Assembly: GCF_041053105.1 (NCBI RefSeq) | Contig: NZ_CP163444.1 | Location: 4,836,001 to 4,900,000, forward strand | Reading direction: 5' to 3' | From: Streptomyces sp. R44 | GTDB lineage: Bacteria > Actinomycetota > Actinomycetes > Streptomycetales > Streptomycetaceae | Length of the DNA: 64,000 nucleotides | In this document: positions 1 through 64,000 of the stretch, one piece after another | Numbering within the stretch: position 1 is the first letter of the stretch | How the letters are laid out: the number at the start of each line of letters is the position of its first letter | Position numbers and translations under genes: made by a program | Notes under the pieces: model-generated | What the model was told of the DNA's origin: nothing | The model's input: only the letters and a program-made list of their open reading frames with translations | Database searches by the model: none

Positions 1-2029
1 GGTCGCCGGCCTCGATCGCGGCGTCCGTACCGGTGCCCATCGCCAGACCCAGGTCGGCCTGGGCGAGCGCGGCGGCGTCGTTCACGCCGTCGCCGACCAT
101 GGCGACCGAACGCCCCTCGCCCTGAAGGCGCTTGACCACGTCGACCTTGTCCTGCGGCATGACCTCCGCGATGACCTCGTCGATGCCGACCTCGGCGGCG
201 ACGGACTCGGCGACCGCCTTGTTGTCACCGGTCAGCAGGATCGGCGTGAGACCGAGGGCGCGCAGCCGCCTGATGGCCTCGGCGCTGGTCTCCTTGACGG
301 CGTCCGCGACCTCCAGGACCGCGCGCGCCTTGCCGTCCCAGGCGACCGCGATGGCCGTCTTGCCGGCCTGCTCGGCCTCGTCCTTCGCCGCCTTGAGCCC
401 GGCCGGGAGGGTCATGGCCCACTCTTCGAGCAGCTTCTCGCGGCCGACGAGGACGGCGTGGCCCTCGACGACGCCCTGGACACCGAGGCCGGGGACGTTC
501 GCGAAGTCCTCGGGGGTGGGCAGGGTGCCGACCTTGGCGGCGGCGCCGGTGGCGACGGCCTGGGCGATCGGGTGCTCGGAGGAGTGCTCCAGGGCGCCGG
601 CGAGGCGCAGGACGTCGGTCTCGTCGGCGCCCTCGGCGGTGTGGACCTTGATGAGGGTCATCCGGCCGGTGGTGACGGTGCCGGTCTTGTCGAGGACGAT
701 CGTGTCGACCTTGCGGGTGGTCTCCAGGACCTCGGGCCCCTTGATGAGGATGCCGAGCTGGGCGCCGCGGCCGGTGCCGACCATGAGGGCGGTCGGGGTG
801 GCCAGGCCGAGGGCGCAGGGGCAGGCGATGATCAGGACGGCGACGGCGGCGGTGAAGGCGGCGGTGAGGCCCTGCCCCGTGCCGAGCCAGAAGCCGAGGG
901 TGCCGAGCGCGAGGGCGATGACGATCGGCACGAAGACGGCCGAGATCTTGTCGGCGAGGCGCTGGGCGGCGGCCTTGCCGTTCTGGGCGTCCTCGACGAG
1001 CTTGGCCATGCGGGCGAGCTGGGTGTCGGAGCCGACGCGGGTGGCCTCGACGACGAGACGGCCGCCGGCGTTCAGGGTGGCGCCGGTGACGGCGTCGCCG
1101 ACGGAGACCTCGACGGGCACGGACTCACCGGTGAGCATGGAGGCGTCGACGGCGGAGGAGCCCTCGACGACGGTGCCGTCGGTGGCGATCTTCTCGCCGG
1201 GGCGGACCAGGAAGCGGTCCCCGACCTGGAGTTCGGCGGTCGGTACGGTGACCTCGCGGCCGTTCTTGAGGACGGTCACCTCCTTGGCGCCCAGCTGCAT
1301 CAGCGCCTTGAGCGCGGCGCCCGCCTTGCGCTTCGAGCGGGCCTCGAAGTACCGGCCGGCCAGGATGAAGGCGGTGACGCCGGCCGCGGCCTCCAGGTAG
1401 ATGTTCCCGGCGCCGTCGGTGCGGGCGATCGTGAACTCGAAGGGGTGCGTCATCCCCGGCGTACCGGCGGTCCCGAAGAACAGCGCCCACAGCGACCAGA
1501 GGAACGCGGCGATCGTGCCGACCGAGATCAGCGTGTCCATGGTGGCCGCGCCGTGCCGGGCGTTGGTCCAGGCGGCCTTGTGGAAGGGCCAGGCGGCGTA
1601 GACGACGACCGGCGCGGCGAGCGTGAGGCTCAGCCACTGCCAGTACTCGATCTGCAGCGCCGGGACCATCGCCATCGCGATGACGGGCACGGCGAGCGAG
1701 ACGGCGGTGATCAGCCGCTGCCTGAGGGGCCGCAGCTCCTCGTCGGCCTTCTCCTCGTCGGTGGGGCCGTCGGTGTCGCCGCCGGCCGCGGGTCGCTCGG
1801 GCCGGGGCTCCTGGGCGGTGTATCCGGTGGCCTCGACGGTGGCGATCAGGTCGGCGACGTCGATGTCGGCGTCGAAGGTGACCTTCGCCTTCTCGGTGGC
1901 GTAGTTGACGGTGGCCTCGACCCCGTCCATGCGGTTGAGCTTCTTCTCGATGCGGGCCGCGCACGAGGCGCAGGTCATGCCGCCGATGGCGAGCTCGACC
2001 TGGGCGGTGCCCGGAGTGGTCGTGGTCAT
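1..2029 (-). CDS. copA: Copper-translocating P1B-type ATPase (CopA-like), C-terminus beyond window
   Basis: Membrane pump that exports Cu(I) from the cytoplasm using ATP. The reading frame starts at ATG 2029 and stays open to the window edge, so about 676 codons are present; the end of the hydrolase domain and the last membrane helices are missing. Visible in order: an N-terminal heavy-metal-associated domain with GMTCASC (Cys 20 and 23), membrane helices, the actuator TGES motif, the CPC metal motif in ACPCAL, the phosphorylation motif DKTGT (Asp about 447), an SEHP motif and the GDGVNDA hinge. CPC plus the CxxC domain points to Cu(I)/Ag(I). It lies downstream of copZ on the same strand, so the two are probably co-transcribed from the CsoR-like promoter region near 2530-2630. 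Confidence 0.95.
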
Positions 2030-2060
2030 TTCCTGCTCCTCGGTGTAGCGGGTTCGGGGG

Positions 2061-2124
2061 CCGGGGCCCTGGGGGTCCCTCCTGCTCCAGCGAAGCCGAG
2101 AGCTTGGGGGAGGCCGGGCCCCGG
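2061..2124. repeat. Intergenic hairpin with common Streptomyces repeat
   Basis: Nine-base arms CCGGGGCCC (2061-2069) and GGGCCCCGG (2116-2124) flank a 31-base element at 2082-2112 that recurs in opposite orientation at 27096-27126 with one mismatch. It lies between copZ and copA, both on the minus strand. It could attenuate copZ-copA read-through, or simply be one of the dispersed intergenic hairpins seen in Streptomyces genomes. That role is inferred. Confidence 0.6.
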
Positions 2125-2221
2125 CGGCCGGGGTGGTGCGGGCGGGTGTCCGCCTGCCGGGCGGACCGTCGGGTACCGGGACGGGGGACGCCGGTGGGGA
2201 GTCGGTCTGCCCGGCGGCGGA

Positions 2222-2503
2222 TCAGGCCCGGCCGGTCAGCTCGTAGCCCGCGTCGTCGACGGCCGCGGTGATCGCGGCGTCGTCGGGCTCGCCGCCGGTG
2301 GTCACGGTCACCAGGCCGCCGGCGACGTCGACGTCGACGGAGATGACGCCGTCGAGGGCGCTGACGGACTTGGTGATCGCGGACTTGCAGTGGCCGCAGG
2401 TCATGCCGCTGACGGCGTAGACGGTGACGGTGCTGTCGGCGACCGCGACGGCGGTGGTCTCCGTGGTGGAGCAGCTGTTGTCGGGGGTGCAGCAGGAGCC
2501 CAT
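2222..2503 (-). CDS. copZ: Copper chaperone, heavy-metal-associated domain (CopZ-like)
   Basis: A 93-residue soluble copper chaperone that would bind Cu(I) and pass it to the neighbouring CopA ATPase or the CsoR sensor. The HMA fold covers roughly residues 27-90, with the binding motif GMTCGHC (Cys 36 and 39). The N-terminus MGSCCTPDNSC adds three more cysteines, which is unusual and may give a second metal site. ATG 2503 was chosen over upstream in-frame codons because a strong GAGGAGG ribosome site precedes it and the upstream part contains the operator palindromes. Transcription toward copA suggests one operon. Confidence 0.92.
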   Translation of the reverse strand: MGSCCTPDNSCSTTETTAVAVADSTVTVYAVSGMTCGHCKSAITKSVSALDGVISVDVDVAGGLVTVTTGGEPDDAAITAAVDDAGYELTGRA

Positions 2504-2533
2504 GGCTTCCTCCTCGGTCGGGTTCTCGTGGCG

Positions 2534-2633
2534 ATACCCTCGGGGGGTATCTGCGAACGAGTCCATGTATACCCCCGGGTGGTATCCGACCGCAAGCATG
2601 GATCCGACTTGACTTGATACCCCCCAGGGGTAT
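2534..2633. promoter_or_regulatory. Three CsoR-like 17-bp operator palindromes
   Basis: Three near-perfect 17-bp palindromes of the form ATACCCYnnGGGGTAT lie in the divergent gap between copZ and the His-rich exported protein: 2534-2550 ATACCCTCGGGGGGTAT, 2569-2585 ATACCCCCGGGTGGTAT and 2617-2633 ATACCCCCCAGGGGTAT. Their centres are 35 and 48 bp apart. The pattern matches the TACCCC/GGGGTA boxes bound by the copper-sensing repressor CsoR. No csoR gene is in the window, so the repressor would act in trans. Copper induction of both transcription directions is inferred. Confidence 0.85.
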
Positions 2634-2699
2634 GGTGAAGTGCATCGGGCGAACGAATCCCCGGCCCGCCCACGCCACCGCACGTACGGGAGAGCAGCC

Positions 2700-3671
2700 A
2701 TGAACACCGGAGTGAAGATCACTGCCTTTGCCGCCGCGCTCGCCGCGACCTTCGGGACCGCGTACGGGGTCGGCAAGGGGGTCGGCCCCGTGGAGGAGCC
2801 GCAGAAGGCGGGCCACGGCGAGCACGCCGCGCAGGAACCGCAGAAGAAGCCGGGCCACGAGGGCCACGGAGAGGAGGCGACGACGGCGGCCGCATCGCTC
2901 CCGGGCGGCCTTCAGATCTCCCAGGACGGCTACACCCTGGCCCTGGAGACCCCGACCCCCGCCGCCGGCCGCAGCACCCTGAAGTTCTCCATCAAGGACG
3001 CGGCCGGCAGGAAGGTCACCGCCTTCACCACCGAGCACGGCAAGGAGCTGCACTTCATCGTCGCCTCCCGCGACCTCGACACCTTCCGCCACCTCCACCC
3101 GGTGAAGGCCGCCGACGGCACCTGGTCGGTGGACGCGGACCTGCCGGCCGCCGGCGGCTACAAGGCCTTCGCCGACTTCAAGCCGGCCGCGCCCGGCGCC
3201 AAGGGCGTCACGCTGGGTGCGGACCTCTCGGTCCCCGGGGCGTACGCCCCGAAGCCGCTGCCCGCCGTCGCCCCGACCGCGACGGTCGACGGCTACCAGG
3301 TCCGCCTGGGCGGCGTCCTGGACCCGGGCAAGGCGGGCGAGCTCCGCCTCACGGTCACCAAGGGCGGAAAGCCCGTCACCGACCTGCAGCCGTACCTCGG
3401 CGCGTACGGCCACCTCGTCGCCCTCCGCGACGGCGACCTCGCCTACCTCCACGTCCACCCGAACGAGGGCGGCCCCGGCCCGGACGTCTCCTTCACGGCG
3501 ACGGCCCCCAGCGCCGGCACGTACCGCCTGTTCCTCGACTTCCAGCACGAGGGCAAGGTCCGCACGGCGTCCTTCACGGTGACGGCGGGCGCGACGGGGA
3601 AGGCGCCGGCGCCGGCCGCGACAGGGTCGGGTGAGGCGGGGCACGATGCGGGAGGTCACGCGCACGGCTAA
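2700..3671 (+). CDS. Exported/membrane-anchored His-rich protein, probable copper-binding
   Basis: 323 residues, no family name recognised with certainty. An N-terminal hydrophobic stretch (about residues 5-24) looks like a signal peptide or single anchor. It is followed by His-rich segments (GHGEH, GHEGHGEE) and two beta-rich halves, each with a histidine motif (FRHLHP near 120, YLHVHP near 245). The tail ends HDAGGHAHG. The repeated HxH patterns, the position opposite copZ-copA and the shared CsoR-like operators suggest extracytoplasmic copper binding. ATG 2700 was chosen because the upstream open frame runs through the operator and a GGGAGAG ribosome site precedes this ATG. Confidence 0.8.
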   Translation: MNTGVKITAFAAALAATFGTAYGVGKGVGPVEEPQKAGHGEHAAQEPQKKPGHEGHGEEATTAAASLPGGLQISQDGYTLALETPTPAAGRSTLKFSIKDAAGRKVTAFTTEHGKELHFIVASRDLDTFRHLHPVKAADGTWSVDADLPAAGGYKAFADFKPAAPGAKGVTLGADLSVPGAYAPKPLPAVAPTATVDGYQVRLGGVLDPGKAGELRLTVTKGGKPVTDLQPYLGAYGHLVALRDGDLAYLHVHPNEGGPGPDVSFTATAPSAGTYRLFLDFQHEGKVRTASFTVTAGATGKAPAPAATGSGEAGHDAGGHAHG

Positions 3672-3722
3672 TCTGGTCATTGGACTAGACCTGTAGTCGT
3701 CATTCATGGAGGAATGGGCGAG

Positions 3723-4415
3723 ATGAGCAACCGTGCTGTCCTTGAGGTGATCGCCCTCGACGAGGAAGACGCGGTCGCTGCCCAGACCGGTGGCGCCGAC
3801 CGGCTCGAACTCGTCACCGACATGGCCGCGGACGGCCTCACCCCGTCCACGGCGTCCTTCACCGCCATCCGGGCCGCCGTCGACATCCCGCTGCGCGTGA
3901 TGCTCCGCCTCGCCGACGGCTTCGCGGCCGGCGACGTCGACGCCCTGGTCGGCCGGGCGGAGGAACTCCGCTCGGCGGGCGCCGACGAGTTCGTCCTCGG
4001 CTTCCTCACGCCGGACGGCGAACCGGACCTGGTCGCGGTGGAGCGCCTCATCGCCGTCCTGGACGGCTGCCGCTGGACCTTCCACCGGGCGATCGACCGC
4101 GCCGCCGACCGCGACGGCCTCCGCAAGCGCCTCGCGGACCTGCCCGGCCTCGACACCTACCTGACGGCGGGCTCCGCCACCGGCGTCGACGACGGCCTCG
4201 CCACCCTGAAGGCCGAAGCCGCCCGCACGGGCGAGCCGGGCTACGAGCCCCAGATCCTCGTCGGCGGCGGCCTCCGCCTCGACCACCTCCCGACCCTCCG
4301 CACGGCCGGCCTCACCGCCTTCCACATCGGCGGCGCGGCCCGCCCCCAGGGCTGGACCCACCCGGTCTCGTCGGAAGCGGTACGCACGTGGCGCGAGGCG
4401 GTCGACACCCCGTAG
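3723..4415 (+). CDS. cutC: Copper homeostasis protein CutC
   Basis: A 230-residue TIM-barrel protein of the CutC family. Family signatures visible are GADRLELV near the N-terminus, DGLTPS, FHRAID in the middle and the GGG/FHIGG segments near the end. CutC has been linked to copper tolerance, but its biochemical role remains unclear in the family. It follows the His-rich exported protein by about 50 bp on the same strand, which fits a copper locus. An ATG also exists at 3714, but GGAGG at 3708-3712 is too close to it and well placed for ATG 3723. Confidence 0.93.
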   Translation: MSNRAVLEVIALDEEDAVAAQTGGADRLELVTDMAADGLTPSTASFTAIRAAVDIPLRVMLRLADGFAAGDVDALVGRAEELRSAGADEFVLGFLTPDGEPDLVAVERLIAVLDGCRWTFHRAIDRAADRDGLRKRLADLPGLDTYLTAGSATGVDDGLATLKAEAARTGEPGYEPQILVGGGLRLDHLPTLRTAGLTAFHIGGAARPQGWTHPVSSEAVRTWREAVDTP

Positions 4416-4418
4416 CCG

Positions 4419-5009
4419 CTATCCGGGCAGCCGCTCCCGGTTTCGCCAGGCGGATTCCCAGCGGCGGGTCAGGGACGGGTAGACGATCAGGTGGCGGAAC
4501 GGGGCGATCAGGGTCATGTAGAAGCGGCCGAGGCGGCCGTTGGGCTTCACCAGGACCGCCATGCGCAGTTCGTGGTCGCCCGCGGGCGTCCGTACCCAGC
4601 CCAGGTGCATGATCCCGTGGACCGTCGAGTTCGCCAGCTCGCCGGCGCTCTCGTCGTGGAGTTCGTAGAGGGGTGTGAACGGGCTGCCCTCGGGGGCGGG
4701 GGGTGCCGTCGACGTCAGCTCCTCCGGCATGCGCTCGCGCACCGGCCGGACCCGGGTGCCGAGGCCCGCCTGCTCCTTGTCCCAGCCGAGCAGGGCGCCG
4801 AGCTTCCAGCGCACCGCGAACAGGAACCGGGTGGCCGGGGACTGCCGGGCGAAGCCGCCGTCCGCCAGCATCGCGGCGAGCATCACCGGGAAGTCGTCGG
4901 GCCCCGCGCCCGGCGTCCGGTAGGACCACACGTCCAGGGTCGTGAAGTCGGGGGCGTACTCGTGGATCCGCCACGGTCGGCCGGTGTGCTCGCTGACGGG
5001 AAGTCTCAT
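4419..5009 (-). CDS. DUF2867 family protein
   Basis: 196 residues resembling DUF2867 proteins: an early EYAPDF.TLDVWSYRTPG block, a central region with HGIMHLGWV and a C-terminal LIAPFRHLIVYPSL block. Its function is not established; the fold may bind hydrophobic ligands. ATG 5009 follows an AGGAGA ribosome site. It is divergent from a TetR regulator, and two 16-bp palindromes sit between them, so it is the likely target of that regulator. The open frame extends upstream through those palindromes, which argues against longer starts. Confidence 0.8.
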   Translation of the reverse strand: MRLPVSEHTGRPWRIHEYAPDFTTLDVWSYRTPGAGPDDFPVMLAAMLADGGFARQSPATRFLFAVRWKLGALLGWDKEQAGLGTRVRPVRERMPEELTSTAPPAPEGSPFTPLYELHDESAGELANSTVHGIMHLGWVRTPAGDHELRMAVLVKPNGRLGRFYMTLIAPFRHLIVYPSLTRRWESAWRNRERLPG

Positions 5010-5036
5010 GACCGCTGCCGCCTTTCTCCTGCGTTC

Positions 5037-5096
5037 TATACGCTTGCGTATAACGACGAGGCCAACGATGCCAGACCTGATGTACGGAGGCGTACA
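5037..5096. promoter_or_regulatory. Paired 16-bp palindromes, probable TetR operators
   Basis: TATACGCTTGCGTATA at 5037-5052 (perfect 7-bp arms) and TGTACGGAGGCGTACA at 5081-5096 (perfect 6-bp arms) lie in the 116-bp divergent gap between the DUF2867 gene and the TetR gene, centres 44 bp apart (about four helical turns). Both share a TACG/CGTA core. This is the typical layout for an autoregulating TetR protein. Confidence 0.75.
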
Positions 5097-5125
5097 TTCG
5101 GTCGCCGAGTGAGGGAGGGCACACC

Positions 5126-5707
5126 GTGGGCGCCGCACGCACACCGCGCGAACGCTGGGTGGAGGAAGGACTGACCGTTCTCGCGGACGGCGGGCCCGAC
5201 GCCGTCCGCGTCGAAGCCCTCGCCAAGCGCCTCGGCGTCACCAAAGGCGGCTTCTACGGGTACTTCGCCGACCGCGACGCCCTCCTCGCCGCCATGCTCG
5301 ACACCTGGGAGCGCGAGGCCGCCGACCAGGTCGTCGAGCGGGTCCGGCAGGAACCGGACGGCGACCCCAGGGCCCTCATCACCCTCGCCGGCATGCTCAC
5401 CTTCTCCGGCGAACGCCTCCGCCCCATCGACCTCGCCGTCCGCGACTGGGCCCGGCGCGACGAGGCCGTCGCCGCGCGCCTGCGCCGGGTCGACAACCGG
5501 CGCATGGAGCTGCTCCGCGAGATGATCGGCACCTTCTGCTCCGACCCCGACGAGGTCGAGGCCCGCAGCCTGCTCGCCTTCTGCGTGGCCATCGGGCACC
5601 ACTTCCTCGCCGCCGACCACCAGGGCCGTAGCCGCGCCGAGGTGCTCGCCCGGGCTGGCGATCTCATCCTGGACCGGCCTCAATCCCCTGGTCCGAACGG
5701 CACGTGA
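5126..5707 (+). CDS. TetR/AcrR family transcriptional regulator
   Basis: 193 residues. The N-terminal helix-turn-helix is clear: ALAKRLGVTKGGFYGYFADRD covers the recognition helix and following turn (about residues 30-50). The rest is helical ligand-binding domain. Start GTG 5126 has a GAGGGAGGG ribosome site. It probably represses the divergent DUF2867 gene and itself through the paired palindromes at 5037-5096. Its stop overlaps GTGA with a possible in-frame start of the next gene at 5704, but an ATG at 5725 is preferred for that gene. Confidence 0.9.
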   Translation: MGAARTPRERWVEEGLTVLADGGPDAVRVEALAKRLGVTKGGFYGYFADRDALLAAMLDTWEREAADQVVERVRQEPDGDPRALITLAGMLTFSGERLRPIDLAVRDWARRDEAVAARLRRVDNRRMELLREMIGTFCSDPDEVEARSLLAFCVAIGHHFLAADHQGRSRAEVLARAGDLILDRPQSPGPNGT

Positions 5708-5724
5708 TCGCTAGCCTCGCGCGC

Positions 5725-6612
5725 ATGACCTCCACCGGTATCGACGCCGCCCTCGTCCAGCGGCTCATCGCCGCCCAGTTCCCCGACTGGGCGGGGCTTC
5801 CCGTACGGGAGGTCGACTCGGCCGGCACCGACAACGCCATGTTCCGGCTGGGGGACGCGTACGCCGTACGCCTGCCCAAGGCCGACTGGGCGGTCGGGCA
5901 GGCCGAGAAGGAACAGCGCTGGCTGCCCCGCCTCGCCCCGCACCTCACCCTCCCCGTCCCCGTGCCCCTCGGTCACGGAGTGCCGGGGGAGGGGTACGAC
6001 CGCGCCTGGTCGGTGTTCGCCTGGCTCGACGGCGACGACGCCCACAACGCCCCGCTCGCCGATCTCGCCCACACCGCCGTCGAGTTGGGCCGCTTCGGTC
6101 ACGCCCTGCGCTCCGTCGACGCCGCCGGCGGCCCCGCCACCTCCCGCGGCGGCCCGGTCACCGGCTGGGAGGACGGCGCCATGGTCCCCGCCCTCCGGGC
6201 ACTCGGCGCCGACGGCACGATCGACGCCGAACTCGCCACCGCCGCCTGGGAGTCCGTGCTCCGGCTCCCGCAGTGGGACGGCCCGCCCGTCTGGGTCCAC
6301 GGCGACCTGCTGCCGGGCAACCTCCTCGGCCGCGACGGCCGCCTCAGCGCCGTCATCGACTTCGGAGCCCTCGGTACGGGGGACCCCGCCTGCGACACCA
6401 TGCCCGCCTGGACCCTGCTCACCGCCGAGACCCGCCCCCTCTTCCGCGAGGCCGCCCGGGTCGACGACGCCACCTGGGCGCGCGGCCGGGGCTGGGCCCT
6501 GGTCTGGGGCGTCGTGACCGAGCACTACTACCGCGGGAAGAACCCGGTCCTCGCCACGATCGCCCACCGCAGCCACACGGAGGCCCTCGCCGAGTACGCG
6601 GCCGTGCTGTAG
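5725..6612 (+). CDS. Aminoglycoside phosphotransferase-family kinase
   Basis: 295 residues with the APH kinase fold: an N-terminal lobe with VRLPKADWAVG (ATP-binding lysine), the catalytic loop VHGDLLPGNLL (catalytic Asp, metal Asn) and the IDFG motif that binds magnesium. APH-like proteins phosphorylate antibiotics or small metabolites; the substrate here cannot be told from sequence. Start ATG 5725 is preceded at 7 bases by TAGCCT, so the message may be leaderless. An in-frame GTG at 5704 overlapping the TetR stop is the alternative. Confidence 0.85.
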   Translation: MTSTGIDAALVQRLIAAQFPDWAGLPVREVDSAGTDNAMFRLGDAYAVRLPKADWAVGQAEKEQRWLPRLAPHLTLPVPVPLGHGVPGEGYDRAWSVFAWLDGDDAHNAPLADLAHTAVELGRFGHALRSVDAAGGPATSRGGPVTGWEDGAMVPALRALGADGTIDAELATAAWESVLRLPQWDGPPVWVHGDLLPGNLLGRDGRLSAVIDFGALGTGDPACDTMPAWTLLTAETRPLFREAARVDDATWARGRGWALVWGVVTEHYYRGKNPVLATIAHRSHTEALAEYAAVL

Positions 6613-6656
6613 ACGTTCGCCGGCGGCGCAGGTACGGAGCTGAGCGCGGGCGGTCG

Positions 6657-7046
6657 TCAGCCCGCCACCAGCTCCACCTCGAACCCGTCCTCGTTCTCCA
6701 GGTACGCCGCGTAGTGGCCCTCGCCGCCCGCGTACGGATGCCGGTCGGCGAACATCAGCCGCCAGCCGTGCGCCGGCGCCTCGGCGGCGAGGGCGTCGAC
6801 GGCCGACCGGTCGCCGGCGTGGAAGGCCAGGTGGTTGAGGCCCGGCCGGAGGCGGTCGTGCGCGTCCGCCGTACGGGCCGGGGACTGCTCGACCACCAGG
6901 TAGCAGGAGCCGAGCGCCCAGCTGCGGCCGCCCTCCCAGGACTGGAACAGCGCGTAGCCGAGCGCCCCGAGCAGCCAGCCGAGGCTCCGCTCGGCCCGCT
7001 CCAGGTCACCCACCCACAGCTCGACGTGGTGCAGCGCCCCCCTCAC
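6657..7046 (-). CDS. VOC (glyoxalase/bleomycin-resistance fold) family protein
   Basis: 129 residues with the paired beta-alpha-beta-beta-beta pattern of the vicinal oxygen chelate fold. HHVELWVGDLERAE near the N-terminus and LNHLAFHAGDR and GFEVELVAG near the end carry the usual His and Glu metal ligands. The substrate is unknown. GTG 7046 overlaps the stop of the helicase gene (GTGA at 7043-7046), so it is translationally coupled to it. The open frame continues far upstream but only as a shadow of the helicase. Confidence 0.85.
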   Translation of the reverse strand: MRGALHHVELWVGDLERAERSLGWLLGALGYALFQSWEGGRSWALGSCYLVVEQSPARTADAHDRLRPGLNHLAFHAGDRSAVDALAAEAPAHGWRLMFADRHPYAGGEGHYAAYLENEDGFEVELVAG

Positions 7047-9100
7047 GCAGGGGTCCCCAACTGCTCGGGAACCGGCGCCGAGTGGACGACCGTCAGGCCG
7101 GACACGGCACGGGTCAGCGCCACGTACAGGCGCCGCAGGCCGGTCCGCTCGTCCGGTTCGCCGTCGACGACGGCCGCCGGCTCGTCCAGGACCACGTAGT
7201 CGTACTCCAGACCCTTCGCCAGCGAGGCCGGGACGAGGGTGAGCCGGGACTCGGCCGTCGTCTCCTCGCCGGGCGAGAGGTACGCGAGCCCCGCCGCCGT
7301 CAGCGCCTCCGCGAGCGGCGCGATCCGCGCGTCGGCGGCGATCAGGCCGATCGAGCCCTCGTGCGTCAGCGCCTCGACGCAGGCGGCGACGACGTCCTCG
7401 TCGAGGGCCTCGCTGGGGCGGACCTCCAGGGAGCCCGGGTTCTCCCGGACCGACTCCACCGCCGCGAGCCCCGGCGACATGTGCGGAAGGAGCCGCGAGG
7501 CGTACGCGATCACCTCGCGCGGCACGCGGAAGCCGGCGGTCAGCTCCTCCACCAGCGCCTCCGGCTTCCCCAGGTGCCCGAGCGCCTGCGCCCAGCTCTC
7601 CGTCGCCCACGGCGTCGTGCCCTGCGCCAGGTCGCCGAGGACCGTCGCCGAGCCGGTCGTGCAGCGGCGGCCCACCGCCCGGTACTGCATGGGGGACAGG
7701 TCCTGCGCCTCGTCGAGGACCACGTGCCCGAGCGAGTGCGTCCGCTCCACCAGGTCCTTCACCTCGTCGATGAGGACGGCGTCCGCCGCCGACCACTTCG
7801 CCGTCCTCACGCTCCGCGCCGGCTTCGCCCAGAGGAGCAGCTTCTGCTCGTCCTCGGTGAGCAGCCCCTCGGCGTGCTCGGCGAGGAAGTCGGCGTCGCT
7901 CAGCAGCCGCAGGACCAGCTTCGCGGGCTCGACGAGCGGCCAGCACTCCTTCACGACGGCCTTCACGGCCGTGTTCCGCGCGACGGCGTTCTGCACCCGG
8001 TCGTCGGGGGCCTCGCCGGCCTCCTCCATCCGGACCAGGACGGCGTGCGCGATGCGCTGCGGGAGGGCCTCGCGGGCGGCGCCGTACCGGATGTCGCGGT
8101 CGAGCAACTCCCGTACCATCTCCTCGATCTCGTACGCGGGAACCCGCCAGCGTCGCGAACCGCGCACGACCATCAAGGACTCCGTCGGCAGCGTCACGTG
8201 CGAGCGGACCGCCCGCCGCAGCACCTCCGCCATCCGGGCGTCGCCCTTCACGACCGCCGTCGCCGCCTCGTCCGTGCCCCGCACCTCCACGTGCGCGACG
8301 AGGTCGTCGACCGTCGCCTGCTGCACCTCCAGCTCGCCGAGCGCGGGCAGGACCTGCTCGATGTAGTGGAGGAAGGAACGGTTCGGCCCGATGACCAGGG
8401 TGCCGGTGCGGGCGAGCCGCTCCCGGTGCGCGTACAGCAGGTACGCGACACGGTGCAGGCCGACGGCGGTCTTTCCGGTCCCCGGTCCTCCCTGCACGCA
8501 CACCGTCCCCGACAGGTCGGAGCGGACGATCCCGTCCTGCTCCGGCTGGATCGTGGCGACGATGTCGCGCATCGGACCGACGCGGGGCCGCTCGATCTCC
8601 GCCTGGAGCAGCCGGCTGGTGTGTTCGAGCTCCTGAGGGTCGGAGAGGTGCTCGTCCTCGTACGCGGTGAGGTCGCCGCCCGTGTACCCGAAGCGGCGCC
8701 GCAGGCCGACGTCCTGCGGGTCCTTCTTCGAGGCCTGGTAGTACGGCTGGGAGACCGGCGCGCGCCAGTCGATGACCATCGGGTCGCCGTCGGCGTCGTG
8801 GACGTGCCGCCGGCCGATGTAGAACCGCTGCCCCTCCTGCGTGGTGTGCAGGTAGTCGAGGCGCCCGAAGAAGAGCGGGGTGTCCGCGAGGTCGGCGAGC
8901 GCCTTGATCCGGTCCTCGATCTGCCGCCCGAGGACCAGGGAGTTGACCCAGTTCGCGGTGACGTCCTTGATGTCGAGCGCCTCGACGTCCTCGCGCATCG
9001 CGCGCAGCGCGGCGCGGGAGGAGGTCAGATGGGCGCGCTCGCGCGCGAGCGGATCGTCGAGGGCGTCGGGAGCGTCGGATTCGGGCACGGACACGGACAC
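7043..9100 (-). CDS. HelD/HelR-family RNA polymerase-recycling helicase-like ATPase
   Basis: 685 residues, a superfamily 1 (UvrD-like) ATPase. Walker A is GGPGTGKT (about residues 204-211), the Walker B/DEAQD motif is VLDEAQDLSPMQ, and the C-terminal helicase lobe has GLEYDYVVLDEP and YVALTRA. The long N-terminal helical arm is typical of HelD, which binds RNA polymerase and removes stalled complexes. The Streptomyces relative HelR confers rifamycin tolerance and is controlled by a rifamycin-associated element. No such palindrome was found upstream, so HelD versus HelR is left open. GTG 9100 has GGAGG at 7 bases. Confidence 0.88.
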   Translation of the reverse strand: MSVSVPESDAPDALDDPLARERAHLTSSRAALRAMREDVEALDIKDVTANWVNSLVLGRQIEDRIKALADLADTPLFFGRLDYLHTTQEGQRFYIGRRHVHDADGDPMVIDWRAPVSQPYYQASKKDPQDVGLRRRFGYTGGDLTAYEDEHLSDPQELEHTSRLLQAEIERPRVGPMRDIVATIQPEQDGIVRSDLSGTVCVQGGPGTGKTAVGLHRVAYLLYAHRERLARTGTLVIGPNRSFLHYIEQVLPALGELEVQQATVDDLVAHVEVRGTDEAATAVVKGDARMAEVLRRAVRSHVTLPTESLMVVRGSRRWRVPAYEIEEMVRELLDRDIRYGAAREALPQRIAHAVLVRMEEAGEAPDDRVQNAVARNTAVKAVVKECWPLVEPAKLVLRLLSDADFLAEHAEGLLTEDEQKLLLWAKPARSVRTAKWSAADAVLIDEVKDLVERTHSLGHVVLDEAQDLSPMQYRAVGRRCTTGSATVLGDLAQGTTPWATESWAQALGHLGKPEALVEELTAGFRVPREVIAYASRLLPHMSPGLAAVESVRENPGSLEVRPSEALDEDVVAACVEALTHEGSIGLIAADARIAPLAEALTAAGLAYLSPGEETTAESRLTLVPASLAKGLEYDYVVLDEPAAVVDGEPDERTGLRRLYVALTRAVSGLTVVHSAPVPEQLGTPA

Positions 9101-9251
9101 GGTGAAGCCTCCGGGCAGGTGGATACGCGGACACGACAAGGTGGCCGCCGGTTTCCGACCGGACGGCGGCGCTCCACGGACGGGAAGCGGGGGAAGCCGG
9201 AAAGTGTAACTCCGCACGGACGGAGGGGCGAACCGTTTTGGCCCCTAGGGG

Positions 9252-9318
9252 CCGGGATCCGACGCGAGGAGGACCGGCTCTCCGACCCCGGGGACCGGGA
9301 TCCGACGCGAGGCGGACC
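9252..9318. repeat. 24-bp direct repeat pair in intergenic region
   Basis: Two copies of a 24-bp sequence with core CCGGGATCCGACGCGAGG at 9252-9275 and 9295-9318, one mismatch, 43 bp apart. They lie in the 273-bp gap between the HelD-like gene (minus) and a small ORF (plus). Nothing else was recognised in this gap apart from a short GGCCCCTAGGGGCC palindrome at 9239-9252. Confidence 0.8.
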
Positions 9319-9373
9319 CCGGTTCACCCCCCAGACCGATGTGCCTGCAATGTCCGGATTCCATCATGGAGAC

Positions 9374-9556
9374 ATGACCGCGACGACCTTCACCCTCGTG
9401 ACCACCGTCCCTCGCCCCCGCACCCGCCACCTCGCCACCGCCGCCCGCGCGATCCGCGCCTTCGGCGGCGCGGCGGCCGCGGTCGCCCTCCTGGGCGACC
9501 ACGGCCCGGCCGAGGCCGGCGTCCGCGACCCGCGCCCGAAGTACCGGAGCCACTGA
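9374..9556 (+). CDS. Small hypothetical protein, 60 residues
   Basis: ATG 9374 with GGAG three to six bases upstream opens a 60-codon frame. The product is basic at the N-terminus with an Ala/Val-rich helix (AIRAFGGAAAAVALLG, about residues 26-41) and ends RPKYRSH. No family was recognised. The stop codon lies in the first copy of a 23-bp direct repeat. Codon bias is consistent with coding, but the short length leaves real doubt. Confidence 0.5.
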   Translation: MTATTFTLVTTVPRPRTRHLATAARAIRAFGGAAAAVALLGDHGPAEAGVRDPRPKYRSH

Positions 9557-9598
9557 ATCCGTTCCCCTCGCAGGAACCGGAGCCACTGAATCCGTTCC
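9543..9598. repeat. 23-bp direct repeat, 33-bp period
   Basis: Identical 23-bp copies at 9543-9565 and 9576-9598 (core GAGCCACTGAATCCGTTCC). The first covers the last codons and stop of the small ORF; the second is 33 bp (11 codons) further on and repeats the same Ser-His-stop codons in frame. This looks like a local tandem duplication. Confidence 0.85.
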
Positions 9599-9678
9599 GG
9601 CGTGCAACTCTTCGCCGCCCTCGACGGTCTCCTCATCGCATCGCCCTGCAATCGAAGCAGTGAGGAACACAGCAGATC

Positions 9679-11013
9679 ATGAGCAAGTCCTCCTTCGGCC
9701 GTCTCGCGCGACTCGCCGCGTGCGCCACCGCGGCCGGCCTGGTCACCGTCGGCGTGACCGCCGCACCGGCCGCCGCCGACAGCGACCAGCTGTGGATCGT
9801 CTCGCCCTGGGAGCTGGCGCTGCCCAAGGCCGTCGACGGCGGCGAGGCCCAGGCCGTCACCGTCGGCCTGGGGCTCTACCACGACAACGCCGGCTACCGG
9901 GTGACCGACGGCCGGCTGACCGTCGACGTCTCCGGCCTGGCGGGCATCGCCGACGTCACCTGGCCGGACACCTGCGCCCCGGCCGGCACCACCGCCGTCT
10001 GCTCCTTCCCCGAGGTCCCGCTGACCGGCGAAGCCCCGGTCGAGGTGAAGCTGCGCGCCGCCGCCGGCGCCGCGGCGGGCGTCACCGGCCAGATCAACTA
10101 CACGGCCACGGCCACCACCGGCTCCGGCACCCTGGTCGCGCCCGAGGGCTCCACCACCGTCCGGGTCGCGTCCGGCCCCGACCTCGTCGTCACCCAGGCC
10201 GCCCCGGTGACCGGCGTCGCCCCCGGCAGCACCGTCCCCGTGCCCGTCTCCGTGGTGAACAAGGGCAACGAAGCCGCGAACGGCGTCCAGGTCACCCTCT
10301 ACGTCACCCGCGGCCTCGACCTCGGCACGGTCGCCCCGCAGTGCACCCGCGAGCCGCTCGGCGAGGGCACGATCAAGCCGCTCACCAAGATCGACTGCGC
10401 CTTCGACGACGTCGTGGCCCCGGGCGGCACCTTCGCCCTGCCGACGGCGCTGCAGGCCAGGACCGCCCCGTACGCGATGGCCGAGCGCGTCGACATCGGC
10501 GTGCACGCCCGCGGCGGCGCCGAGGACCTCGACCCGGGGAGCAACGGCACGGTCGCCTCGATCGGCGTCACCAACACCGCGGACTTCGCCGTCCGCGGCG
10601 CGCGGCTCACCGCCGCCGCCGGCGAGACCGTCCGCGCGGACGTCACCTTCCGCAACCGCGGCCCGGCCTGGGTCGCCAACCTCGGCTCCGGCGACCCGGT
10701 CGGCTCCGTCGACGTCACCGTCCCGCAGGGCGCGACCGCGACCACGGTGCCGGACGCCTGCGAGCCGCGTACGGCGGACGGCGGCTGGTGGGAGAGCGAG
10801 GTGCGCACCGGCGCGCCGCGCTACGTGTGCCAGCTGCCGATCTGGGTGGCCGAGCAGCAGAGCATGACGTTCCCGTTCGAGCTGCGCGTCGACACGGCCG
10901 TCACCGGCGCGAAGGGCGCGATCGTCCTGAACCCGCCGTACGGCACGGGCTTCGCGTTCGACCCGAACGCGAAGAACAACAAGGCGAAGCTGGTCCTGAA
11001 CCCGACGGTCTGA
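9679..11013 (+). CDS. Secreted protein with CARDB/DUF11-like beta-sandwich repeats
   Basis: 444 residues. A classical Sec signal peptide is visible: basic MSKSSFGRLAR, a hydrophobic core, and AAPAAADSD with cleavage likely after APAAA or AAD (about residue 33). The mature part contains repeated Ig-like stretches: VTNKGNE/VVNKGNEAANGVQVTL and VTFRNRGPAWVANLGSGD, which resemble CARDB/DUF11 modules of bacterial surface proteins. Cys pairs occur in the first and last modules. There is no LPXTG sorting signal or C-terminal anchor, so it is probably released. Function unknown. A strong terminator follows. Confidence 0.75.
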   Translation: MSKSSFGRLARLAACATAAGLVTVGVTAAPAAADSDQLWIVSPWELALPKAVDGGEAQAVTVGLGLYHDNAGYRVTDGRLTVDVSGLAGIADVTWPDTCAPAGTTAVCSFPEVPLTGEAPVEVKLRAAAGAAAGVTGQINYTATATTGSGTLVAPEGSTTVRVASGPDLVVTQAAPVTGVAPGSTVPVPVSVVNKGNEAANGVQVTLYVTRGLDLGTVAPQCTREPLGEGTIKPLTKIDCAFDDVVAPGGTFALPTALQARTAPYAMAERVDIGVHARGGAEDLDPGSNGTVASIGVTNTADFAVRGARLTAAAGETVRADVTFRNRGPAWVANLGSGDPVGSVDVTVPQGATATTVPDACEPRTADGGWWESEVRTGAPRYVCQLPIWVAEQQSMTFPFELRVDTAVTGAKGAIVLNPPYGTGFAFDPNAKNNKAKLVLNPTV

Positions 11014-11058
11014 GGCCGACCGGGCGGGGTCCCGGTCCGTGCGGATCAGGACCCGGGC

Positions 11059-11089
11059 GGGGTCCCGGTCCGAAGCGGACCGGGACCCC
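11059..11089. terminator. Bidirectional terminator hairpin
   Basis: Perfect 14-bp arms GGGGTCCCGGTCCG (11059-11072) and CGGACCGGGACCCC (11076-11089) with an AAG loop lie between two convergent genes (the secreted protein and the XPB helicase). The left arm is also partly duplicated just upstream (GGGGTCCCGGTCCG near 11026-11039). Confidence 0.85.
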
Positions 11090-11098
11090 GTCCCGTTC

Positions 11099-12742
11099 TC
11101 AGTCCCCGGCCAGCAGCTCGTCCGCGTCGACGATCCGGTACGCGTACCCCTGCTCCGCCAGGAACCGCTGCCGGTGGGCCGCGAAGTCCTGGTCGATCGT
11201 GTCCCGTGCGACCACCGAGTAGAAGTGCGCCTGGTGGCCGTCCGCCTTCGGGCGCAGGACGCGGCCCAGGCGCTGGGCCTCCTCCTGGCGGGAGCCGAAG
11301 GTGCCCGAGACCTGGATCGCGACCGTCGCCTCCGGCAGGTCGATCGAGAAGTTCGCGACCTTCGACACCACGAGGACGTTGATCTCGCCGTTGCGGAACG
11401 CGTCGAAGAGCTTCTCCCGCTGCGCGTTCGACGTCTCGCCCTTGATGACCGGCGCGTCCAGGTGCTCGCCGAGCTCGTCCAGCTGGTCGATGTACTGCCC
11501 GATGACGAGGATCTGCTGGCCCTCGAACTTCTTCACCAGGGCCTCGGTCACCTTCCGCTTCGTCGCCGTCGTCGCGCAGAAGCGGTACTTCTCCTCGGCC
11601 TCGGCCGTCGCGTACGCGAGCCGCTCGGAGTCCGTGAGGTTGACCCGGACCTCGACGCAGTCGGCGGGCGCGATGTACCCCTGCGCCTCGATCTCCTTCC
11701 ACGGCGCGTCGAACCGCTTCGGCCCGATCAGCGAGAACACGTCGGACTCCCGCCCGTCCTCCCGGACGAGGGTCGCGGTCAGACCGAGGCGCCGCCGGGC
11801 CTGGAGGTCGGCGGTGAACTTGAAGACCGGCGCCGGCAGCAGGTGCACCTCGTCGTACACGATGAGGCCCCAGTCCCGGGAGTCGAAGAGCTCCAGGTGG
11901 GGATAGATCCCCTTCCGCTTCGTCGTGAGCACCTGGTACGTGGCGATGGTGACCGGCCGGATCTCCTTGCGCGTACCGGAGTACTCGCCGATCTCGTCCT
12001 CCGTCAGCGAGGTCCGCTTCACCAGCTCGTGCTTCCACTGCCGGGCGGACACGGTGTTCGTCACCAGGATCAGCGTCGTCGCCTTGGCCTGGGCCATCGC
12101 CCCGGCCCCGACCAGCGTCTTCCCCGCGCCACAGGGCAGCACGACGACACCGGAGCCGCCGTGCCAGAAGCCGTCGACGGCCTGCTTCTGGTACGGCCGC
12201 AGGCTCCAGCCGTCCTCGGCGAGGTCGATCCGGTGCGCCTCACCGTCCACGTACCCGGCGAGGTCCTCGGCCGGCCAGCCCAGCTTGAGGAGCGTCTGCT
12301 TGATCTGCCCCCGCTCGGAGGGGTGCACGGCGACGGTGTCCGCGTCGATCCGCTCCCCGACCAGCGGCTGCACCTTCTTCGACCGGAGGATCTCCTCCAG
12401 GACGGGCCGGTCGGTCGTGGTCAGCACGAGCCCGTGCGTGGGGTGCTTGGAGAGCGTGAGCCGCCCGTACCGGGCCATGGTCTCGGCGATGTCCACGAGC
12501 AGCGCGTGCGGCACGGGATAGCGCGAGTACTCGACGAGCGCGTCGACGACCTGCTCGGCGTCGTGCCCGGCGGCCCGCGCGTTCCACAGCCCCAGCGGCG
12601 TCACCCGGTACGTGTGGATGTGCTCCGGAGCCCGCTCCAGCTCCGCGAACGGCGCGATGGCCCGCCGACACGCCTCGGCGAGCTCGTGGTCGACCTCCAG
12701 GAGCAGCGTCTTGTCGCTCTGGACGATGAGTGGCCCATTCAC
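11099..12742 (-). CDS. DNA repair helicase XPB (Rad25/Ssl2 family)
   Basis: 547 residues, superfamily 2 helicase of the bacterial XPB type. An N-terminal XPB-specific domain (about 1-170) precedes the first RecA lobe with Walker A LPCGAGKT and the DEVH box in VYDEVHLLPAP. The second lobe carries the VSGTFGSRQEEAQRLGRVLRP motif VI. XPB unwinds DNA in repair, although its role in bacteria is not well defined. GTG 12742 was chosen because a GGAAGGA ribosome site precedes it and the family consensus begins NGPLIVQSD. An ATG at 12829 is a longer alternative. Confidence 0.92.
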   Translation of the reverse strand: MNGPLIVQSDKTLLLEVDHELAEACRRAIAPFAELERAPEHIHTYRVTPLGLWNARAAGHDAEQVVDALVEYSRYPVPHALLVDIAETMARYGRLTLSKHPTHGLVLTTTDRPVLEEILRSKKVQPLVGERIDADTVAVHPSERGQIKQTLLKLGWPAEDLAGYVDGEAHRIDLAEDGWSLRPYQKQAVDGFWHGGSGVVVLPCGAGKTLVGAGAMAQAKATTLILVTNTVSARQWKHELVKRTSLTEDEIGEYSGTRKEIRPVTIATYQVLTTKRKGIYPHLELFDSRDWGLIVYDEVHLLPAPVFKFTADLQARRRLGLTATLVREDGRESDVFSLIGPKRFDAPWKEIEAQGYIAPADCVEVRVNLTDSERLAYATAEAEEKYRFCATTATKRKVTEALVKKFEGQQILVIGQYIDQLDELGEHLDAPVIKGETSNAQREKLFDAFRNGEINVLVVSKVANFSIDLPEATVAIQVSGTFGSRQEEAQRLGRVLRPKADGHQAHFYSVVARDTIDQDFAAHRQRFLAEQGYAYRIVDADELLAGD

Positions 12743-12869
12743 GTCGATCAGGTCCTTCCCGGGCCGCTCCGATGACGGCCAATCCTCCAGTCTGCCTGAT
12801 GCGGGGCCGTTGTCGGCGGGGGCTGCCACACTGAAGTCGTCGGTTTCCGCGCGAGGGAGGTGGCGAGAG

Positions 12870-13448
12870 ATGAGCGTTGCTCACGATCCGCATGACGGGC
12901 CTTGGACGATGGAGGAGGTCCTGGCTCTGGGGGAGGACCGAGGTGAGCGTCGCGAATTGATGGGGGAAGCACTCTTGATGTCACCGGCTCCGGGATTCAA
13001 GCACCAGCGGGCGTCGTCGCGGTTGTGGGGCCTTCTGGACGCCGCTGTGCAGGCGGCGGGGGCTGATGCCGAGGTCCTTGAGGCCGTCAACGTCGTTCTG
13101 CCCGACGGCCTGTTCATCCCGGACATCGTCGTCGTGGAGGCGGCGGCGGCCGCCGAGAACCCGACCACGTGCGACGCGGACGCTGTCCTGCTCGTCGTCG
13201 AGATCGTCTCGCAGTCCTCCTCCGGCCGCCGCACCGACCGGCTTCTCAAGCCGCCGTACTACGCGGAGGCCGGCATCGAGCACCTGTGGCGCTTTGAGCT
13301 GGAGCCCGAACCGGCGCTGGTCGTCTCCGAGCTGCGGGACGGCCACTACGTGGAGCGGCTGGTCGCGGAGGCCGGGCGCGAGACGGCGATCGACGCGCCC
13401 TTCCCGTTGAAGGTCGACCCGGGCGCCCTGGTGAACCCGAGGCGCTAG
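12870..13448 (+). CDS. Uma2-family (DUF820) PD-(D/E)XK nuclease-like protein
   Basis: 192 residues of the Uma2 family, expanded in Streptomyces and cyanobacteria. Key blocks: the ERRELMGEALLMSP N-terminal beta hairpin, FIPDIVVVE with the catalytic-position Asp, and LLVVEIVSQSSSGRRTDRLLKPPYYAEAGI with Glu and Lys of the nuclease core. Real substrates are unknown. ATG 12870 has GGGAGG upstream. Its stop shares the tetranucleotide CTAG with the convergent gene's stop at 13445, so the two genes overlap by 4 bp. Confidence 0.88.
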   Translation: MSVAHDPHDGPWTMEEVLALGEDRGERRELMGEALLMSPAPGFKHQRASSRLWGLLDAAVQAAGADAEVLEAVNVVLPDGLFIPDIVVVEAAAAAENPTTCDADAVLLVVEIVSQSSSGRRTDRLLKPPYYAEAGIEHLWRFELEPEPALVVSELRDGHYVERLVAEAGRETAIDAPFPLKVDPGALVNPRR

Positions 13449-16045
13449 ACCTGGTCGTCCGCCAGTTCCGCCACGCCCGTGATCCGGTGCAGGGGGTACG
13501 TGCGGACCTCGTCGGCCGTGTGGTCGTAGCCCGTCACGAAGCCGCCCTCCACGCGGACCGGCGCGATGACCCGCTGGCTAGCCGCGCCCTCCGCGTTGAC
13601 ATAGCCGATCCAGACCGCCGAGCCGGTCATCGCCGCGGCCTGGACGGTGGCCAGGGTCTCGGCCGCCGAAGTGCGGGGGAGGCCGCCCGCCGCCGTCACG
13701 GGGGCCGCCGGCTCCTTCCGTACCGCCGTCGCCGCCCGGTCGCCCGCCCGGATCGCCTTCACCGCCGCGCCGAGGAGCGTGGCGTCGGGGGCCGGCGGGC
13801 CGTCGGGGACGGGCACCGGGGCCGTACGGGCCGGGGTGCGGTACGCGTCGGCGCGGGTGATCAGGACGTCGCCCTCCGCGGACTCGGCGGCCGGGGCGTA
13901 CCCCATCGACCGCAGCCCGTCGAGCAGCGACGCCGGGTCCGTCTGCGCGGCCAGCACCGTCGGCGCGAGACGGCGCAGGCCCAGGGCGGCGGAGCGCCGG
14001 TCGGCCAGGATCTCGCCGAGGACCGTGTCGTCGTCGCAGCGGACGTACGCGGAGGCGGCTCCGATCCGCAGGTGCCCGTGCTTCCGCGCCACGTCGTCGA
14101 TCAGATACGCCAGCGGCTGCGGCACGGGCGTGCGCGAGTGCGCGGTCAGGAAGTCGTGCAGGTCGGACGCCGACCGCCCGGAGTCCAGCGCGCGCCGTAC
14201 GGAACCGGGCGTGAACCGGTACACCGTCGCGCCACCCTTCGATTCCACGTCCGCCAGGACCGCGAGCGCGTCCGCGAGCGGCCGCCGCAGCGGCCCCGGC
14301 GCGACGGCCGTCAGGTCCGCCTGGAGCAGCACGTGGTCGACGGCCTCGGGAAGCAACGGCGCGAGCAGGGTCGCCGCCCGCCCGGCGGCCACCGACAGTT
14401 CGACCCGGCCCCCGTGGTCGGCGGGGGCGGCGGCCTCCGCGAGCGGCAGGTTGAGCAGGGCCCGGGCGGGCGCCGCGAGCGCGCCCCGGCCCGTGAGCCC
14501 GAGCAGCTCGGCCTCGGCGAGGCTCCAGCGGGCGAGCCGGGAGCGGAGGTCGGTGGGGAGGGCGGAGCCGGCGGTGGGGGTGCCGGTGGCCGGGGAGTCG
14601 TCGGAAGCGGAGGCGCCACGCGCACCCGCAGCGCCGGCGGCACCGGCACCGACCGTCGGCTTCGGCGGGCTCGCCTGCGCGGCCGTCCGCAGCGGCCGCT
14701 CCCAGCGCATCCGCGCGAACAGCGTCTCCGGGTCCGCCGCCGCGCCCGGCGGGAGGGTCGCGAGGAGCTCCAGGACCCGGTGCCGGACCTCCGGCGCCGC
14801 CGCGCGGTCCAGGTCCGGGCCGAGCGCGGCCAGCGTGCGGCCCTTCGCGTCCGCGCCGCCCACCAGGCCCGCCACCCGGGTCGCCATGAGCCAGGGCGCG
14901 ACCAGACGGGCCCAGCGCTCGGCGGCCGGCAGGTCGAGCCAGTCGTCGTACGCGGGCGTCGGCGCGTACCGCTCGTCCGCCTCGCCGTCCGAGGCGAGCA
15001 GCCCCGCCGCGAAACACAGCTCCAGCCAGAACGCGGCGAGCTGCTCCGTCACGTCCAGGGCCGCCGCCGTCCGCTTGAGGTCCCGTACGGCCATCCCGCC
15101 CGCCCGCAGGACCTGCGGCCCGCCCTGGTGCCAGGACTTGAGCAGCTCCTCGACGGTCGCGAGCGTCGCGTACGCCTGCCCGGCCGCCGTGCTGTCCACA
15201 ACCTGGGGACGGTACTCGCGCGCCGTCTCCACGACCGGCGCCACCGGCTCCGGCGCCCGGTGCGCCCGTCCGCCCCGCAGATGCAGCGCCACCTCGCGCG
15301 GCAGCACCATGGTCCGCGCCGACACCGGAAGCAGCAGACCCCGGTCGCGCAGCCACTGCACGGGAGGCGCCGGGTTCGCGGTCACCTCGCCGTACGGCGG
15401 ACCCCACACCAGCCGGTCCAGGACGGAGAGGGCCTCCGGCGACGCCTCGTCGAGGAGCGCGCCCATCCGCGCCCGGTCGGTGAACAGCTCCGTCAGCGCC
15501 GCGACCGCCGACACCGGGTCGTGCGTCGGCGTCAGCCCCGCCGTCGCGATGATCTCCTGCACCCGGCCCGGCGACATCCCCGCCGTCGCCTCCGCGACCG
15601 TCGGCCCGAGCCCGGTCGGCGACGGATGCTGCGCCGAGGGCGCGAGCAGCTCCCGCGCGGTCCGTACGAGCCGCAGCCGGTCGTCCTCGCCCCACACCAG
15701 CGCCTGCTCGCGCAGCAGCGCCACCGCGCCAGGCAGCGCCGCCTCGATCTCCGGATCGCCCTCGTCGCCGGTGAGCAGCGCGAGGAGCACGGGGTACGGG
15801 GCGGGGTCCGGGGCCACGGCCAGCGCCTCGGCCGTCTGGAGGGCGAAACGGTCGAGCCGCTCCAGGGCCCGCACCACCGAACCGCGCGTGCCGGCGCGGG
15901 TCGCCAGCTGCGTCAGGTCGTTCGGTACGGGGCTCAGCAGGTCGGGCCGGGCGCGCAGCAGCGCGGAGAGCCCCTCGTCGCCCCGCGCGCGGAGCGCCTC
16001 CGCGAGCGTGCGGGGCGCCGCGCCGGCGCCAGTTACCTCGGGCAC
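13445..16045 (-). CDS. Helicase-C/XPB-N-like large protein with C-terminal WYL-like domain
   Basis: 866 residues from GTG 16045, which has GGGAGG 5 bases upstream; a GTG at 16087 is a longer choice. The N-terminal 600 residues are winged-helix-like helical repeats as in actinobacterial 'helicase C-terminal domain-containing' proteins related to the XPB N-terminal region, and no Walker motif was found. The last 55 residues (WIGYVNAEGAASQRVIAPV then TYPLHRITGV) look like a WYL domain, a fold used to sense nucleic acid or nucleotides. A role beside XPB (located 0.7 kb away) in DNA repair is an inference. A low-complexity Ala/Gly/Pro linker occurs mid-protein near 14550-14660. Confidence 0.75.
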   Translation of the reverse strand: MPEVTGAGAAPRTLAEALRARGDEGLSALLRARPDLLSPVPNDLTQLATRAGTRGSVVRALERLDRFALQTAEALAVAPDPAPYPVLLALLTGDEGDPEIEAALPGAVALLREQALVWGEDDRLRLVRTARELLAPSAQHPSPTGLGPTVAEATAGMSPGRVQEIIATAGLTPTHDPVSAVAALTELFTDRARMGALLDEASPEALSVLDRLVWGPPYGEVTANPAPPVQWLRDRGLLLPVSARTMVLPREVALHLRGGRAHRAPEPVAPVVETAREYRPQVVDSTAAGQAYATLATVEELLKSWHQGGPQVLRAGGMAVRDLKRTAAALDVTEQLAAFWLELCFAAGLLASDGEADERYAPTPAYDDWLDLPAAERWARLVAPWLMATRVAGLVGGADAKGRTLAALGPDLDRAAAPEVRHRVLELLATLPPGAAADPETLFARMRWERPLRTAAQASPPKPTVGAGAAGAAGARGASASDDSPATGTPTAGSALPTDLRSRLARWSLAEAELLGLTGRGALAAPARALLNLPLAEAAAPADHGGRVELSVAAGRAATLLAPLLPEAVDHVLLQADLTAVAPGPLRRPLADALAVLADVESKGGATVYRFTPGSVRRALDSGRSASDLHDFLTAHSRTPVPQPLAYLIDDVARKHGHLRIGAASAYVRCDDDTVLGEILADRRSAALGLRRLAPTVLAAQTDPASLLDGLRSMGYAPAAESAEGDVLITRADAYRTPARTAPVPVPDGPPAPDATLLGAAVKAIRAGDRAATAVRKEPAAPVTAAGGLPRTSAAETLATVQAAAMTGSAVWIGYVNAEGAASQRVIAPVRVEGGFVTGYDHTADEVRTYPLHRITGVAELADDQV

Positions 16046-16085
16046 GTGCGCCTCCCGGTCGAGCTCACCGATCCCCATCCGGACC

Positions 16086-16113
16086 ACGTTAGCCGCTGTT
16101 CAGGCGCTAACGT
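16086..16113. promoter_or_regulatory. Inverted repeat in divergent gap
   Basis: ACGTTAGC (16086-16093) and GCTAACGT (16106-16113) form perfect 8-bp arms with a 12-bp spacer, in the 105-bp gap between two divergent genes. It could be a shared operator; the regulator is unknown. Confidence 0.5.
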
Positions 16114-16150
16114 CGGGCCGTACCGGGCGAACCGGCCGTGGAGGGGCATC

Positions 16151-17152
16151 GTGGGGATCGAGAGCGACCGTCTGGTCTACGACTATCTGAGCCGGGTCGG
16201 CGATCTGGCACAGCAGCGGCAGCTGCCGGCGAGCGACCGGATGAAGCTGGTCTCCGGCCTGCGGAACGAGATCGACCGCCGGCGCGCCACGCACGGCGAG
16301 GAGGGCGAGGCGGCGGTACGGGGCATCCTCGGCGCCCTGGGCACCCCGGACGAGGTCGTGGACCGGGCGGGCCCGTCGCCGGACCGTCCGCCGCTGCCGG
16401 AGCCCCGCACGGGGGAGGACGGGGGCACGGGCCGGACACGCGGCCTCCGCCGCCCCCGCGAAGCGGCCTCCGGCACGCCCGACAACCCGCGCACGGCGCC
16501 CGGCGCGTCGCGCGCCGCCATCCCCGCCCAGGACGACCGGGGCGGCCGCGCGGCCGGCCCTGCGGCGGACTGGTGGCGGACGGACCCCGACGACCCCTCC
16601 GACGAGGACGGCTTCCCCGGCTTCGTCGGCGGCATCGAACGCCCCGACCTCTTCACGCCGCCAGCGCCGGCGGAGGACGAGGACGACGCGGCCGAGGACC
16701 CCGCGCCGGGGAAGCGCCGCCGTCTGGCCCGTCTCCTCCGGCTCCGCAAGGCCCCGGCCCCGGCCCCCGAGGAGGCACCGGAGGCCGAGGAAGCCCCGGC
16801 CTCCGGCCGCGCCCGCCTCGCGAACCCCTTCGTCCTGCTCGCCGCGCTGCTCCTGCTCGGGGGCGCCGTCTTCAGTTCGCTGGTCGCGCTCGCGGCGGGC
16901 TGGCTGCTCGCGTACGCGTCCCGCCGGCTGACCCCGGGCGAGGTCAAGGGCGCGGTCCTCGTGATCCCCGGCCTCGCGGCCGCGAGCGGCATCGTCTGGC
17001 TGTGGGGGCGTGTCCAGGGCCGCTGGGGCGAGGCGGTGGCGCCGGGCGGCGAGGCGATGGGCGCGGCGATCGGCGAGACGTGGCCCTGGGTCCTCCGCGG
17101 CGCGGCCGTCGCGTCGGCCCTGTTCCTCCTCTGGCGCGCCCGCAAACACTGA
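16151..17152 (+). CDS. Membrane protein with N-terminal HAAS-like domain
   Basis: 333 residues. The first 65 residues (DYLSRVGDLAQQ..., ending LGTPDEVVDRA) resemble the HAAS/DUF1700-type domain found in proteins paired with PadR regulators. A long charged, Pro/Glu-rich disordered linker (about 70-215) follows. Then come hydrophobic segments near 220-245 (two adjacent), 260-280 and 305-328, suggesting three or four membrane helices, ending WRARKH. GTG 16151 has GGAGG upstream. Function unknown. A repeat-rich spacer and G41 tract follow. Confidence 0.75.
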   Translation: MGIESDRLVYDYLSRVGDLAQQRQLPASDRMKLVSGLRNEIDRRRATHGEEGEAAVRGILGALGTPDEVVDRAGPSPDRPPLPEPRTGEDGGTGRTRGLRRPREAASGTPDNPRTAPGASRAAIPAQDDRGGRAAGPAADWWRTDPDDPSDEDGFPGFVGGIERPDLFTPPAPAEDEDDAAEDPAPGKRRRLARLLRLRKAPAPAPEEAPEAEEAPASGRARLANPFVLLAALLLLGGAVFSSLVALAAGWLLAYASRRLTPGEVKGAVLVIPGLAAASGIVWLWGRVQGRWGEAVAPGGEAMGAAIGETWPWVLRGAAVASALFLLWRARKH

Positions 17153-17159
17153 CGCGCTG

Positions 17160-17440
17160 CCTCCCGTTGTGGGCGCGCTTCCGCCGTTGTGGGCGCGCCC
17201 CGCCGTTGTGGGCAATCGTTCCGCTGGGGCGGAACGGGTGGGCACAACGGACGGCGCCCCTGCCGGCGCCAGGTTCCCGCGCCCTGACCCGCACCACGCG
17301 TGCGCCGCGCATCCGGTGCGGGTCCAGGCGCGGAACGCGGAGGCGCCGCGAGGGCGCCCGTCCCGTGTGCCCACCCGTCCCGCCCAGCGGGACGATTGCC
17401 CACACGGCGGTGGGCCGAGGCGCCGCCCAGCACGGGCGCG
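17160..17440. repeat. Repeat-rich spacer (dispersed element copy 1)
   Basis: No gene is seen. The stretch has three copies of CGTTGTGGGC near its left end, a hairpin GACCCGCAC...GTGCGGGTC (17287-17325) and a block GGGTGGGCACAACGGACGGC with its CCTGCCGGCGCC flank (about 17238-17272). The same elements occur inverted at 26990-27210, so this appears to be one copy of a dispersed intergenic element. It separates the HAAS-like gene from the convergent iron transporter. Confidence 0.7.
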
Positions 17441-17449
17441 GGCGCCACA

Positions 17450-18300
<851 letters not shown>

Positions 18301-18304
<4 letters not shown>

Positions 18305-19386
18305 GACGTTCCTCCAACGGCTCGGCTCCGGACGATGAGCCAGATCAGGTACGGGGCGCCGACCGCCGCCGTGAGAACACCCACCGGCAGTTCGACGGGG
18401 GAGAAGAGGCGCCGGCCGAGGAGGTCGGCGACGACCACGATCACCGCGCCGGTGAGCGCGGAGCAGAGCAGCGGGATCTGCGCCGTCCGCGTCATGCGGC
18501 GGGCGATCTGCGGCGCGAGCAGCGCGACGAAGTCGACCGGCCCGGCGACGCCGGTCGCCACCGAGGCGAGGACGACGCCGACGGCGACGAGCCCGAGCCG
18601 GACCCCGCCGAGCCGGGCGCCGAGCGCGGTCGCGGTGTCGTCGTCGAGGGAGACGGTCCGCTGGGCGCGGGCCGCCCAGAGGACGGCGGGCAGCAGCAGG
18701 AGCAGGGTCCAGCGGATCGGCGCGGACTCGTCCCAGCCGCGTCCGTTGAGGGAGCCGGTCATCCAGATCTGGGCCTGCTGGGCGACGAGGTAGTCGCCCT
18801 TCGTCATGAAGAGCGTGATGAGGGACCGCAGCGCGATCGCGATGCCGATGCCGATGAGGACGAAGCGGGCCGCGTGGAGCCCGCCGCGCCAGGCGAAGGC
18901 GTAGACGAGGGCGGCGGCGAGGATGCCGCCGGCGATGGAGACGTACGGCAGGACGGTGTACGAGGTGAGGCCGAAGGTCATGGCGGCGACGGTGACGGCC
19001 CCCGCGCCCTGGCTGATGCCGATGATGTCGGGGCTGGCGAGCGGGTTGCGGGCCACGGTCTGGATGAGGCCGCCCGCGATGCCGAAGGCGGCGCCGACGG
19101 CGAGGGCGACGACGAGCCGGGGCTCGCGGAGCTCCTCGACGACGAACGCGGACGGCGACGACTGCCCGAGGAGGATCCGTACGACCTCACCCGGCGCCAC
19201 GAACTTCTCGCCGACGCAGAGGTACGCGACGCAGGCCGCGGCCAGGAGCAGCAGGAGGCCCGTGGCGACGAGGGCCGAGCGGCGGTGGACGAGGAAGGAG
19301 CCGCGTCCGGCGCGCACGAGCCCGTACCCGGCGGGCCGGACGGCCTTCACAGCAACCCGGGCGGGCCGGACGTTCGCGGCGCTCAC
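18301..19386 (-). CDS. Iron-siderophore ABC transporter permease (FecCD family), second subunit
   Basis: 361 residues with about nine to ten hydrophobic helices of the BtuC/FecCD fold. Typical family blocks: [38 protein letters not shown] near residue 85-125 and the [17 protein letters not shown] coupling segment. A basic N-terminal tail of about 30 residues precedes the first helix. GTG 19386 overlaps the stop of a 34-codon mini-ORF, so translation is probably coupled through it. It would pair with the other permease and the ATPase in the inner membrane. Confidence 0.94.
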
Positions 19387-19501
19387 GCCGGCACCGCCTT
19401 CCGGCGCAGGGGCGTGCCAGGGACCGGCACTCCGGTCCGGCGCAGGGGCGTGCCCGGGACCGGCACTCCGGTCGGCGGCGCGCTCATGCCGGCACCGCCT
19501 T
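19382..19501. repeat. Junction duplication with 36-bp tandem repeat
   Basis: Two 36-bp units (19401-19436 and 19437-19472; one mismatch) are flanked by a 20-bp direct repeat (19381-19400 and 19482-19501; one mismatch) that contains the stop/start overlap of the permease genes. The units are multiples of three and keep the mini-ORF open. Confidence 0.9.
19383..19487 (-). CDS. 34-residue mini-ORF linking two permease genes
   Basis: ATG 19487 overlaps the stop of the upstream permease (ATGA), and its own stop overlaps the GTG of the next permease (GTGA). The frame therefore exactly bridges the two genes. The peptide holds two copies of a 12-residue unit (TGVPVPGTPLRR) and ends KAVPA, the same five residues that end the upstream permease. 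It seems to have arisen by duplication of the gene junction plus a tandem 36-bp expansion. It may serve only to keep ribosomes coupled, or be a degenerate linker; no function is known. Confidence 0.6.
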   Translation of the reverse strand: MSAPPTGVPVPGTPLRRTGVPVPGTPLRRKAVPA

Positions 19502-20488
19502 CCGCCGTACCAGCGTGACCAGGAACGGCACGCCGATCAGTGCGGTCATCACCCCGGCCGGGATCTCGCCGGGAGGGAACACGATCCGCCCGGCGACATC
19601 GGCGACGAGCAGCATCACCGGCCCGATGACCGCGGCCATCGGCAGCACCCAGCGGTGGTCGGAGCCGACGACGGCGCGGGCGATGTGGGGGACGGCGAGG
19701 CCGACGAAGGCGACGGGTCCCGCGGCGGCGACGGCCGCTCCGGTGAGGACGGTCGCGCCGAGCCCGCCCACGATCCGTACGGTCGCGACCCGTTGCCCGA
19801 GCCCCTTGGCGACGTCCTCGCCGAGCGCGAGCGCGTCGAGTCCGCGTGCCACGCAGAGCACGAGGACCGCGCCGAGCAGCAGGAAGGGCCAGATCTGGCC
19901 GACGATCTCGGTGTCGCGGCCGTCGAGGGAGCCGATCTGCCAGAACCGGAACTCGTCGAGCGCCGAGGCCCTGGTCGTGAGGACGCCGGTGGTGACGGAG
20001 AGCAGCAGCGCGTTGATCGCGGCTCCGCCGAGCGCCAGCTTCACGGGCGTGGCGCCGCCGCGCCCGGCGGCGGCGATCGCGTAGACGGCGACCGAGGCGA
20101 GGGCGGCGCCGGCGAAGGCGAACCACACGTACCCGCTGAGCTCGTGCACCCCGAGGAAGGCGATGGCGAGGACGACGGCGACCGACGAGCCCTGGCTGAT
20201 GCCGAGGATGCCGGGGTCGGCGATCGGGTTGCGGGTGATGCCCTGGAGGGCGGTGCCGGCGAGCGCGAGGGCGGCGCCGACCATCAGCCCGATGAGGGTC
20301 CGGGGGACGCGGAGCTGCCGGACGACCTCGGCGTCGTCGCCGGTCGCGCCGTGCAGGAGGGCGTCGAGGACGGTGGAGGGCGCGATGGGGCGGGCGCCCA
20401 CGGCGAGGCTGAGGAGGACGGCGAGGAGCAGGGCGACGAGGGCCGCCGAGGTCGCGAGGACCCGTCTGGTTCGGAAAGCGGCTGGCAT
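19484..20488 (-). CDS. Iron-siderophore ABC transporter permease (FecCD family), first subunit
   Basis: 334 residues, about ten hydrophobic helices. FecCD blocks: RVPRTLIGLMVGAALALAGTALQGITRNPIADPGILGI near residues 60-100 and GPVAFVGLAVPHIAR near 250. It is the first gene of an iron-uptake operon with a second permease and an ATPase. ATG 20488 lies 24 bp from an iron box overlapping the promoter, so transcription should rise under iron limitation. A weak ribosome site suggests the start could differ slightly. Confidence 0.94.
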   Translation of the reverse strand: MPAAFRTRRVLATSAALVALLLAVLLSLAVGARPIAPSTVLDALLHGATGDDAEVVRQLRVPRTLIGLMVGAALALAGTALQGITRNPIADPGILGISQGSSVAVVLAIAFLGVHELSGYVWFAFAGAALASVAVYAIAAAGRGGATPVKLALGGAAINALLLSVTTGVLTTRASALDEFRFWQIGSLDGRDTEIVGQIWPFLLLGAVLVLCVARGLDALALGEDVAKGLGQRVATVRIVGGLGATVLTGAAVAAAGPVAFVGLAVPHIARAVVGSDHRWVLPMAAVIGPVMLLVADVAGRIVFPPGEIPAGVMTALIGVPFLVTLVRRKAVPA

Positions 20489-20512
20489 CGGGACCCATCG
20501 GGGGAGTGCAGG

Positions 20513-20531
20513 TTTGGTTAGGCTCGCCTCA
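20513..20531 (-). promoter_or_regulatory. DmdR1/IdeR-type iron box
   Basis: TTTGGTTAGGCTCGCCTCA matches the 19-bp actinobacterial iron box TTAGGTTAGGCTCACCTAA at 16 of 19 positions. It sits just upstream of the permease operon, where Fe(II)-loaded DmdR1 would repress. The divergent HAD gene start is 60 bp away, so it may also be affected. Confidence 0.85.
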
Positions 20532-20591
20532 GTTTAAGCAGCCGCTCTGTGCGAACACATGTGCTATTCAGGGCCTCCGGACAATGGCTCC

Positions 20592-21218
20592 ATGACGACC
20601 ACACCGCCCGCGAACGCGCCCACCGTCGGTTTCGACCTCGACCTGACCCTGCTCGACACCCGCCCGGGCATCAGGGCGACCTGGGTCGCGTTCTCCGCGG
20701 AGGTCGGGGTCCCGGTCGACGCCGACCTCGTCGTGAGCCGCCTCGGGCCGCCCCTGGAGCAGGAGATGGCGCACTGGTTCCCCGCGGAGCACGTCACCGA
20801 GATGACCGCCCGCTACCGGGCGCTCTACCCCTCGTACGCGATCGAGCCCACGGTCCCGATGCCGGGCGCCCGGGACGCCATCGAGGCCGTGCGCGAGGCG
20901 GGCGGCCGCACGATCGTCGTCAGCGCGAAGAACGGGCCGCACGTCGAGCTGCACCTGGCCCACCTCGGCATCGAGCCCCACGCGGTCGCGGGCGGCCTGT
21001 GGGCCGAGGGCAAGGCGGAGGCGCTGCGCGCGCACGGCGCCGGGGTGTACGTCGGGGACCACGTCGGCGACGTCAGGGGCGCCGCCGCAGCGGGCGCCTT
21101 CTCGGTGGCCGTCGCGACCGGCCCCTGCCCCGCCGAGGAGCTGCGCGAGGCCGGCGCGGACGTGGTCCTGCCGGACCTGACGGACTTCCGCGCCTGGTGG
21201 GACGGGTACCTGGCCTGA
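20592..21218 (+). CDS. HAD-superfamily phosphatase (phosphoglycolate phosphatase-like)
   Basis: 208 residues. All four HAD motifs are seen: FDLDLTLLD (nucleophile Asp and acid/base Asp), VVSAKNG (Ser), the Lys in WAEGKAEAL, and VGDHVGDV (metal Asp residues). The helical cap between motifs I and II places it in the subfamily of small-metabolite phosphatases. The substrate is unknown. ATG 20592 was preferred; an upstream ATG gives a 219-residue form but overlaps the promoter region. Confidence 0.88.
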   Translation: MTTTPPANAPTVGFDLDLTLLDTRPGIRATWVAFSAEVGVPVDADLVVSRLGPPLEQEMAHWFPAEHVTEMTARYRALYPSYAIEPTVPMPGARDAIEAVREAGGRTIVVSAKNGPHVELHLAHLGIEPHAVAGGLWAEGKAEALRAHGAGVYVGDHVGDVRGAAAAGAFSVAVATGPCPAEELREAGADVVLPDLTDFRAWWDGYLA

Positions 21219-21228
21219 GCCTCAGGCC
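21212..21228. terminator. Palindrome spanning two convergent stop codons
   Basis: GGCCTGAGCCTCAGGCC (8-bp arms, 1-nt centre) contains the stop codons of both the HAD gene and the convergent small membrane protein. It is short for an intrinsic terminator but could help halt both transcripts. Confidence 0.4.
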
Positions 21229-21485
21229 GTCCGGCCGGAACGGGCCTGCCGCCGCTGGGCCGCGACCGAGCGCAGCACCCCGGCGGCGGCCACCAGGAAT
21301 CCGACGCCCATCAGCATCGACACGAGGTACGCGACGGTGGGGAACGGGTCCGTCCCCAGGAACAGCGGGGCCACCGTGACCAGCGTCGCGACCGCGCCGA
21401 CCGCGAACAGGATCACACCGGCTTTGACGAGTCCGTCACCCGGGGCACTGTCGTCCACCGGCACGGCGGGGGTTTCACTACGCAT
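21222..21485 (-). CDS. Small two-helix membrane protein
   Basis: 87 residues with two hydrophobic segments (about 20-42 and 50-70) and a basic tail (AAQRRQARSGR), suggesting both ends inside. No family recognised. ATG 21485 is preceded on its strand by TACCCT and six more bases, a good -10 for a leaderless message, and there is no ribosome site. Confidence 0.75.
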   Translation of the reverse strand: MRSETPAVPVDDSAPGDGLVKAGVILFAVGAVATLVTVAPLFLGTDPFPTVAYLVSMLMGVGFLVAAAGVLRSVAAQRRQARSGRTA

Positions 21486-21628
21486 CGGGCCAGGGTAGTT
21501 CCCAGGCCGGAGGAACACATCGGCGGCGTCTTGTCACCGGCCTCCTGCCCATTAGCCTGGTGCCGGCGGGTCGGCCGACGACCCGCTGTTTGCCATCCCC
21601 ATCGACGAGGACGAGGACGAGGACAGAC

Positions 21629-22012
21629 GTGCCTACCGGCAAGGTCAAATGGTTCAACACCGAGAAGGGCTTCGGCTTTCTCTCCCGCGACGACGGCGGC
21701 GACGTCTTCGTCCACTCGTCGGTGCTCCCTGCCGGAGTCGACGCACTGAAGCCTGGTCAGCGGGTGGAGTTCGGGGTCGTCGCCGGCCAGCGCGGCGACC
21801 AGGCGCTGTCCGTCACGATCCTCGACCCGACCCCGTCCGTCGCCGCGGCGCAGCGCCGTAAGCCCGACGAACTGGCGTCCATCGTCCAGGACCTGACGAC
21901 GCTCCTGGAGAACATCACGCCGATGCTGGAGCGCGGCCGCTACCCGGAGAAGGCGGCGGGCAAGAAGATCGCCGGCCTGCTCCGCGCGGTCGCCGACCAG
22001 CTCGACGTGTAG
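21629..22012 (+). CDS. Cold-shock domain protein with C-terminal helical extension
   Basis: 127 residues. The first 65 form a CspA-type OB fold with both RNA-binding motifs (KWFNTEKGFGFL and DVFVHSS), so it likely binds single-stranded RNA or DNA. Residues 75-127 form an additional helical domain (IVQDLTTLLENITPMLERGRYPEKAAGKKIAG...) found in a subset of longer actinobacterial cold-shock proteins; its role is unknown. GTG 21629 was chosen because the CSD begins directly after it. Confidence 0.92.
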   Translation: MPTGKVKWFNTEKGFGFLSRDDGGDVFVHSSVLPAGVDALKPGQRVEFGVVAGQRGDQALSVTILDPTPSVAAAQRRKPDELASIVQDLTTLLENITPMLERGRYPEKAAGKKIAGLLRAVADQLDV

Positions 22013-22019
22013 CCCGTCC

Positions 22020-22874
22020 CTACGGGAAGCGCAGCGCGTCCGGGCCGAGGGGCGGTACGAGCCCCTCGGCCGCGGCGCGCGTGAGCAGCCCGCGGACCGC
22101 CGCGTAGCCGTGCTCGCCGAGGTCGGCCGTGAACTCGTTCACGTAGAGGCCGATGTGCTGGTCGGCCACCTTCGGGTCCATCTCCTGGGCGTGCTCCAGG
22201 ACGTACGGCCGGGAGGCCGCCGGATCGTCCCAGGCCATCCGTACCGACGCCCGGGCGGACTCGGCGAGCAGCTCAAGCGTCTCGGCGCCCAGGGAACGAC
22301 GGGCGACGATCGCGCCCAGCGGGATCGGGAGCCCGGTCGTGGACTCCCAGTGCTCGCCCATGTCGGCGAGGCAGTGCAGCCCGTAGTTCCCGTACGTGAA
22401 GCGGGCCTCGTGGATGACGAGCCCCGCGTCGACCTTCCCGTCCCGTACGGCGGGCATGATCTCGTGGAACGGCATCACGACGACGTCCCCGACCCCGCCG
22501 GGCACCTTCTCGGCCGCCCACAGCCGGAACAGCAGGTACGCGGTCGAGCGCTCGCTCGGCACCGCGACCGTCTTCCCCGCCAGGTCGGCCCCCGTCCCCG
22601 CGTCCCGCGTGAGGACGAGCGGCCCGCAGCCGCGGCCCAGGGCGCCGCCGCAGGGCAGCAGGGCGTACTCGTCGAGGATCCACGGCAGCACCGCGTACGA
22701 CACCTTCAGGACGTCGTGGGTGTCCCTGCCGCTCTCCGCCCAGCCGTTGGTGACGTCGATGTCCGCGAACGTCACGTCGAGCCGCGGCGCGCCGGGGACC
22801 CGGCCGTGCGCCCAGGCGTCGAAGACGAAGGTGTCGTTGGGGCAGGGCGAGTAGGCGATCTTGAGCTTGGTCAC
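22020..22874 (-). CDS. mqnD: 1,4-dihydroxy-6-naphthoate synthase (MqnD), futalosine pathway
   Basis: 284 residues. MqnD converts cyclic de-hypoxanthine futalosine to 1,4-dihydroxy-6-naphthoate for menaquinone. It has a periplasmic-binding-protein-like fold; family blocks are KIAYSPCPNDTFVFDAW at the start and VIHEARFTYGNYGL, carrying the catalytic-position His, in the centre. GTG 22874 overlaps the mqnB stop (GTGA), so the two genes are coupled. Other mqn genes are not in this window. Confidence 0.95.
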   Translation of the reverse strand: MTKLKIAYSPCPNDTFVFDAWAHGRVPGAPRLDVTFADIDVTNGWAESGRDTHDVLKVSYAVLPWILDEYALLPCGGALGRGCGPLVLTRDAGTGADLAGKTVAVPSERSTAYLLFRLWAAEKVPGGVGDVVVMPFHEIMPAVRDGKVDAGLVIHEARFTYGNYGLHCLADMGEHWESTTGLPIPLGAIVARRSLGAETLELLAESARASVRMAWDDPAASRPYVLEHAQEMDPKVADQHIGLYVNEFTADLGEHGYAAVRGLLTRAAAEGLVPPLGPDALRFP

Positions 22875-23608
22875 GACGGCTCCCACGACTCCACGAAGAC
22901 GGTTCTGCTGAGCGGCTCGAAGGCGAGCCGGAGGGCGCCCAGGGCCTCGCCGATGCGCCAGGCGGCGCGGTCGCGGGGGCCGACGGCGTTCGACACGGCA
23001 CGGATCTCGACGACCGGCACGCCGTACGCGGCGGCGGCCTCGGCGACGCCGAAGCCCTCCATCGCCTCGGCCGCGGCCGTCGGGTGCCGCTCCGCGAGTT
23101 CGGCGGCGCGGCGGGCGGTGCCGGTGACGGTGGAGACGGTGAGGACGGGCGCGAGGGCGTACGGCGGGCCCCCGGCGGTCTCCAGGGCGGCGGTGATCCG
23201 CCCGGTCAGCGCCTCGGGCACCGGGTGCACGGAGCGGCCGAAGCCGAGCTCGTCGACGGCGAGGTACCCGTCCGGGGTCTCGGCCCCGAGGTCGGCGGCG
23301 ACGATCGCCGAGGACACGACGACGGACCCGAGCGGCGCGGCCGGCTGGAAGCCGCCGGCGATCCCGGCGGACAGGACGAGTCCGTACGGGTCCCCGGTCA
23401 GGGACCCGCGGGCGAGCGCCGTCCCGGTCGCGGCGGCGACGGCGGCAGGGCCGACCCCGCCGACGAGCACGTCGAGGCGCCCGTCGTGACGGCGCAGGGT
23501 GAGCCCCCCCGGCAGCGGGAGGAGCTCCGGGGCGCCGAGGCCGAGGCCGGCGGAGACGGAATCCGCCTCCGCCGCCACGGCCGTCACGATCAGGATCCGG
23601 TGGACCAC
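22871..23608 (-). CDS. mqnB: Futalosine hydrolase (MqnB)
   Basis: 245 residues, nucleosidase fold related to MTA/SAH nucleosidase. MqnB releases hypoxanthine from futalosine in menaquinone synthesis. GIAGGF and EAMEGFGVAEAA (catalytic-type Glu with following Asp position as Glu/Gly variant) and VVEIRAVSNAVGPRDR are typical family segments. GTG 23608 starts the coding region 8 bp past the DUF2771 gene stop at 23616, so mqnB-mqnD may share a transcript with that lipoprotein gene. Confidence 0.93.
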   Translation of the reverse strand: MVHRILIVTAVAAEADSVSAGLGLGAPELLPLPGGLTLRRHDGRLDVLVGGVGPAAVAAATGTALARGSLTGDPYGLVLSAGIAGGFQPAAPLGSVVVSSAIVAADLGAETPDGYLAVDELGFGRSVHPVPEALTGRITAALETAGGPPYALAPVLTVSTVTGTARRAAELAERHPTAAAEAMEGFGVAEAAAAYGVPVVEIRAVSNAVGPRDRAAWRIGEALGALRLAFEPLSRTVFVESWEPS

Positions 23609-23615
23609 CGGCGGA

Positions 23616-24098
23616 TCAGGAGTCCTTCTTCAGCTGGAAGTGCCAGATGCCGGTCAGCTTCTTGCCGGTGTTCTCCACGATGGTCACCTGGGTCTTGTCG
23701 GTGACCTCACCCGTCGGCGACTGGGAGAAGAAGGCGCTGGCCGGGATGGTCCGGTACGTCTTCTTGTACGGCTCGGGCTCGGCCTGCTGGCCGCCGAGGA
23801 AGATCGTCCAGCCGTGGTCCGCGATCTCCGGGTCCACGCCGAAGCGGATCTTGTCGTCCGTGGAGACCGTGATGGTCTTCTCGGCCTTCTTGTTGAGGCA
23901 CTGCTGGATCTGTGACTCCTTGATGGCGTCGCCGTCGTTGTAGCAGGCGGCCTCGGAGTGCACCGAGTCGGTCCCGACCGTCAGGGTCGCGAGCGGAGTC
24001 GGCTTGTCGCAGGCGGAGAGTACGAGGAGCCCGGCGGAGACGGCCCCGAGGGCGACGGCGGCCCGGCGGCGCGAGCCGGAGAAGAACGCAACGGTCAT
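23616..24098 (-). CDS. DUF2771 lipoprotein
   Basis: 160 residues. A lipoprotein signal peptide is clear: FFSGSRRRAAVALG then LLVLSAC with the lipobox cysteine near residue 30. The mature domain (VEvSTDDKIRFGVDPEIADHGW..., WHFQLKKDS end) matches the actinobacterial DUF2771 family of unknown function, exposed on the outer face of the membrane. ATG 24098 is preceded by TAGCCT and seven bases, suggesting a leaderless message; an earlier ATG at 24134 lies upstream of that -10. Confidence 0.88.
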   Translation of the reverse strand: MTVAFFSGSRRRAAVALGAVSAGLLVLSACDKPTPLATLTVGTDSVHSEAACYNDGDAIKESQIQQCLNKKAEKTITVSTDDKIRFGVDPEIADHGWTIFLGGQQAEPEPYKKTYRTIPASAFFSQSPTGEVTDKTQVTIVENTGKKLTGIWHFQLKKDS

Positions 24099-24195
24099 GA
24101 GCCGAAGGCTATCGGGCCGCCGCGTCCGCGCCACGCGGGGGTACGGCGTGCCGCCACGGCGTACCGCTTCGTACGGAGTGTCCCCCGGTCCGGCC

Positions 24196-25593
24196 CTAGG
24201 CCACTTTCGCCTTGGACCGGCCGCCCTTCGGGCCCGGGCGCCGGGCCGCCGACAGGAGGCCGCGGACCGAGAGGAGCGCGCCCACGGCCAGGATCCCGGC
24301 CGCGACGGACATGCCGAGGGTGCCGTTCAGGGGCAGGGAGATGCCGATCCCGCCGCCCACCACCCACGCCATCTGCAGCGCCGTCTCGGAGCGGGCGAAC
24401 GCCGAGGTCCGCACCAGCTCCGGCACGTCCCGCTGGATCAGCGCGTCCAGGGACAGCTTCGACAGGGCCTGGGTGAGCCCCGCGACCGCGCCGAGGACGG
24501 CGACCATCAGGCCGCCGAAGAAGACGGCCGTGCAGATGGCCGTACCGCAGACCACGCTGATCATCGTGGCGATGATCACCTCCGGCCCGTGGCCGCGGTC
24601 CCGCAGCAGGGAGCCGACCGCCGTCCCGCAGGCGTTCCCCGTGCCCGCCGCCACGCCCACGATCCCGAGGGAGACGGCGGCGCTCTGCCCGGACAGCGGG
24701 TGCTCGCGCAGCAGGAACGCCAGGAAGAAGATCAGGAAACCGGACAGCATGCGCTGCGCGGCGTTCGCCTGGAGCCCGTGCAGCACCGACGGGCCCACCG
24801 TCCGCAGGCTCGGCTTCTTCTCGCCGTGCGTCAGCAGGTGCGCCCGCCGCTCGCCCTTCGCGGAGTCCACCTTGGGCGGCATCCGCAGCGCCCAGAACGT
24901 CCCGAGCAGGAACAGTGCGCACGCCCCGTACAGCGGCCAGCGCGGCCCGATCAGCTGGAGCCCCGCCCCGATGGGCGCGGCGATGCCGGTGGCCAGCAGG
25001 CCGGCCAGGGTGACCCGGGAGTTCGCCTTCACGAGCGAGAAGTTCGGCGGCAGGAGCCGGGGCACGACGGCACTGCGGACCACCCCGTACGCCTTGGAGG
25101 CCACGAGGACGCCGAGCGCGGCGGGATACAGCTCAAGACCGCCCGTCGCCACGGCCCCCGACATCATGATCGCGAGGACGGCCCGGGTGAGCATCGCGCC
25201 CGCCATCGCCGCGCGCCGCCCGTGCGGGACGCGGTCCAGGAGCGGGCCGATCACGGGGGCGAGGAGGGTGAAGGGGGCCATCGTGACGGCGAGGTAGAGC
25301 GCGACGCGGCCGCGGGCCTCGTCGGTCGGCACGGAGAAGAACACGGTGGAGGCGAGGGCGACGGTGATCATGACGTCACCGGCGCCGTTCACCGCGTGCA
25401 GCTCGATCAGCTTCCCGAGCCCGGACTCGCCCGCGCCGTGCGCGTGCGTGGCCTTCCGGATGCCCTTCGCGGTCCCGGTGAACGGCAGGTGCAGGGCGCG
25501 CCCGACCTTCCGGCCCGCTCGGCGGAGCGGCCCGGCGGGATCGTGTGATCGTACGGGGGACCGTGCGGCTGCCACTCCGTCATAGTGCCCCAC
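24196..25593 (-). CDS. MFS transporter
   Basis: 465 residues with 12 hydrophobic segments starting near residue 65 after a basic, disordered N-terminus. Typical MFS loop motifs are visible: VIGPLLDRVPHGRRAAM after helix 2 and the pseudo-repeat in the second half. Two long loops (LRMPPKVDSAKGERR... in the centre) face the cytoplasm. It most resembles the DHA3-like drug/metabolite exporters without a known substrate. GTG 25593 is assumed; an internal GTG seven codons later is possible. Confidence 0.88.
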   Translation of the reverse strand: MGHYDGVAAARSPVRSHDPAGPLRRAGRKVGRALHLPFTGTAKGIRKATHAHGAGESGLGKLIELHAVNGAGDVMITVALASTVFFSVPTDEARGRVALYLAVTMAPFTLLAPVIGPLLDRVPHGRRAAMAGAMLTRAVLAIMMSGAVATGGLELYPAALGVLVASKAYGVVRSAVVPRLLPPNFSLVKANSRVTLAGLLATGIAAPIGAGLQLIGPRWPLYGACALFLLGTFWALRMPPKVDSAKGERRAHLLTHGEKKPSLRTVGPSVLHGLQANAAQRMLSGFLIFFLAFLLREHPLSGQSAAVSLGIVGVAAGTGNACGTAVGSLLRDRGHGPEVIIATMISVVCGTAICTAVFFGGLMVAVLGAVAGLTQALSKLSLDALIQRDVPELVRTSAFARSETALQMAWVVGGGIGISLPLNGTLGMSVAAGILAVGALLSVRGLLSAARRPGPKGGRSKAKVA

Positions 25594-26023
25594 GGGCGCG
25601 CCCGACGAACCGTGGCACGACGAGGGACCGCGCCCCGGGAACGGCCGGCGGACCGCCGCGCGGCCCTGGGAAACCGGCCCCCGCGGGCCCGTGACAGGGC
25701 CGCTTCACACGGCGTACGGGCTTCCGCGTCCCGTCGGTTCGCCCGGGCGCGTCGTCCGCGATACGGGCCACTTGGGACGGGCAGGTGGGCGGAGGCCCGC
25801 GAACGGGGTAGCGTGCGTAGCGCGTCACCGGCGGAATCTCTCGGCCGCGCGCCTCTTCGGCATCCCGCAGAATGGATGGCGATAGGTGTGCCCGAGACGC
25901 GCGAGACAAGTCGGGTGCGGACGTCGATGCGGCCCTCTGGTCCGCTCCGCCCGCCGCCCGTGGCTTCGCTCCCGCCCCTCGGCCGGCGCACCCGTGAGAC
26001 GGCGTAGGAGAGAAGCGAGACCT
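25594..26023. other. 430-bp intergenic region, no convincing gene
   Basis: Divergent gap between the MFS gene and the DUF3027 gene. Two overlapping 41-43-codon frames start at ATG 25872 and ATG 25876, but neither has clear coding bias or a recognised product. The region is long for two promoters alone. A conserved leader or small RNA is possible but nothing specific was seen. Confidence 0.5.
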
Positions 26024-26953
26024 GTGAGTGCTGCGACGACGCGAAGCGGTACCCCGCGTACCCCGCGAGCCACGCGTACCCCCGACCGCCTGTGCGCGGA
26101 GGCCGTAGACCTCGCGCGGGAGGCCGCCGAGGAGGCGGCCGCGCCCGGGATCGTCGGCGCGCACGTCGAGGTGGTCGCGGAGGGCGACCGCGTCGTCACG
26201 CACTACTTCGAGTCCAAGGAGCCCGGCTACCGGGGCTGGCGCTGGGCGGTGACCGTCACGCGCGCCTCCCGCGCCAAGAACGTCACGCTTGACGAAACCG
26301 TCCTGCTGCCGGGATCGGACGCCCTCATGGCCCCCGAGTGGGTGCCGTGGAGCGAGCGGCTGCGGCCGGGCGACATGGGGCCGGGAGACCTCCTCCCCAC
26401 GGAACAGGACGATCTGCGCCTGGAGCCCGGCTACTCGGGCGAGGACACGCCGCCGCCGAACTCCGCCGTGTCGGAGGAGATGTCGGAGCACCTGGACGAG
26501 GAGGACGCGGAACTCACCTCGCGCACCCCGTCGCGGGGCGCGATCGCCGCGGTCGCCGAGGAACTCGGCATGCGCCGGGCCCGGGTCCTGTCCCGGTACG
26601 GCCTCCACGTGGCGGCGGACCGCTGGGACGAGGCGTTCGGCGCGAAGACCCCGATGGCACAGGCGGCGCCGGCGTCCTGCGAGTCCTGCGCGTTCCTTGT
26701 GCCGCTGGCCGGGTCCCTGAAGCAGGCCTTCGGCATCTGCGCGAACGAGTTCTCCCCGGCCGACGGCCGGGTCGTGTCCCTCGCGTACGGCTGCGGGGGG
26801 CACTCGGAGGCGGCCGTCATGCCGAAGCCGCCGCGGCCCGCGCCGCCGGTCCTGGACTCGATGGCCGCGGACGCCTTCCCGCTCCGCCCGGCGAAGGACT
26901 CCGGCTCCACCACGGAACCGGACGCGTCCTCGGAGGACCTGGGCCACTCGTAA
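26024..26953 (+). CDS. DUF3027 family protein
   Basis: 309 residues of the actinobacterial DUF3027 family. Typical elements: AVDLAREAAEEAA near the start, YRGWRWAVTVTRASRAKNVTLDE, the tail-half HTH-like block SRYGLHVAADRWDEAFGAKTPMAQAAPASCESCAF (written in part) and CxxC pairs with YGCGGHSEA, suggesting a metal-binding element. Function unknown. GTG 26024 with AGGAGAGAAG upstream was chosen over longer frames that run into noncoding sequence. Confidence 0.88.
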   Translation: MSAATTRSGTPRTPRATRTPDRLCAEAVDLAREAAEEAAAPGIVGAHVEVVAEGDRVVTHYFESKEPGYRGWRWAVTVTRASRAKNVTLDETVLLPGSDALMAPEWVPWSERLRPGDMGPGDLLPTEQDDLRLEPGYSGEDTPPPNSAVSEEMSEHLDEEDAELTSRTPSRGAIAAVAEELGMRRARVLSRYGLHVAADRWDEAFGAKTPMAQAAPASCESCAFLVPLAGSLKQAFGICANEFSPADGRVVSLAYGCGGHSEAAVMPKPPRPAPPVLDSMAADAFPLRPAKDSGSTTEPDASSEDLGHS

Positions 26954-27379
26954 CGGGGCCGCGCCCGCGGGACGGCGCGCCCAGCGGCGCCTCCGCGTTT
27001 CGCGCCCGGACCCGCACCCCCTGTACCGAACTGGTGGTGCGGGTCCAGGCGCGTAAGCCTCTGGCGCCGGCAGGGCGCCGTCCGTTGTGCCCACCCTCCC
27101 CCAAGCTCTCGGCTTCGCTCGAGCAGGGGCCCCCACGCCCCTTGCGGAACGCCTGCCCACAACGGGCGCGGCGAGGGCGCCGCCCACAACGGGCGCGGGT
27201 CCGCGGACCGGCAGCTTCGGGGCCCGGGTCGGTGCAGGCCCCGCCCACCAGGGCCAACGACCCCGCGCGCCCCCCACCCCCGACGTGCCCCGTCCGTCCC
27301 CGCCCCGTGGCGCACGGTACCTTCGGGCCCCGGGCTCAATGGCCCGGTGGCAGTCCCGCCCCGCAGAGTGGAGTCAGAC
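26954..27379. repeat. Repeat-rich spacer (dispersed element copy 2)
   Basis: No gene seen. It carries a hairpin GACCCGCAC...GTGCGGGTC (about 27008-27044), a GGCGCCGGCAGGGCGCCGTC block followed by CGTTGTGCCCACC, the 31-base Streptomyces repeat at 27096-27126 and two CCCACAACGGGCGCG units (about 27152-27196). Most of these match the spacer at 17160-17440 in inverted orientation. The last 60 bases contain the promoter of the sacsin-like gene. Confidence 0.7.
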
Positions 27380-30300
27380 GTGAGCGTCAGCGTCCGGACG
27401 ACGACCGACGGAACCGACCCCTTCGGCACCGCACGGCTGCGGCGGGGCGTGCTCGACGCCTGGGGCGCGAGTCCGGCCCGCTTCCGGGAGGACGCCAACG
27501 CCGAGGAGGACCTGGCACTCGGCGGCTACCGCGACCGCCTCGTCGTCGAGCTGGCGCAGAACGCCGCCGACGCCGCCCACCGCGCCGGCGTCACCGGCCG
27601 CCTCCGCCTGACCCTGCACCCGGCGGACCACGAGGGCCCCGCGGTCCTCGCCGCGGCGAACACCGGCGCCCCGCTGGACGCCGCGGGCGCCGAGTCGCTG
27701 TCGACCCTCCGCGCCTCCGCCAAGCGCGAGCAGACGCACGGCGCCGTAGGACGTTTCGGCGTCGGGTTCGCCGCCGTCCTGGCGGTGAGCGACGAGCCCG
27801 CCGTCCTCGGCCGGCACGGCGGCGTCCGCTGGTCCCTCGCCGAGGCGCGCGAACTGGCCGCCGAGGCCGCCCGGTACAGCCCGGGCCTCGGCGACGAACT
27901 GCGCCGCCGCGACGGCCACGTCCCCCTCCTCCGGCTCCCGCTGCCCGCCGAGGGCACCGCGCCCGAGGGCTACGACACCGTCGTCGTCCTCCCGCTGCGG
28001 GACGCGGCGGCCGAGGACCTGGCGGAGCGGCTGCTCACCTCCGTCGACGACGCGCTGCTCCTCACCCTCCCGGGTCTCGCGGAGATCGTGGTGGAGACGG
28101 CCGGGGGCGTACGGACCGTCCGCCGCTCCGAGGACGACGGCTACGTCCGTATCGACGACTCGGCCACGGGCACCCACCGCTGGCGGACCGTCAGCCACGG
28201 CGGCCCTCTCGATCCGGGCCTCCTCAAGGACCGCCCGGTCGAGGAGCGGCTCCGCCCGCACTGGTCGGTCACCTGGGCCGTGCCGGTGGACGCGGAGGGG
28301 GCCCCGCGCTACCCCCGTACGACCCCCGTCGTGCACGCGCCGACCCCCACCGACGAGCCCCTCGGCATCCCCGCCCTGCTCATCGCGTCGCTCCCGCTGG
28401 ACACCGCCCGGCGGCACCCGGCGCCCGGGCCGCTGACCGACTTCCTGGTGCAGCGGGCGGCCGACGCGTACGCCGAACTCCTCGCCGACTGGCACCCGGT
28501 GACGACCGCGACCCTGGACCTGGTCCCCGGCCCGCTGGGCAAGGGCCATGTTGACGGGGCGCTGCGCGAGGCGATCCTGGACCGGCTGCCGAGGGTCGCG
28601 TTCCTGGCGCCGGCCGCGCCGTCCGAGGAGCTGCCCGCGCTGCGTCCGATCGAGGCGGAGGTCGTGGAGGGCGCGGGAGCGGAGACCGTCGACGTCCTCG
28701 CCGAGGTGTTCCCGACGCTGCTCCCCGCAGGCCTGGAGCGGCGCCCCGAGCTCCGTACCCTCGGCGTCGGCCGCGTACCCCTCACCGAGGCGATCGACCG
28801 CCTGGCCGGTGTGGACAGGGCGCCGACGTGGTGGTGGCGGCTCTACGACTCCCTCGCGGGCGTCGACCCGGACCGTCTGACGGGCCTGCCGGTGCCGCTC
28901 GCGGAGACCGAGGAGGGGGCCAGGGTCCGTACCACGATCGGCCCTCGGCAGGTCCTCCTTCCGCAGGAACGTACGCCCGCCGAGTTGACGCGGCTCGGCC
29001 TGAAGGTGGCGCACCCGGAGGCGGCCCATCCGCTCCTGGAGAAGCTGGGCGCGCTGCCGGCCACGCCCCGCGCGGTCCTGACGACCCCGCAGGTGCGGGC
29101 GGCGGTCGCCGCGTCGCTGGACGCGGGGGAGATCTGGGACGAGGACGCGGACGCGCCGGACGCGGAGGAGCTGGCCGACACGGTCCTCGCGCTGGTCCGC
29201 GACGCGGAGCTCGGCCCCGGCGAGGAGCCGTGGCTCGGCGCGCTGGCCCTGCCCGACGAGGACGGCGAACTGTCCCCGGCGGGCGAACTGGTCCTGCCGG
29301 GCTCGGCGTTCGCGGCCGTGATGCGCGAGGACGAACTGGCCTTCGTGGACGCCGAGCTGGCGTCCCGCTGGGGCGAGCAGCCCCTCGCCGCGTGCGGGGT
29401 CCTGGCGAACTTCGCCCTGGTCCGCGCGACCGACCTGGTCCTCGACCCGGACGAGGTGGAGCCCCGCGAGGGCGACTACCCGGAGCCGGACGACGCGGGC
29501 CTGCTCGACGCGGTCGACGTGTGGTGCGAGGACGTCCTGGACCGCCTCCCGATGACCGCCGTACCCCCCGTGGCGACGGAGATCGTGGCCGTACGGGACC
29601 TGGACCTGGTCGACGACGACGCCTGGCCGCAGGCGCTGGCGCTCCTCGCGCAGCCGCCGCTGCGGGACGCCCTGACCCAGCCCGTACGGATCCTCCTCCC
29701 GGACGGCACGACGGAGACGGTCCGCTCGTACACGGCGTGGTGGCTGCGCGACCACCCGGTCCTGGACGGCCGCCGCCCGGCGGGCCTGCGCGCCGAGGGC
29801 TCGGACCCGCTGCTCTCCGGCCTGTACGACTCCGCCGACGCGACCGGCTTCGAGGACGAGCAGGTCCTCCGCGCGCTGGGCGTCCGCACCTCGGTGGCGG
29901 CGCTCCTCGACGAGCCGGGCGGCGCGGCGGAGCTCCTGGCCCGCCTGGCGGACCCGACGCGGGAGGTGACGGCGCCCCAGCTGCACGCCCTGTACACGGC
30001 GCTGGCGGACCTGGACCCCGAGCAGGTGACGCTCCCCGATGACCTGCGCGCGGTCGTGGACGGCAGCCTGGTCGTGGTCGAGGCCTCGGAGGCCCTGGTG
30101 GCGGACGCCCCGGACCTCCTTCCGCTGGCCGGTGACCTGCCGCTCCTCCCGGTCTCCCCGACCCGCGCGGACGACCTGGCGGACCTCTTCCAGGTCCGGC
30201 GCCTGAGCGAGGCGGTGGAGGCGGAGGTCACGACGGTCGGCGAGGAGCACGAGGTCCCCCCGTCGGTCCACGCCCTCCTGGGCCCGGCGACCCCCTCCTC

Positions 30301-30511
30301 GTACATCGAGCACGAGGAACTCCACGCCGGCGGCGTCGAACTCGACTGGCGCCGCACCCCCGACGGCGTCGTCCACGCCGCCACCCTGGAGGGCGTCGCG
30401 GCGGGCCTCGCCTGGGCGGCCGGCCAGTGGCCCCGCCGCTTCGAGGTGGCGGCCCTCCTGGAGGACCCGTCGAGGACGGCGGAACTGGCGAGGGACCGCT
30501 GGTTCGACTGA
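27380..30511 (+). CDS. Sacsin/Hsp90-type GHKL ATPase-domain protein
   Basis: 1043 residues. The N-terminal 250 residues hold a GHKL ATPase: RDRLVVELAQNAADA (N box, catalytic Glu and Mg-binding Asn), LAAANTGAPLD (G1) and HGAVGRFGVGFAAVLAV (G2). This matches the sacsin N-terminal ATP-binding domain seen in many actinobacteria. The remaining 800 residues are a large alpha/beta region with no recognised partner domain. A chaperone-like role is an inference. GTG 27380 with GTGGAG upstream was chosen; an earlier GTG at 27347 is possible. Confidence 0.88.
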   Translation: MSVSVRTTTDGTDPFGTARLRRGVLDAWGASPARFREDANAEEDLALGGYRDRLVVELAQNAADAAHRAGVTGRLRLTLHPADHEGPAVLAAANTGAPLDAAGAESLSTLRASAKREQTHGAVGRFGVGFAAVLAVSDEPAVLGRHGGVRWSLAEARELAAEAARYSPGLGDELRRRDGHVPLLRLPLPAEGTAPEGYDTVVVLPLRDAAAEDLAERLLTSVDDALLLTLPGLAEIVVETAGGVRTVRRSEDDGYVRIDDSATGTHRWRTVSHGGPLDPGLLKDRPVEERLRPHWSVTWAVPVDAEGAPRYPRTTPVVHAPTPTDEPLGIPALLIASLPLDTARRHPAPGPLTDFLVQRAADAYAELLADWHPVTTATLDLVPGPLGKGHVDGALREAILDRLPRVAFLAPAAPSEELPALRPIEAEVVEGAGAETVDVLAEVFPTLLPAGLERRPELRTLGVGRVPLTEAIDRLAGVDRAPTWWWRLYDSLAGVDPDRLTGLPVPLAETEEGARVRTTIGPRQVLLPQERTPAELTRLGLKVAHPEAAHPLLEKLGALPATPRAVLTTPQVRAAVAASLDAGEIWDEDADAPDAEELADTVLALVRDAELGPGEEPWLGALALPDEDGELSPAGELVLPGSAFAAVMREDELAFVDAELASRWGEQPLAACGVLANFALVRATDLVLDPDEVEPREGDYPEPDDAGLLDAVDVWCEDVLDRLPMTAVPPVATEIVAVRDLDLVDDDAWPQALALLAQPPLRDALTQPVRILLPDGTTETVRSYTAWWLRDHPVLDGRRPAGLRAEGSDPLLSGLYDSADATGFEDEQVLRALGVRTSVAALLDEPGGAAELLARLADPTREVTAPQLHALYTALADLDPEQVTLPDDLRAVVDGSLVVVEASEALVADAPDLLPLAGDLPLLPVSPTRADDLADLFQVRRLSEAVEAEVTTVGEEHEVPPSVHALLGPATPSSYIEHEELHAGGVELDWRRTPDGVVHAATLEGVAAGLAWAAGQWPRRFEVAALLEDPSRTAELARDRWFD

Positions 30512-30624
30512 CCGGGGGCCGTGGCGGCGCGGCGGCGGGCGGGACCCGGAAACGGGCTGGTAGAGACCTGAGCGGCGGCGGCGCCGAGCGACCCGTCGCC
30601 TCACCCGCCCCGAGGAGGCCCCGC

Positions 30625-31452
30625 ATGCCGCATGTTCGTGCCGACGACGTGAATCTCGCCTACGACTCCGTGGGCGAGGGCGAACCGCTCGTCCTCGTCC
30701 ATGGTTCGTGGAGCGACCGCACGAGTTGGCAGGGGGCGATCGAGGCGGACATCCGGGCGTCCTTCACCGTGATCGCCTACGACCGGCGCGGCCACGGTGA
30801 CAGCGAGGCGGTGCCGGGGCAGGGCACCCGGAGGCAGGACGAGGACGATCTCGCCGCGCTGATCGAGGGGCTCGGCCACGCCCCCGCGCACGTCGCCGGC
30901 AGTTCCTTCGGCGCGTCGATCGTCCTCGGCCTGGCGGCGCGGCGGCCGGAGCTGTTCCGCAGCATCACGGTCCACGAGCCCCCGCTGGTGGGGGTCGTGG
31001 CCGACGACCCGGAGACCATGGCGGAACTGCAGCAGACGCTCGTCGCCTTCGACAACGTCCTCGACCACCTCCGCAAGGGCGAGAACGAGCAGGGGGCGCA
31101 CGCGTTCGTGGAGGAGGTGGCGCTGGGCCCCGGCATGTGGGACAAGCTCCCGCCCGCGATGCGGGAGACGTTCGTACGGCACGCCCAGACCTGGCTGGAC
31201 GAGCAGAACGACCCGTCCTGGCCCGAACTGGACCTCGAAGGCCTCTCCGCCTGCACGGTCCCGGTCCAGCTGAGCCGCGGCACCGAGAGCCCGGCCTGGT
31301 TCGCGACGGTCCTCGACCGCCTGGCCGCGGTCCTGCCGCACGCCCGGCACCACACCTTCGAGGGCGCGGGCCACATCCCGCACGTCACCCACCCCGAGGA
31401 CTACGCGACCGCCGTCACCCGCTTCGTCCGTACGGCGACACCGGGCGCCTGA
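30625..31452 (+). CDS. Alpha/beta hydrolase
   Basis: 275 residues. The oxyanion motif LVHGSW, the nucleophile elbow GSSFGAS (Ser near 93) and the catalytic His in GAGHIPHVTHP are present, and a Glu/Asp acid is expected in the PVQLSRGTESP region. The substrate is unknown. ATG 30625 has a GAGGAGG ribosome site. It ends 50 bp before the convergent graspetide cluster. Confidence 0.88.
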   Translation: MPHVRADDVNLAYDSVGEGEPLVLVHGSWSDRTSWQGAIEADIRASFTVIAYDRRGHGDSEAVPGQGTRRQDEDDLAALIEGLGHAPAHVAGSSFGASIVLGLAARRPELFRSITVHEPPLVGVVADDPETMAELQQTLVAFDNVLDHLRKGENEQGAHAFVEEVALGPGMWDKLPPAMRETFVRHAQTWLDEQNDPSWPELDLEGLSACTVPVQLSRGTESPAWFATVLDRLAAVLPHARHHTFEGAGHIPHVTHPEDYATAVTRFVRTATPGA

Positions 31453-31502
31453 CCCAGCACATCCTCGCGGCCGGGGTGCGGGTCTTGAAGTGCTGTCCTT
31501 GG

Positions 31503-32633
31503 TCAGTTCGGCCAGGTGATGGTCTGTGCTTCCGGAGTGAGTGTGATCCGGAAGCGGTCGAGGCTGGGGGAGCCGTCCTGGCGCCATCGAGCCACGTTTT
31601 CCTCGATCCGGTTCCACAGGCGGTCCGGACCGCCTTGGCGGACGATCCAACGATCGTCGCCGTCACGGTGGAGCGCGGCCCACGCTCCCGCAGCCACGTC
31701 GATGAGTACGGGCCGCCCCTCGCCGTCGTCGGAGGAGAGCCGGATGAGCTGAGCCCGAGGCGCGGCGAGTTGGGCGACGAAGCGGGTGGTCCAGTCGTCC
31801 AAGGCGTCCGGGCCGAGGGCGGTGGCGCGTTCCTCGCCGCTCGTGAGATCGGGGAGTACTCCCAAGGACGGTGGGACCTGGGGGCGGGCCGGCATGAAGG
31901 AGATGCGGCCGCCCAGGAGCCGGCCGTGGGCGGCGCCGTCGGCGTCGATGATGAGGCGGGCGAGCTCGGAGGAGTACATCCAGCCGCACACGGTGGCCAG
32001 GATCTGGCCGCCGGGTCTGGACTGGGCGAGCCAGGCGGGTGGGATCGACAGAACTCCGCAGGTGGCCACGATCCGGTCGTACGGGCTGCCGTCCGGGTCC
32101 CCGGCGAGACCGTCCCCGACGAGCAGGCGGGGCATGTGCCCCGTGCTGCCGAGGGCGGTGCGGGCACGGACGGACACGTCCTCGTCGACCTCGACCGAGG
32201 TCACGAGGTCGTCGCCGAGGCGGTGACACAGGAGGGCGGTCGAGTAGCCGGTACCGGTGCCGATCTCCAGGACGCGCATGCCGTCGTCCAGAAGGAGCTC
32301 TTCGAGCATCCGCACCACGAGGCTCGGCATGGTGCTGGAGCTGGTCGGAGACCGGAAGATCCGGCCCTGAATGTCGCCCGGGGTGATCGTCCCGGCGATC
32401 TGGGTCACCAGCGACTCGTCCGAGTACGCGGCCGGGAGCCACGCCGGGTCCTCCGGCATGACCGGCTCCCAGCCGGTGGGGCCGTTGCCGTCGACCCGCC
32501 GGAAGTAGCCGCCGCGTAGGAACTCGTGGCGAGGTGTTTGGACCACGGCCCGGCGCCAGCCGGCCGAGCGCAGGTGACCACCTGCGGCCAGCCGGTCGGC
32601 CAGGTCCCGTCGAAGGATCGCGTCGTCGTTCAC
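31503..32633 (-). CDS. PIMT-like SAM methyltransferase of a graspetide cluster
   Basis: 376 residues. The SAM fold is clear (VLEIGTGTGYSTALLC motif I, followed by VEVDEDVSVRAR and YDRIVATCG). It is homologous to protein-L-isoaspartate O-methyltransferase with about 150 extra C-terminal residues, as in the PIMT homologues of ATP-grasp RiPP clusters. There the enzyme methylates an Asp of the modified peptide so it cyclises to aspartimide. GTG 32633 overlaps the ATP-grasp stop (GTGA), so it is coupled to it. It is the last gene of the cluster. Only the region from 32633 down is coding; the frame upstream is a shadow. Confidence 0.9.
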   Translation of the reverse strand: MNDDAILRRDLADRLAAGGHLRSAGWRRAVVQTPRHEFLRGGYFRRVDGNGPTGWEPVMPEDPAWLPAAYSDESLVTQIAGTITPGDIQGRIFRSPTSSSTMPSLVVRMLEELLLDDGMRVLEIGTGTGYSTALLCHRLGDDLVTSVEVDEDVSVRARTALGSTGHMPRLLVGDGLAGDPDGSPYDRIVATCGVLSIPPAWLAQSRPGGQILATVCGWMYSSELARLIIDADGAAHGRLLGGRISFMPARPQVPPSLGVLPDLTSGEERATALGPDALDDWTTRFVAQLAAPRAQLIRLSSDDGEGRPVLIDVAAGAWAALHRDGDDRWIVRQGGPDRLWNRIEENVARWRQDGSPSLDRFRITLTPEAQTITWPN

Positions 32634-33580
32634 GTGGCCTTCCTCTCCAGAAGGTCGGCCATGGCCGCGACCATGGGCAGTCCCGTCTCCGGCGCCATCC
32701 ACGCCCACTGGCCTGAGGGGTTGCACTCCAGGAACCACCATGCCCCCGCACGGTCCACCGCGAAGTCGAAAGCGCCGAAGACCAGTCCGAAGTGGTCGAG
32801 GTAGCGGCGGAGGGCGTCGGTGATTCCCGGCGGCGGTTGGACGACGGTGTAGTTGAGCCGGTCGTAGTCCGTGCGCCAGTCGAGCAGCCCGGAGTCGATC
32901 CGTACGCAGAACACCTGCTGGCCGATGACGGTCACACGAACATCGGCGATCTTGTCGATCCGATGCTGGAACAGGTGGGCGGTGCCGGCCACACGCTCGT
33001 CGATCTGGTCCAGAGTGACCTCGCCGACCTCGACGGTGCAGGACACCCCGTCGACACGGTAGAGGGGCGTCGACAACGGCTTGTAGAGAACGGGCCCCTG
33101 GGCCCGGATGAAGGACCGGGCGGCGACGGGGTCCGACGTGACCAGTGTCGGCGGGACCCGGAAGCCGCACCGAAGGGCGGCCGCGAGGCCGGAGGGCTTG
33201 AACTCGGCATCGCCGATGCGGTGGGGGTGGTTGACGTACAGGCAGTCGGGGAGCGAGGCCAGGATGCCACCGAGACCGTAGCGGGCCTGGGTGACCGCGA
33301 AACGGGCGTCCTGTTCGTCGAGGTGGGTGAAGGTGAAGCCGGAGGGCCGACGGTAGTACAGCGACCGTACGCGGGAGAGGTCGGCGGTCCGCGTGGGGGT
33401 GGACAGTGTTCCTGCGATGCCATGAGGCGTGAGGGTGGCCGCGAACGACAGGGTGGCGGGGAAGTCCCCCGAGTCGAGCCGCACGACCGGGACGCCCCGG
33501 TCGTGCAGCTCTCCGATCACCAGGTCGGCCGTGGGGTCGTCGATCATGGTGACGACCAGCACCGGACCGATGTGGGTCAC
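32630..33580 (-). CDS. ATP-grasp ribosomal peptide maturase (graspetide ligase)
   Basis: 316 residues. ATP-grasp enzymes of this family join side-chain hydroxyl or amine groups of a RiPP precursor to side-chain carboxylates. Visible: the N-terminal domain (VLVVTMIDDPTADLV, YYRRPSGF), then the ATP-grasp core with VLYKPLSTPLYRV (lysine near residue 180), RVTVIGQQVFCVRID, and FGAFDFAVDRAGAWWFLECNPSGQWAW with Mg-binding Asp, Glu and Asn. This closely resembles the SAV_5884-type maturases. GTG 33580 overlaps the precursor stop (GTGA), so precursor and ligase are coupled. Confidence 0.93.
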   Translation of the reverse strand: MTHIGPVLVVTMIDDPTADLVIGELHDRGVPVVRLDSGDFPATLSFAATLTPHGIAGTLSTPTRTADLSRVRSLYYRRPSGFTFTHLDEQDARFAVTQARYGLGGILASLPDCLYVNHPHRIGDAEFKPSGLAAALRCGFRVPPTLVTSDPVAARSFIRAQGPVLYKPLSTPLYRVDGVSCTVEVGEVTLDQIDERVAGTAHLFQHRIDKIADVRVTVIGQQVFCVRIDSGLLDWRTDYDRLNYTVVQPPPGITDALRRYLDHFGLVFGAFDFAVDRAGAWWFLECNPSGQWAWMAPETGLPMVAAMADLLERKAT

Positions 33581-33888
33581 TGGTCGGAATCGTTCCCGGT
33601 GTCGCTGTCCCCGCCGCCGGAGCCGCCCCCGCTGGACCCGTCGGCCGGGTTGCCGGTGTTGGTGGCCGGGTTGGTGCCGGTACTGGTGCCGTGCGCGGGC
33701 ATCTCCATGACCTGGCCCGCCTGGTCGAAGTAGCGGGCGGTCTGGCTGTCCGGGTCGACCTCGGCCCGCGACCAGGCCGGAGCCATGGCGGGGTACGGGA
33801 CCATGCGCTGCACGCCCCAGGGGGCGGGGGTGGCGTGGCCCATGGGCAGGGGCGATCCGGTCGGGAGCCGGTCCATGTGGTGGAACAA
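33577..33888 (-). CDS. Graspetide (ATP-grasp-modified RiPP) precursor peptide
   Basis: 103 residues from TTG 33888, which has GGAG six bases upstream; ATG 33876 (99 residues) lacks a close ribosome site. The leader carries the ATP-grasp target signature: PAPWGVQRMVPYP (about 21-33), VDPDSQTARYFD (44-55) and EMPAHGTS (62-69). The core (about 67-103) has hydroxyl residues clustered first (GTSTGT, ATNT), one Asp-Gly at 83-84 in a Gly/Ser linker, and acidic residues at the end (DSDTGNDSDQ). Predicted product: Thr/Ser-to-Asp side-chain esters made by the ATP-grasp enzyme, with Asp83-Gly84 as candidate aspartimide site for the PIMT-like enzyme. Confidence 0.88.
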   Translation of the reverse strand: MFHHMDRLPTGSPLPMGHATPAPWGVQRMVPYPAMAPAWSRAEVDPDSQTARYFDQAGQVMEMPAHGTSTGTNPATNTGNPADGSSGGGSGGGDSDTGNDSDQ

Positions 33889-33916
33889 GGGATTCTCCAG
33901 GCTTGGTTCGCAGGGG

Positions 33917-33934
33917 CATCCGGCCCGCCGGATG
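33917..33934. other. Hairpin upstream of graspetide precursor
   Basis: CATCCGGC (33917-33924) and GCCGGATG (33927-33934) are perfect 8-bp arms with a 2-bp spacer, 28 bp upstream of the precursor start. It may be a terminator/attenuator separating the two small upstream ORFs from the precursor, or an mRNA-stabilising stem. Confidence 0.4.
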
Positions 33935-33985
33935 GAAGGGTCGGGGTCTCGGCCGGCATGCGCCGGGGTTCTCCGTGAGGGCGGG

Positions 33986-34195
33986 CTACGGGACAGCGGC
34001 GTGGATGTTGTCCGCCGAGGTCGTCCACTCGACGCCGTTCGTGGGTCGAATGTGGGCGACGCGGACCACGCGGCCGTCGTTGTGCAGCTCGTGCGTCACC
34101 GCCGTCAGTTCACCTTCGCCTTGACTGGCGATGTCGCGAACGCGGGTGTGAAGCAGGGGGTGTTGCTCGTAACCGTCGTGACCGACCTGGTTCAC
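33986..34195 (-). CDS. Small hypothetical protein, coupled to upstream small ORF
   Basis: 69 residues from GTG 34195, which overlaps the stop of the preceding small ORF (GTGA). The C-terminal half (GELTAVTHELHNDGRVVRVAHIRPTNGVEW, residues about 29-58 in part) looks like a small beta-barrel with alternating hydrophobics, similar to short hypothetical proteins near XRE regulators in Streptomyces. No function is known. It precedes the graspetide precursor on the same strand, so it may be part of the cluster or of the adjacent regulatory unit. Confidence 0.6.
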   Translation of the reverse strand: MNQVGHDGYEQHPLLHTRVRDIASQGEGELTAVTHELHNDGRVVRVAHIRPTNGVEWTTSADNIHAAVP

Positions 34196-34365
34196 GTCTT
34201 CGTCTCCCGTACGGCTCCGACCTCGGCCCGCCGCATGAACGTCACCCAGCCCGCAACCGCCCGCATGCGGAGCGCCCGGCTGGGAGCGCCCGGGGTCGGG
34301 TCGGGGGAGTGGTGGATCCGTCCGCTGGATCCGGGCGTTCGGCGGGGCAGTTCCGAGGTGGTCAT
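34192..34365 (-). CDS. Small basic hypothetical protein
   Basis: 57 residues from ATG 34365, chosen because GAGAGGAG lies seven bases upstream; the open frame to 34398 has no better site. It is Arg/Pro-rich early and has a hydrophobic/basic segment RALRMRAVAGWVTFMRR (about 30-46) that could form a short amphipathic helix. No family recognised. It starts the minus-strand unit facing the XRE regulator. Confidence 0.55.
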   Translation of the reverse strand: MTTSELPRRTPGSSGRIHHSPDPTPGAPSRALRMRAVAGWVTFMRRAEVGAVRETKT

Positions 34366-34406
34366 ACGATCACTCCTCTCGCGGGCCGAGGACGTCAACG
34401 CCCTTG

Positions 34407-34418
34407 ACCCGTACGGGT
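34407..34418. promoter_or_regulatory. 12-bp perfect palindrome, candidate operator
   Basis: ACCCGTACGGGT is a perfect palindrome in the 149-bp divergent gap between the graspetide unit and the XRE regulator. It lies about 40 bp from the minus-strand start and about 100 bp from the XRE start, so an XRE protein could bind here. It is short, and chance occurrence in GC-rich DNA is possible. Confidence 0.4.
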
Positions 34419-34514
34419 GCTGGTTGTTTCCGCGTCTTGAACGTACGGTCGGGGCGGGCGCGGTAGGACTGACTGGCAGTACGTGTAGGAGACGGAGCGG
34501 TCTCGGGAGCCGAC

Positions 34515-35597
34515 ATGGTGAAGCCGCCGGTACGAGGAACCGTTGCGGGATTCGTGCTGCGTCTGGCGCGCGAGAGCATCCCGCGTACGCAGGTGTCCAT
34601 GGCGGAAGCGTTGGCCGTGGATCTGGGCACGATGCAGGGCTGGGAGTCGGGGCGTAGACCGCTGGCGAACGTGAAGGCCGGAGCGCTGCTGGCTCTGCGG
34701 CGTCGACTGGGTGTGCTGGGCGCGGACCCGGCGGTGGTCGGGCTCTTGGACGCGGCGATGGACGCGGACCAGATCATCGGTGCCTCGTTGGAGCCTGCGG
34801 ATGACATCGGGCTGCACCCACTCGCGACCTGGGTCCACACCCGGGACACTGCTCACATGCTGGCCTGGGCCCTGAACGGAGTGGCGCCCCCGGCACTCAC
34901 CGGACGGGTCACGGGTCCCCGGCGAGGTCCTGCCGCCGCCGCTCCGCTGCTGGCGTCGGAGGACAGGGCGCTGTTCTTCGACCGCCTGCGCCGCACTGCC
35001 GAGGTTGCCCGGAGACCTGGGGGTGGCACGCTGCTGCACCGGCAGGCTCTCTACCTCGCCTCGTACGACCGGGGACCGGAAGCAGCCGCGTGGACGGCGC
35101 TCGCCCTGCACGCCCGGCGGGGAGTTCTCGCCCGCCGAGGATGGTCCGAGCACTGGGCCGAGGCCCGCTCGACTGCAACGGCGCTGGCCCGTCTGGGCGA
35201 TCCCCAGCCACTTCTGGACTTCATCGAGCGTTCCCTGGCCGGTGACGACACCGCTGAGGCGGCGAACCTCAACTACTGGGCGTACTGGCTGGGCGGCGTA
35301 CGGCTTCCCCAGTCCGATGACCAGTTCATGCGGGACCGGCAACTGACCGGCTGGGATCCCGTCACACTCTTACGCGGACTCACGCATGGGATGCACCAAG
35401 CTCCGGGATACGTCGATCTCTACGCGCACACCCTGTGGGCCCTGCTGGCTGCCCACCCATGGCTTCCGCAGGCGTCACCACCACTGGCACGGGACCTGGC
35501 TCAGCGCACAGGCCGACTGCTGGACGAAGGTGTCGCCTCCGGAAGAGCCCGCCATGAACTCGACACCGTGCATTACGTTTTGCGTGATCGCACCTGA
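34515..35597 (+). CDS. XRE-family helix-turn-helix regulator
   Basis: 360 residues. The N-terminal 65 residues form a Cro/CI-like HTH (FVLRLARESIPRTQVSMAEALAVDLGTMQGWESGRRP..., in which TQVSMAEALAVDLGTMQGWE is the helix-turn-helix). The remaining 290 residues are helical, resembling the TPR-like tails of Streptomyces regulators that sit beside RiPP or HD-domain genes. ATG 34515 has GGGAG upstream. It is divergent from the graspetide unit and 17 bp upstream of the HD-domain gene, so it probably regulates one or both. Confidence 0.85.
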   Translation: MVKPPVRGTVAGFVLRLARESIPRTQVSMAEALAVDLGTMQGWESGRRPLANVKAGALLALRRRLGVLGADPAVVGLLDAAMDADQIIGASLEPADDIGLHPLATWVHTRDTAHMLAWALNGVAPPALTGRVTGPRRGPAAAAPLLASEDRALFFDRLRRTAEVARRPGGGTLLHRQALYLASYDRGPEAAAWTALALHARRGVLARRGWSEHWAEARSTATALARLGDPQPLLDFIERSLAGDDTAEAANLNYWAYWLGGVRLPQSDDQFMRDRQLTGWDPVTLLRGLTHGMHQAPGYVDLYAHTLWALLAAHPWLPQASPPLARDLAQRTGRLLDEGVASGRARHELDTVHYVLRDRT

Positions 35598-35614
35598 GAA
35601 CCGGAGGTCACCAC

Positions 35615-36193
35615 ATGGCAGACGAGACGGCGAACGCGCAGGGTACGGCCGGGTTCATCTTCGAGATGGGCGTGCTCAAGAACGCCAAGCGGACCGGATG
35701 GTGGTTCACCGGCAACAACAATCCCGAGTCGATCGCCGAACACTCGTTCCGGGTGGGCGTCATCGGCGCCGTCCTGGCCATGATGGAGGGTGTGGACCCC
35801 GCCAAGGTCGCCTTGATGTGTCTGTTCCACGACACGCAGGAGACGCGGATCGGGGACATCCCGCACATCGGGCGCCGCTACATCGACGCCGCGACGAATC
35901 AGACGGTCACCGCCGATCAGGTGTCCGCCGCGCACCCGGCGGTGAGGGCCGGGGTGCAGCGTGTGGTGGAGGAGTACGAGGCCAACGACACGCCCGAGGC
36001 GATCGTGGCCAAGGACGCGGACAAGCTGGAGTGCCTCGTGCAGGCCGTCGAGTACCGCGCCCAGGGCAACACCCTGGTCCAGGACTGGATCGACACGTCC
36101 CTGAACAGCCTCAAGACGCCGTCCGCCCAGGCCCTCGCCGAGGCCGCGCTCACCATGTCACCGCTGGAGTGGCGCAAGACCTTCCTCGGCTGA
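35615..36193 (+). CDS. HD-domain phosphohydrolase (YfbR/HDDC2-like)
   Basis: 192 residues of the HD superfamily. Metal ligands are visible: His in ESIAEHSFRVG, the HD pair in MCLFHDTQETRIGDIPHI and the downstream Asp in IVAKDADKLECLVQAVEY. Such proteins hydrolyse deoxynucleoside 5'-monophosphates or related compounds. It shares an operon with the XRE regulator (17-bp gap, CGGAGG ribosome site). It may be a passenger of the graspetide locus or a separate metabolic gene. Confidence 0.88.
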   Translation: MADETANAQGTAGFIFEMGVLKNAKRTGWWFTGNNNPESIAEHSFRVGVIGAVLAMMEGVDPAKVALMCLFHDTQETRIGDIPHIGRRYIDAATNQTVTADQVSAAHPAVRAGVQRVVEEYEANDTPEAIVAKDADKLECLVQAVEYRAQGNTLVQDWIDTSLNSLKTPSAQALAEAALTMSPLEWRKTFLG

Positions 36194-36197
36194 CGGG

Positions 36198-37013
36198 TCA
36201 CCTCCGGACGGCTTCCAGTCTTTCCCTGATGGTGGCGACCCTGGTGTGGACCTGGGCGGCAGGGAGGGGGGTTCGGGGGCGGGGGACGGGTTCGCCGCGG
36301 CAGGGACCGCAGTCGCCGCCTTCGAGGGTGTCGGCGTATCCCGGCGCGCCGCAGGTGCCGCATTCGAGGATGCGGGGCGGGGCCGGGGTGCGGCGGATGG
36401 GGAGGGGCGGGAGCTTGTCGGTGAGGCGGCGGCGGACGAGGCCGGCGGGGTGATGGACGGGCTGCGGTAGGCCGGTGGTGAGTACGCGCAGGATGAAGTC
36501 GTCGGTGGCCTCGCGGTCGAACCACTCCTCGACCAGCGGGGTGAGGGCGTGGCACTCGGCATGCGACAGGGACAGCGCGGAGTTGGAGCGGCCGAGGGCG
36601 GCGAGGAGGACGTAGGCGCGTGAGCGCGTGTTCCGCTTCGACTCGCGGGGGACGTCGCCCTGCTGGAACGCCGCCCACCACGCGCTGTCACGCGGCGTTC
36701 GGGTGAACCACGTTCGAGTGATCCATTTTCCGTTCGGGCACTCGCGTCCGCGCCGCAGATGTCCTGCCCGCTGGATGCGGTTGAGCGCGGTGCTCAGGGC
36801 GACCTGGCCGTACGGCAACTGCTTGGCCAGCGTCTTCACCGAGATGTCGCTGCCCTCGGGCAGCCGGTCGATGTACGCGGCGACGGCGGCCTCGCGGGCC
36901 GGGAGGTGAGCGAAGTCCTGCGGGCCCCGGGGGAGCTGGTGCGGCGCGGCACGTTTGCCGTATCCCGGGTTGGCCAGGGGGTGGGGGGCAGCACTAAAGT
37001 CGGTGTTAGCCAT
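36198..37013 (-). CDS. Winged-helix DNA-binding protein with C-terminal zinc ribbon
   Basis: 271 residues. Residues about 35-95 form a winged-helix (AAVAAYIDRLPEGSDISVKTLAKQLPYG... then ALSTALNRIQRAGHLRRGREC), followed by a helical mid-domain. Near 220-245 a CGTCG...CGPC pair looks like a zinc ribbon. This matches a Streptomyces family of helix-turn-helix proteins of unknown target. ATG 37013 was chosen because the frame upstream lacks coding bias. It is convergent with the HD gene (5-bp gap). Confidence 0.75.
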   Translation of the reverse strand: MANTDFSAAPHPLANPGYGKRAAPHQLPRGPQDFAHLPAREAAVAAYIDRLPEGSDISVKTLAKQLPYGQVALSTALNRIQRAGHLRRGRECPNGKWITRTWFTRTPRDSAWWAAFQQGDVPRESKRNTRSRAYVLLAALGRSNSALSLSHAECHALTPLVEEWFDREATDDFILRVLTTGLPQPVHHPAGLVRRRLTDKLPPLPIRRTPAPPRILECGTCGAPGYADTLEGGDCGPCRGEPVPRPRTPLPAAQVHTRVATIRERLEAVRR

Positions 37014-37269
37014 GGTGATCGGTCCGATCTCTCGATCTCGGTGGTGAGACCCCCTCCAGGTGTTCCCGCACCTTGTGGGGGTCGCTTGTTTCCCAAGCTC
37101 GCCGGTCACGCTAGAGGCATATGACACTGCGTGGCAAGTCGGCCACCCTCCGTCAACTCGCGGGGTGGGTGGGTGGGTTGAATCCCAGGCCCGATCCCAT
37201 TCCCTCAAACACCGCTCGAAGCTCGGCGCTTGAGCTTCGGGGCCGGCCGCGCCCCACGTCGGGCCTCGG

Positions 37270-39690
37270 CTACGCCGGGAACCTCCGGTCCACCCACCGC
37301 CACGCGAGTTCCAGCAGTGCCGCGCCCGCCGCCGCGATGGCCACCGCCGTCCAGGGCATCGTCACGCCCACCAGCTTCAGGGCGAAGAACTCCTGGAGCC
37401 ACGGGACGGCGAGGACGAGGAGGAAGGCGGCTCCCATCGCGGCGACCAGGGCGACGCGCCACCAGGTGTAGGGGCGGGCGATGATCGCGAGGACCCACAT
37501 GGAGACCAGGAAGAGGGTGAGGGTGGCCGCGCTGGTCTCCGCGCCCAGGGCGTCCTCGCCCGTGTAGTAGTGGCGCGCCAGCACGTACGTGGTGAAGGTG
37601 GCCGCCGCCGCGACGACGCCGCCGGGGATCGCGTACCGCATGACCCGCCGTACGAAGTTCGGCTTGGCGCGTTCCTTGTTGGGGGCGAGGGCGAGGAAGA
37701 ACGCCGGGATGCCGATCGTGAGGGTGGAGAGCAGGGTCAGGTGGCGGGGGAGGAAGGGGTACTCCACCTGGGAGACGACCACCAGGATCGCCAGGAGGAC
37801 CGAGTAGACCGTCTTCGTGAGGAAGAGGGTGGCTACTCGGGTGATGTTGCCGATGACGCGGCGGCCTTCCGCCACCACCGACGGGAGCGTCGCGAAGCTG
37901 TTGTTCAGGAGGACGATCTGCGCCACCGCCCGCGTCGCCTCCGAGCCCGAGCCCATCGAGACGCCGATGTCGGCGTCCTTCAGGGCCAGGACGTCGTTGA
38001 CGCCGTCGCCCGTCATGGCGACCGTGTGGCCGTGGGACTGGAGCGCCGCGACCATGTCCCGCTTCTGCTGCGGGGTGACCCGGCCGAAGACCGCGTTCTC
38101 GTCGAGGACCTTCGCCATGTCCTCCCGCGCGGTGGGCAGGTGCCGGGCGTCCACCGTGTTCTCCGCGCCCGGCATGTTCAGTTTTCCGGCCACCGCTCCC
38201 ACCGAGACCGCGTTGTCGCCCGAGATGACCTTGGTGGCGACGTTCTGGTCGGCGAAGTAGGCGAGGGTGTCGGGGGCGTCGGGGCGCAGGCGCTGTTCCA
38301 GGACCACCAGGGCGGTGGGGCGGGTGTCCGCCGCCACCTCGGGGGAGTCGAGTTCCCGGGTCGTACGGGCCAGGAGCAGGACCCGCAGGCCCTGCTCGTT
38401 GAGGTGGTCGATCTCCGGGAGTGTCGGGTCGCCCGCCTTCAGGAGGACGTCCGGGGCGCCCAGGAGCCAGGTCGAGTCCTCCCCGTCCCCCTCGCTGAAG
38501 GACGCCCCGCTGTACTTGCGGGCCGAGGAGAACGGCAGGCTCTCCGTGCAGCGCCACTCCACCGTGTCCGGGTAGGCGTCGATGATGGCCCGGAGGGAGG
38601 CGTTCGGGCGGGGGTCGGACTCGCCGAGGGCGCCCAGGACCTTGCGTACGTAGGTCTCGTCCGATCCGTTCAGGGCGCGCACTTCCGTGACGTCCATGCC
38701 GCCCTCGGTGAGCGTGCCCGTCTTGTCCAGGCAGACCACGTCCACCCGGGCCAGGCCCTCGATCGCCGGCAGCTCCTGCACGAGGCACTGCTTGCGGCCG
38801 AGGCGGATCACGCCGATCGCGAAGGCGACGGAGGTGAGGAGGACGAGGCCCTCGGGGATCATCGGGACGATGCCGCCGACCGTGCGGGCGATCGCGTCCT
38901 TGAAGTTGTCGTCCTTCACGACGAGCTGGCTGATGACGAGCCCGATGGCGGTCGGGACCATCATCCACGTCACGTACTTGAGGATCGTGGAGATGCCCGT
39001 ACGCAGCTCGGAGTGGACCAGGGTGAAGCGGGAGGCCTCCTCGGCGAGCTGGGCGGCGTACGCCTCGCGGCCGACCTTGGTGGCGGTGAACGCGCCGCCG
39101 CCGGCGACCACGAACGAGCCGGACATCATGCGGTCGCCCGGTTTCTTCACCACCGGGTCCGCCTCGCCCGTGAGGAGCGACTCGTCGATCTCCAGGCTGT
39201 CGGCCTCCGCCACCTCGCCGTCGACGACGACCTTGTCGCCCGGGCCCAGCTCGATCAGGTCGCCCAGGACGATCTCCGAGGTGGACAGCTCGGCCGCCAC
39301 TCCGTCGCGCCGGACGGTGGGTTTCGCCTCGCCGATGACCGCCAGACCGTCGAGGGTCTTCTTGGCGCGGAGCTCCTGGATGATGCCGATGCCGGTGTTG
39401 GCGACGATCACGAAGCCGAAGAGGCTGTCCTGGATCGGCGCGACGAACAGCATGATCACCCACAGCACGCCGATGATCGCGTTGAAGCGGGTGAAGACGT
39501 TCGCGCGGACGATCTCCGTGGTCGAGCGGGAGCTCCGTACGGGTACGTCGTTGACCTCGCCGCGCGCGACGCGTTCGGCGACCTCGGCGGAGGTCAGTCC
39601 TCCGGGGCGGTGCACGACGGGCGGCCCGGTCGTCGCCGTCCCGGCTTCGGACCTGCCGCCGCCCGTGTCGATCTTCGCCCGCTGAGTCAT
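37270..39690 (-). CDS. CtpE-like P-type ATPase (probable Ca2+ transport)
   Basis: 806 residues. P-type ATPase with DKTGTLTEGG (phosphorylation Asp near residue 330), TGES-type actuator segment LLTGEADPV, and MTGDGVNDVLALKDADIG. Helix 4 reads VPMIPEGLVLLTS, the PEGL variant found in the actinobacterial CtpE calcium ATPases, and VQELPAIEGLARVDVVCLDKTGTLT matches that group well. There are ten hydrophobic segments. Calcium uptake is inferred from CtpE. ATG 39690. It has no N-terminal metal-binding domain. Confidence 0.88.
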   Translation of the reverse strand: MTQRAKIDTGGGRSEAGTATTGPPVVHRPGGLTSAEVAERVARGEVNDVPVRSSRSTTEIVRANVFTRFNAIIGVLWVIMLFVAPIQDSLFGFVIVANTGIGIIQELRAKKTLDGLAVIGEAKPTVRRDGVAAELSTSEIVLGDLIELGPGDKVVVDGEVAEADSLEIDESLLTGEADPVVKKPGDRMMSGSFVVAGGGAFTATKVGREAYAAQLAEEASRFTLVHSELRTGISTILKYVTWMMVPTAIGLVISQLVVKDDNFKDAIARTVGGIVPMIPEGLVLLTSVAFAIGVIRLGRKQCLVQELPAIEGLARVDVVCLDKTGTLTEGGMDVTEVRALNGSDETYVRKVLGALGESDPRPNASLRAIIDAYPDTVEWRCTESLPFSSARKYSGASFSEGDGEDSTWLLGAPDVLLKAGDPTLPEIDHLNEQGLRVLLLARTTRELDSPEVAADTRPTALVVLEQRLRPDAPDTLAYFADQNVATKVISGDNAVSVGAVAGKLNMPGAENTVDARHLPTAREDMAKVLDENAVFGRVTPQQKRDMVAALQSHGHTVAMTGDGVNDVLALKDADIGVSMGSGSEATRAVAQIVLLNNSFATLPSVVAEGRRVIGNITRVATLFLTKTVYSVLLAILVVVSQVEYPFLPRHLTLLSTLTIGIPAFFLALAPNKERAKPNFVRRVMRYAIPGGVVAAAATFTTYVLARHYYTGEDALGAETSAATLTLFLVSMWVLAIIARPYTWWRVALVAAMGAAFLLVLAVPWLQEFFALKLVGVTMPWTAVAIAAAGAALLELAWRWVDRRFPA

Positions 39691-39778
39691 GTTTTCGACG
39701 GTACGACCGGATTCGGTCGTTCACCTGCCGAGGAGGGCGAAGATCAGACCGGGGGAGGAGGGGAATCGTCCCCTGGTG

Positions 39779-40087
39779 CTACGCGCTCGTGCCCGGGTGC
39801 GACTCGGGGCTTCCGGTGGTCTCGGTGGTCGCCGCCGCCTGCGCCGCCGCGTACCGCTTGATCGCCGCGTCCCGCTTCCGCACGTACCAGATGCCGATCA
39901 GGCCGAGCCCGGCCCCCGCCAGGCACGTCCACACCCACCAGGTGAGGTCCCGGTCGTCGAACCAGCCGTAGAAGGGGACCTGGACGAGGAAGAGGACGAA
40001 CCAGAGGATCGTTCCGCCGGTGATGGTGGCGACGACCGGCCCTTCGAGGGGCTCGGGTGCCTCGTGCTTCGGTGTCCACTTCGCCAT
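39779..40087 (-). CDS. DUF2530 membrane protein
   Basis: 102 residues, two hydrophobic helices (about 20-42 and 50-68) with WFDDRDLTWWVW between them and a basic segment VRKRDAAIKRYAAAQ after, as in the actinobacterial DUF2530 family of unknown function. ATG 40087 is preceded by TAGACT and seven bases, which suggests a leaderless message. Confidence 0.85.
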   Translation of the reverse strand: MAKWTPKHEAPEPLEGPVVATITGGTILWFVLFLVQVPFYGWFDDRDLTWWVWTCLAGAGLGLIGIWYVRKRDAAIKRYAAAQAAATTETTGSPESHPGTSA

Positions 40088-40240
40088 GGGGCTCAGTCTA
40101 GGCCGGTCATTTTCGTGTCTACGCGCGGAGATGGACTGGCACTCGTTCATGTGTTCATACTGAAACGGTTTGCCTCTGGCGGGTTCCCTTCGTATGAACC
40201 GCCAAAAAAGGACTTTCTGAACCTCCGAAGAGGAACCCCC

Positions 40241-41698
40241 ATGAGCTCGACGGCCACCGCCAAGGCCATGCCCCCGTCACCGGAAGACCAGCTCCCCGCG
40301 GGCCCCGTCTCCGGTCTCGACCGCTACTTCAAGATCTCCGAGCGCGGCTCGACCGTCGCCCGCGAGATCCGCGGCGGCTTCGCCACCTTCTTCGCGATGG
40401 CGTACATCATCGTGCTGAACCCGATCATCCTCGGCAGCGCCAAGGACATGTACGGGCACCAGCTCGACAGCGGTCAGCTCGTCACCGCAACCGTCCTCAC
40501 GGCGGCGTTCACGACCCTCCTCATGGGTGTCATCGGCAACGTCCCGATCGCCCTGGCCGCCGGACTCGGCGTGAACACGGTCGTCGCCCTCCAGCTCGCG
40601 CCGAAGATGTCCTGGCCCGACGCCATGGGCATGGTCGTCCTCGCCGGCATCGTCGTCATGCTGCTCGTCGCCACCGGGCTGCGCGAGCGCGTCATGAACG
40701 CCGTCCCGGTCGGCCTCCGCAAGGGCATCGCCATCGGCATCGGCCTCTTCATCATGCTGATCGGCCTCGTCGACTCGGGCTTCGTCTCCCGCATCCCCGA
40801 CGCCGCGCACACCACCGTCCCGCTCCAGCTCGGCGGCGACGGCCACCTCACCGGCTGGCCGGTCCTCGTCTTCATCCTGGGCACGCTGCTCACCCTCGCG
40901 CTGATCATCCGCAAGGTGTCCGGCGCGATCCTCATCTCGATCGTCGTCATGACGATCGTGGCCATGGTGATCAACGCGGTCGCGACCGTCCCCTCCTGGG
41001 GCCTCACCACCCCCGAGTGGCCCGGCAACCCGGTCGCCTCGCCCGACTTCGGTCTCGTCGGCCAGGTCAGCCTCTTCGGCGGCTTCGGCAAGGTCGGCCT
41101 CCTGACGGGCGTCCTCTTCGTCTTCACCGTGCTGCTGTCCTGCTTCTTCGACGCCATGGGCACGATCCTCGGCGTCGGCGACGAGGCCAAGCTGATCGAC
41201 AAGGACGGCAACTTCCCCGGCATCAACAAGGTGCTGCTCGTCGACGGCCTCGCCGTCGCCTCCGGCGGCGCGACCTCGTCCTCCGCCACCACCTGCTTCG
41301 TGGAGTCCACGGCAGGCGTCGGCGAGGGTGCCCGCACCGGTCTCGCCTCGGTCGTGACCGGCGCGCTGTTCTCCGTGGCGCTGTTCCTCACGCCGCTCGC
41401 GACCATGGTGCCGTCGCAGGCCGCGACCCCCGCGCTGCTCGCGGTGGGCTTCCTGATCCTGGCCGGGTCGGTCAAGGACATCGACTGGAGCGACTTCACC
41501 ATCGCGGTGCCGGCGTTCCTGGCCATGGTGATGATGCCGTTCACCTACTCGATCACGAACGGCATCGGCATCGGCTTCATCGCCTTCACCGTGCTGCGCC
41601 TCGCGGCCGGCCGGGGCCGTGAGGTCCCGGTGGCCATGTACGTCGTGTCGGCGGTCTTCGTCTTCTACTACGCGATGCCGGCGCTCGGCCTGACCTGA
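40241..41698 (+). CDS. NCS2-family purine permease (AzgA-like)
   Basis: 485 residues with about 12-14 hydrophobic segments. AzgA-type blocks: GLDRYFKISERGSTVAREIRGGFATFFAMAYI at the start (given here in part), NPIILG, AAGLGVNTVVALQL, GLRKGIAIGIGLFIMLIGL, SCFFDAMGTILGVGDEA and SSATTCFVESTAGVGEGARTG. These proteins carry hypoxanthine, adenine or guanine with protons. ATG 40241 follows GAGGAA; the frame extends upstream as a shadow. Its last 31 bases overlap the RHH gene on the opposite strand. Confidence 0.93.
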   Translation: MSSTATAKAMPPSPEDQLPAGPVSGLDRYFKISERGSTVAREIRGGFATFFAMAYIIVLNPIILGSAKDMYGHQLDSGQLVTATVLTAAFTTLLMGVIGNVPIALAAGLGVNTVVALQLAPKMSWPDAMGMVVLAGIVVMLLVATGLRERVMNAVPVGLRKGIAIGIGLFIMLIGLVDSGFVSRIPDAAHTTVPLQLGGDGHLTGWPVLVFILGTLLTLALIIRKVSGAILISIVVMTIVAMVINAVATVPSWGLTTPEWPGNPVASPDFGLVGQVSLFGGFGKVGLLTGVLFVFTVLLSCFFDAMGTILGVGDEAKLIDKDGNFPGINKVLLVDGLAVASGGATSSSATTCFVESTAGVGEGARTGLASVVTGALFSVALFLTPLATMVPSQAATPALLAVGFLILAGSVKDIDWSDFTIAVPAFLAMVMMPFTYSITNGIGIGFIAFTVLRLAAGRGREVPVAMYVVSAVFVFYYAMPALGLT

Positions 41699-41892
41699 TC
41701 CCCGGGCGCGTCGGACGCCCCGTAGAACTTCTCCGTCTCGTCGACGGCGGTCTTGAACCGCTCGTCGAAGTCCTCGCGAATGAGCGTCCGGGCCACATAG
41801 TCCTGGACGCTCATTCCTCTTTTCGCGGCGTGACTCCTGAGCCGGTCGAGCAGCTCACCGTCGATGCGCAGGCTGAGCACTGTCGATCCCAT
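41668..41892 (-). CDS. Ribbon-helix-helix (CopG/Arc type) protein
   Basis: 74 residues. The N-terminal 45 residues fit an RHH DNA-binding fold: TVLSLRIDGELLDRLRSHAAKRGMSVQDYVARTL. The tail (ETEKFYGASD) is reminiscent of antitoxin C-termini, but no toxin gene is adjacent, so it may be a lone regulator. Its 3' end overlaps the purine permease gene by 31 bp in the convergent orientation. ATG 41892 is preceded by GACCCT and seven bases, consistent with a leaderless message. Confidence 0.75.
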   Translation of the reverse strand: MGSTVLSLRIDGELLDRLRSHAAKRGMSVQDYVARTLIREDFDERFKTAVDETEKFYGASDAPGDQVRPSAGIA

Positions 41893-42079
41893 GCCGTTCA
41901 GGGTCGGGGCAGCCGGGGCCCCTTTGCGTCACTTTCCGGATCCGACTCACTCATTTGGGTGATACATGGATGCCGAAGCGTGATCTGGCGTGTGCCGTGC
42001 TGTCGCCGCGCGCGGGAGTTGTGGGTGTGATGCGTGTGACGTCCGACCCCTCCCGTTGGTATTTAGACAGAGTAATGAG

Positions 42080-42088
42080 TTAGGCTAA
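42080..42088 (+). promoter_or_regulatory. Leaderless promoter -10 with TTAGGCTAA palindrome
   Basis: TTAGGCTAA contains TAGGCT, which ends seven bases before the MarR ATG at 42094, so transcription would begin at or near the start codon. The element is itself palindromic and might double as half of the MarR operator. Confidence 0.5.
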
Positions 42089-42093
42089 CGAAC

Positions 42094-42537
42094 ATGCCAG
42101 ATCTGTCCCACGGCACCGCCGACGACGCCGCGGCCGTGAACGCGCTCCGCTCCTCCGTCATGCGACTGGGCCGACGCCTCAAGCACCAGCGCGTCGACGA
42201 GTCGCTGAGCCCCACCGAGATGTCGGTGCTCGGCACCCTGTCGCTCTGCGGCTCCGCCACCCCCGGTGAGCTGGCCCGCAAGGAGCACGTCCAGCCGCCG
42301 TCGATGACCCGCATCGTCGCGCTGCTCGAAGCCAAGGGACTGGTCCGGCTCGAGCCGCACCCCGACGACCGCCGGCAGAAGGTGGTCAGCCAGACCGAGC
42401 AGGCCGAAGCCATGCTCGAAGAGTCCCGCCGCAAGCGGAACGCCTGGCTGGCCTCCCTCGCCGAAGGCCTGGACGAGGACGAATGGGCGAAGCTGCGCGC
42501 GGCCGCCCCGGTCCTGGAGAAGCTCGCCCACCTTTGA
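42094..42537 (+). CDS. MarR-family regulator
   Basis: 147 residues. The winged helix is clear: LSPTEMSVLGTLSLCGSATPGELARKEHVQPPSMTRIVALLEAKGLVRLEPHPDDRRQKVV (helix-turn-helix then wing; written in part as family blocks). It is directly followed by an MFS gene (its stop overlaps a possible TTG start), so it probably controls that transporter in response to a toxic ligand. Confidence 0.9.
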   Translation: MPDLSHGTADDAAAVNALRSSVMRLGRRLKHQRVDESLSPTEMSVLGTLSLCGSATPGELARKEHVQPPSMTRIVALLEAKGLVRLEPHPDDRRQKVVSQTEQAEAMLEESRRKRNAWLASLAEGLDEDEWAKLRAAAPVLEKLAHL

Positions 42538-42563
42538 CCGAGGCGCCAAGGAGGCGACGCACT

Positions 42564-43901
42564 TTGAGTACGGGACCCGGAGCAGACTCCGCACCCGTCC
42601 ATAAACCCACCCTCAAGACCCGTGGGCGGGGGGAAACCTTCTCCTCGCTCCGCATCCGCAACTACCGGCTGTTCTTCACCGGAGCCATCGTCTCCAACAC
42701 CGGTACCTGGATGGCGCGGATCACCCAGGACTGGCTGGTCCTGAGCCTCACCGGCTCGGCCGCCGCCGTCGGCATCACGACGGCCCTGCAGTTCCTGCCG
42801 ATGCTGCTCTTCGGGCTGTACGGCGGTGTCATCGCCGACCGCTACCCGAAGCGACGCCTGCTCCTCGTCAGCCAGGCGGCCCTCGGCCTGTGCGGGCTCG
42901 CGCTCGCCGCCCTCACCCTCTCCGGCTCCATCCAGGTCTGGCACGTCTACCTGATCGCCTTCCTCCTCGGCATGGTGACGGTCGTCGACAACCCGGCCCG
43001 GCAGACCTTCGTCTCCGAGATGGTCGGCCCGAAGCAGCTCCGCAACGCCGTCTCCCTGAACTCCGCGAACTTCCAGTCCGCGCGGCTCATCGGACCCGCC
43101 GTCGCCGGTGTCCTCATCGCCGGGGTCGGCAGCGGCTGGGCCTTCCTCCTCAACGGGCTCTTCTTCCTCGGGCCCATCACCGGCCTGCTCCTGATGCGGC
43201 CCGCCGAGTTCCACCCGGTGGAGCGCGTCCCGCGCGGCAAGGGGCAGCTACGGGAAGGACTGCGGTACGTGGCGGGCCGGCCGGACCTGATCTGGCCGAT
43301 CGTGCTGGTCGGCTTCGTCGGGACCTTCGGTTTCAACTTCCCGATCTGGCTCACCGCCTTCTCCGGCGACGTCTTCCACGTCGGCGCCGGTTCGTACGGC
43401 CTCCTCAACACCCTGATGGCCGCCGGCTCCCTCGTGGGCGCCCTCGCCGCCGCCCGCCGCGGCTCCACGCGGCTGAGGATGCTGGTGATCGCGGCGGCCG
43501 TCTTCGGCGTCCTGGAGATCGCGGCGGCCCTGTCGCCGGCCTTCTGGGTGTTCGCGCTGCTGCTCGTGCCGATCGGCATGATCGGCCTCACGGTGAACAT
43601 CACCGCGAACTCGGCCGTCCAGATGGCCACCGACCCCGCCATGCGGGGGCGGGTCATGAGCCTCTACATGATGGTCTTCGCCGGCGGTACGCCGATCGGG
43701 GCCCCGCTCCTCGGCTGGGTCACCGACACGTACGGCGCGCGCGTCGGCTTCGCCACGGGCGGCGTGATCTCGCTCGCGGCGGCGGTCATGGTGGGCCTGG
43801 TGCTCGCCCGGGTCGGCGGACTCAAGGTCGCGATGGGCTGGCACCACGGGCACCCGCAGGTGCGGTTCGTGGCGCGGGAGCGGCTGGCGACGGCCGCCTG
43901 A
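42564..43901 (+). CDS. MFS exporter (DHA3/EntS-like)
   Basis: 445 residues with 12 hydrophobic segments. Typical motifs: YGGVIADRYPKRRLLL after helix 2 and FLLGMVTVVDNPARQTFVSEMVGPKQLRNAVSLN, which is characteristic of the DHA3 subfamily of siderophore or macrolide exporters. TTG 42564 has AAGGAGG nine bases upstream; an in-frame TTG at 42534 overlapping the MarR stop would add ten residues. MarR-MFS pairing suggests ligand-induced efflux. Confidence 0.9.
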   Translation: MSTGPGADSAPVHKPTLKTRGRGETFSSLRIRNYRLFFTGAIVSNTGTWMARITQDWLVLSLTGSAAAVGITTALQFLPMLLFGLYGGVIADRYPKRRLLLVSQAALGLCGLALAALTLSGSIQVWHVYLIAFLLGMVTVVDNPARQTFVSEMVGPKQLRNAVSLNSANFQSARLIGPAVAGVLIAGVGSGWAFLLNGLFFLGPITGLLLMRPAEFHPVERVPRGKGQLREGLRYVAGRPDLIWPIVLVGFVGTFGFNFPIWLTAFSGDVFHVGAGSYGLLNTLMAAGSLVGALAAARRGSTRLRMLVIAAAVFGVLEIAAALSPAFWVFALLLVPIGMIGLTVNITANSAVQMATDPAMRGRVMSLYMMVFAGGTPIGAPLLGWVTDTYGARVGFATGGVISLAAAVMVGLVLARVGGLKVAMGWHHGHPQVRFVARERLATAA

Positions 43902-43904
43902 CGG

Positions 43905-43961
43905 TGCGGGGTGCGGGGTGCGGGGTGCGGGGTCACTGATGCGGGGCGCTTCCGGCGCCCC
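43905..43961. terminator. Tandem TGCGGGG repeats followed by terminator hairpin
   Basis: Four copies of TGCGGGG (43905-43932) begin right after the MFS stop codon. They are followed by GGGGCGC (43943-43949), a 5-nt loop and GCGCCCC (43955-43961). The hairpin lies between convergent genes (MFS and GNAT). Confidence 0.65.
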
Positions 43962-43984
43962 GGCGCCCCGTGTCCCGTCGCCCC

Positions 43985-44485
43985 TCAGAACCGCCGTTCC
44001 AGCACCTGGCCCGGCCAGTCGCCCACCTGGAACGGTTCCGTGCGGGTGAAGCCCCGGCCCTCGTAGTACTCGATCAGGCGGCCCTCGCTGCCCGCGAAGC
44101 AGTCCACGCGGAGGAGCGACACGCCCTGGCGGCGGGTCTCCGCCTCCGCGTGGGCCAGGAGCGCCGCTCCCACCCCGTGGCCGTGGAAGCGGGCGTCCGT
44201 CGCCAGGAGGCGGACGTACACCTCGGGCTCGTCCGCCGGGGCGATGTACTGGCCGGGGTGCGGGGTCAGCGTCATCGTGCCCGCCGGTACGCCGTCGATC
44301 TCGACGATCCACGGATCGCCCTCGGACATCGTCCGCTCGACCTGCTCCACCGCCTTCGGCCGCCCGGAGAAGGACTCCGTGCCCCACTGGGCGGTGATCC
44401 CCTTGTCGTTGAGCCACACCACGGCGCTGTCGAGTATCGCGAGTATCGCGGGGAGGTCCTCCGCCCCGCCCTTCCTGATCTTCAT
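43985..44485 (-). CDS. GNAT-family N-acetyltransferase
   Basis: 166 residues. The acetyl-CoA binding motif A is visible as VRLLATDARFHGHGVGAALLAHAEAETRRQG (Q/R-x-x-G-x-G/A type), followed by LLRVDCFAGSEGRLIEYYEGRGF motif B. Substrate unknown. ATG 44485 is preceded by TAACGT and seven bases on its strand, so the message is probably leaderless. It is divergent from thpR with only 33 bp between start codons. Confidence 0.9.
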   Translation of the reverse strand: MKIRKGGAEDLPAILAILDSAVVWLNDKGITAQWGTESFSGRPKAVEQVERTMSEGDPWIVEIDGVPAGTMTLTPHPGQYIAPADEPEVYVRLLATDARFHGHGVGAALLAHAEAETRRQGVSLLRVDCFAGSEGRLIEYYEGRGFTRTEPFQVGDWPGQVLERRF

Positions 44486-44518
44486 GCCGGAGACGTTAGT
44501 CGGTGCCAGACTTCTGTC

Positions 44519-45103
44519 ATGAGGCTCTTCGCCGCCGTCGTGCCCCCGCCGGAGCGGCTCGACGAGCTCGGACACGTGGTCGGCCGGCTCCGTCGGCTGC
44601 CCGGGGCGGACCGGCTCCGCTGGACCGCGCGGCCCGGCTGGCACCTCACCCTCGCCTTCATGGGGGAGGTCGAGGAGGAGCTGCTGCCCGAGCTGCGGGT
44701 GCGTCTTGAGCGGGCCGCGCACCGGACGCCGCCGTTCTCGCTGCGGCTGCACGGCGGCGGGCATTTCGGGCGGCGGGCGCTGTGGACCGGGGTCGCCGGG
44801 GATCTGGACACGCTGCGGCTCCTCGCCGAGCGGTCCGACGCCGCCGCGCGCCGGGCCGGGGTGGCGATGGACGAGCACCGCCGCTACCAGGCGCACCTGA
44901 CCGTCGGCCGGGCGCGGGGGGACGGGGTGGCGCTCGGTTCGTTCGTGGACGAGCTCGGCGGGTTCGAGGGGGCGCGGTGGCCGGTGACCGAGCTGGCGCT
45001 CGTGCGGTCGAACCTGCCGGGGGGCGGGGTGCCGGGCGCGCAGCCCCGGTACGAGACGGTCGGCGCCTGGCCCCTTGAGGGGCGCGAGGGGCACTCGGGT
45101 TAA
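44519..45103 (+). CDS. thpR: RNA 2',3'-cyclic phosphodiesterase (ThpR)
   Basis: 194 residues of the 2H phosphoesterase superfamily. The two catalytic HxT motifs are present: HLTLAFMG near residue 42 and AHLTVGRAR near 125. These enzymes open 2',3'-cyclic phosphates, possibly during RNA repair. ATG 44519 has CAGACT six bases upstream and no ribosome site, so it is probably leaderless. The stop codon TAA is shared with the -10 TAACCT of the following 29-residue ORF. Confidence 0.92.
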   Translation: MRLFAAVVPPPERLDELGHVVGRLRRLPGADRLRWTARPGWHLTLAFMGEVEEELLPELRVRLERAAHRTPPFSLRLHGGGHFGRRALWTGVAGDLDTLRLLAERSDAAARRAGVAMDEHRRYQAHLTVGRARGDGVALGSFVDELGGFEGARWPVTELALVRSNLPGGGVPGAQPRYETVGAWPLEGREGHSG

Positions 45104-45112
45104 CCTCGTCGG

Positions 45113-45202
45113 GTGGACCCGAAGACCCGTAACCGGATCATGGCCGGCGTGCTCGTACTGATGTTCGCGATCATCGCGGTGGCCTCGCTGGCCGGCCAGT
45201 AG
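45113..45202 (+). CDS. 29-residue single-helix membrane peptide
   Basis: GTG 45113 opens a 29-codon frame: a basic start (MDPKTRNRI) and one hydrophobic helix (AGVLVLMFAIIAVASLAG). TAACCT lies six bases upstream of the GTG, a leaderless -10 that overlaps the thpR stop. Very small membrane peptides of this type recur in Streptomyces. A terminator hairpin follows at 45222. Function unknown. Confidence 0.65.
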   Translation: MDPKTRNRIMAGVLVLMFAIIAVASLAGQ

Positions 45203-45221
45203 CCCCCCGTACCCCCTCGTA

Positions 45222-45249
45222 CCCTTCCCTGCCCATGCCGTGGGAAGGG
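45222..45249 (+). terminator. Terminator hairpin after small membrane peptide
   Basis: CCCTTCCC (45222-45229) and GGGAAGGG (45242-45249) pair across a 12-nt loop, 20 bp after the stop of the 29-residue ORF and just before the aldo/keto reductase promoter. Confidence 0.55.
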
Positions 45250-45253
45250 CCTT

Positions 45254-45273
45254 GCTTCGAGTGCGCTCGAAGC
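45254..45273 (+). promoter_or_regulatory. MerR-type operator palindrome
   Basis: GCTTCGAGTGCGCTCGAAGC has perfect 8-bp arms and a 4-bp centre. It lies 16 bp upstream of the aldo/keto reductase ATG, in the place where MerR-family activators bind between -35 and -10 (AGTGCGCTCGAAG is typical of such sites in actinobacteria). No merR gene is in the window. Confidence 0.65.
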
Positions 45274-45289
45274 AGTTGGCTTGACGTCC

Positions 45290-46279
45290 ATGGAGTACAC
45301 GCAGCTCGGACGCACCGGACTCAAGGTCAGCCGACTCGTCCTCGGGACGATGAACTTCGGACCGCAGACGGACGAAGCCACCAGTCACGCCATCATGGAC
45401 ACCGCCCTCGACGCGGGGCTCAACTTCTTCGACACGGCCAATGTGTACGGGTGGGCGGAGAACAAGGGGCGTACGGAGTCGATCATCGGCTCCTGGTTCG
45501 CCCAGGGCGACGGACGCCGTGACCGCACGGTCCTCGCCACCAAGGTGTACGGGAACATGGGCCCCGACGGCGAGGCCTGGCCCAACCACGACAAGCTCTC
45601 GGCGCTCAACATCCGCCGCGCCGTGGAGGCCAGCCTGAAGCGGCTCGGCACCGACTACATCGACGTCTACCAGTTCCACCACATCGACCGGGCCACGCCC
45701 TTCGAGGAGATCTGGCAGGCCGTCGACGTCCTCATCCAGCAGGGCAAGGTGCTCTACGCGGGCTCCTCGAACTTCCCCGGCTACAAGATCGCCCAGGCCA
45801 ACGAGGCCGCCGCCCGGCGCGGCTCGGTCGGGCTCGTCAGCGAGCAGTGCCTCTACAACCTCTTCGAGCGGCGCGCCGAGATGGAGGTGATCCCGGCCGC
45901 GCAGGAGTACGGCCTCGGCGTCATCCCCTGGTCGCCGCTGCACGGCGGTCTGCTCGGCGGCGTCCTGAAGAAGGAGACCGAGGGCAAGCGGCGTACGGAG
46001 GGCCGCGCGGCGGCCACCCTGGCCGACCCGGCCGTCCGGGCCCAGCTCCAGGCCTACGAGGACCTGCTCGACAAGCACGGCCTCCAGCCGGGCGAGACGG
46101 CCCTCGCCTGGCTGCTGACCCGCCCCGGCGTCACGGGCCCGATCGTCGGCCCCCGCACCCCGGACCAGCTGGCGGGCGCGCTGCGTGCGCTGGAGCTGGA
46201 GCTGAGCGAGGAGGTGCTGGCCGGCCTCGACGAGATCTTCCCGGGTCCGGGCCCGTCTCCGGAGGCCTTCGCCTGGTGA
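45290..46279 (+). CDS. Aldo/keto reductase
   Basis: 329 residues, NADPH-dependent TIM-barrel oxidoreductase. The catalytic tetrad region is present: FFDTANVYGWAENKGRTE (Asp, Tyr), LATKVYG (Lys) and DVYQFHHID (His). IVGPRTPDQLAGAL near the C-terminus is the cofactor-binding segment. The substrate is an aldehyde or ketone not predictable here. ATG 45290 was chosen; a TTG nine bases earlier is possible. A MerR-like palindrome suggests induction by stress or redox compounds. Confidence 0.92.
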   Translation: MEYTQLGRTGLKVSRLVLGTMNFGPQTDEATSHAIMDTALDAGLNFFDTANVYGWAENKGRTESIIGSWFAQGDGRRDRTVLATKVYGNMGPDGEAWPNHDKLSALNIRRAVEASLKRLGTDYIDVYQFHHIDRATPFEEIWQAVDVLIQQGKVLYAGSSNFPGYKIAQANEAAARRGSVGLVSEQCLYNLFERRAEMEVIPAAQEYGLGVIPWSPLHGGLLGGVLKKETEGKRRTEGRAAATLADPAVRAQLQAYEDLLDKHGLQPGETALAWLLTRPGVTGPIVGPRTPDQLAGALRALELELSEEVLAGLDEIFPGPGPSPEAFAW

Positions 46280-46291
46280 CGTGACCTCTTC

Positions 46292-46834
46292 CTAAGGGGT
46301 TCCCAGCCAGCTGGTGGCGTCCAGGCGGAACGCCGTCTCCGCGGGGACGACGTTCCGCAGGGCCGCCTCCATGTCGCGGACGCGGTCCGTGCCGAGGGTG
46401 GCGGCCCATTCCGCCCGCAGGTCGTCGAAGATCGCGGCGGAGCGGGCGAGGGCGTCGTATCCGCGCGGGGTGAGCCGGACCAGTTTGCGGCGCGCGTCGG
46501 CGGGGTCGTCGGCGCGCTCGGCGTAGCCGACGGCGAGCAGGCGGTCGACGGTCTTGCCGGCGGCCTGCTTGGAGACGCCGAGGCGCCGGCCGATGTCGCT
46601 GGCGGTGGCGCCGTGGACGCCGATGGCCTGCATGGCGAAGCCGTGGGCCGGGCGCATGTCGGGGTGGCCCTCCTCGGCGAGGCGGGCGTGGAGCCGGTCG
46701 ATAAGGGTGCGGAAGCCGCCGAAGAGGAGCAGGGGCAGCTCGTATCCGGGGGTGTCCCGTACGGGTACCCCCTTGCCCTTATCGACAACCTGGTTTACGT
46801 TTTCTCCAGCGACATGGTCAACCATGTTGTCCAT
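46292..46834 (-). CDS. MarR-family regulator
   Basis: 180 residues. Winged-helix region: MQAIGVHGATASDIGRRLGVSKQAAGKTVDRLLAVGYAERADDPADARRKLVRLT (shown as family blocks around residues 65-115). ATG 46834 is assumed, with ATG 46825 as alternative; a perfect 16-bp palindrome overlaps the first codons, a typical autoregulation layout. The divergent gene encodes an AhpD/CMD-like protein 20 bp away, its likely target. Confidence 0.85.
   Translation of the reverse strand: MDNMVDHVAGENVNQVVDKGKGVPVRDTPGYELPLLLFGGFRTLIDRLHARLAEEGHPDMRPAHGFAMQAIGVHGATASDIGRRLGVSKQAAGKTVDRLLAVGYAERADDPADARRKLVRLTPRGYDALARSAAIFDDLRAEWAATLGTDRVRDMEAALRNVVPAETAFRLDATSWLGTP
46812..46827. promoter_or_regulatory. Perfect 16-bp palindrome, probable MarR operator
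   Basis: ACATGGTCAACCATGT has 7-bp perfect arms with a CA centre and overlaps the first codons of the MarR gene, just upstream of the divergent CMD gene. Binding here would block both genes. Confidence 0.65.
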
Positions 46835-46854
46835 TCTAGCCAGGGGGAACCGCC

Positions 46855-47274
46855 TTGTCCGCACCCGTCGACATGTCCGCCCGCACCGCCGCCGCCGTCG
46901 CCCTCCTCAAGGAGTCCCCGGAGACCCTCGACGGCTTCCTCAAGCTCAGCGCGGTCTTCGAGTCCACCACCCTCGACCCGCACTCCCGCGAGACGGTCAT
47001 CCTGACCGTCGCCGAACGCAACCAGTGTCACCTCTGCGTCGACATGCACGAAGCGAAGATGGCCGCCCTCGGCCCGGCCCCCGACGCCGAACGCCTCGCC
47101 GCCGTAAGGACGTTCACCCTCCGCGTCCTCGCCTCCTCCGGCGCCGTCGGCGACGAGGACCTCGCCGACTTCGAGAAGGCCGGCTACACCCGCCGCAACG
47201 CCCTGGAGGTCGTCCTCGGCATCGGTACGTACACGGTGTCGACCTTCGCGAACCGCCTCACGCGGGCCGCCTGA
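46855..47274 (+). CDS. Carboxymuconolactone decarboxylase/AhpD-family protein
   Basis: 139 residues. The redox-type CxxC plus His motif AERNQCHLCVDMHEAKM (Cys 61 and 64 approximately, with nearby Glu and His) places it in the AhpD-like group that reduces peroxides or other oxidants, rather than in the lactone decarboxylases. TTG 46855 with AGGGGGAA upstream; ATG 46873 is an alternative. Divergent MarR regulator suggests induction by oxidants. Confidence 0.85.
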   Translation: MSAPVDMSARTAAAVALLKESPETLDGFLKLSAVFESTTLDPHSRETVILTVAERNQCHLCVDMHEAKMAALGPAPDAERLAAVRTFTLRVLASSGAVGDEDLADFEKAGYTRRNALEVVLGIGTYTVSTFANRLTRAA

Positions 47275-47278
47275 CCCC

Positions 47279-47959
47279 TCAGCCGGCGTACCGGCCGCCC
47301 AGGCCCCACGCCTGGTGCATCGCGTCGGCGAACGCGGCGGCCAGCTTGCGCTCGCCGCTCGGGCCGGGGTGCGTCCCGTCGTACGTGTCCACCCGGAGGT
47401 CGTACGACTCCGGAACCGTCGCCAGGAGCAGCGGCGAGGCCGCCGTGTCCAGGTCGGCGACCGCCTTCGCGAGGAGCTCGTTGAAGCGGGCGCACTCCGC
47501 GGCGAAGTCGGCGTCGTACCCGGCGCGGACGTTCGGGATGACCGGCAGGAGGACCGCCCGGACGCGGGGGTTCGCGGCCCGGGCCGCCGCCACGAACGCC
47601 CGGACGTTCTCCTCCGTCTGGTCGCTGTTCGTGTAGAAACCCAGGTCGATCAGACCCAGCGAGATCAGCAGGACGTCCGCCCCCGTCGCCGCGACCGTCC
47701 CGCCGATCACCGGCGCCATGTGCAGCCAGCCCTCGCCCCACCCGGCCAGATGACGCCGGGCGGCGGCGGGGAACGCCGGATCGGGGTACGCCTCCGAGGC
47801 CGGGGCGTCGGCGGCGGGGTCGTACAGACCGGAGCGCGGGCCGACGATCTCGTACCCACCGGGGAGCGTCGCCTCCAGGTGCTCCCACATGCGGTAACGC
47901 CAGGTCCAGTCGCCGGCGCGTCCGATGGTCATGCTGTCGCCGACGAACAGAAAACGCAT
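47279..47959 (-). CDS. SGNH/GDSL hydrolase
   Basis: 226 residues. Catalytic blocks: FLFVGDSMTIG (Ser in GDS), LISLGLIDLGF (oxyanion region) and DGTHPGPSGERKLA (Asp and His). No signal peptide is present from ATG 47959, so it may be cytoplasmic. Substrates of this esterase/lipase family are diverse. The open frame extends to 48010, but the N-terminus before ATG 47959 is not family-like. Confidence 0.85.
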   Translation of the reverse strand: MRFLFVGDSMTIGRAGDWTWRYRMWEHLEATLPGGYEIVGPRSGLYDPAADAPASEAYPDPAFPAAARRHLAGWGEGWLHMAPVIGGTVAATGADVLLISLGLIDLGFYTNSDQTEENVRAFVAAARAANPRVRAVLLPVIPNVRAGYDADFAAECARFNELLAKAVADLDTAASPLLLATVPESYDLRVDTYDGTHPGPSGERKLAAAFADAMHQAWGLGGRYAG

Positions 47960-48013
47960 GGTCACATCATCGCGGACCGTGTCCCGGAGCTGCGACGTGA
48001 TCCGGGACACGGA

Positions 48014-48059
48014 CCCCTTCTACGGGCCCCTTCTACGGGCCCCTTCCACGGGCCCCTTC
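48014..48059. repeat. 13-bp tandem repeat (about 3.5 copies)
   Basis: CCCCTTCTACGGG is repeated at 48014-48026, 48027-48039 and 48040-48052 (last with one change), with a partial fourth copy running into the stop codon of the alpha/beta hydrolase (48058-48060, minus strand). Confidence 0.9.
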
Positions 48060-48906
48060 AGGCGGCCAGGAAGCCGTCGACCGCCGCCACGAGCCCCGCC
48101 GCGTCGTCGTGCCACGGGAAGTGCCCCGCCCCCGCCAGGACCGCGAGCTCCGCCTTCGGGAACAGCTCCGCGTACGCGGTGGCCGTCGGCACGGGGGTGT
48201 TGGCGTCGCCCTCCCCGGCCACGACGAGCACCGGACGGTCGAACTCCGCGAACACCGCGCGCGTGGCCGCCGGTTCGAAGGCACCCTCGCTCGCGTAGAC
48301 CCCCGCGGCCTCCCCGTTCCGCCGCCGGTGACCGTCGGCGTGCCGCTCCCGCGCCGCCTCGTCCCAGGTCCCGTGGAAGAACGGCGCCACCGCCTGGAAC
48401 GTCTCCGCCGAACCACGCCCCGCCGCGAGCTCCTCCAGCGCCGCGTACGCCGGGCCGAACCACGGCTCCTCCTCGCGCCACGCCTGCCGCGCCGCCGCGA
48501 GCCGCTCCTCCCCGGACGTCTCCAGACCGACCGCCGCCGTGCCCGGCGTCAGGAGGACCAGCCGCGCCACCCGCTCCGGATACCGGGTCACGTACAGCGC
48601 GGCCAGGTTCGCGCCCGCCGAGTGCCCGAGCAGGTCGACCGAGTCGAGCCCGAGGTGCACCCGCAGCGCCTCCACGTCCTCGACGAGCCGGTCGCAGCGG
48701 TACGAGTCCGGGTCCTCCGGTGCCTCCGACGCGCCCGTGCCCCGCAGGTCCAGACGGATCAGCGTCCGGTGGGCGGCGATCCCGCCCAGGTCCCCGAGGT
48801 AGACCGAGTCCTGCATGGGACCGCCGGGCAGACAGATGAGCGGGGCGCCGGAACCGGACGCGTGGTACGCGAGGAGGGTGCCGTCGGGAGCGGGGAAAGT
48901 AGGCAT
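48058..48906 (-). CDS. Alpha/beta hydrolase (proline iminopeptidase-like)
   Basis: 282 residues. LICLPGGPMQDSVYLGD carries the GGP oxyanion motif usual in proline iminopeptidase relatives, GHSAGANLAALY is the nucleophile elbow, and LAGAGHFPWHDD holds the catalytic His. ATG 48906 is used; ATG 48918 adds four residues. The substrate is unknown. It is divergent from the surface protein gene. Confidence 0.87.
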   Translation of the reverse strand: MPTFPAPDGTLLAYHASGSGAPLICLPGGPMQDSVYLGDLGGIAAHRTLIRLDLRGTGASEAPEDPDSYRCDRLVEDVEALRVHLGLDSVDLLGHSAGANLAALYVTRYPERVARLVLLTPGTAAVGLETSGEERLAAARQAWREEEPWFGPAYAALEELAAGRGSAETFQAVAPFFHGTWDEAARERHADGHRRRNGEAAGVYASEGAFEPAATRAVFAEFDRPVLVVAGEGDANTPVPTATAYAELFPKAELAVLAGAGHFPWHDDAAGLVAAVDGFLAA

Positions 48907-48976
48907 GGGCGCGACCATGACAGCGGCTTGGGAGCAGGTCAAGAAGGTTTCCGTGCCGTCGTGGCAGGCTTGATCC

Positions 48977-49972
48977 ATGCGATCTGCTCTCTGCGCCCTC
49001 GGCGCGGCCGCTGCCCTGGCGCTGCTCCCGGCCGGCCATGCCCGTGCCGAAGGGCAGGAACCCGACCGGGACTTCACGATCGAGGACTCCCGGATCACCG
49101 AGTCCAGCGGCCTCGCCGCGAGCCGGGCCCACCCCGGGATCTACTGGACGCACAACGACCAGGACGCGCCCCTGATCTACGGCATCGACTCCCGTACGGG
49201 AAAGACCGTCGCCACCCTGACCATGGCCGGCGTCGGCACCCCCCGCGACATGGAGGCGATCGCCGTCGGCCCGGACGGCGCCCTCTACGTCGGCGACATC
49301 GGCGACAACCTCGACGGCTCGTGGGACCACGTCTGGATCTACCGCTTCCCCGAGCCGAAGCAGCTGAAGGACCAGACCGTCCGCGCGCAGCAGTACGTCG
49401 TGAAGTACGCCGACGGGGCCCGCAACGCCGAAGCCCTGATGGTCCATCCGAAGACCGGCCGGGTGTACATCGCGAGCAAGAACGAGGACGGCGGCGGCCT
49501 GTACGCCGGCCCCGAACACCTCTCCGCCTCCGGCACCAACGTCTTCCGACGCGTCGGGGACGTCCCCTGGGTGACGGACGGCGCCTTCTCCCCGGACGGC
49601 GACCGGCTCGTCCTGCGCGGCTACTTCAGCGCCAAGGAGTACGCGTGGAAGGACGGCCGCCTCGCCGACGAGGGCACGGCGGTCGGGGCCCCCTTCCAGG
49701 GCCAGGCGGAATCGGTGACGTACACGACCGACGGCTCGGCCTTCATGTTCGGCTCGGAGGGCAGGAACAGCCGCGTGGTGCGGGTGGACCGCACCTCCGG
49801 AGGGCCTTCGGCGAAGCCCAAGCCGACGGAGGCATCGGGCGGCACACCGAAGTCCCCGGCAGCGGCCGACAAGAACGACCCGGGGAGCGGGAGCGCCACC
49901 ACCGGCTTCCTCGTCCTGGCGGGAGCCACCGTCCTCGTCGTCGGCGTCAAGCGGCTGCTCCGCAAGCAATAA
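48977..49972 (+). CDS. Exported beta-propeller-like protein with C-terminal membrane anchor
   Basis: 331 residues. A signal peptide (LCALGAAAALALLPAGHARA, cleavage near 24), then repeated blades such as GIYWTHNDQDAPLIYGIDSRTGK and EAIAVGPDGALYVGDIGDN and GAFSPDGDRLVLRGY that resemble a beta-propeller. A Pro/Ser/Thr linker and a hydrophobic tail TTGFLVLAGATVLVVGV followed by KRLLRKQ give a cell-surface anchored protein. Function unknown. Its last seven codons plus stop are tandemly duplicated directly after the gene. Confidence 0.8.
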   Translation: MRSALCALGAAAALALLPAGHARAEGQEPDRDFTIEDSRITESSGLAASRAHPGIYWTHNDQDAPLIYGIDSRTGKTVATLTMAGVGTPRDMEAIAVGPDGALYVGDIGDNLDGSWDHVWIYRFPEPKQLKDQTVRAQQYVVKYADGARNAEALMVHPKTGRVYIASKNEDGGGLYAGPEHLSASGTNVFRRVGDVPWVTDGAFSPDGDRLVLRGYFSAKEYAWKDGRLADEGTAVGAPFQGQAESVTYTTDGSAFMFGSEGRNSRVVRVDRTSGGPSAKPKPTEASGGTPKSPAAADKNDPGSGSATTGFLVLAGATVLVVGVKRLLRKQ

Positions 49973-49999
49973 GTCAAGCGGCTGCTCCGCAAGAAATAA
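49946..49999 (+). repeat. 27-bp tandem duplication of the gene 3' end
   Basis: Two 27-bp copies (49946-49972 and 49973-49999; one mismatch) each read VKRLLRK then Gln or Lys and TAA. The second copy is downstream of the first stop and would only be translated by read-through. Confidence 0.95.
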
Positions 50000-50012
50000 G
50001 GGGACAGCCGAA

Positions 50013-50046
50013 GGGCCCGGCGTCGGACATGTCCGACGCCGGGCCC
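50013..50046. terminator. Perfect 34-bp palindrome, bidirectional terminator
   Basis: 17-bp arms with no spacer (left arm GGGCCCGGCGTCGGACA) lie between the convergent surface-protein gene and serC. Such a stem is well able to stop transcription from both sides. Confidence 0.85.
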
Positions 50047-50064
50047 TCCGTACGACCGCAGAGG

Positions 50065-54127
<4,063 letters not shown>

Positions 54128-54214
54128 CGGTGACGGGCGGGCCGACCTGCTGGAACGCGTACGACCGGGTCTTCTGACCGGAGCGGGTCACCCGGCTTCG
54201 AGGGCTTCTGGTGC

Positions 54215-54339
54215 GGCCGCCCTCTTTCCGAGTGTGGCGGCCTCCACCACCGCGTCAAGGGCACGTCGGCTTCGCCGATGGGCTGCGCCCACCCTTGACC
54301 CGGCGGCGGAGGCCGCCTTTTCACACTCGGAGGGCGGCC
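54215..54339. repeat. 125-bp long imperfect inverted repeat
   Basis: GGCCGCCCTC at 54215 pairs with GAGGGCGGCC ending 54339. Inner blocks CCGAGTGTG/CACACTCGG, GGCCTCC/GGAGGCC and GTCAAGGG/CCCTTGAC also pair around a small TCGGCTTCGCCGA hairpin. No transposase is present. It resembles Streptomyces dispersed long palindromes; it could be MITE-like or an RNA structure. The rest of 54043-54659 is G-rich, low-complexity and has no convincing gene. Confidence 0.85.
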
Positions 54340-54554
54340 GGGGGCGGGGCCGCGCGGGGGCCCGGGCAGTGTCCGGGGGGGTGTGCGGCTGGTGGCCGGT
54401 GGGTGGGGGCTGGGTTCGTGGCCGGGCGGGTGGGGCCGTTTCCGATGTGCTCGGGGTGCGCGGGGTGCGCGGCCCGTTGGACGGGGTGGTTGGGGTCGGC
54501 TCGGCGGGCTGCGGTTGCTTTTTGGTGGGGATTCAGGCCCCGCTGGTCACTCGT

Positions 54555-54571
54555 GGGGGGGGGGGGGGGGG
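54555..54571. repeat. 17-nt homopolymer G tract
   Basis: Seventeen consecutive G residues in the noncoding spacer, 43 bp from the rhodanese terminator. It is the second long G run in the window after G41 at 17451. Confidence 0.9.
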
Positions 54572-54613
54572 AGTGGTTTCTGTGGGTAACTCGGGTCTGC
54601 GGGCGGGGCGGGG

Positions 54614-54649
54614 AGAGGGCGAGGGCTCCGGGTGGAGTCCTCGCCCTCT
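54614..54649 (-). terminator. Terminator hairpin of the rhodanese gene
   Basis: 16-bp arms AGAGGGCGAGGGCTCC (54614-54629) and GGAGTCCTCGCCCTCT (54634-54649) with one G-T type mismatch and a 4-nt loop, 10 bp past the rhodanese stop. Confidence 0.85.
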
Positions 54650-54659
54650 GTGGTGGGCG

Positions 54660-54986
54660 TCAGGCGGATTCGGTCGGGAGGCCGGCCTCGACCCAGTCCT
54701 GGATGCCCTCGCGGTACTTGCGGACGTCGGTGTAGCCGAGCTGGGTGAGCCGGTCGGCGACCTGGCCGCTGTTGGGGCACGCCGGGTTGGAGCAGTACGT
54801 GACGATCGCGGCGTCGCGGTCGGGGAGCAGCGTGGTCGCGCGGGTGTCGACGTCGGCCGGGGGCAGCGCCAGGGCGCCCGGGAGGTGCTGCTGGGCGTAG
54901 TACTCGCCGCCGAGCGTGTCGAGGACGGTCACGGCCTCGGCCTTGATCGCCGCTGCCAGTTCCTCGCGGGTGATGAGTGCGGTCAT
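54660..54986 (-). CDS. Rhodanese-like domain protein
   Basis: 108 residues, single rhodanese domain. LDTLGGEYYAQQHLPGALALPP is the family signature, and TYCSNPACPNSGQ is the active-site loop with the persulfide cysteine. Sulfur transfer or sulfide handling is likely. ATG 54986 has TTGGAGG upstream. It is divergent from a TetR regulator with paired GGACTnnAGTCC sites between and within, so it is the probable target. Confidence 0.92.
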   Translation of the reverse strand: MTALITREELAAAIKAEAVTVLDTLGGEYYAQQHLPGALALPPADVDTRATTLLPDRDAAIVTYCSNPACPNSGQVADRLTQLGYTDVRKYREGIQDWVEAGLPTESA

Positions 54987-55007
54987 GCCACTGCCTCCAA
55001 GGGAATC

Positions 55008-55053
55008 GGACTACAGTCCAGATATGACTCACGACAGTAGCGGACTGCAGTCC
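55008..55053. promoter_or_regulatory. Two GGACTnnAGTCC operators
   Basis: GGACTACAGTCC at 55008-55019 and GGACTGCAGTCC at 55042-55053 (centres 34 bp apart). The first overlaps the TACAGT -10 of the TetR gene, and the second falls near the 5' end of its frame. Both fit a TetR operator that also controls the rhodanese gene. Confidence 0.75.
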
Positions 55054-55650
55054 GGTTCGGCAATGTCCTTGGAGCTGCTGCGGACGCCCCCGCCCAAGGA
55101 GCGCGCCGACGCGGCCCGGAATCGGGTCGCGGTGCTGGAGGCGGCCGCCAGGCTGTTCGCCGAGCAGGGCGTCGAAGCGGTGTCCATGGATCAGATCGCC
55201 GCGGCCGCCGGCGTCGGCAAGGGCACGCTGTTCCGCCGGTTCGGCGACAAGTCGGGGCTGGCGGCCGCACTCCTCGATGCCCGTGAACGCGTCCTGCAGG
55301 AGGCCGTCCTGCACGGGCCGCCCCCGCTCGGCCCCGGCGCCCCGGCCGAGGAGCGCCTGTCCGCGTTCCTGGACGCCTACGTCGACTACCTCCTGGAGCA
55401 TCTGGCGCTGGTCCGCATGTCCGAGACCGCGACTCCCGGCGCCCGGTACAGGATCGGGGCCTACCGGTTCTGGCACCGCCACGTGGCGATCCTGCTCGCC
55501 GCCGCCCCCGACCCCGACCATGCCGCCCACGCCCTGCTCGCCGCCGTGGCGGCCGACCACGTCGCCGCACTCCTGCCCGAACTCGGCGAACAGCGGATGC
55601 GTGACGGGCTTCTGCGCCTGGCTCGGTCGCTGTCCCTCAGTTCCCGCTGA
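55024..55650 (+). CDS. TetR-family regulator
   Basis: 208 residues from ATG 55024 (TACAGT six bases upstream suggests a leaderless message); ATG 55063 would give 195 residues and place both operators upstream. HTH region: VAVLEAAARLFAEQGVEAVSMDQIAAAAGVGKGTLFRRFGDKSGL (blocks around residues 35-78). It likely represses itself and the divergent rhodanese gene. Its 3' end overlaps the convergent LysR gene by 14 bp. Confidence 0.88.
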   Translation: MTHDSSGLQSGSAMSLELLRTPPPKERADAARNRVAVLEAAARLFAEQGVEAVSMDQIAAAAGVGKGTLFRRFGDKSGLAAALLDARERVLQEAVLHGPPPLGPGAPAEERLSAFLDAYVDYLLEHLALVRMSETATPGARYRIGAYRFWHRHVAILLAAAPDPDHAAHALLAAVAADHVAALLPELGEQRMRDGLLRLARSLSLSSR

Positions 55651-56494
55651 CGATCTCCCGGGCCATCGCCACCAGCGCCTCCGTCGCCGGGTGCGGGAAC
55701 GCGTCGCGCCAGGCCAGGACGACCGGGAGCGGTGGTGCGTCGGGGAGCGGGCGGTAGGCGACGCCCGGGTGGGGGTGGAGGGCGGCGGTGGAGGCGGAGG
55801 AGACGCCGATGCCCCGGCCGGCGGCGATCGCGGTGAGCCAGTCGTCGGTGTTGGCGACGGTCAGGGTGGCGGCCGGGCGGGCGGTGGCCGGCCAGAGGGA
55901 CAGCGTGGTCGTGCCGGAGACTGTGTTGAGGACGACGGTCTCCCCGGTGAGGTCGCCGAGGGCGAGCCGGGGGCGCTCCGCGAGCGGGTGGTCGGCGGGG
56001 AAGGCGGCCACGCGGCTCTCGGTGGTGAGCTCCGCGGTGACCAGGCCCGGTGCCTCGACGGCCCCGCGGAGCAGGGCCGCGTCGACCTCGCCGCGGGCGA
56101 GGCCGGCGGTGCGGTCGTCGATACGGAGCAGCTCCAGCGGGGTCTCGGGGTGGGCGCGCTGCCAGCGCCGGAGCAGGGGAGTGGTGTACGGGCCGAAGGC
56201 CGACCAGGCGTGCCCGAGGCGCAGGGGGCGCTGGCGCAGTCGGGCCGGGTCGACGGCGGCGTCGAAGGCGGCGAGGGCGGCGGCGGCCCGGTCCTGGAAG
56301 GCGCGGCCTTCGGCGGTGAGGGCGAGGTGGTGGGTGGAGCGGTCGACGAGCCGGGCGCCGAGGTGCTGTTCGAGGGCGGCGAGGGTGCGGGAGACGGCGG
56401 GCTGGGTGAGGTGGAGCCGGGCGGCGGCCCTGGTGAGGCTGGATTCCTCGGCGATGGCGAGGAAGCAGCGGAGGTGGCGCAGCTCGATGCTCAT
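55637..56494 (-). CDS. LysR-family regulator
   Basis: 285 residues. N-terminal HTH: ELRHLRCFLAIAEESSLTRAAARLHLTQPAVSRTLAALEQHLGARL (blocks), then a periplasmic-binding-protein-like effector domain. ATG 56494 was chosen; the frame to 56527 adds eleven residues without family similarity. It is divergent from an EamA exporter, with a TGGACC/GGTCCA palindrome in the gap, and likely activates or represses that gene. Confidence 0.9.
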   Translation of the reverse strand: MSIELRHLRCFLAIAEESSLTRAAARLHLTQPAVSRTLAALEQHLGARLVDRSTHHLALTAEGRAFQDRAAAALAAFDAAVDPARLRQRPLRLGHAWSAFGPYTTPLLRRWQRAHPETPLELLRIDDRTAGLARGEVDAALLRGAVEAPGLVTAELTTESRVAAFPADHPLAERPRLALGDLTGETVVLNTVSGTTTLSLWPATARPAATLTVANTDDWLTAIAAGRGIGVSSASTAALHPHPGVAYRPLPDAPPLPVVLAWRDAFPHPATEALVAMAREIVSGN

Positions 56495-56612
56495 GCGTCC
56501 GGAGCATAACCGCAGCGCAATCGGCATTTCCGGTGCCGCGCGGGGGCTCGTAGCGTGGCGGGTGACGGGGGAGGGGAATCCCGGCTGCGGTCGCAGCGAG
56601 GGTGCATTATTC

Positions 56613-56627
56613 TGGACCAGGGGTCCA
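56613..56627. promoter_or_regulatory. LysR-type operator palindrome
   Basis: TGGACCAGGGGTCCA (6-bp perfect arms, 3-bp centre) lies in the LysR-EamA divergent gap next to an AT-rich stretch (ATTATTC) that may hold a promoter. Confidence 0.55.
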
Positions 56628-56660
56628 ATTCAATGAACTAGCTGTGGATGAGGAGCCTTG

Positions 56661-57584
56661 GTGGACACTCGGGTCAAGGAAGCGGCCCCGGCGTCGCCGG
56701 TGCGGGCGGCTGCGGCTCCGTCCTCCGCGGCCGGTCATCGGCTCGGGCCCGTCGCGCTCGTCGTCGCCGGTGGGCTGTCCGTGCAGTTCGGTTCGGCCGT
56801 CGCGGTGCTGCTGATGCCCCGGGCGGGAGCGCTCGGGGTCGTCACCCTGCGGCTCGTGCTCGCCGCCGCCGTGCTGCTCATCGTGTGCCGGCCGAAGGTC
56901 CGGGGTTACGGCCGGGCCGATTGGGGGACGATCGTCGCCTTCGGCACCGCCATGGCCGGCATGAACATCCTCTTCTACCAGGCGGCGGACCGGATTCCGC
57001 TGGGTGCGGCCGTGACCCTGGAGGTCCTCGGTCCGCTGATCCTCTCGGTCGTGGCCTCGCGCCGCCTCGTCAACCTCCTCTGGGCCGGACTCGCCCTCGG
57101 CGGCGTCGTGCTCCTCGGGGGCGGCGGCTTCGACCGCCTCGATCCGCTCGGCGCGGGCTTCGCGCTGGCGGCGGGGGCGATGTGGGCGGCGTACATCGTG
57201 TTCAGCGCCCGTACGGGCCGCCGTTTCCCGCAGGCCGACGGGCTGGCCCTCGCGATGGCCTTCGGTGCGGTCCTCAGCCTGCCGCTCGGCATCGCGGAGG
57301 CGGGCGACAAGCTCCTCGTACCGTCGACGATCGGCCTGGGCCTCGCGGTCGCGCTGATGTCCTCGGTCCTCCCGTACACCCTGGAACTCCTCGCGCTGCG
57401 CCGCCTGCCCGCGCCCACGTTCGCGATCCTGATGAGCCTGGAACCCGCCATCGCGGCGGCGGCCGGCTTCCTCATCCTGAGTCAGGCCCTGTCCGCCACC
57501 GACGCGCTGGCGATCGCCCTGGTGATCGGGGCGAGCATGGGGGCGGTCCGCACCCAGTCGCGGAGGGCGCGGCGGGACGGGTGA
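56661..57584 (+). CDS. EamA/DMT-family exporter (RhtA-like)
   Basis: 307 residues with ten hydrophobic segments in two EamA repeats. VQFGSAVAVLL, AMAGMNILFYQAADRIPLGAAVTLEVLGPL and LRRLPAPTFAILMSLEPAIAAAAGFL are typical of the RhtA (threonine/homoserine exporter) group. GTG 56661 has GAGGAG upstream; a TTG three bases earlier is possible. The divergent LysR protein is the likely regulator. Confidence 0.9.
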   Translation: MDTRVKEAAPASPVRAAAAPSSAAGHRLGPVALVVAGGLSVQFGSAVAVLLMPRAGALGVVTLRLVLAAAVLLIVCRPKVRGYGRADWGTIVAFGTAMAGMNILFYQAADRIPLGAAVTLEVLGPLILSVVASRRLVNLLWAGLALGGVVLLGGGGFDRLDPLGAGFALAAGAMWAAYIVFSARTGRRFPQADGLALAMAFGAVLSLPLGIAEAGDKLLVPSTIGLGLAVALMSSVLPYTLELLALRRLPAPTFAILMSLEPAIAAAAGFLILSQALSATDALAIALVIGASMGAVRTQSRRARRDG

Positions 57585-57639
57585 GGCGCGTGGCCGGTAG
57601 GGCGGATTCCTTCTGGGGGCCGCCTCATAGACTCCGGCC

Positions 57640-58017
57640 GTGATCGCCGAACTGGAGTGCATCGTCCTCGACTGCTCCGCGCCCCGTGAACTCGCCTCCT
57701 TCTACCGAGCGCTGCTCGGTGGGGAGATCGACCGGCCCGACCCCCGCTGGTCCCTCGGCGAGGGCTGGTCCACGCTGCACACCCCCGGCGGGCTCGTGCT
57801 CTGCTTCCAGGGCGTCGCCGACCACCGGCCGCCGACGTGGCCGGACCCGGAGCGCCCCCAGCAGCTCCACCCGGACTTCGGCGTCGCGGATCTGGACGCG
57901 GCCCAGGAGCAGGTCCTCGCGCGGGGCGCGACCCTGCTCGACGGCGGGGCGGGCACGCGGAGCTGGCGGGTGTACGCGGATCCGGCGGGGCATCCGTTCT
58001 GCCTGGTCAGGCGCTGA
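57640..58017 (+). CDS. VOC-family protein
   Basis: 125 residues, glyoxalase/bleomycin-resistance fold: AELECIVLDCSAPRELASFYRALLG at the start and DPAGHPFCLVR at the end, typical of small actinobacterial VOC proteins of unknown substrate. GTG 57640 is preceded by TAGACT and six bases, so the message may be leaderless. Confidence 0.88.
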   Translation: MIAELECIVLDCSAPRELASFYRALLGGEIDRPDPRWSLGEGWSTLHTPGGLVLCFQGVADHRPPTWPDPERPQQLHPDFGVADLDAAQEQVLARGATLLDGGAGTRSWRVYADPAGHPFCLVRR

Positions 58018-58117
58018 CCCGATCCCTTCGATCCTTGGCCACCGGGCTGTTTCCGGCGGCCGGGGCTCGTGTGGATCATGGAGTCGTTCTCGGCCGTACG
58101 AAGAGGGGAAGCCGACC

Positions 58118-58297
58118 ATGGCCCTGGAGATGCGAGACCGCTGCGAGCGCTGTGAGACGGCGGTCCTGACGGTCGACGGACCCGCGCGGATCTGTACGTA
58201 CGAGTGCACCTTCTGCGTGCCCTGCGCCGACGCCATGGCCGATGTCTGCCCCAACTGCGGCGGCGAGCTCGTCCCCCGTCCGCGCCGGGCCGCCTAG
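58118..58297 (+). CDS. DUF1272 zinc-ribbon protein
   Basis: 59 residues. Cys spacing CERCE...CTYECTFCVPC...CPNCGGEL (eight cysteines) matches the DUF1272 family, which likely binds zinc. Function unknown. ATG 58118 follows GAGGGGAA. Confidence 0.92.
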   Translation: MALEMRDRCERCETAVLTVDGPARICTYECTFCVPCADAMADVCPNCGGELVPRPRRAA

Positions 58298-58334
58298 GGC
58301 CTGTCCCTCGCGGGCTGCTGTTCCCGCTGGTCGG

Positions 58335-58351
58335 CCGGGGGGTTCCCCCGG
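58335..58351 (+). terminator. Short GC hairpin after DUF1272 gene
   Basis: CCGGGGG and CCCCCGG arms around a GTT loop, 37 bp after the stop codon and before the gbnA-like promoter. Confidence 0.45.
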
Positions 58352-58382
58352 TCGTCCATCAGCTTCCCTGATGATAGTTGAT

Positions 58383-58396
58383 ACCTTCGCGAAGGT
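58383..58396. promoter_or_regulatory. Butyrolactone-receptor operator (ARE-like) before decarboxylase operon
   Basis: ACCTTCGCGAAGGT is a perfect 14-bp palindrome 17 bp upstream of the decarboxylase start, within a TA-rich promoter stretch. The extended 16-mer ATACCTTCGCGAAGGT matches 14 of 16 bases of the palindrome before the receptor gene at 63763-63784, suggesting that one repressor binds both. Confidence 0.8.
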
Positions 58397-58413
58397 TTTT
58401 ATTTCATGGGTGC

Positions 58414-60084
58414 ATGACCGCATCCACCAGCTCCACTCCGGAGCCGGCGACACTGCCGGCTCGTCCCGGGGCCTACCCGGACGGCAGGACCCCCCTCGCC
58501 GACGCCGTGCTCGCAGTCGCACGACGGGACATCGCCACGTTCCACGCGCTGCCGCTCTCGCACGGCCGGTCTATCCGCGACTCCCACATGCGGGAGACCT
58601 ACGAGGCGCTCTTCGGCGTCGCGCAGCTCGCGGCCGACGTGTCCTACAGCGGCACGATGCTGGACTCCTTCTTCCGGCCCCGGGGCCCGCTCCGCGAGGC
58701 CCAGCGCCTCGCGGCCCGCAGCTTCGGCGCCGACGCCACCTTCTTCCTCTCCGCCGGCACCAGCACCGCCAACCGGGTCGCCCTGACCGCGCTGACCCAG
58801 CCCGGCTCCCGGGTCCTCGCGGACCGGTCCTGCCACCAGTCGGTGCACTTCGCCCTCAACTCGCTCGGCGTCCAGGTCGCGTACGCCCCCATGCAGCGCT
58901 GCTGCGACGGCTGCCCCCGGACGTACGCCGACCTGCCCCGGCTCCTGGAGATGTTCCGCGCCGCCGCCGCCGAGGGACGGCCCTTCGACACCGTCGTCCT
59001 CTCCGCCGTCTCCTACGACGGCGTCCGGTACGACCTGCCGACCGTCCTCGCCGAGCTCGTCGCCGTCCACCCCACCGTCTCCGTCCTCGTCGACGAGGCC
59101 TGGGGCGCCGCCCACCGCTTCCACCCCCGGCTGCGCCCGCTCACCGCGCTCCACGCCGTCGAGGCACTGCGCGCCGAAAACCCCCGGCTCGCCATGAACG
59201 TGGCCGTCACCCACTCCGCGCACAAGTCGATGTCCGCGCTCCGCCAGGGCTCCTACCTGCACCTCATCGGCGACGGCGAGGCCCAGGAGCGCACCGCCCA
59301 GGCCCTCTTCCAGCACCACACCACCTCGCCCAGCTGGCCCGTCCTCGCCAGCCTGGACCTGGCCCGGCTCCAGGCCGAGACCGAGGGCGAGTCGCTCCTC
59401 GGCCGCTCCCTCGGGCTCGCCCGCACCCTGCGCGTCGAGCTCGCCACGGACCCGCGGCTCTCCGCGTACCGCCCGCTCGGCCCCGACGGCCACCTCACCG
59501 ACGCCGCGCAGCTCGTCAGCGACGACCCCACCCGGGTCCTCGTCGACATCAGCGCCCTCGGCATCACGGCCGCCGACTTCCGCCGGATGCTCTTCGACGA
59601 GTACGCGCTGTACGTGGCCCGGGAGAGCGGCGACGCCGTCCTCTTCCACATCCACATCGGAGTGGACGAGGCCACCCTGCTGCGCCTCCTCGACGCCCTG
59701 CGCACCATCCAGCGCACCTACCGGAGCGCCTCCGCGGCCCTGGCCACGGGCACCTCCGAGCACTTCATCATCGCCTACCCGCCCGGCATCCCCATCACGG
59801 TGCCCGGCGAGAAGCTCTGCGAGCGGACGCTCAGTCAGATCGACGAGCTGCGCTCCAGCGGCTGCGAGATCTACACGCTGCGGAACCCGACCGTCTCCGC
59901 GCGCGAACTCGCCGTCCAGGCCGCCGTCACCGGCTCCGTGCCCGCCACGGTCGATCGCCTGCCGGCCCGTACGGCCGAGTCCCGCGCGACCGAGCAGCTC
60001 GCCGGTGCCGCCGCCGCCGTCTCGGCCACCGGCACCACCGCGGCCACCGTCACGGCCGCCGCGACCGCCGTCGCCACCAGCTGA
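58414..60084 (+). CDS. gbnA: PLP-dependent decarboxylase of the Orn/Lys/Arg family (GbnA-like)
   Basis: 556 residues, fold-type I PLP enzyme. FLSAGTSTANRVAL binds the phosphate, LVDEAWGAAHRFHP holds the Asp (227) that pairs with the PLP nitrogen, and THSAHKSMSALRQGS carries Lys 271, the Schiff-base lysine. An RCCDGCPRTY Cys-rich loop is unusual. In the gaburedin cluster as described, the homologue decarboxylates glutamate to GABA. The Ala/Thr-rich tail after about residue 510 is low-complexity. ATG 58414 follows a butyrolactone-receptor-like operator, so it should be silent until a signal is present. Confidence 0.85.
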   Translation: MTASTSSTPEPATLPARPGAYPDGRTPLADAVLAVARRDIATFHALPLSHGRSIRDSHMRETYEALFGVAQLAADVSYSGTMLDSFFRPRGPLREAQRLAARSFGADATFFLSAGTSTANRVALTALTQPGSRVLADRSCHQSVHFALNSLGVQVAYAPMQRCCDGCPRTYADLPRLLEMFRAAAAEGRPFDTVVLSAVSYDGVRYDLPTVLAELVAVHPTVSVLVDEAWGAAHRFHPRLRPLTALHAVEALRAENPRLAMNVAVTHSAHKSMSALRQGSYLHLIGDGEAQERTAQALFQHHTTSPSWPVLASLDLARLQAETEGESLLGRSLGLARTLRVELATDPRLSAYRPLGPDGHLTDAAQLVSDDPTRVLVDISALGITAADFRRMLFDEYALYVARESGDAVLFHIHIGVDEATLLRLLDALRTIQRTYRSASAALATGTSEHFIIAYPPGIPITVPGEKLCERTLSQIDELRSSGCEIYTLRNPTVSARELAVQAAVTGSVPATVDRLPARTAESRATEQLAGAAAAVSATGTTAATVTAAATAVATS

Positions 60085-60115
60085 TCCGCCCGCCCAGATC
60101 CCGAGGAGGAACTCC

Positions 60116-61714
60116 ATGATCAAGATCGCGGACATCCGCAAGCACGCCGCCCGCTGGCCCCAGCGCGTCGCCGTCGTCGACGGCGAGACCCGCATGACCT
60201 GGGCGAACTTCGCCGACAAGGTCAGCCGGGTGGCCTGCGCCATCCAGGACCTGCTGCCCGAGGCCCGGCCGGCCCGCGCGGTCTTCCTCGCCGAGAACAG
60301 CTGGGAGCTGGTGGTCTCCATGGCCGCCGTCAGCTCCCTCGGCATCCCCTGCGTCGGCCTCGACTACACCGCCGGGCCCGTCGCGACCGCCGCCGCGCTC
60401 GACCAGCTGGAGCCGACCGTCGTCATCACCTCCAGGGCCCACCGGGGTCTCGTCGAGGAGTGCGGCTGGCCGAACGGCAGAGACATCCTCGACATATCCA
60501 TCGACAGCGAGCCCGTGGGCCTGCCCGACGGCCAGACCGTCTCGGTCAGCTTCACCGACCTCCTCGTGTCGGCGCCGGGCGAACCGCAGCCGGTGGAGCA
60601 GCCGTTCGAGGCCTTCTCCTTCACCTCCGGCACCAGCGGCGTCCCCAAGATGGTCGTCCGGCGCACCTCCTTCGAGGCCCGCCGCTTCGCCGACCTCGTC
60701 GACCAGTACGCCTTCGACGAAGAGGACGTCCACCTCGTCACCGTCCCGCTCTACCACGCCTCCGGTCCCGGCTGGGCGCGGATCTTCCTCACCCTGGGCG
60801 GCACCGTCGTCCTCGGCCCGCACGACGACGCCGAGGAACTCATCCGGATCATCCAGGACGAGGGCGTCTCCACCACCCTCATGGTGCCGCCCGTCCTGGC
60901 CCGGGTCGTCGCCCACCCGAACTCGGAGCACCTGCACAAGACCTCCCGCCTGCACTTCGTGCTCTCCGGCGGCCGGCACCTCAACCGGTGGGTCATCAAC
61001 AACGCCTGGGACCGTCTGGGTCCGGTGCTGCACCTCTACTACGGCACGACCGAGACCGGCGTGAACGTCATGATCGGTCCCGAGGAGCTGCACGTGGCGC
61101 CCTGCCGCTCCGGCCGCCCCATGCCCGGGAACACGGTCGTCGTCCTCGACGCCGACAACAAGCCGCTCCCGAAGGGCAGCCGGGGCCGGGTCGCCATCGC
61201 CAGCTACCAGCTGATGGACAGCTACGCGACGAGCGAGCCCGACTTCATGACGCTGGACTACGGCGGCCGTACGCAGCGCTTCCTGCTCACCGGCGACAGC
61301 GGGCTCGTCGACGAGGCGGGCCGGCTCGAACTCACCGGCCGCAACGACGGCGTGGCGAAGGCGGAGGCGGGCAAGCCGCTCGACGTCAACATCTTCGGCC
61401 TCGAAGCCGATCTGATGGACCTGCCCTGCGTGCGCGAGACGGCCGTCCTGCGGACGAGCCTGCCCGGCGCGGGCGAGGTGCTCGTGGTGCCCTTCACCCC
61501 CGTCGCGCCCGAGCGGCAGGAGAGCGGCTACCGGGCGGTCAGCGCCGCCTGCGCCCGCCGGGTGCCCTGCCTCCCGGCGTACGTCGTCCCCGTCGACGCC
61601 ATCCCGTACAGCCCGACCGGCAAGGTCCGGGCCGCCCAGCTCCTGGAGTCGGTCCTGCCGCTGCTCGACATCCGGCCCGCGGAGTCCCGTACGCCGGAGC
61701 CGGCCGGGGTCTGA
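60116..61714 (+). CDS. gbnB: AMP-forming adenylate ligase (GbnB-like)
   Basis: 532 residues of the ANL superfamily. FTSGTSGVPK (A3, about 170-178), YYGTTETGVN (A5), LTGDSG (A7), GRNDGVAKAEAGKPLDVNIFG (A8; note a shifted spacing) and PTGKVR with catalytic Lys near 503 are present, so adenylation should be possible. No carrier domain is attached. In the gaburedin pathway the homologue is thought to join GABA with other amino acids through a urea link. GAGGAGG precedes ATG 60116, 31 bp after the decarboxylase. Confidence 0.85.
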   Translation: MIKIADIRKHAARWPQRVAVVDGETRMTWANFADKVSRVACAIQDLLPEARPARAVFLAENSWELVVSMAAVSSLGIPCVGLDYTAGPVATAAALDQLEPTVVITSRAHRGLVEECGWPNGRDILDISIDSEPVGLPDGQTVSVSFTDLLVSAPGEPQPVEQPFEAFSFTSGTSGVPKMVVRRTSFEARRFADLVDQYAFDEEDVHLVTVPLYHASGPGWARIFLTLGGTVVLGPHDDAEELIRIIQDEGVSTTLMVPPVLARVVAHPNSEHLHKTSRLHFVLSGGRHLNRWVINNAWDRLGPVLHLYYGTTETGVNVMIGPEELHVAPCRSGRPMPGNTVVVLDADNKPLPKGSRGRVAIASYQLMDSYATSEPDFMTLDYGGRTQRFLLTGDSGLVDEAGRLELTGRNDGVAKAEAGKPLDVNIFGLEADLMDLPCVRETAVLRTSLPGAGEVLVVPFTPVAPERQESGYRAVSAACARRVPCLPAYVVPVDAIPYSPTGKVRAAQLLESVLPLLDIRPAESRTPEPAGV

Positions 61715-61779
61715 CCGTCCGTCCCCGTCCCCGTCCGTTCCCGTCCCTGTCCGTCCCCGTCCCCGTCCGTCCCCGTCCG
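61715..61779. repeat. CCGTCC/CCCGTC short tandem repeat
   Basis: About 65 bp of irregular repeats of CCGTCC and CCCGTCC start immediately after the ligase stop codon and lie before the exporter gene. Likely replication slippage; no function seen. Confidence 0.8.
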
Positions 61780-61877
61780 GGGGCCGGGTTCCGCACCCCC
61801 TCCGCAGGACCCGGCCCCGCCCCGCAGAACCCCCTCACCTCCCACTCCCAGCCGGCTCAGGCCCGACAGGAAGACTC

Positions 61878-62912
61878 ATGAACAGTCAGAACACGTACAC
61901 GCGAGGCGTTCTCCTCTGCCTCCTGGCCACGGTGTCCTGGGGCGCGATGTTCCCCCTCATGGACTCCACCCTGAAGCACATCGACCCCTTCACCTTCACC
62001 GTGATGCGCTACACCATCGCCGGTGCGATGTTCCTGGTCTTCCTCCGGATCCGCGAGGGGAAGGCGGGGCTGCGCCTCAAGGGCGAACGCATCGGTCTGG
62101 CCTGGCTGTTCGGCACGGCCGGCTTCGCGGGCTTCCAGTTCCTCGTCTTCTTCGGCCAGGACCTCATCGGTGAGCGCGGCGCCCTCAACGCCTCGATCAT
62201 GATGGCGACCATGCCCATGATGGGCTTCCTGGTGAACTGGGTGCTGAAGAAGGTCGTTCCGCCGAAGTTCTCGCTCGTCTTCATCGCGATGTCCTTCGTC
62301 GGCACCATCCTCGTCGTCTCCGACGGCGACATCGGCTCGCTGATCGCCTCCCCGAAGACGGCCGGCGCCGACGCCCTGCTGCTCTTCGCCGCACTGTGCT
62401 GGGTCGTCTACACCTCGGGCGCGAGCTACTTCCCGACCTGGTCCCCGATCAAGTACACCGCCATCACCACGGTCCTCGGCCTCGCCAGCGCCGCCGTGAT
62501 CACGGCGATCATCCTGGCCGCCGGCGGCGTCCCGGTCCCGACGGCGGGCGCCGTGGGCTCGATCCTGCCCCAGCTGGCCTACATGAGCGTCATCGCCGGC
62601 TTCGTCGGTGTCCTCGGCTGGAACTTCGGCAACCGCTACCTCGGCCCGCTCAACGGCGTCCTCTTCATGGACGTGGTGCCGATCACCGCGTTCGTGATCT
62701 CCGCCCTGACCGGTGTCGTCCCGGCCGGCATGCAGATCGTCGGTGCCTCGCTCACGGCGGCGGCGCTCGTCCTCAACAACCTGTACCTGCGCCGGGTCGC
62801 CGCGAAGGCCGCCCCGGCCCCGTCCCCCGTGGCGGCTTCCGGTTCCGGTACGGCTTCCGGTACGAGCTCCGCTTCCGCTCCGGCGCCGGTCGGCTCGGGC
62901 AGCAGGTCCTGA
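61878..62912 (+). CDS. gbnC: DMT/EamA-family exporter (GbnC-like)
   Basis: 344 residues, ten hydrophobic segments in two EamA repeats: SWGAMFPLMDSTLKHIDPFTFTVMRY near the start and LGWNFGNRYLGPLNGVLFMDVVPITAF in the second half. It probably exports the small product of the operon (GABA-derived ureas if the gbn assignment holds). A Ser/Ala/Gly/Pro-rich tail of about 45 residues is low-complexity. ATG 61878 has AGGAAG upstream; 163 bp separate it from the ligase gene. Confidence 0.85.
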   Translation: MNSQNTYTRGVLLCLLATVSWGAMFPLMDSTLKHIDPFTFTVMRYTIAGAMFLVFLRIREGKAGLRLKGERIGLAWLFGTAGFAGFQFLVFFGQDLIGERGALNASIMMATMPMMGFLVNWVLKKVVPPKFSLVFIAMSFVGTILVVSDGDIGSLIASPKTAGADALLLFAALCWVVYTSGASYFPTWSPIKYTAITTVLGLASAAVITAIILAAGGVPVPTAGAVGSILPQLAYMSVIAGFVGVLGWNFGNRYLGPLNGVLFMDVVPITAFVISALTGVVPAGMQIVGASLTAAALVLNNLYLRRVAAKAAPAPSPVAASGSGTASGTSSASAPAPVGSGSRS

Positions 62913-62936
62913 CCGCTCCCGACCCGTCGCACGCGT

Positions 62937-62974
62937 ACGGCGTGGCCTCCCACATCCGTGGGGGGCCACGCCGT
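62937..62974. terminator. Terminator hairpin between gbnC-like and receptor genes
   Basis: About 17-bp stem (outer arms ACGGCGTGGCC at 62937 and GGCCACGCCGT at 62964) with a 4-nt loop, followed by TTTC. It separates the convergent exporter and receptor genes. Confidence 0.9.
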
Positions 62975-63006
62975 TTCCCGGTCTCTCACGGCGCGCACGC
63001 GGCTGA

Positions 63007-63729
63007 TCAGCCGCGCAGCCCTTCGAGGAGGACGGCCCGCAGCTCCGCGTGCCGCTCGGTGAGGTCCTTGCGGCGGCTGAGGACGTCCGAGATGTGCTGC
63101 ATGCCGAAGAAGGCGGAGACCAGCACGCGGGCCGCCGCGCGCGGTTCCACTCCGGCCCGCAGTTGTCCCGCGTCCCGGGCCTCGGCGATCAGCCGGGTGA
63201 GGTAGTCCTCCCAGCCGACGTACGGCTCCGGCAGCTCGGCGTCGATGAGCGCCCGCTCGATCTGGAGCCGTGCGCCGGCCTGGACGACGATGTCCGTCGC
63301 GAACGCCCGGGTGACCGTGTCGAGGACGGCGACGAGCGTGTCGAAGGGCTCCTCGTGGTTGCCCTCGGCGCCCTTGAGGATCCCGGGCCAGCGCGCGTAG
63401 TGCTCCTGCACGACCGCGACGGCCAGGGCCTCCTTGTTCGTGTAGTGGAAGTACACCGCTCCCTTGGTCATCTCCGCGCGTTCGGCCACGTCCTGAAGGG
63501 TCACGGTCGCGTAGCCGCGCTCGGCGAAGAGCTCGGCGGCCGACTGGAGGATGTGCACCTTCGTGCGCCGGGCGCGCTCCTGCTTCGGTTCGCCGCGCTG
63601 CTTGGGCTCGGCGCCGCGCTGCTTCGGCTCGGTGCTCCGTCGCCTCGGTTCCGCGCTCCGGGGCGACTGCTCGCTTCGGGGTGTCGGTTCCGTGCTCCGG
63701 GGCGTCCGTTCGCTTCGGGGTGTCGCCAT
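63007..63729 (-). CDS. gbnR: ScbR/ArpA-type butyrolactone-receptor regulator (GbnR-like)
   Basis: 240 residues. Residues 51-100 form the TetR HTH (ERARRTKVHILQSAAELFAERGYATVTLQDVAERAEMTKGAVYFHYTNKEAL in blocks), closely matching gamma-butyrolactone receptors; QAGARLQIERALIDAELPEPYVGW and VLVSAFFGMQHISD are their ligand-domain blocks. The first 50 residues are an unusual extension of repeated PRSE/PRST and PKQRG units. In the gaburedin system the homologue represses the biosynthetic operon. It likely binds the palindromes at 63763-63784 (own promoter) and 58383-58396. Confidence 0.88.
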   Translation of the reverse strand: MATPRSERTPRSTEPTPRSEQSPRSAEPRRRSTEPKQRGAEPKQRGEPKQERARRTKVHILQSAAELFAERGYATVTLQDVAERAEMTKGAVYFHYTNKEALAVAVVQEHYARWPGILKGAEGNHEEPFDTLVAVLDTVTRAFATDIVVQAGARLQIERALIDAELPEPYVGWEDYLTRLIAEARDAGQLRAGVEPRAAARVLVSAFFGMQHISDVLSRRKDLTERHAELRAVLLEGLRG

Positions 63730-63762
63730 GCCTGTCCGCCTCTCTCGTTCCTACGCCTTGCA

Positions 63763-63784
63763 ATATACATTCCCGAAGGTATAT
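63763..63784. promoter_or_regulatory. ARE-like operator before receptor and AfsA-like genes
   Basis: ATATAC at 63763-63768, then ATTCCCGAAG, then GTATAT ending 63784, form a 22-bp near-perfect palindrome (one arm mismatch) in the 121-bp divergent gap. It shares 14 of 16 central bases with the site at 58381-58396 and has the look of an autoregulatory element bound by butyrolactone receptors. Confidence 0.82.
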
Positions 63785-63850
63785 TTCTTGCTGCCGAGGG
63801 GCCACCGAGGTCCCTCGTCGCCACGATGTTCCACCTTGAGGGGGATAAGG

Positions 63851-64000
63851 ATGTCCATCGGTGTGCTGCAGACCGTGTTATCCGTCGAGCCGCTCGCGCC
63901 CGTCGAGTCCCTGGAGCCGCTCATCCGGGAGGCCAAGGAAGAGCTGAGCTTCGACCGCACGATCTCCCGCAGGTTCGTGCACCGCGCCTCGGTGACCGAA
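63851..64000 (+). CDS. AfsA-family butyrolactone synthase, N-terminus only (cut by window end)
   Basis: The last 50 codons begin MSIGVLQTVLSVEPLAPVES and reach SFDRTISRRFVHRASVTE. The block from LSFDRT to VHRASVTE matches the start of the AfsA hotdog domain, which condenses a beta-ketoacyl chain with dihydroxyacetone phosphate to make the butyrolactone or related furan signal. ATG 63851 follows GGGGATAAGG. Divergent placement from a ScbR-type receptor is the classic signal-receptor arrangement. Confidence 0.82.
   Translation, partial: MSIGVLQTVLSVEPLAPVESLEPLIREAKEELSFDRTISRRFVHRASVTE

Follow-up and report, generated by a model that had tools for sequence, protein, structure and literature searches.

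Group 13 graspetides, or graspimiditides, are a published family with four characterized members according to PMC13001092, which names albusimiditide from Streptomyces albidoflavus J1074 among them. Fuscimiditide (Thermobifida fusca, two esters) and amycolimiditide (Amycolatopsis cihanbeyliensis, four esters) have what is predicted below for the R44 peptide: a stem of Thr-Asp esters and a loop aspartimide, with a PIMT homolog that acts on the cyclized peptide. Albusimiditide is also an aspartimide stem-loop peptide, and its gene cluster is structured like those of amycolimiditide and SsfA. For SsfA from Streptomyces sp. F-3, the GluC fragment 63-97 is described; it contains Asp81-Gly82-Asn83, and four of its 12 final residues are Asp. 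The cognate ATP-grasp enzyme lowers the mass of SsfA by 90 Da, and Asp81 becomes a mixture of isoAsp and Asp; the ring connectivity could not be determined by its authors (PMC10787088).

The window analyzed here is a 64,000-nucleotide stretch of the Streptomyces sp. R44 genome (NZ_CP163444.1). On its minus strand, a precursor gene is followed by genes for an ATP-grasp ligase and a PIMT-like methyltransferase (Table 1). All three products score above the cut-offs of curated models: the precursor with TIGR04186 (78.7 bits, cut-off 25) and PF14408 (53.1, cut-off 25), the ligase with TIGR04187 (435.8, cut-off 350) and the methyltransferase with TIGR04188 (448.3, cut-off 380) and PF01135 (81.8, cut-off 20.3). 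The dN/dS ratios against four close relatives are 0.19-0.27, 0.17-0.21 and 0.23-0.31, respectively, the comparisons with locus L041 being partly over fragments. Because of these scores, the low dN/dS and the recurrence of the ligase and methyltransferase in homologous loci (see below), the three-gene cluster is beyond chance. The GTGA overlaps reported in the preliminary description are confirmed at both junctions (33577-33580 and 32630-32633), as is its reading as a graspetide cluster with an ATP-grasp enzyme and an aspartimide-forming PIMT homolog.

Table 1. Genes of the graspetide locus and its surroundings (positions in the window)
Feature	Position	Strand	Start codon	Family models and remarks
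PIMT-like peptide aspartyl methyltransferase, 376 aa	31503-32633	-	GTG	TIGR04188, PF01135
ATP-grasp ester ligase, 316 aa	32630-33580	-	GTG	TIGR04187
Graspetide precursor, 103 aa	33577-33888	-	TTG	TIGR04186, PF14408
sm69, 69 aa	33986-34195	-	GTG	no family model
sm57, 57 aa, upstream of sm69	34192-34365	-	ATG	no family model
Divergent 360-aa protein, putative helix-turn-helix regulator	34515-35597	+		by eye only
HD-domain protein, 5'-deoxynucleotidase-like	35615-36193	+		PF13023, 103.1 bits

The TTG start of the precursor has a GGAG a few bases upstream and is supported by its homologs, 94 of 104 of which begin with MF, MY or VF. Sequence relatives of the ligase in the PDB are 9bou, CdnC (7mgv) and AMdnB (7m4s), and the motif E-x-NP-x-GQ is present in 63 of 69 aligned ATP-grasp sequences, that of R44 included. 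The methyltransferase consists of a PIMT-like part (residues 100-216) and a C-terminal extension, its nearest solved structure by sequence being the PIMT of T. maritima (1dl5). It carries GTGTG (125-129) and WRQDGSP (350-356). A GxGxG occurs somewhere in 65 and WxxxGxP in 61 of 66 aligned methyltransferases, among them the R44 protein.

The locus thus combines a TIGR04187-type ligase, a TIGR04186/PF14408 precursor, a PIMT homolog with WxxxGxP and the core layout of group 13. It is very probably a graspimiditide cluster, and by homology its product would carry nested esters and a loop aspartimide. In favor of this assignment, the A-B-M order is retained in most of 80 homologous loci. An ATP-grasp match is found in 79 and a methyltransferase match in 75 of them (including L073, with a distant 72-aa fragment only). 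The incomplete gene sets count against it: besides L073, four loci have the ligase match without the methyltransferase match (L050, L052, L070 and L074), and L112 has neither.

The core starts at His66 and has 38 residues (HGTSTGTNPATNTGNPADGSSGGGSGGGDSDTGNDSDQ). As the preliminary description had it, a hydroxyl block (Thr/Ser 68-78) precedes a loop with a single Asp-Gly (83-84) and an acid block (Asp 94, 96, 100 and 102); the last 12 residues (GGDSDTGNDSDQ) contain all four of these Asp. This layout is conserved: the pattern HG[TA]S[TS][GA]TxPxTxT-loop-DxDxGxDxD[QE] is found in 163 of 172 homologs, all 163 have a loop Asp, and in 149 it is part of an Asp-Gly. The chain ends with DQ in 171 homologs and with DE in the remaining one, so that the C-terminal carboxylate is fixed one residue past the last Asp. 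The hydroxyls at 68, 70, 72, 76 and 78 face carboxylates at 94, 96, 100, 102 and the C-terminus in a mirror-like manner, with outward spacings of 2, 4, 2, 2 and 2, 4, 2, 1. Ser69 is an unlikely ester donor, since it is replaced by Gly in three of the nine homologs outside the pattern. Three observations count against the graspimiditide reading with five esters given below: the exchanges Thr68 to Ala (P0057) and Thr72 to Ile (P0164), and the loops devoid of Asp-Gly in 14 of the 163.

The preliminary description had considered the peptide a candidate new aspartimide-containing RiPP and its core distinctive. Indeed, none of the 172 homologs listed is identical to R44 at all 38 core positions, and for the R44 class of Gly-rich loops of 15-16 residues (60 of the 163) a published structure was not found in the literature searched, the albusimiditide paper being outside the comparison. 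However, homolog P0015 deviates at only one of the 38 positions, 59 of the 172 have a core of equal length, and the family is modeled (TIGR04186, PF14408), named and represented by published members (PMC13001092). Novelty in this sense is therefore very improbable. A TIGR04187 match above cut-off is present in 106 of 150 Streptomyces genomes; the peptide family is widespread in this genus and already characterized in related strains, and R44 adds one member.

Fuscimiditide had been taken as the model, but SsfA is closer. Glu62 together with Asp81-Gly82-Asn83 within 97 aa occurs in 37 of the 172 precursor homologs. Because its register (E62, D81-G82-N83, four terminal Asp) fits these 97-aa sequences, we place SsfA in the R44 precursor family, where it appears to be the closest characterized relative, as judged by the register in its description rather than by its sequence. 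SsfA/SsfB/SsfM and the R44 system share a precursor, an ATP-grasp enzyme and a PIMT homolog, and both precursors have a loop Asp-Gly, which is modified in the pentacyclic SsfA. An already characterized precursor family with the same core had been named as an argument against novelty. By its register, SsfA largely provides it: the 97-aa homologs with this register have the same C-terminal Asp pattern as R44 but a shorter loop, with 9 residues between the innermost Thr and Asp in the SsfA-like ones listed, and presumably in SsfA, rather than 15.

For the biosynthesis, we agree with the ester stem and the imide at Asp83-Gly84 predicted in the preliminary description, both being placed at conserved positions. 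The chemistry, the order of steps and the number of esters are modeled on characterized homologs. The ATP-grasp enzyme would recognize the leader via its conserved P[WF]G motif, use ATP to activate the acidic groups near the C-terminus and esterify the Thr hydroxyls with them, beginning next to the loop and proceeding outward. This would yield a ladder of nested esters (Thr78-Asp94, Thr76-Asp96, Thr72-Asp100 and Thr70-Asp102) and, as modeled on the proposal for SsfA, a fifth ester between the Thr68 hydroxyl and the C-terminal carboxylate. The five esters would enclose a Gly-rich loop of 15 residues with the imide at Asp83-Gly84. Available accounts quote 10-12 loop residues for graspimiditides, and fuscimiditide has 10 between its inner Thr7 and Asp18; the longer R44 loop counts against the proposal.

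Alternatively, only four nested esters may form (the three inner ones and Asp102 with either Thr70 or Thr68), the C-terminal carboxylate staying free as in amycolimiditide. The C-terminal block has exactly four Asp. Albusimiditide is reportedly tetracyclic, with four esters, and comes from the main Streptomyces cluster, which would favour four esters over five. The characterized graspimiditides are Thr-Asp ester stem-loops, with four esters in amycolimiditide (PMC13003496, PMC13001092). On the other side, SsfA, also with four Asp in this region, lost 90 Da and was methanolyzed up to fivefold (PMC10787088), and the C-terminal carboxylate is fixed in position in all 172 homologs. Four esters are possible, but we lean against them. 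With five, the mirrored hydroxyls and carboxylates provide a testable connectivity for SsfA-type peptides.

In the five-ester proposal, the methyltransferase would then methylate Asp83 in the loop of the cyclized peptide. The methyl ester would collapse to the aspartimide, which may hydrolyze, mainly to isoaspartate. It is quite possible, although we incline slightly to the other side, that isoaspartate or an Asp/isoAsp mixture is the functional product and the aspartimide an intermediate. SsfA was obtained as such a mixture, its imide having hydrolyzed without an enzyme (PMC10787088), and the fuscimiditide imide opens to 95% isoAsp; yet the aspartimide is retained on purification in three of the four characterized members (PMC13001092).

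The interval of the preliminary description extends to 34365 and includes sm57 and sm69 on the same strand, on which it is silent. These two genes are also joined by a GTGA overlap. For sm69, dN/dS against the four close relatives is 0.11-0.19, and for sm57 it is 0.36-0.66 (L041 partly over fragments); the sm57 frame is intact in L037, L038 and L039 and broken in L041. By eye, the two are fused in five of 36 sm69 homologs (P0120, P0125, P0130, P0136 and P0142). Neither matches a Pfam or NCBIfam model. A structure model weakly predicts an SH3-like barrel for sm69 (pLDDT 84.8, pTM 0.68).

In a genome scan scoring the best 15 candidates per genome at most, sm69 homologs lie directly upstream of graspetide, albusnodin-type lasso or AmcA cyclophane genes in at least 15 of 27 strong places. 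Three of these are of the albusnodin type, of which G116 depends on by-eye recognition of the precursor core and of a truncated cyclase frame. No adjoining RiPP gene was recognized among the neighbors listed for 11 of the 27, and at least two of 45 weak places (G361 and G078) adjoin a TIGR04187 match by coordinates. Of the 80 tgmA loci, five have a match to the sm69 profile, which is weak in one case (E 0.0007). The profile also matches at two of the 16 loci with an albusnodin cyclase, at one of the 14 whose cyclase is more distant and at two of the 24 with AmcA; all these loci include limited flanks only. The association with RiPP genes is not universal. Its chance figure of 2.6e-51 is an indication only, as it assumes 7,500 genes per genome, ignores relatedness and uses a query from a RiPP locus.

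We take the pair for a shared RiPP cassette whose role is probably regulatory. No description was found in the literature searched, where the pair is not searchable by name and which excludes supplements and most subscription papers. The divergently encoded 360-aa protein lacks a Pfam or NCBIfam match. By tblastn it has a homolog in 7 of 80 tgmA loci; a homolog is also divergent from sm69 in L121, L126 and L130, and L122 has a short fragment with 62.5% identity. Together with this putative regulator, the pair probably controls expression of the cluster. The HD-domain gene follows the regulator gene and has a homolog in 8 of 80 tgmA loci; its membership in the cluster is doubtful.

More tentatively, and at just short of even chances, sm57-sm69, together with a DNA-binding protein encoded divergently or upstream, may be a portable control cassette that joined several RiPP cluster classes independently. 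The classes concerned are graspetides of different core types, albusnodin-type lasso peptides, AmcA cyclophanes and possibly HExxH-hydroxylase clusters. sm69 and its regulator would together sense or gate the synthesis of peptides that differ widely. In that case, searching Streptomyces with the pair as a class-blind bait could reveal unknown RiPP classes, whose modifying enzymes need not be known beforehand.

A comparable setting is provided by the DUF397-DUF5753 XRE regulator pairs, which are reported to occur together with graspetides of groups 11 and 13 (PMC13097080). Unlike these, sm57, sm69 and the 360-aa protein are without a Pfam match at E<=1, also to the DUF397, DUF5753 and HTH models. 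In both settings, a small protein and a DNA-binding protein are encoded beside graspetide genes of Actinomycetota, and the DUF397-DUF5753 XRE pair is likely a functional analog of sm57-sm69.

The precursor, ATP-grasp and PIMT-like methyltransferase genes are joined by GTGA overlaps and all lie on the minus strand. Their products were scored with NCBIfam models, for which curated cut-offs exist, and with Pfam. All three pass the curated cut-offs, those of TIGR04186, TIGR04187 and TIGR04188. The preliminary description of a graspetide cluster with an ATP-grasp and a PIMT-like enzyme was correct in what it observed and in the broad class it named.

Genes of the graspetide cluster and the two small genes in front of it (window coordinates)
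Feature	Position	Strand	Remarks
sm57	34192-34365	-	GTGA overlap with sm69
sm69	33986-34195	-	GTGA overlap with sm57
Graspetide precursor, 103 aa	33577-33888	-	TTG start; TIGR04186 above curated cut-off; also Pfam PF14408
ATP-grasp enzyme	32630-33580	-	TIGR04187 above curated cut-off
PIMT-like methyltransferase	31503-32633	-	TIGR04188 above curated cut-off

The host genome (8.89 Mb, one contig) contains only this one TIGR04187 match. The ATP-grasp enzyme carries the motif ECNPSGQ at 285-291, which is present in 63 of 69 aligned sequences. Its closest solved structures by sequence are 9bou, 5ig8, CdnC (7mgv) and AMdnB (7m4s); that of the methyltransferase is PIMT 1dl5. The methyltransferase has GTGTG at 125-129 (this type of motif occurs in 65 of 66 aligned sequences) and WRQDGSP at 350-356. 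The latter represents WxxxGxP (61/66), a possible substrate-binding motif according to the review PMC13001092. The same genome codes for a second PIMT-like protein (G000:C1:3080124-3081023; locus L117, 4116-5066, minus strand), which scores 272 bits against TIGR04188, below the cut-off. It adjoins a long protein with a C-terminal part that is FHA-domain-like by eye. An FHA-VWA-linked class of PIMT-like methyltransferases is mentioned in PMC10787088.

According to PMC13001092, clusters of this kind are named group 13 graspetides or graspimiditides, surveys have predicted 962, 1,326 and 1,432 clusters, and four members are characterized (fuscimiditide, amycolimiditide, albusimiditide and SsfA(BM)). 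TIGR04187 is above cut-off in 106 of 150 Streptomyces genomes, and a single-sequence search with the window precursor gave matches in 147 of 392. Of 80 loci located through the precursor in named genomes, the ATP-grasp enzyme was matched in 79 and the methyltransferase in 75. ATP-grasp is matched without methyltransferase in L050, L052, L070 and L074, L073 has only a distant methyltransferase fragment, and L112, with a precursor homolog, has neither match within 6 kb. Searches with the window peptide and a 97-aa relative returned 104 and 165 homologous precursors; with 120 of the 165 listed, 172 distinct homologs were obtained. The exact 38-residue core is absent from these 172, which represent 90%-identity clusters, so that unlisted members could hold it. 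The core has the same length in 59 of them; among these, P0015 has one substitution and six others have two. In place of the suggested new RiPP with a distinctive core, this is an ordinary cluster, which adds one member to a known kind of graspetide. One homolog, P0022 (166 aa), has a 63-aa N-terminal extension (VWVLRP...WITTDPDSL) resembling an upstream small protein fused on; the precursors of L047 and L068 have similar ORFs ahead of them.

A P[WF]G motif, present in 163 of the 172 homologs, parallels the RPFG of fuscimiditide, which PMC13003496 implicates in leader recognition. For SsfA, PMC10787088 describes a GluC fragment 63-97, modification of Asp81 before Gly82, five esters and four Asp within the last 12 residues. 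Judged by residue register rather than by its full sequence, SsfA is very probably a member of this precursor family, because Glu62 and Asp81-Gly82-Asn83 are found in 37 of the 172 homologs, each 97 aa long. A C-terminal block of this kind (Asp94, 96, 100 and 102, then Gln103) is also present in the window peptide.

The core pattern HG[TA]S[TS][GA]TxPxTxT-loop-DxDxGxDxD[QE] fits 163 of 172 homologs; the other nine have Ser69 to Gly (three), Thr72 to Ile (one), a shortened tail (one) or other small changes (four). Outward from the loop, the hydroxyls (78/76/72/70/68) are spaced by 2, 4, 2 and 2 residues and the carboxylates (94/96/100/102/C-terminus) by 2, 4, 2 and 1. This mirror spacing supports a predicted nested ester ladder in which, following the proposal for SsfA, the outermost ester would involve the carboxylate at the C-terminus. 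Of the 163 fitting homologs, 60 have a loop of 15-16 residues and 103 one of 8-12. Since PMC12291112 quotes graspimiditide loops as 10-12 residues, there may be no solved example of the Gly-rich class with long loops.

The unexpected element of the locus is the sm57-sm69 pair, which deserves a separate look. Pfam and NCBIfam scans of both proteins gave no match. Both frames are intact in L037, L038 and L039. They are interrupted in L041, where the ATP-grasp match is also partial; the database copy from that strain (P0116) has a whole sm69. For sm69 the dN/dS is 0.11-0.19, and for sm57 it is 0.36-0.66. The two genes are linked, as 5 of 36 sm69 homologs are, judged by eye, fused to an sm57-like part.

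Across 392 Streptomyces genomes, sm69 has matches at 72 places in 36 genomes. Ten of the 27 places with at least 60 bits are directly in front of graspetide genes (with a broken ATP-grasp frame in G224 and G374), three precede albusnodin-type lasso genes, two precede AmcB/AmcA cyclophane genes, one precedes a protein whose HExxH peptide-hydroxylase match is sub-threshold, and next to the remaining 11 no RiPP gene was recognized. Family checks on proteins from L179, L184 and L189 gave AmcB NF041718, 439.8 bits (cut-off 425), AmcA NF041721, 79.8 (cut-off 40), albusnodin NF033525, 72.1 (cut-off 30), its cyclase NF033561, 709.1 (cut-off 300), and HExxH TIGR04267, 31.4 (below its cut-off of 40). 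The other two albusnodin-type cases are G155 (cyclase, 711.7 bits) and G116 (judged by the precursor core); G266 is the second AmcA case (77.9 bits). Conversely, a search starting from the RiPP loci shows sm69 at two of the 16 albusnodin-cyclase loci, two of the 24 AmcA loci and five of the 80 tgmA loci (one of the five weak). As most such loci lack sm69, the two genes make up a module that is optional and moves.

L179 (3685-5194) is from the same genome as the window (G000:C1:4750187-4751687). There, an sm69-like stretch and the AmcB radical-SAM maturase share one open frame. An AmcA precursor (FDNRPTWDNPTPVFDNRPTWDDWSKKS) comes next, and immediately upstream there is an sm57-like match; this makes a second RiPP cluster of this genome behind an sm69-like protein. 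In L189 (3222-4434), sm57-sm69 stand before a 50-aa peptide that repeats the motif LTRRLDH and before the 307-aa protein that has the sub-threshold HExxH match, possibly a further RiPP type. The sm69 homolog P0127 has an AmcB/AmcA-like remnant (RLATVPRSVITNRPSWDNWKNK) at its C-terminus, as if the RiPP genes behind had been deleted. The closest sm69 homolog (88%; L181, G305:C20) precedes a protein that is VOC-type by eye, without graspetide genes behind, and a homolog of the window's 27347-30511 gene is nearby. This suggests that biosynthetic genes were gained or lost beside a resident sm57-sm69 pair.

The AlphaFold model of sm69 is five-stranded (pLDDT 84.8, pTM 0.68), with middling fold matches among 40S ribosomal and Tudor-type barrels; a binding role would fit this model. 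In several loci, a DNA-binding-looking protein is encoded either upstream of the pair or divergently from it. The one scanned outside the window (L196) reached 86.1 bits against a transcriptional-regulator model with a cut-off of 350. The window's 34515-35597 protein has no family-model match and was called a regulator solely by eye. According to PMC13097080, DUF397-DUF5753 regulator pairs may occur together with graspetides of groups 11 and 13; sm57-sm69 would play the same part as a separate pair.
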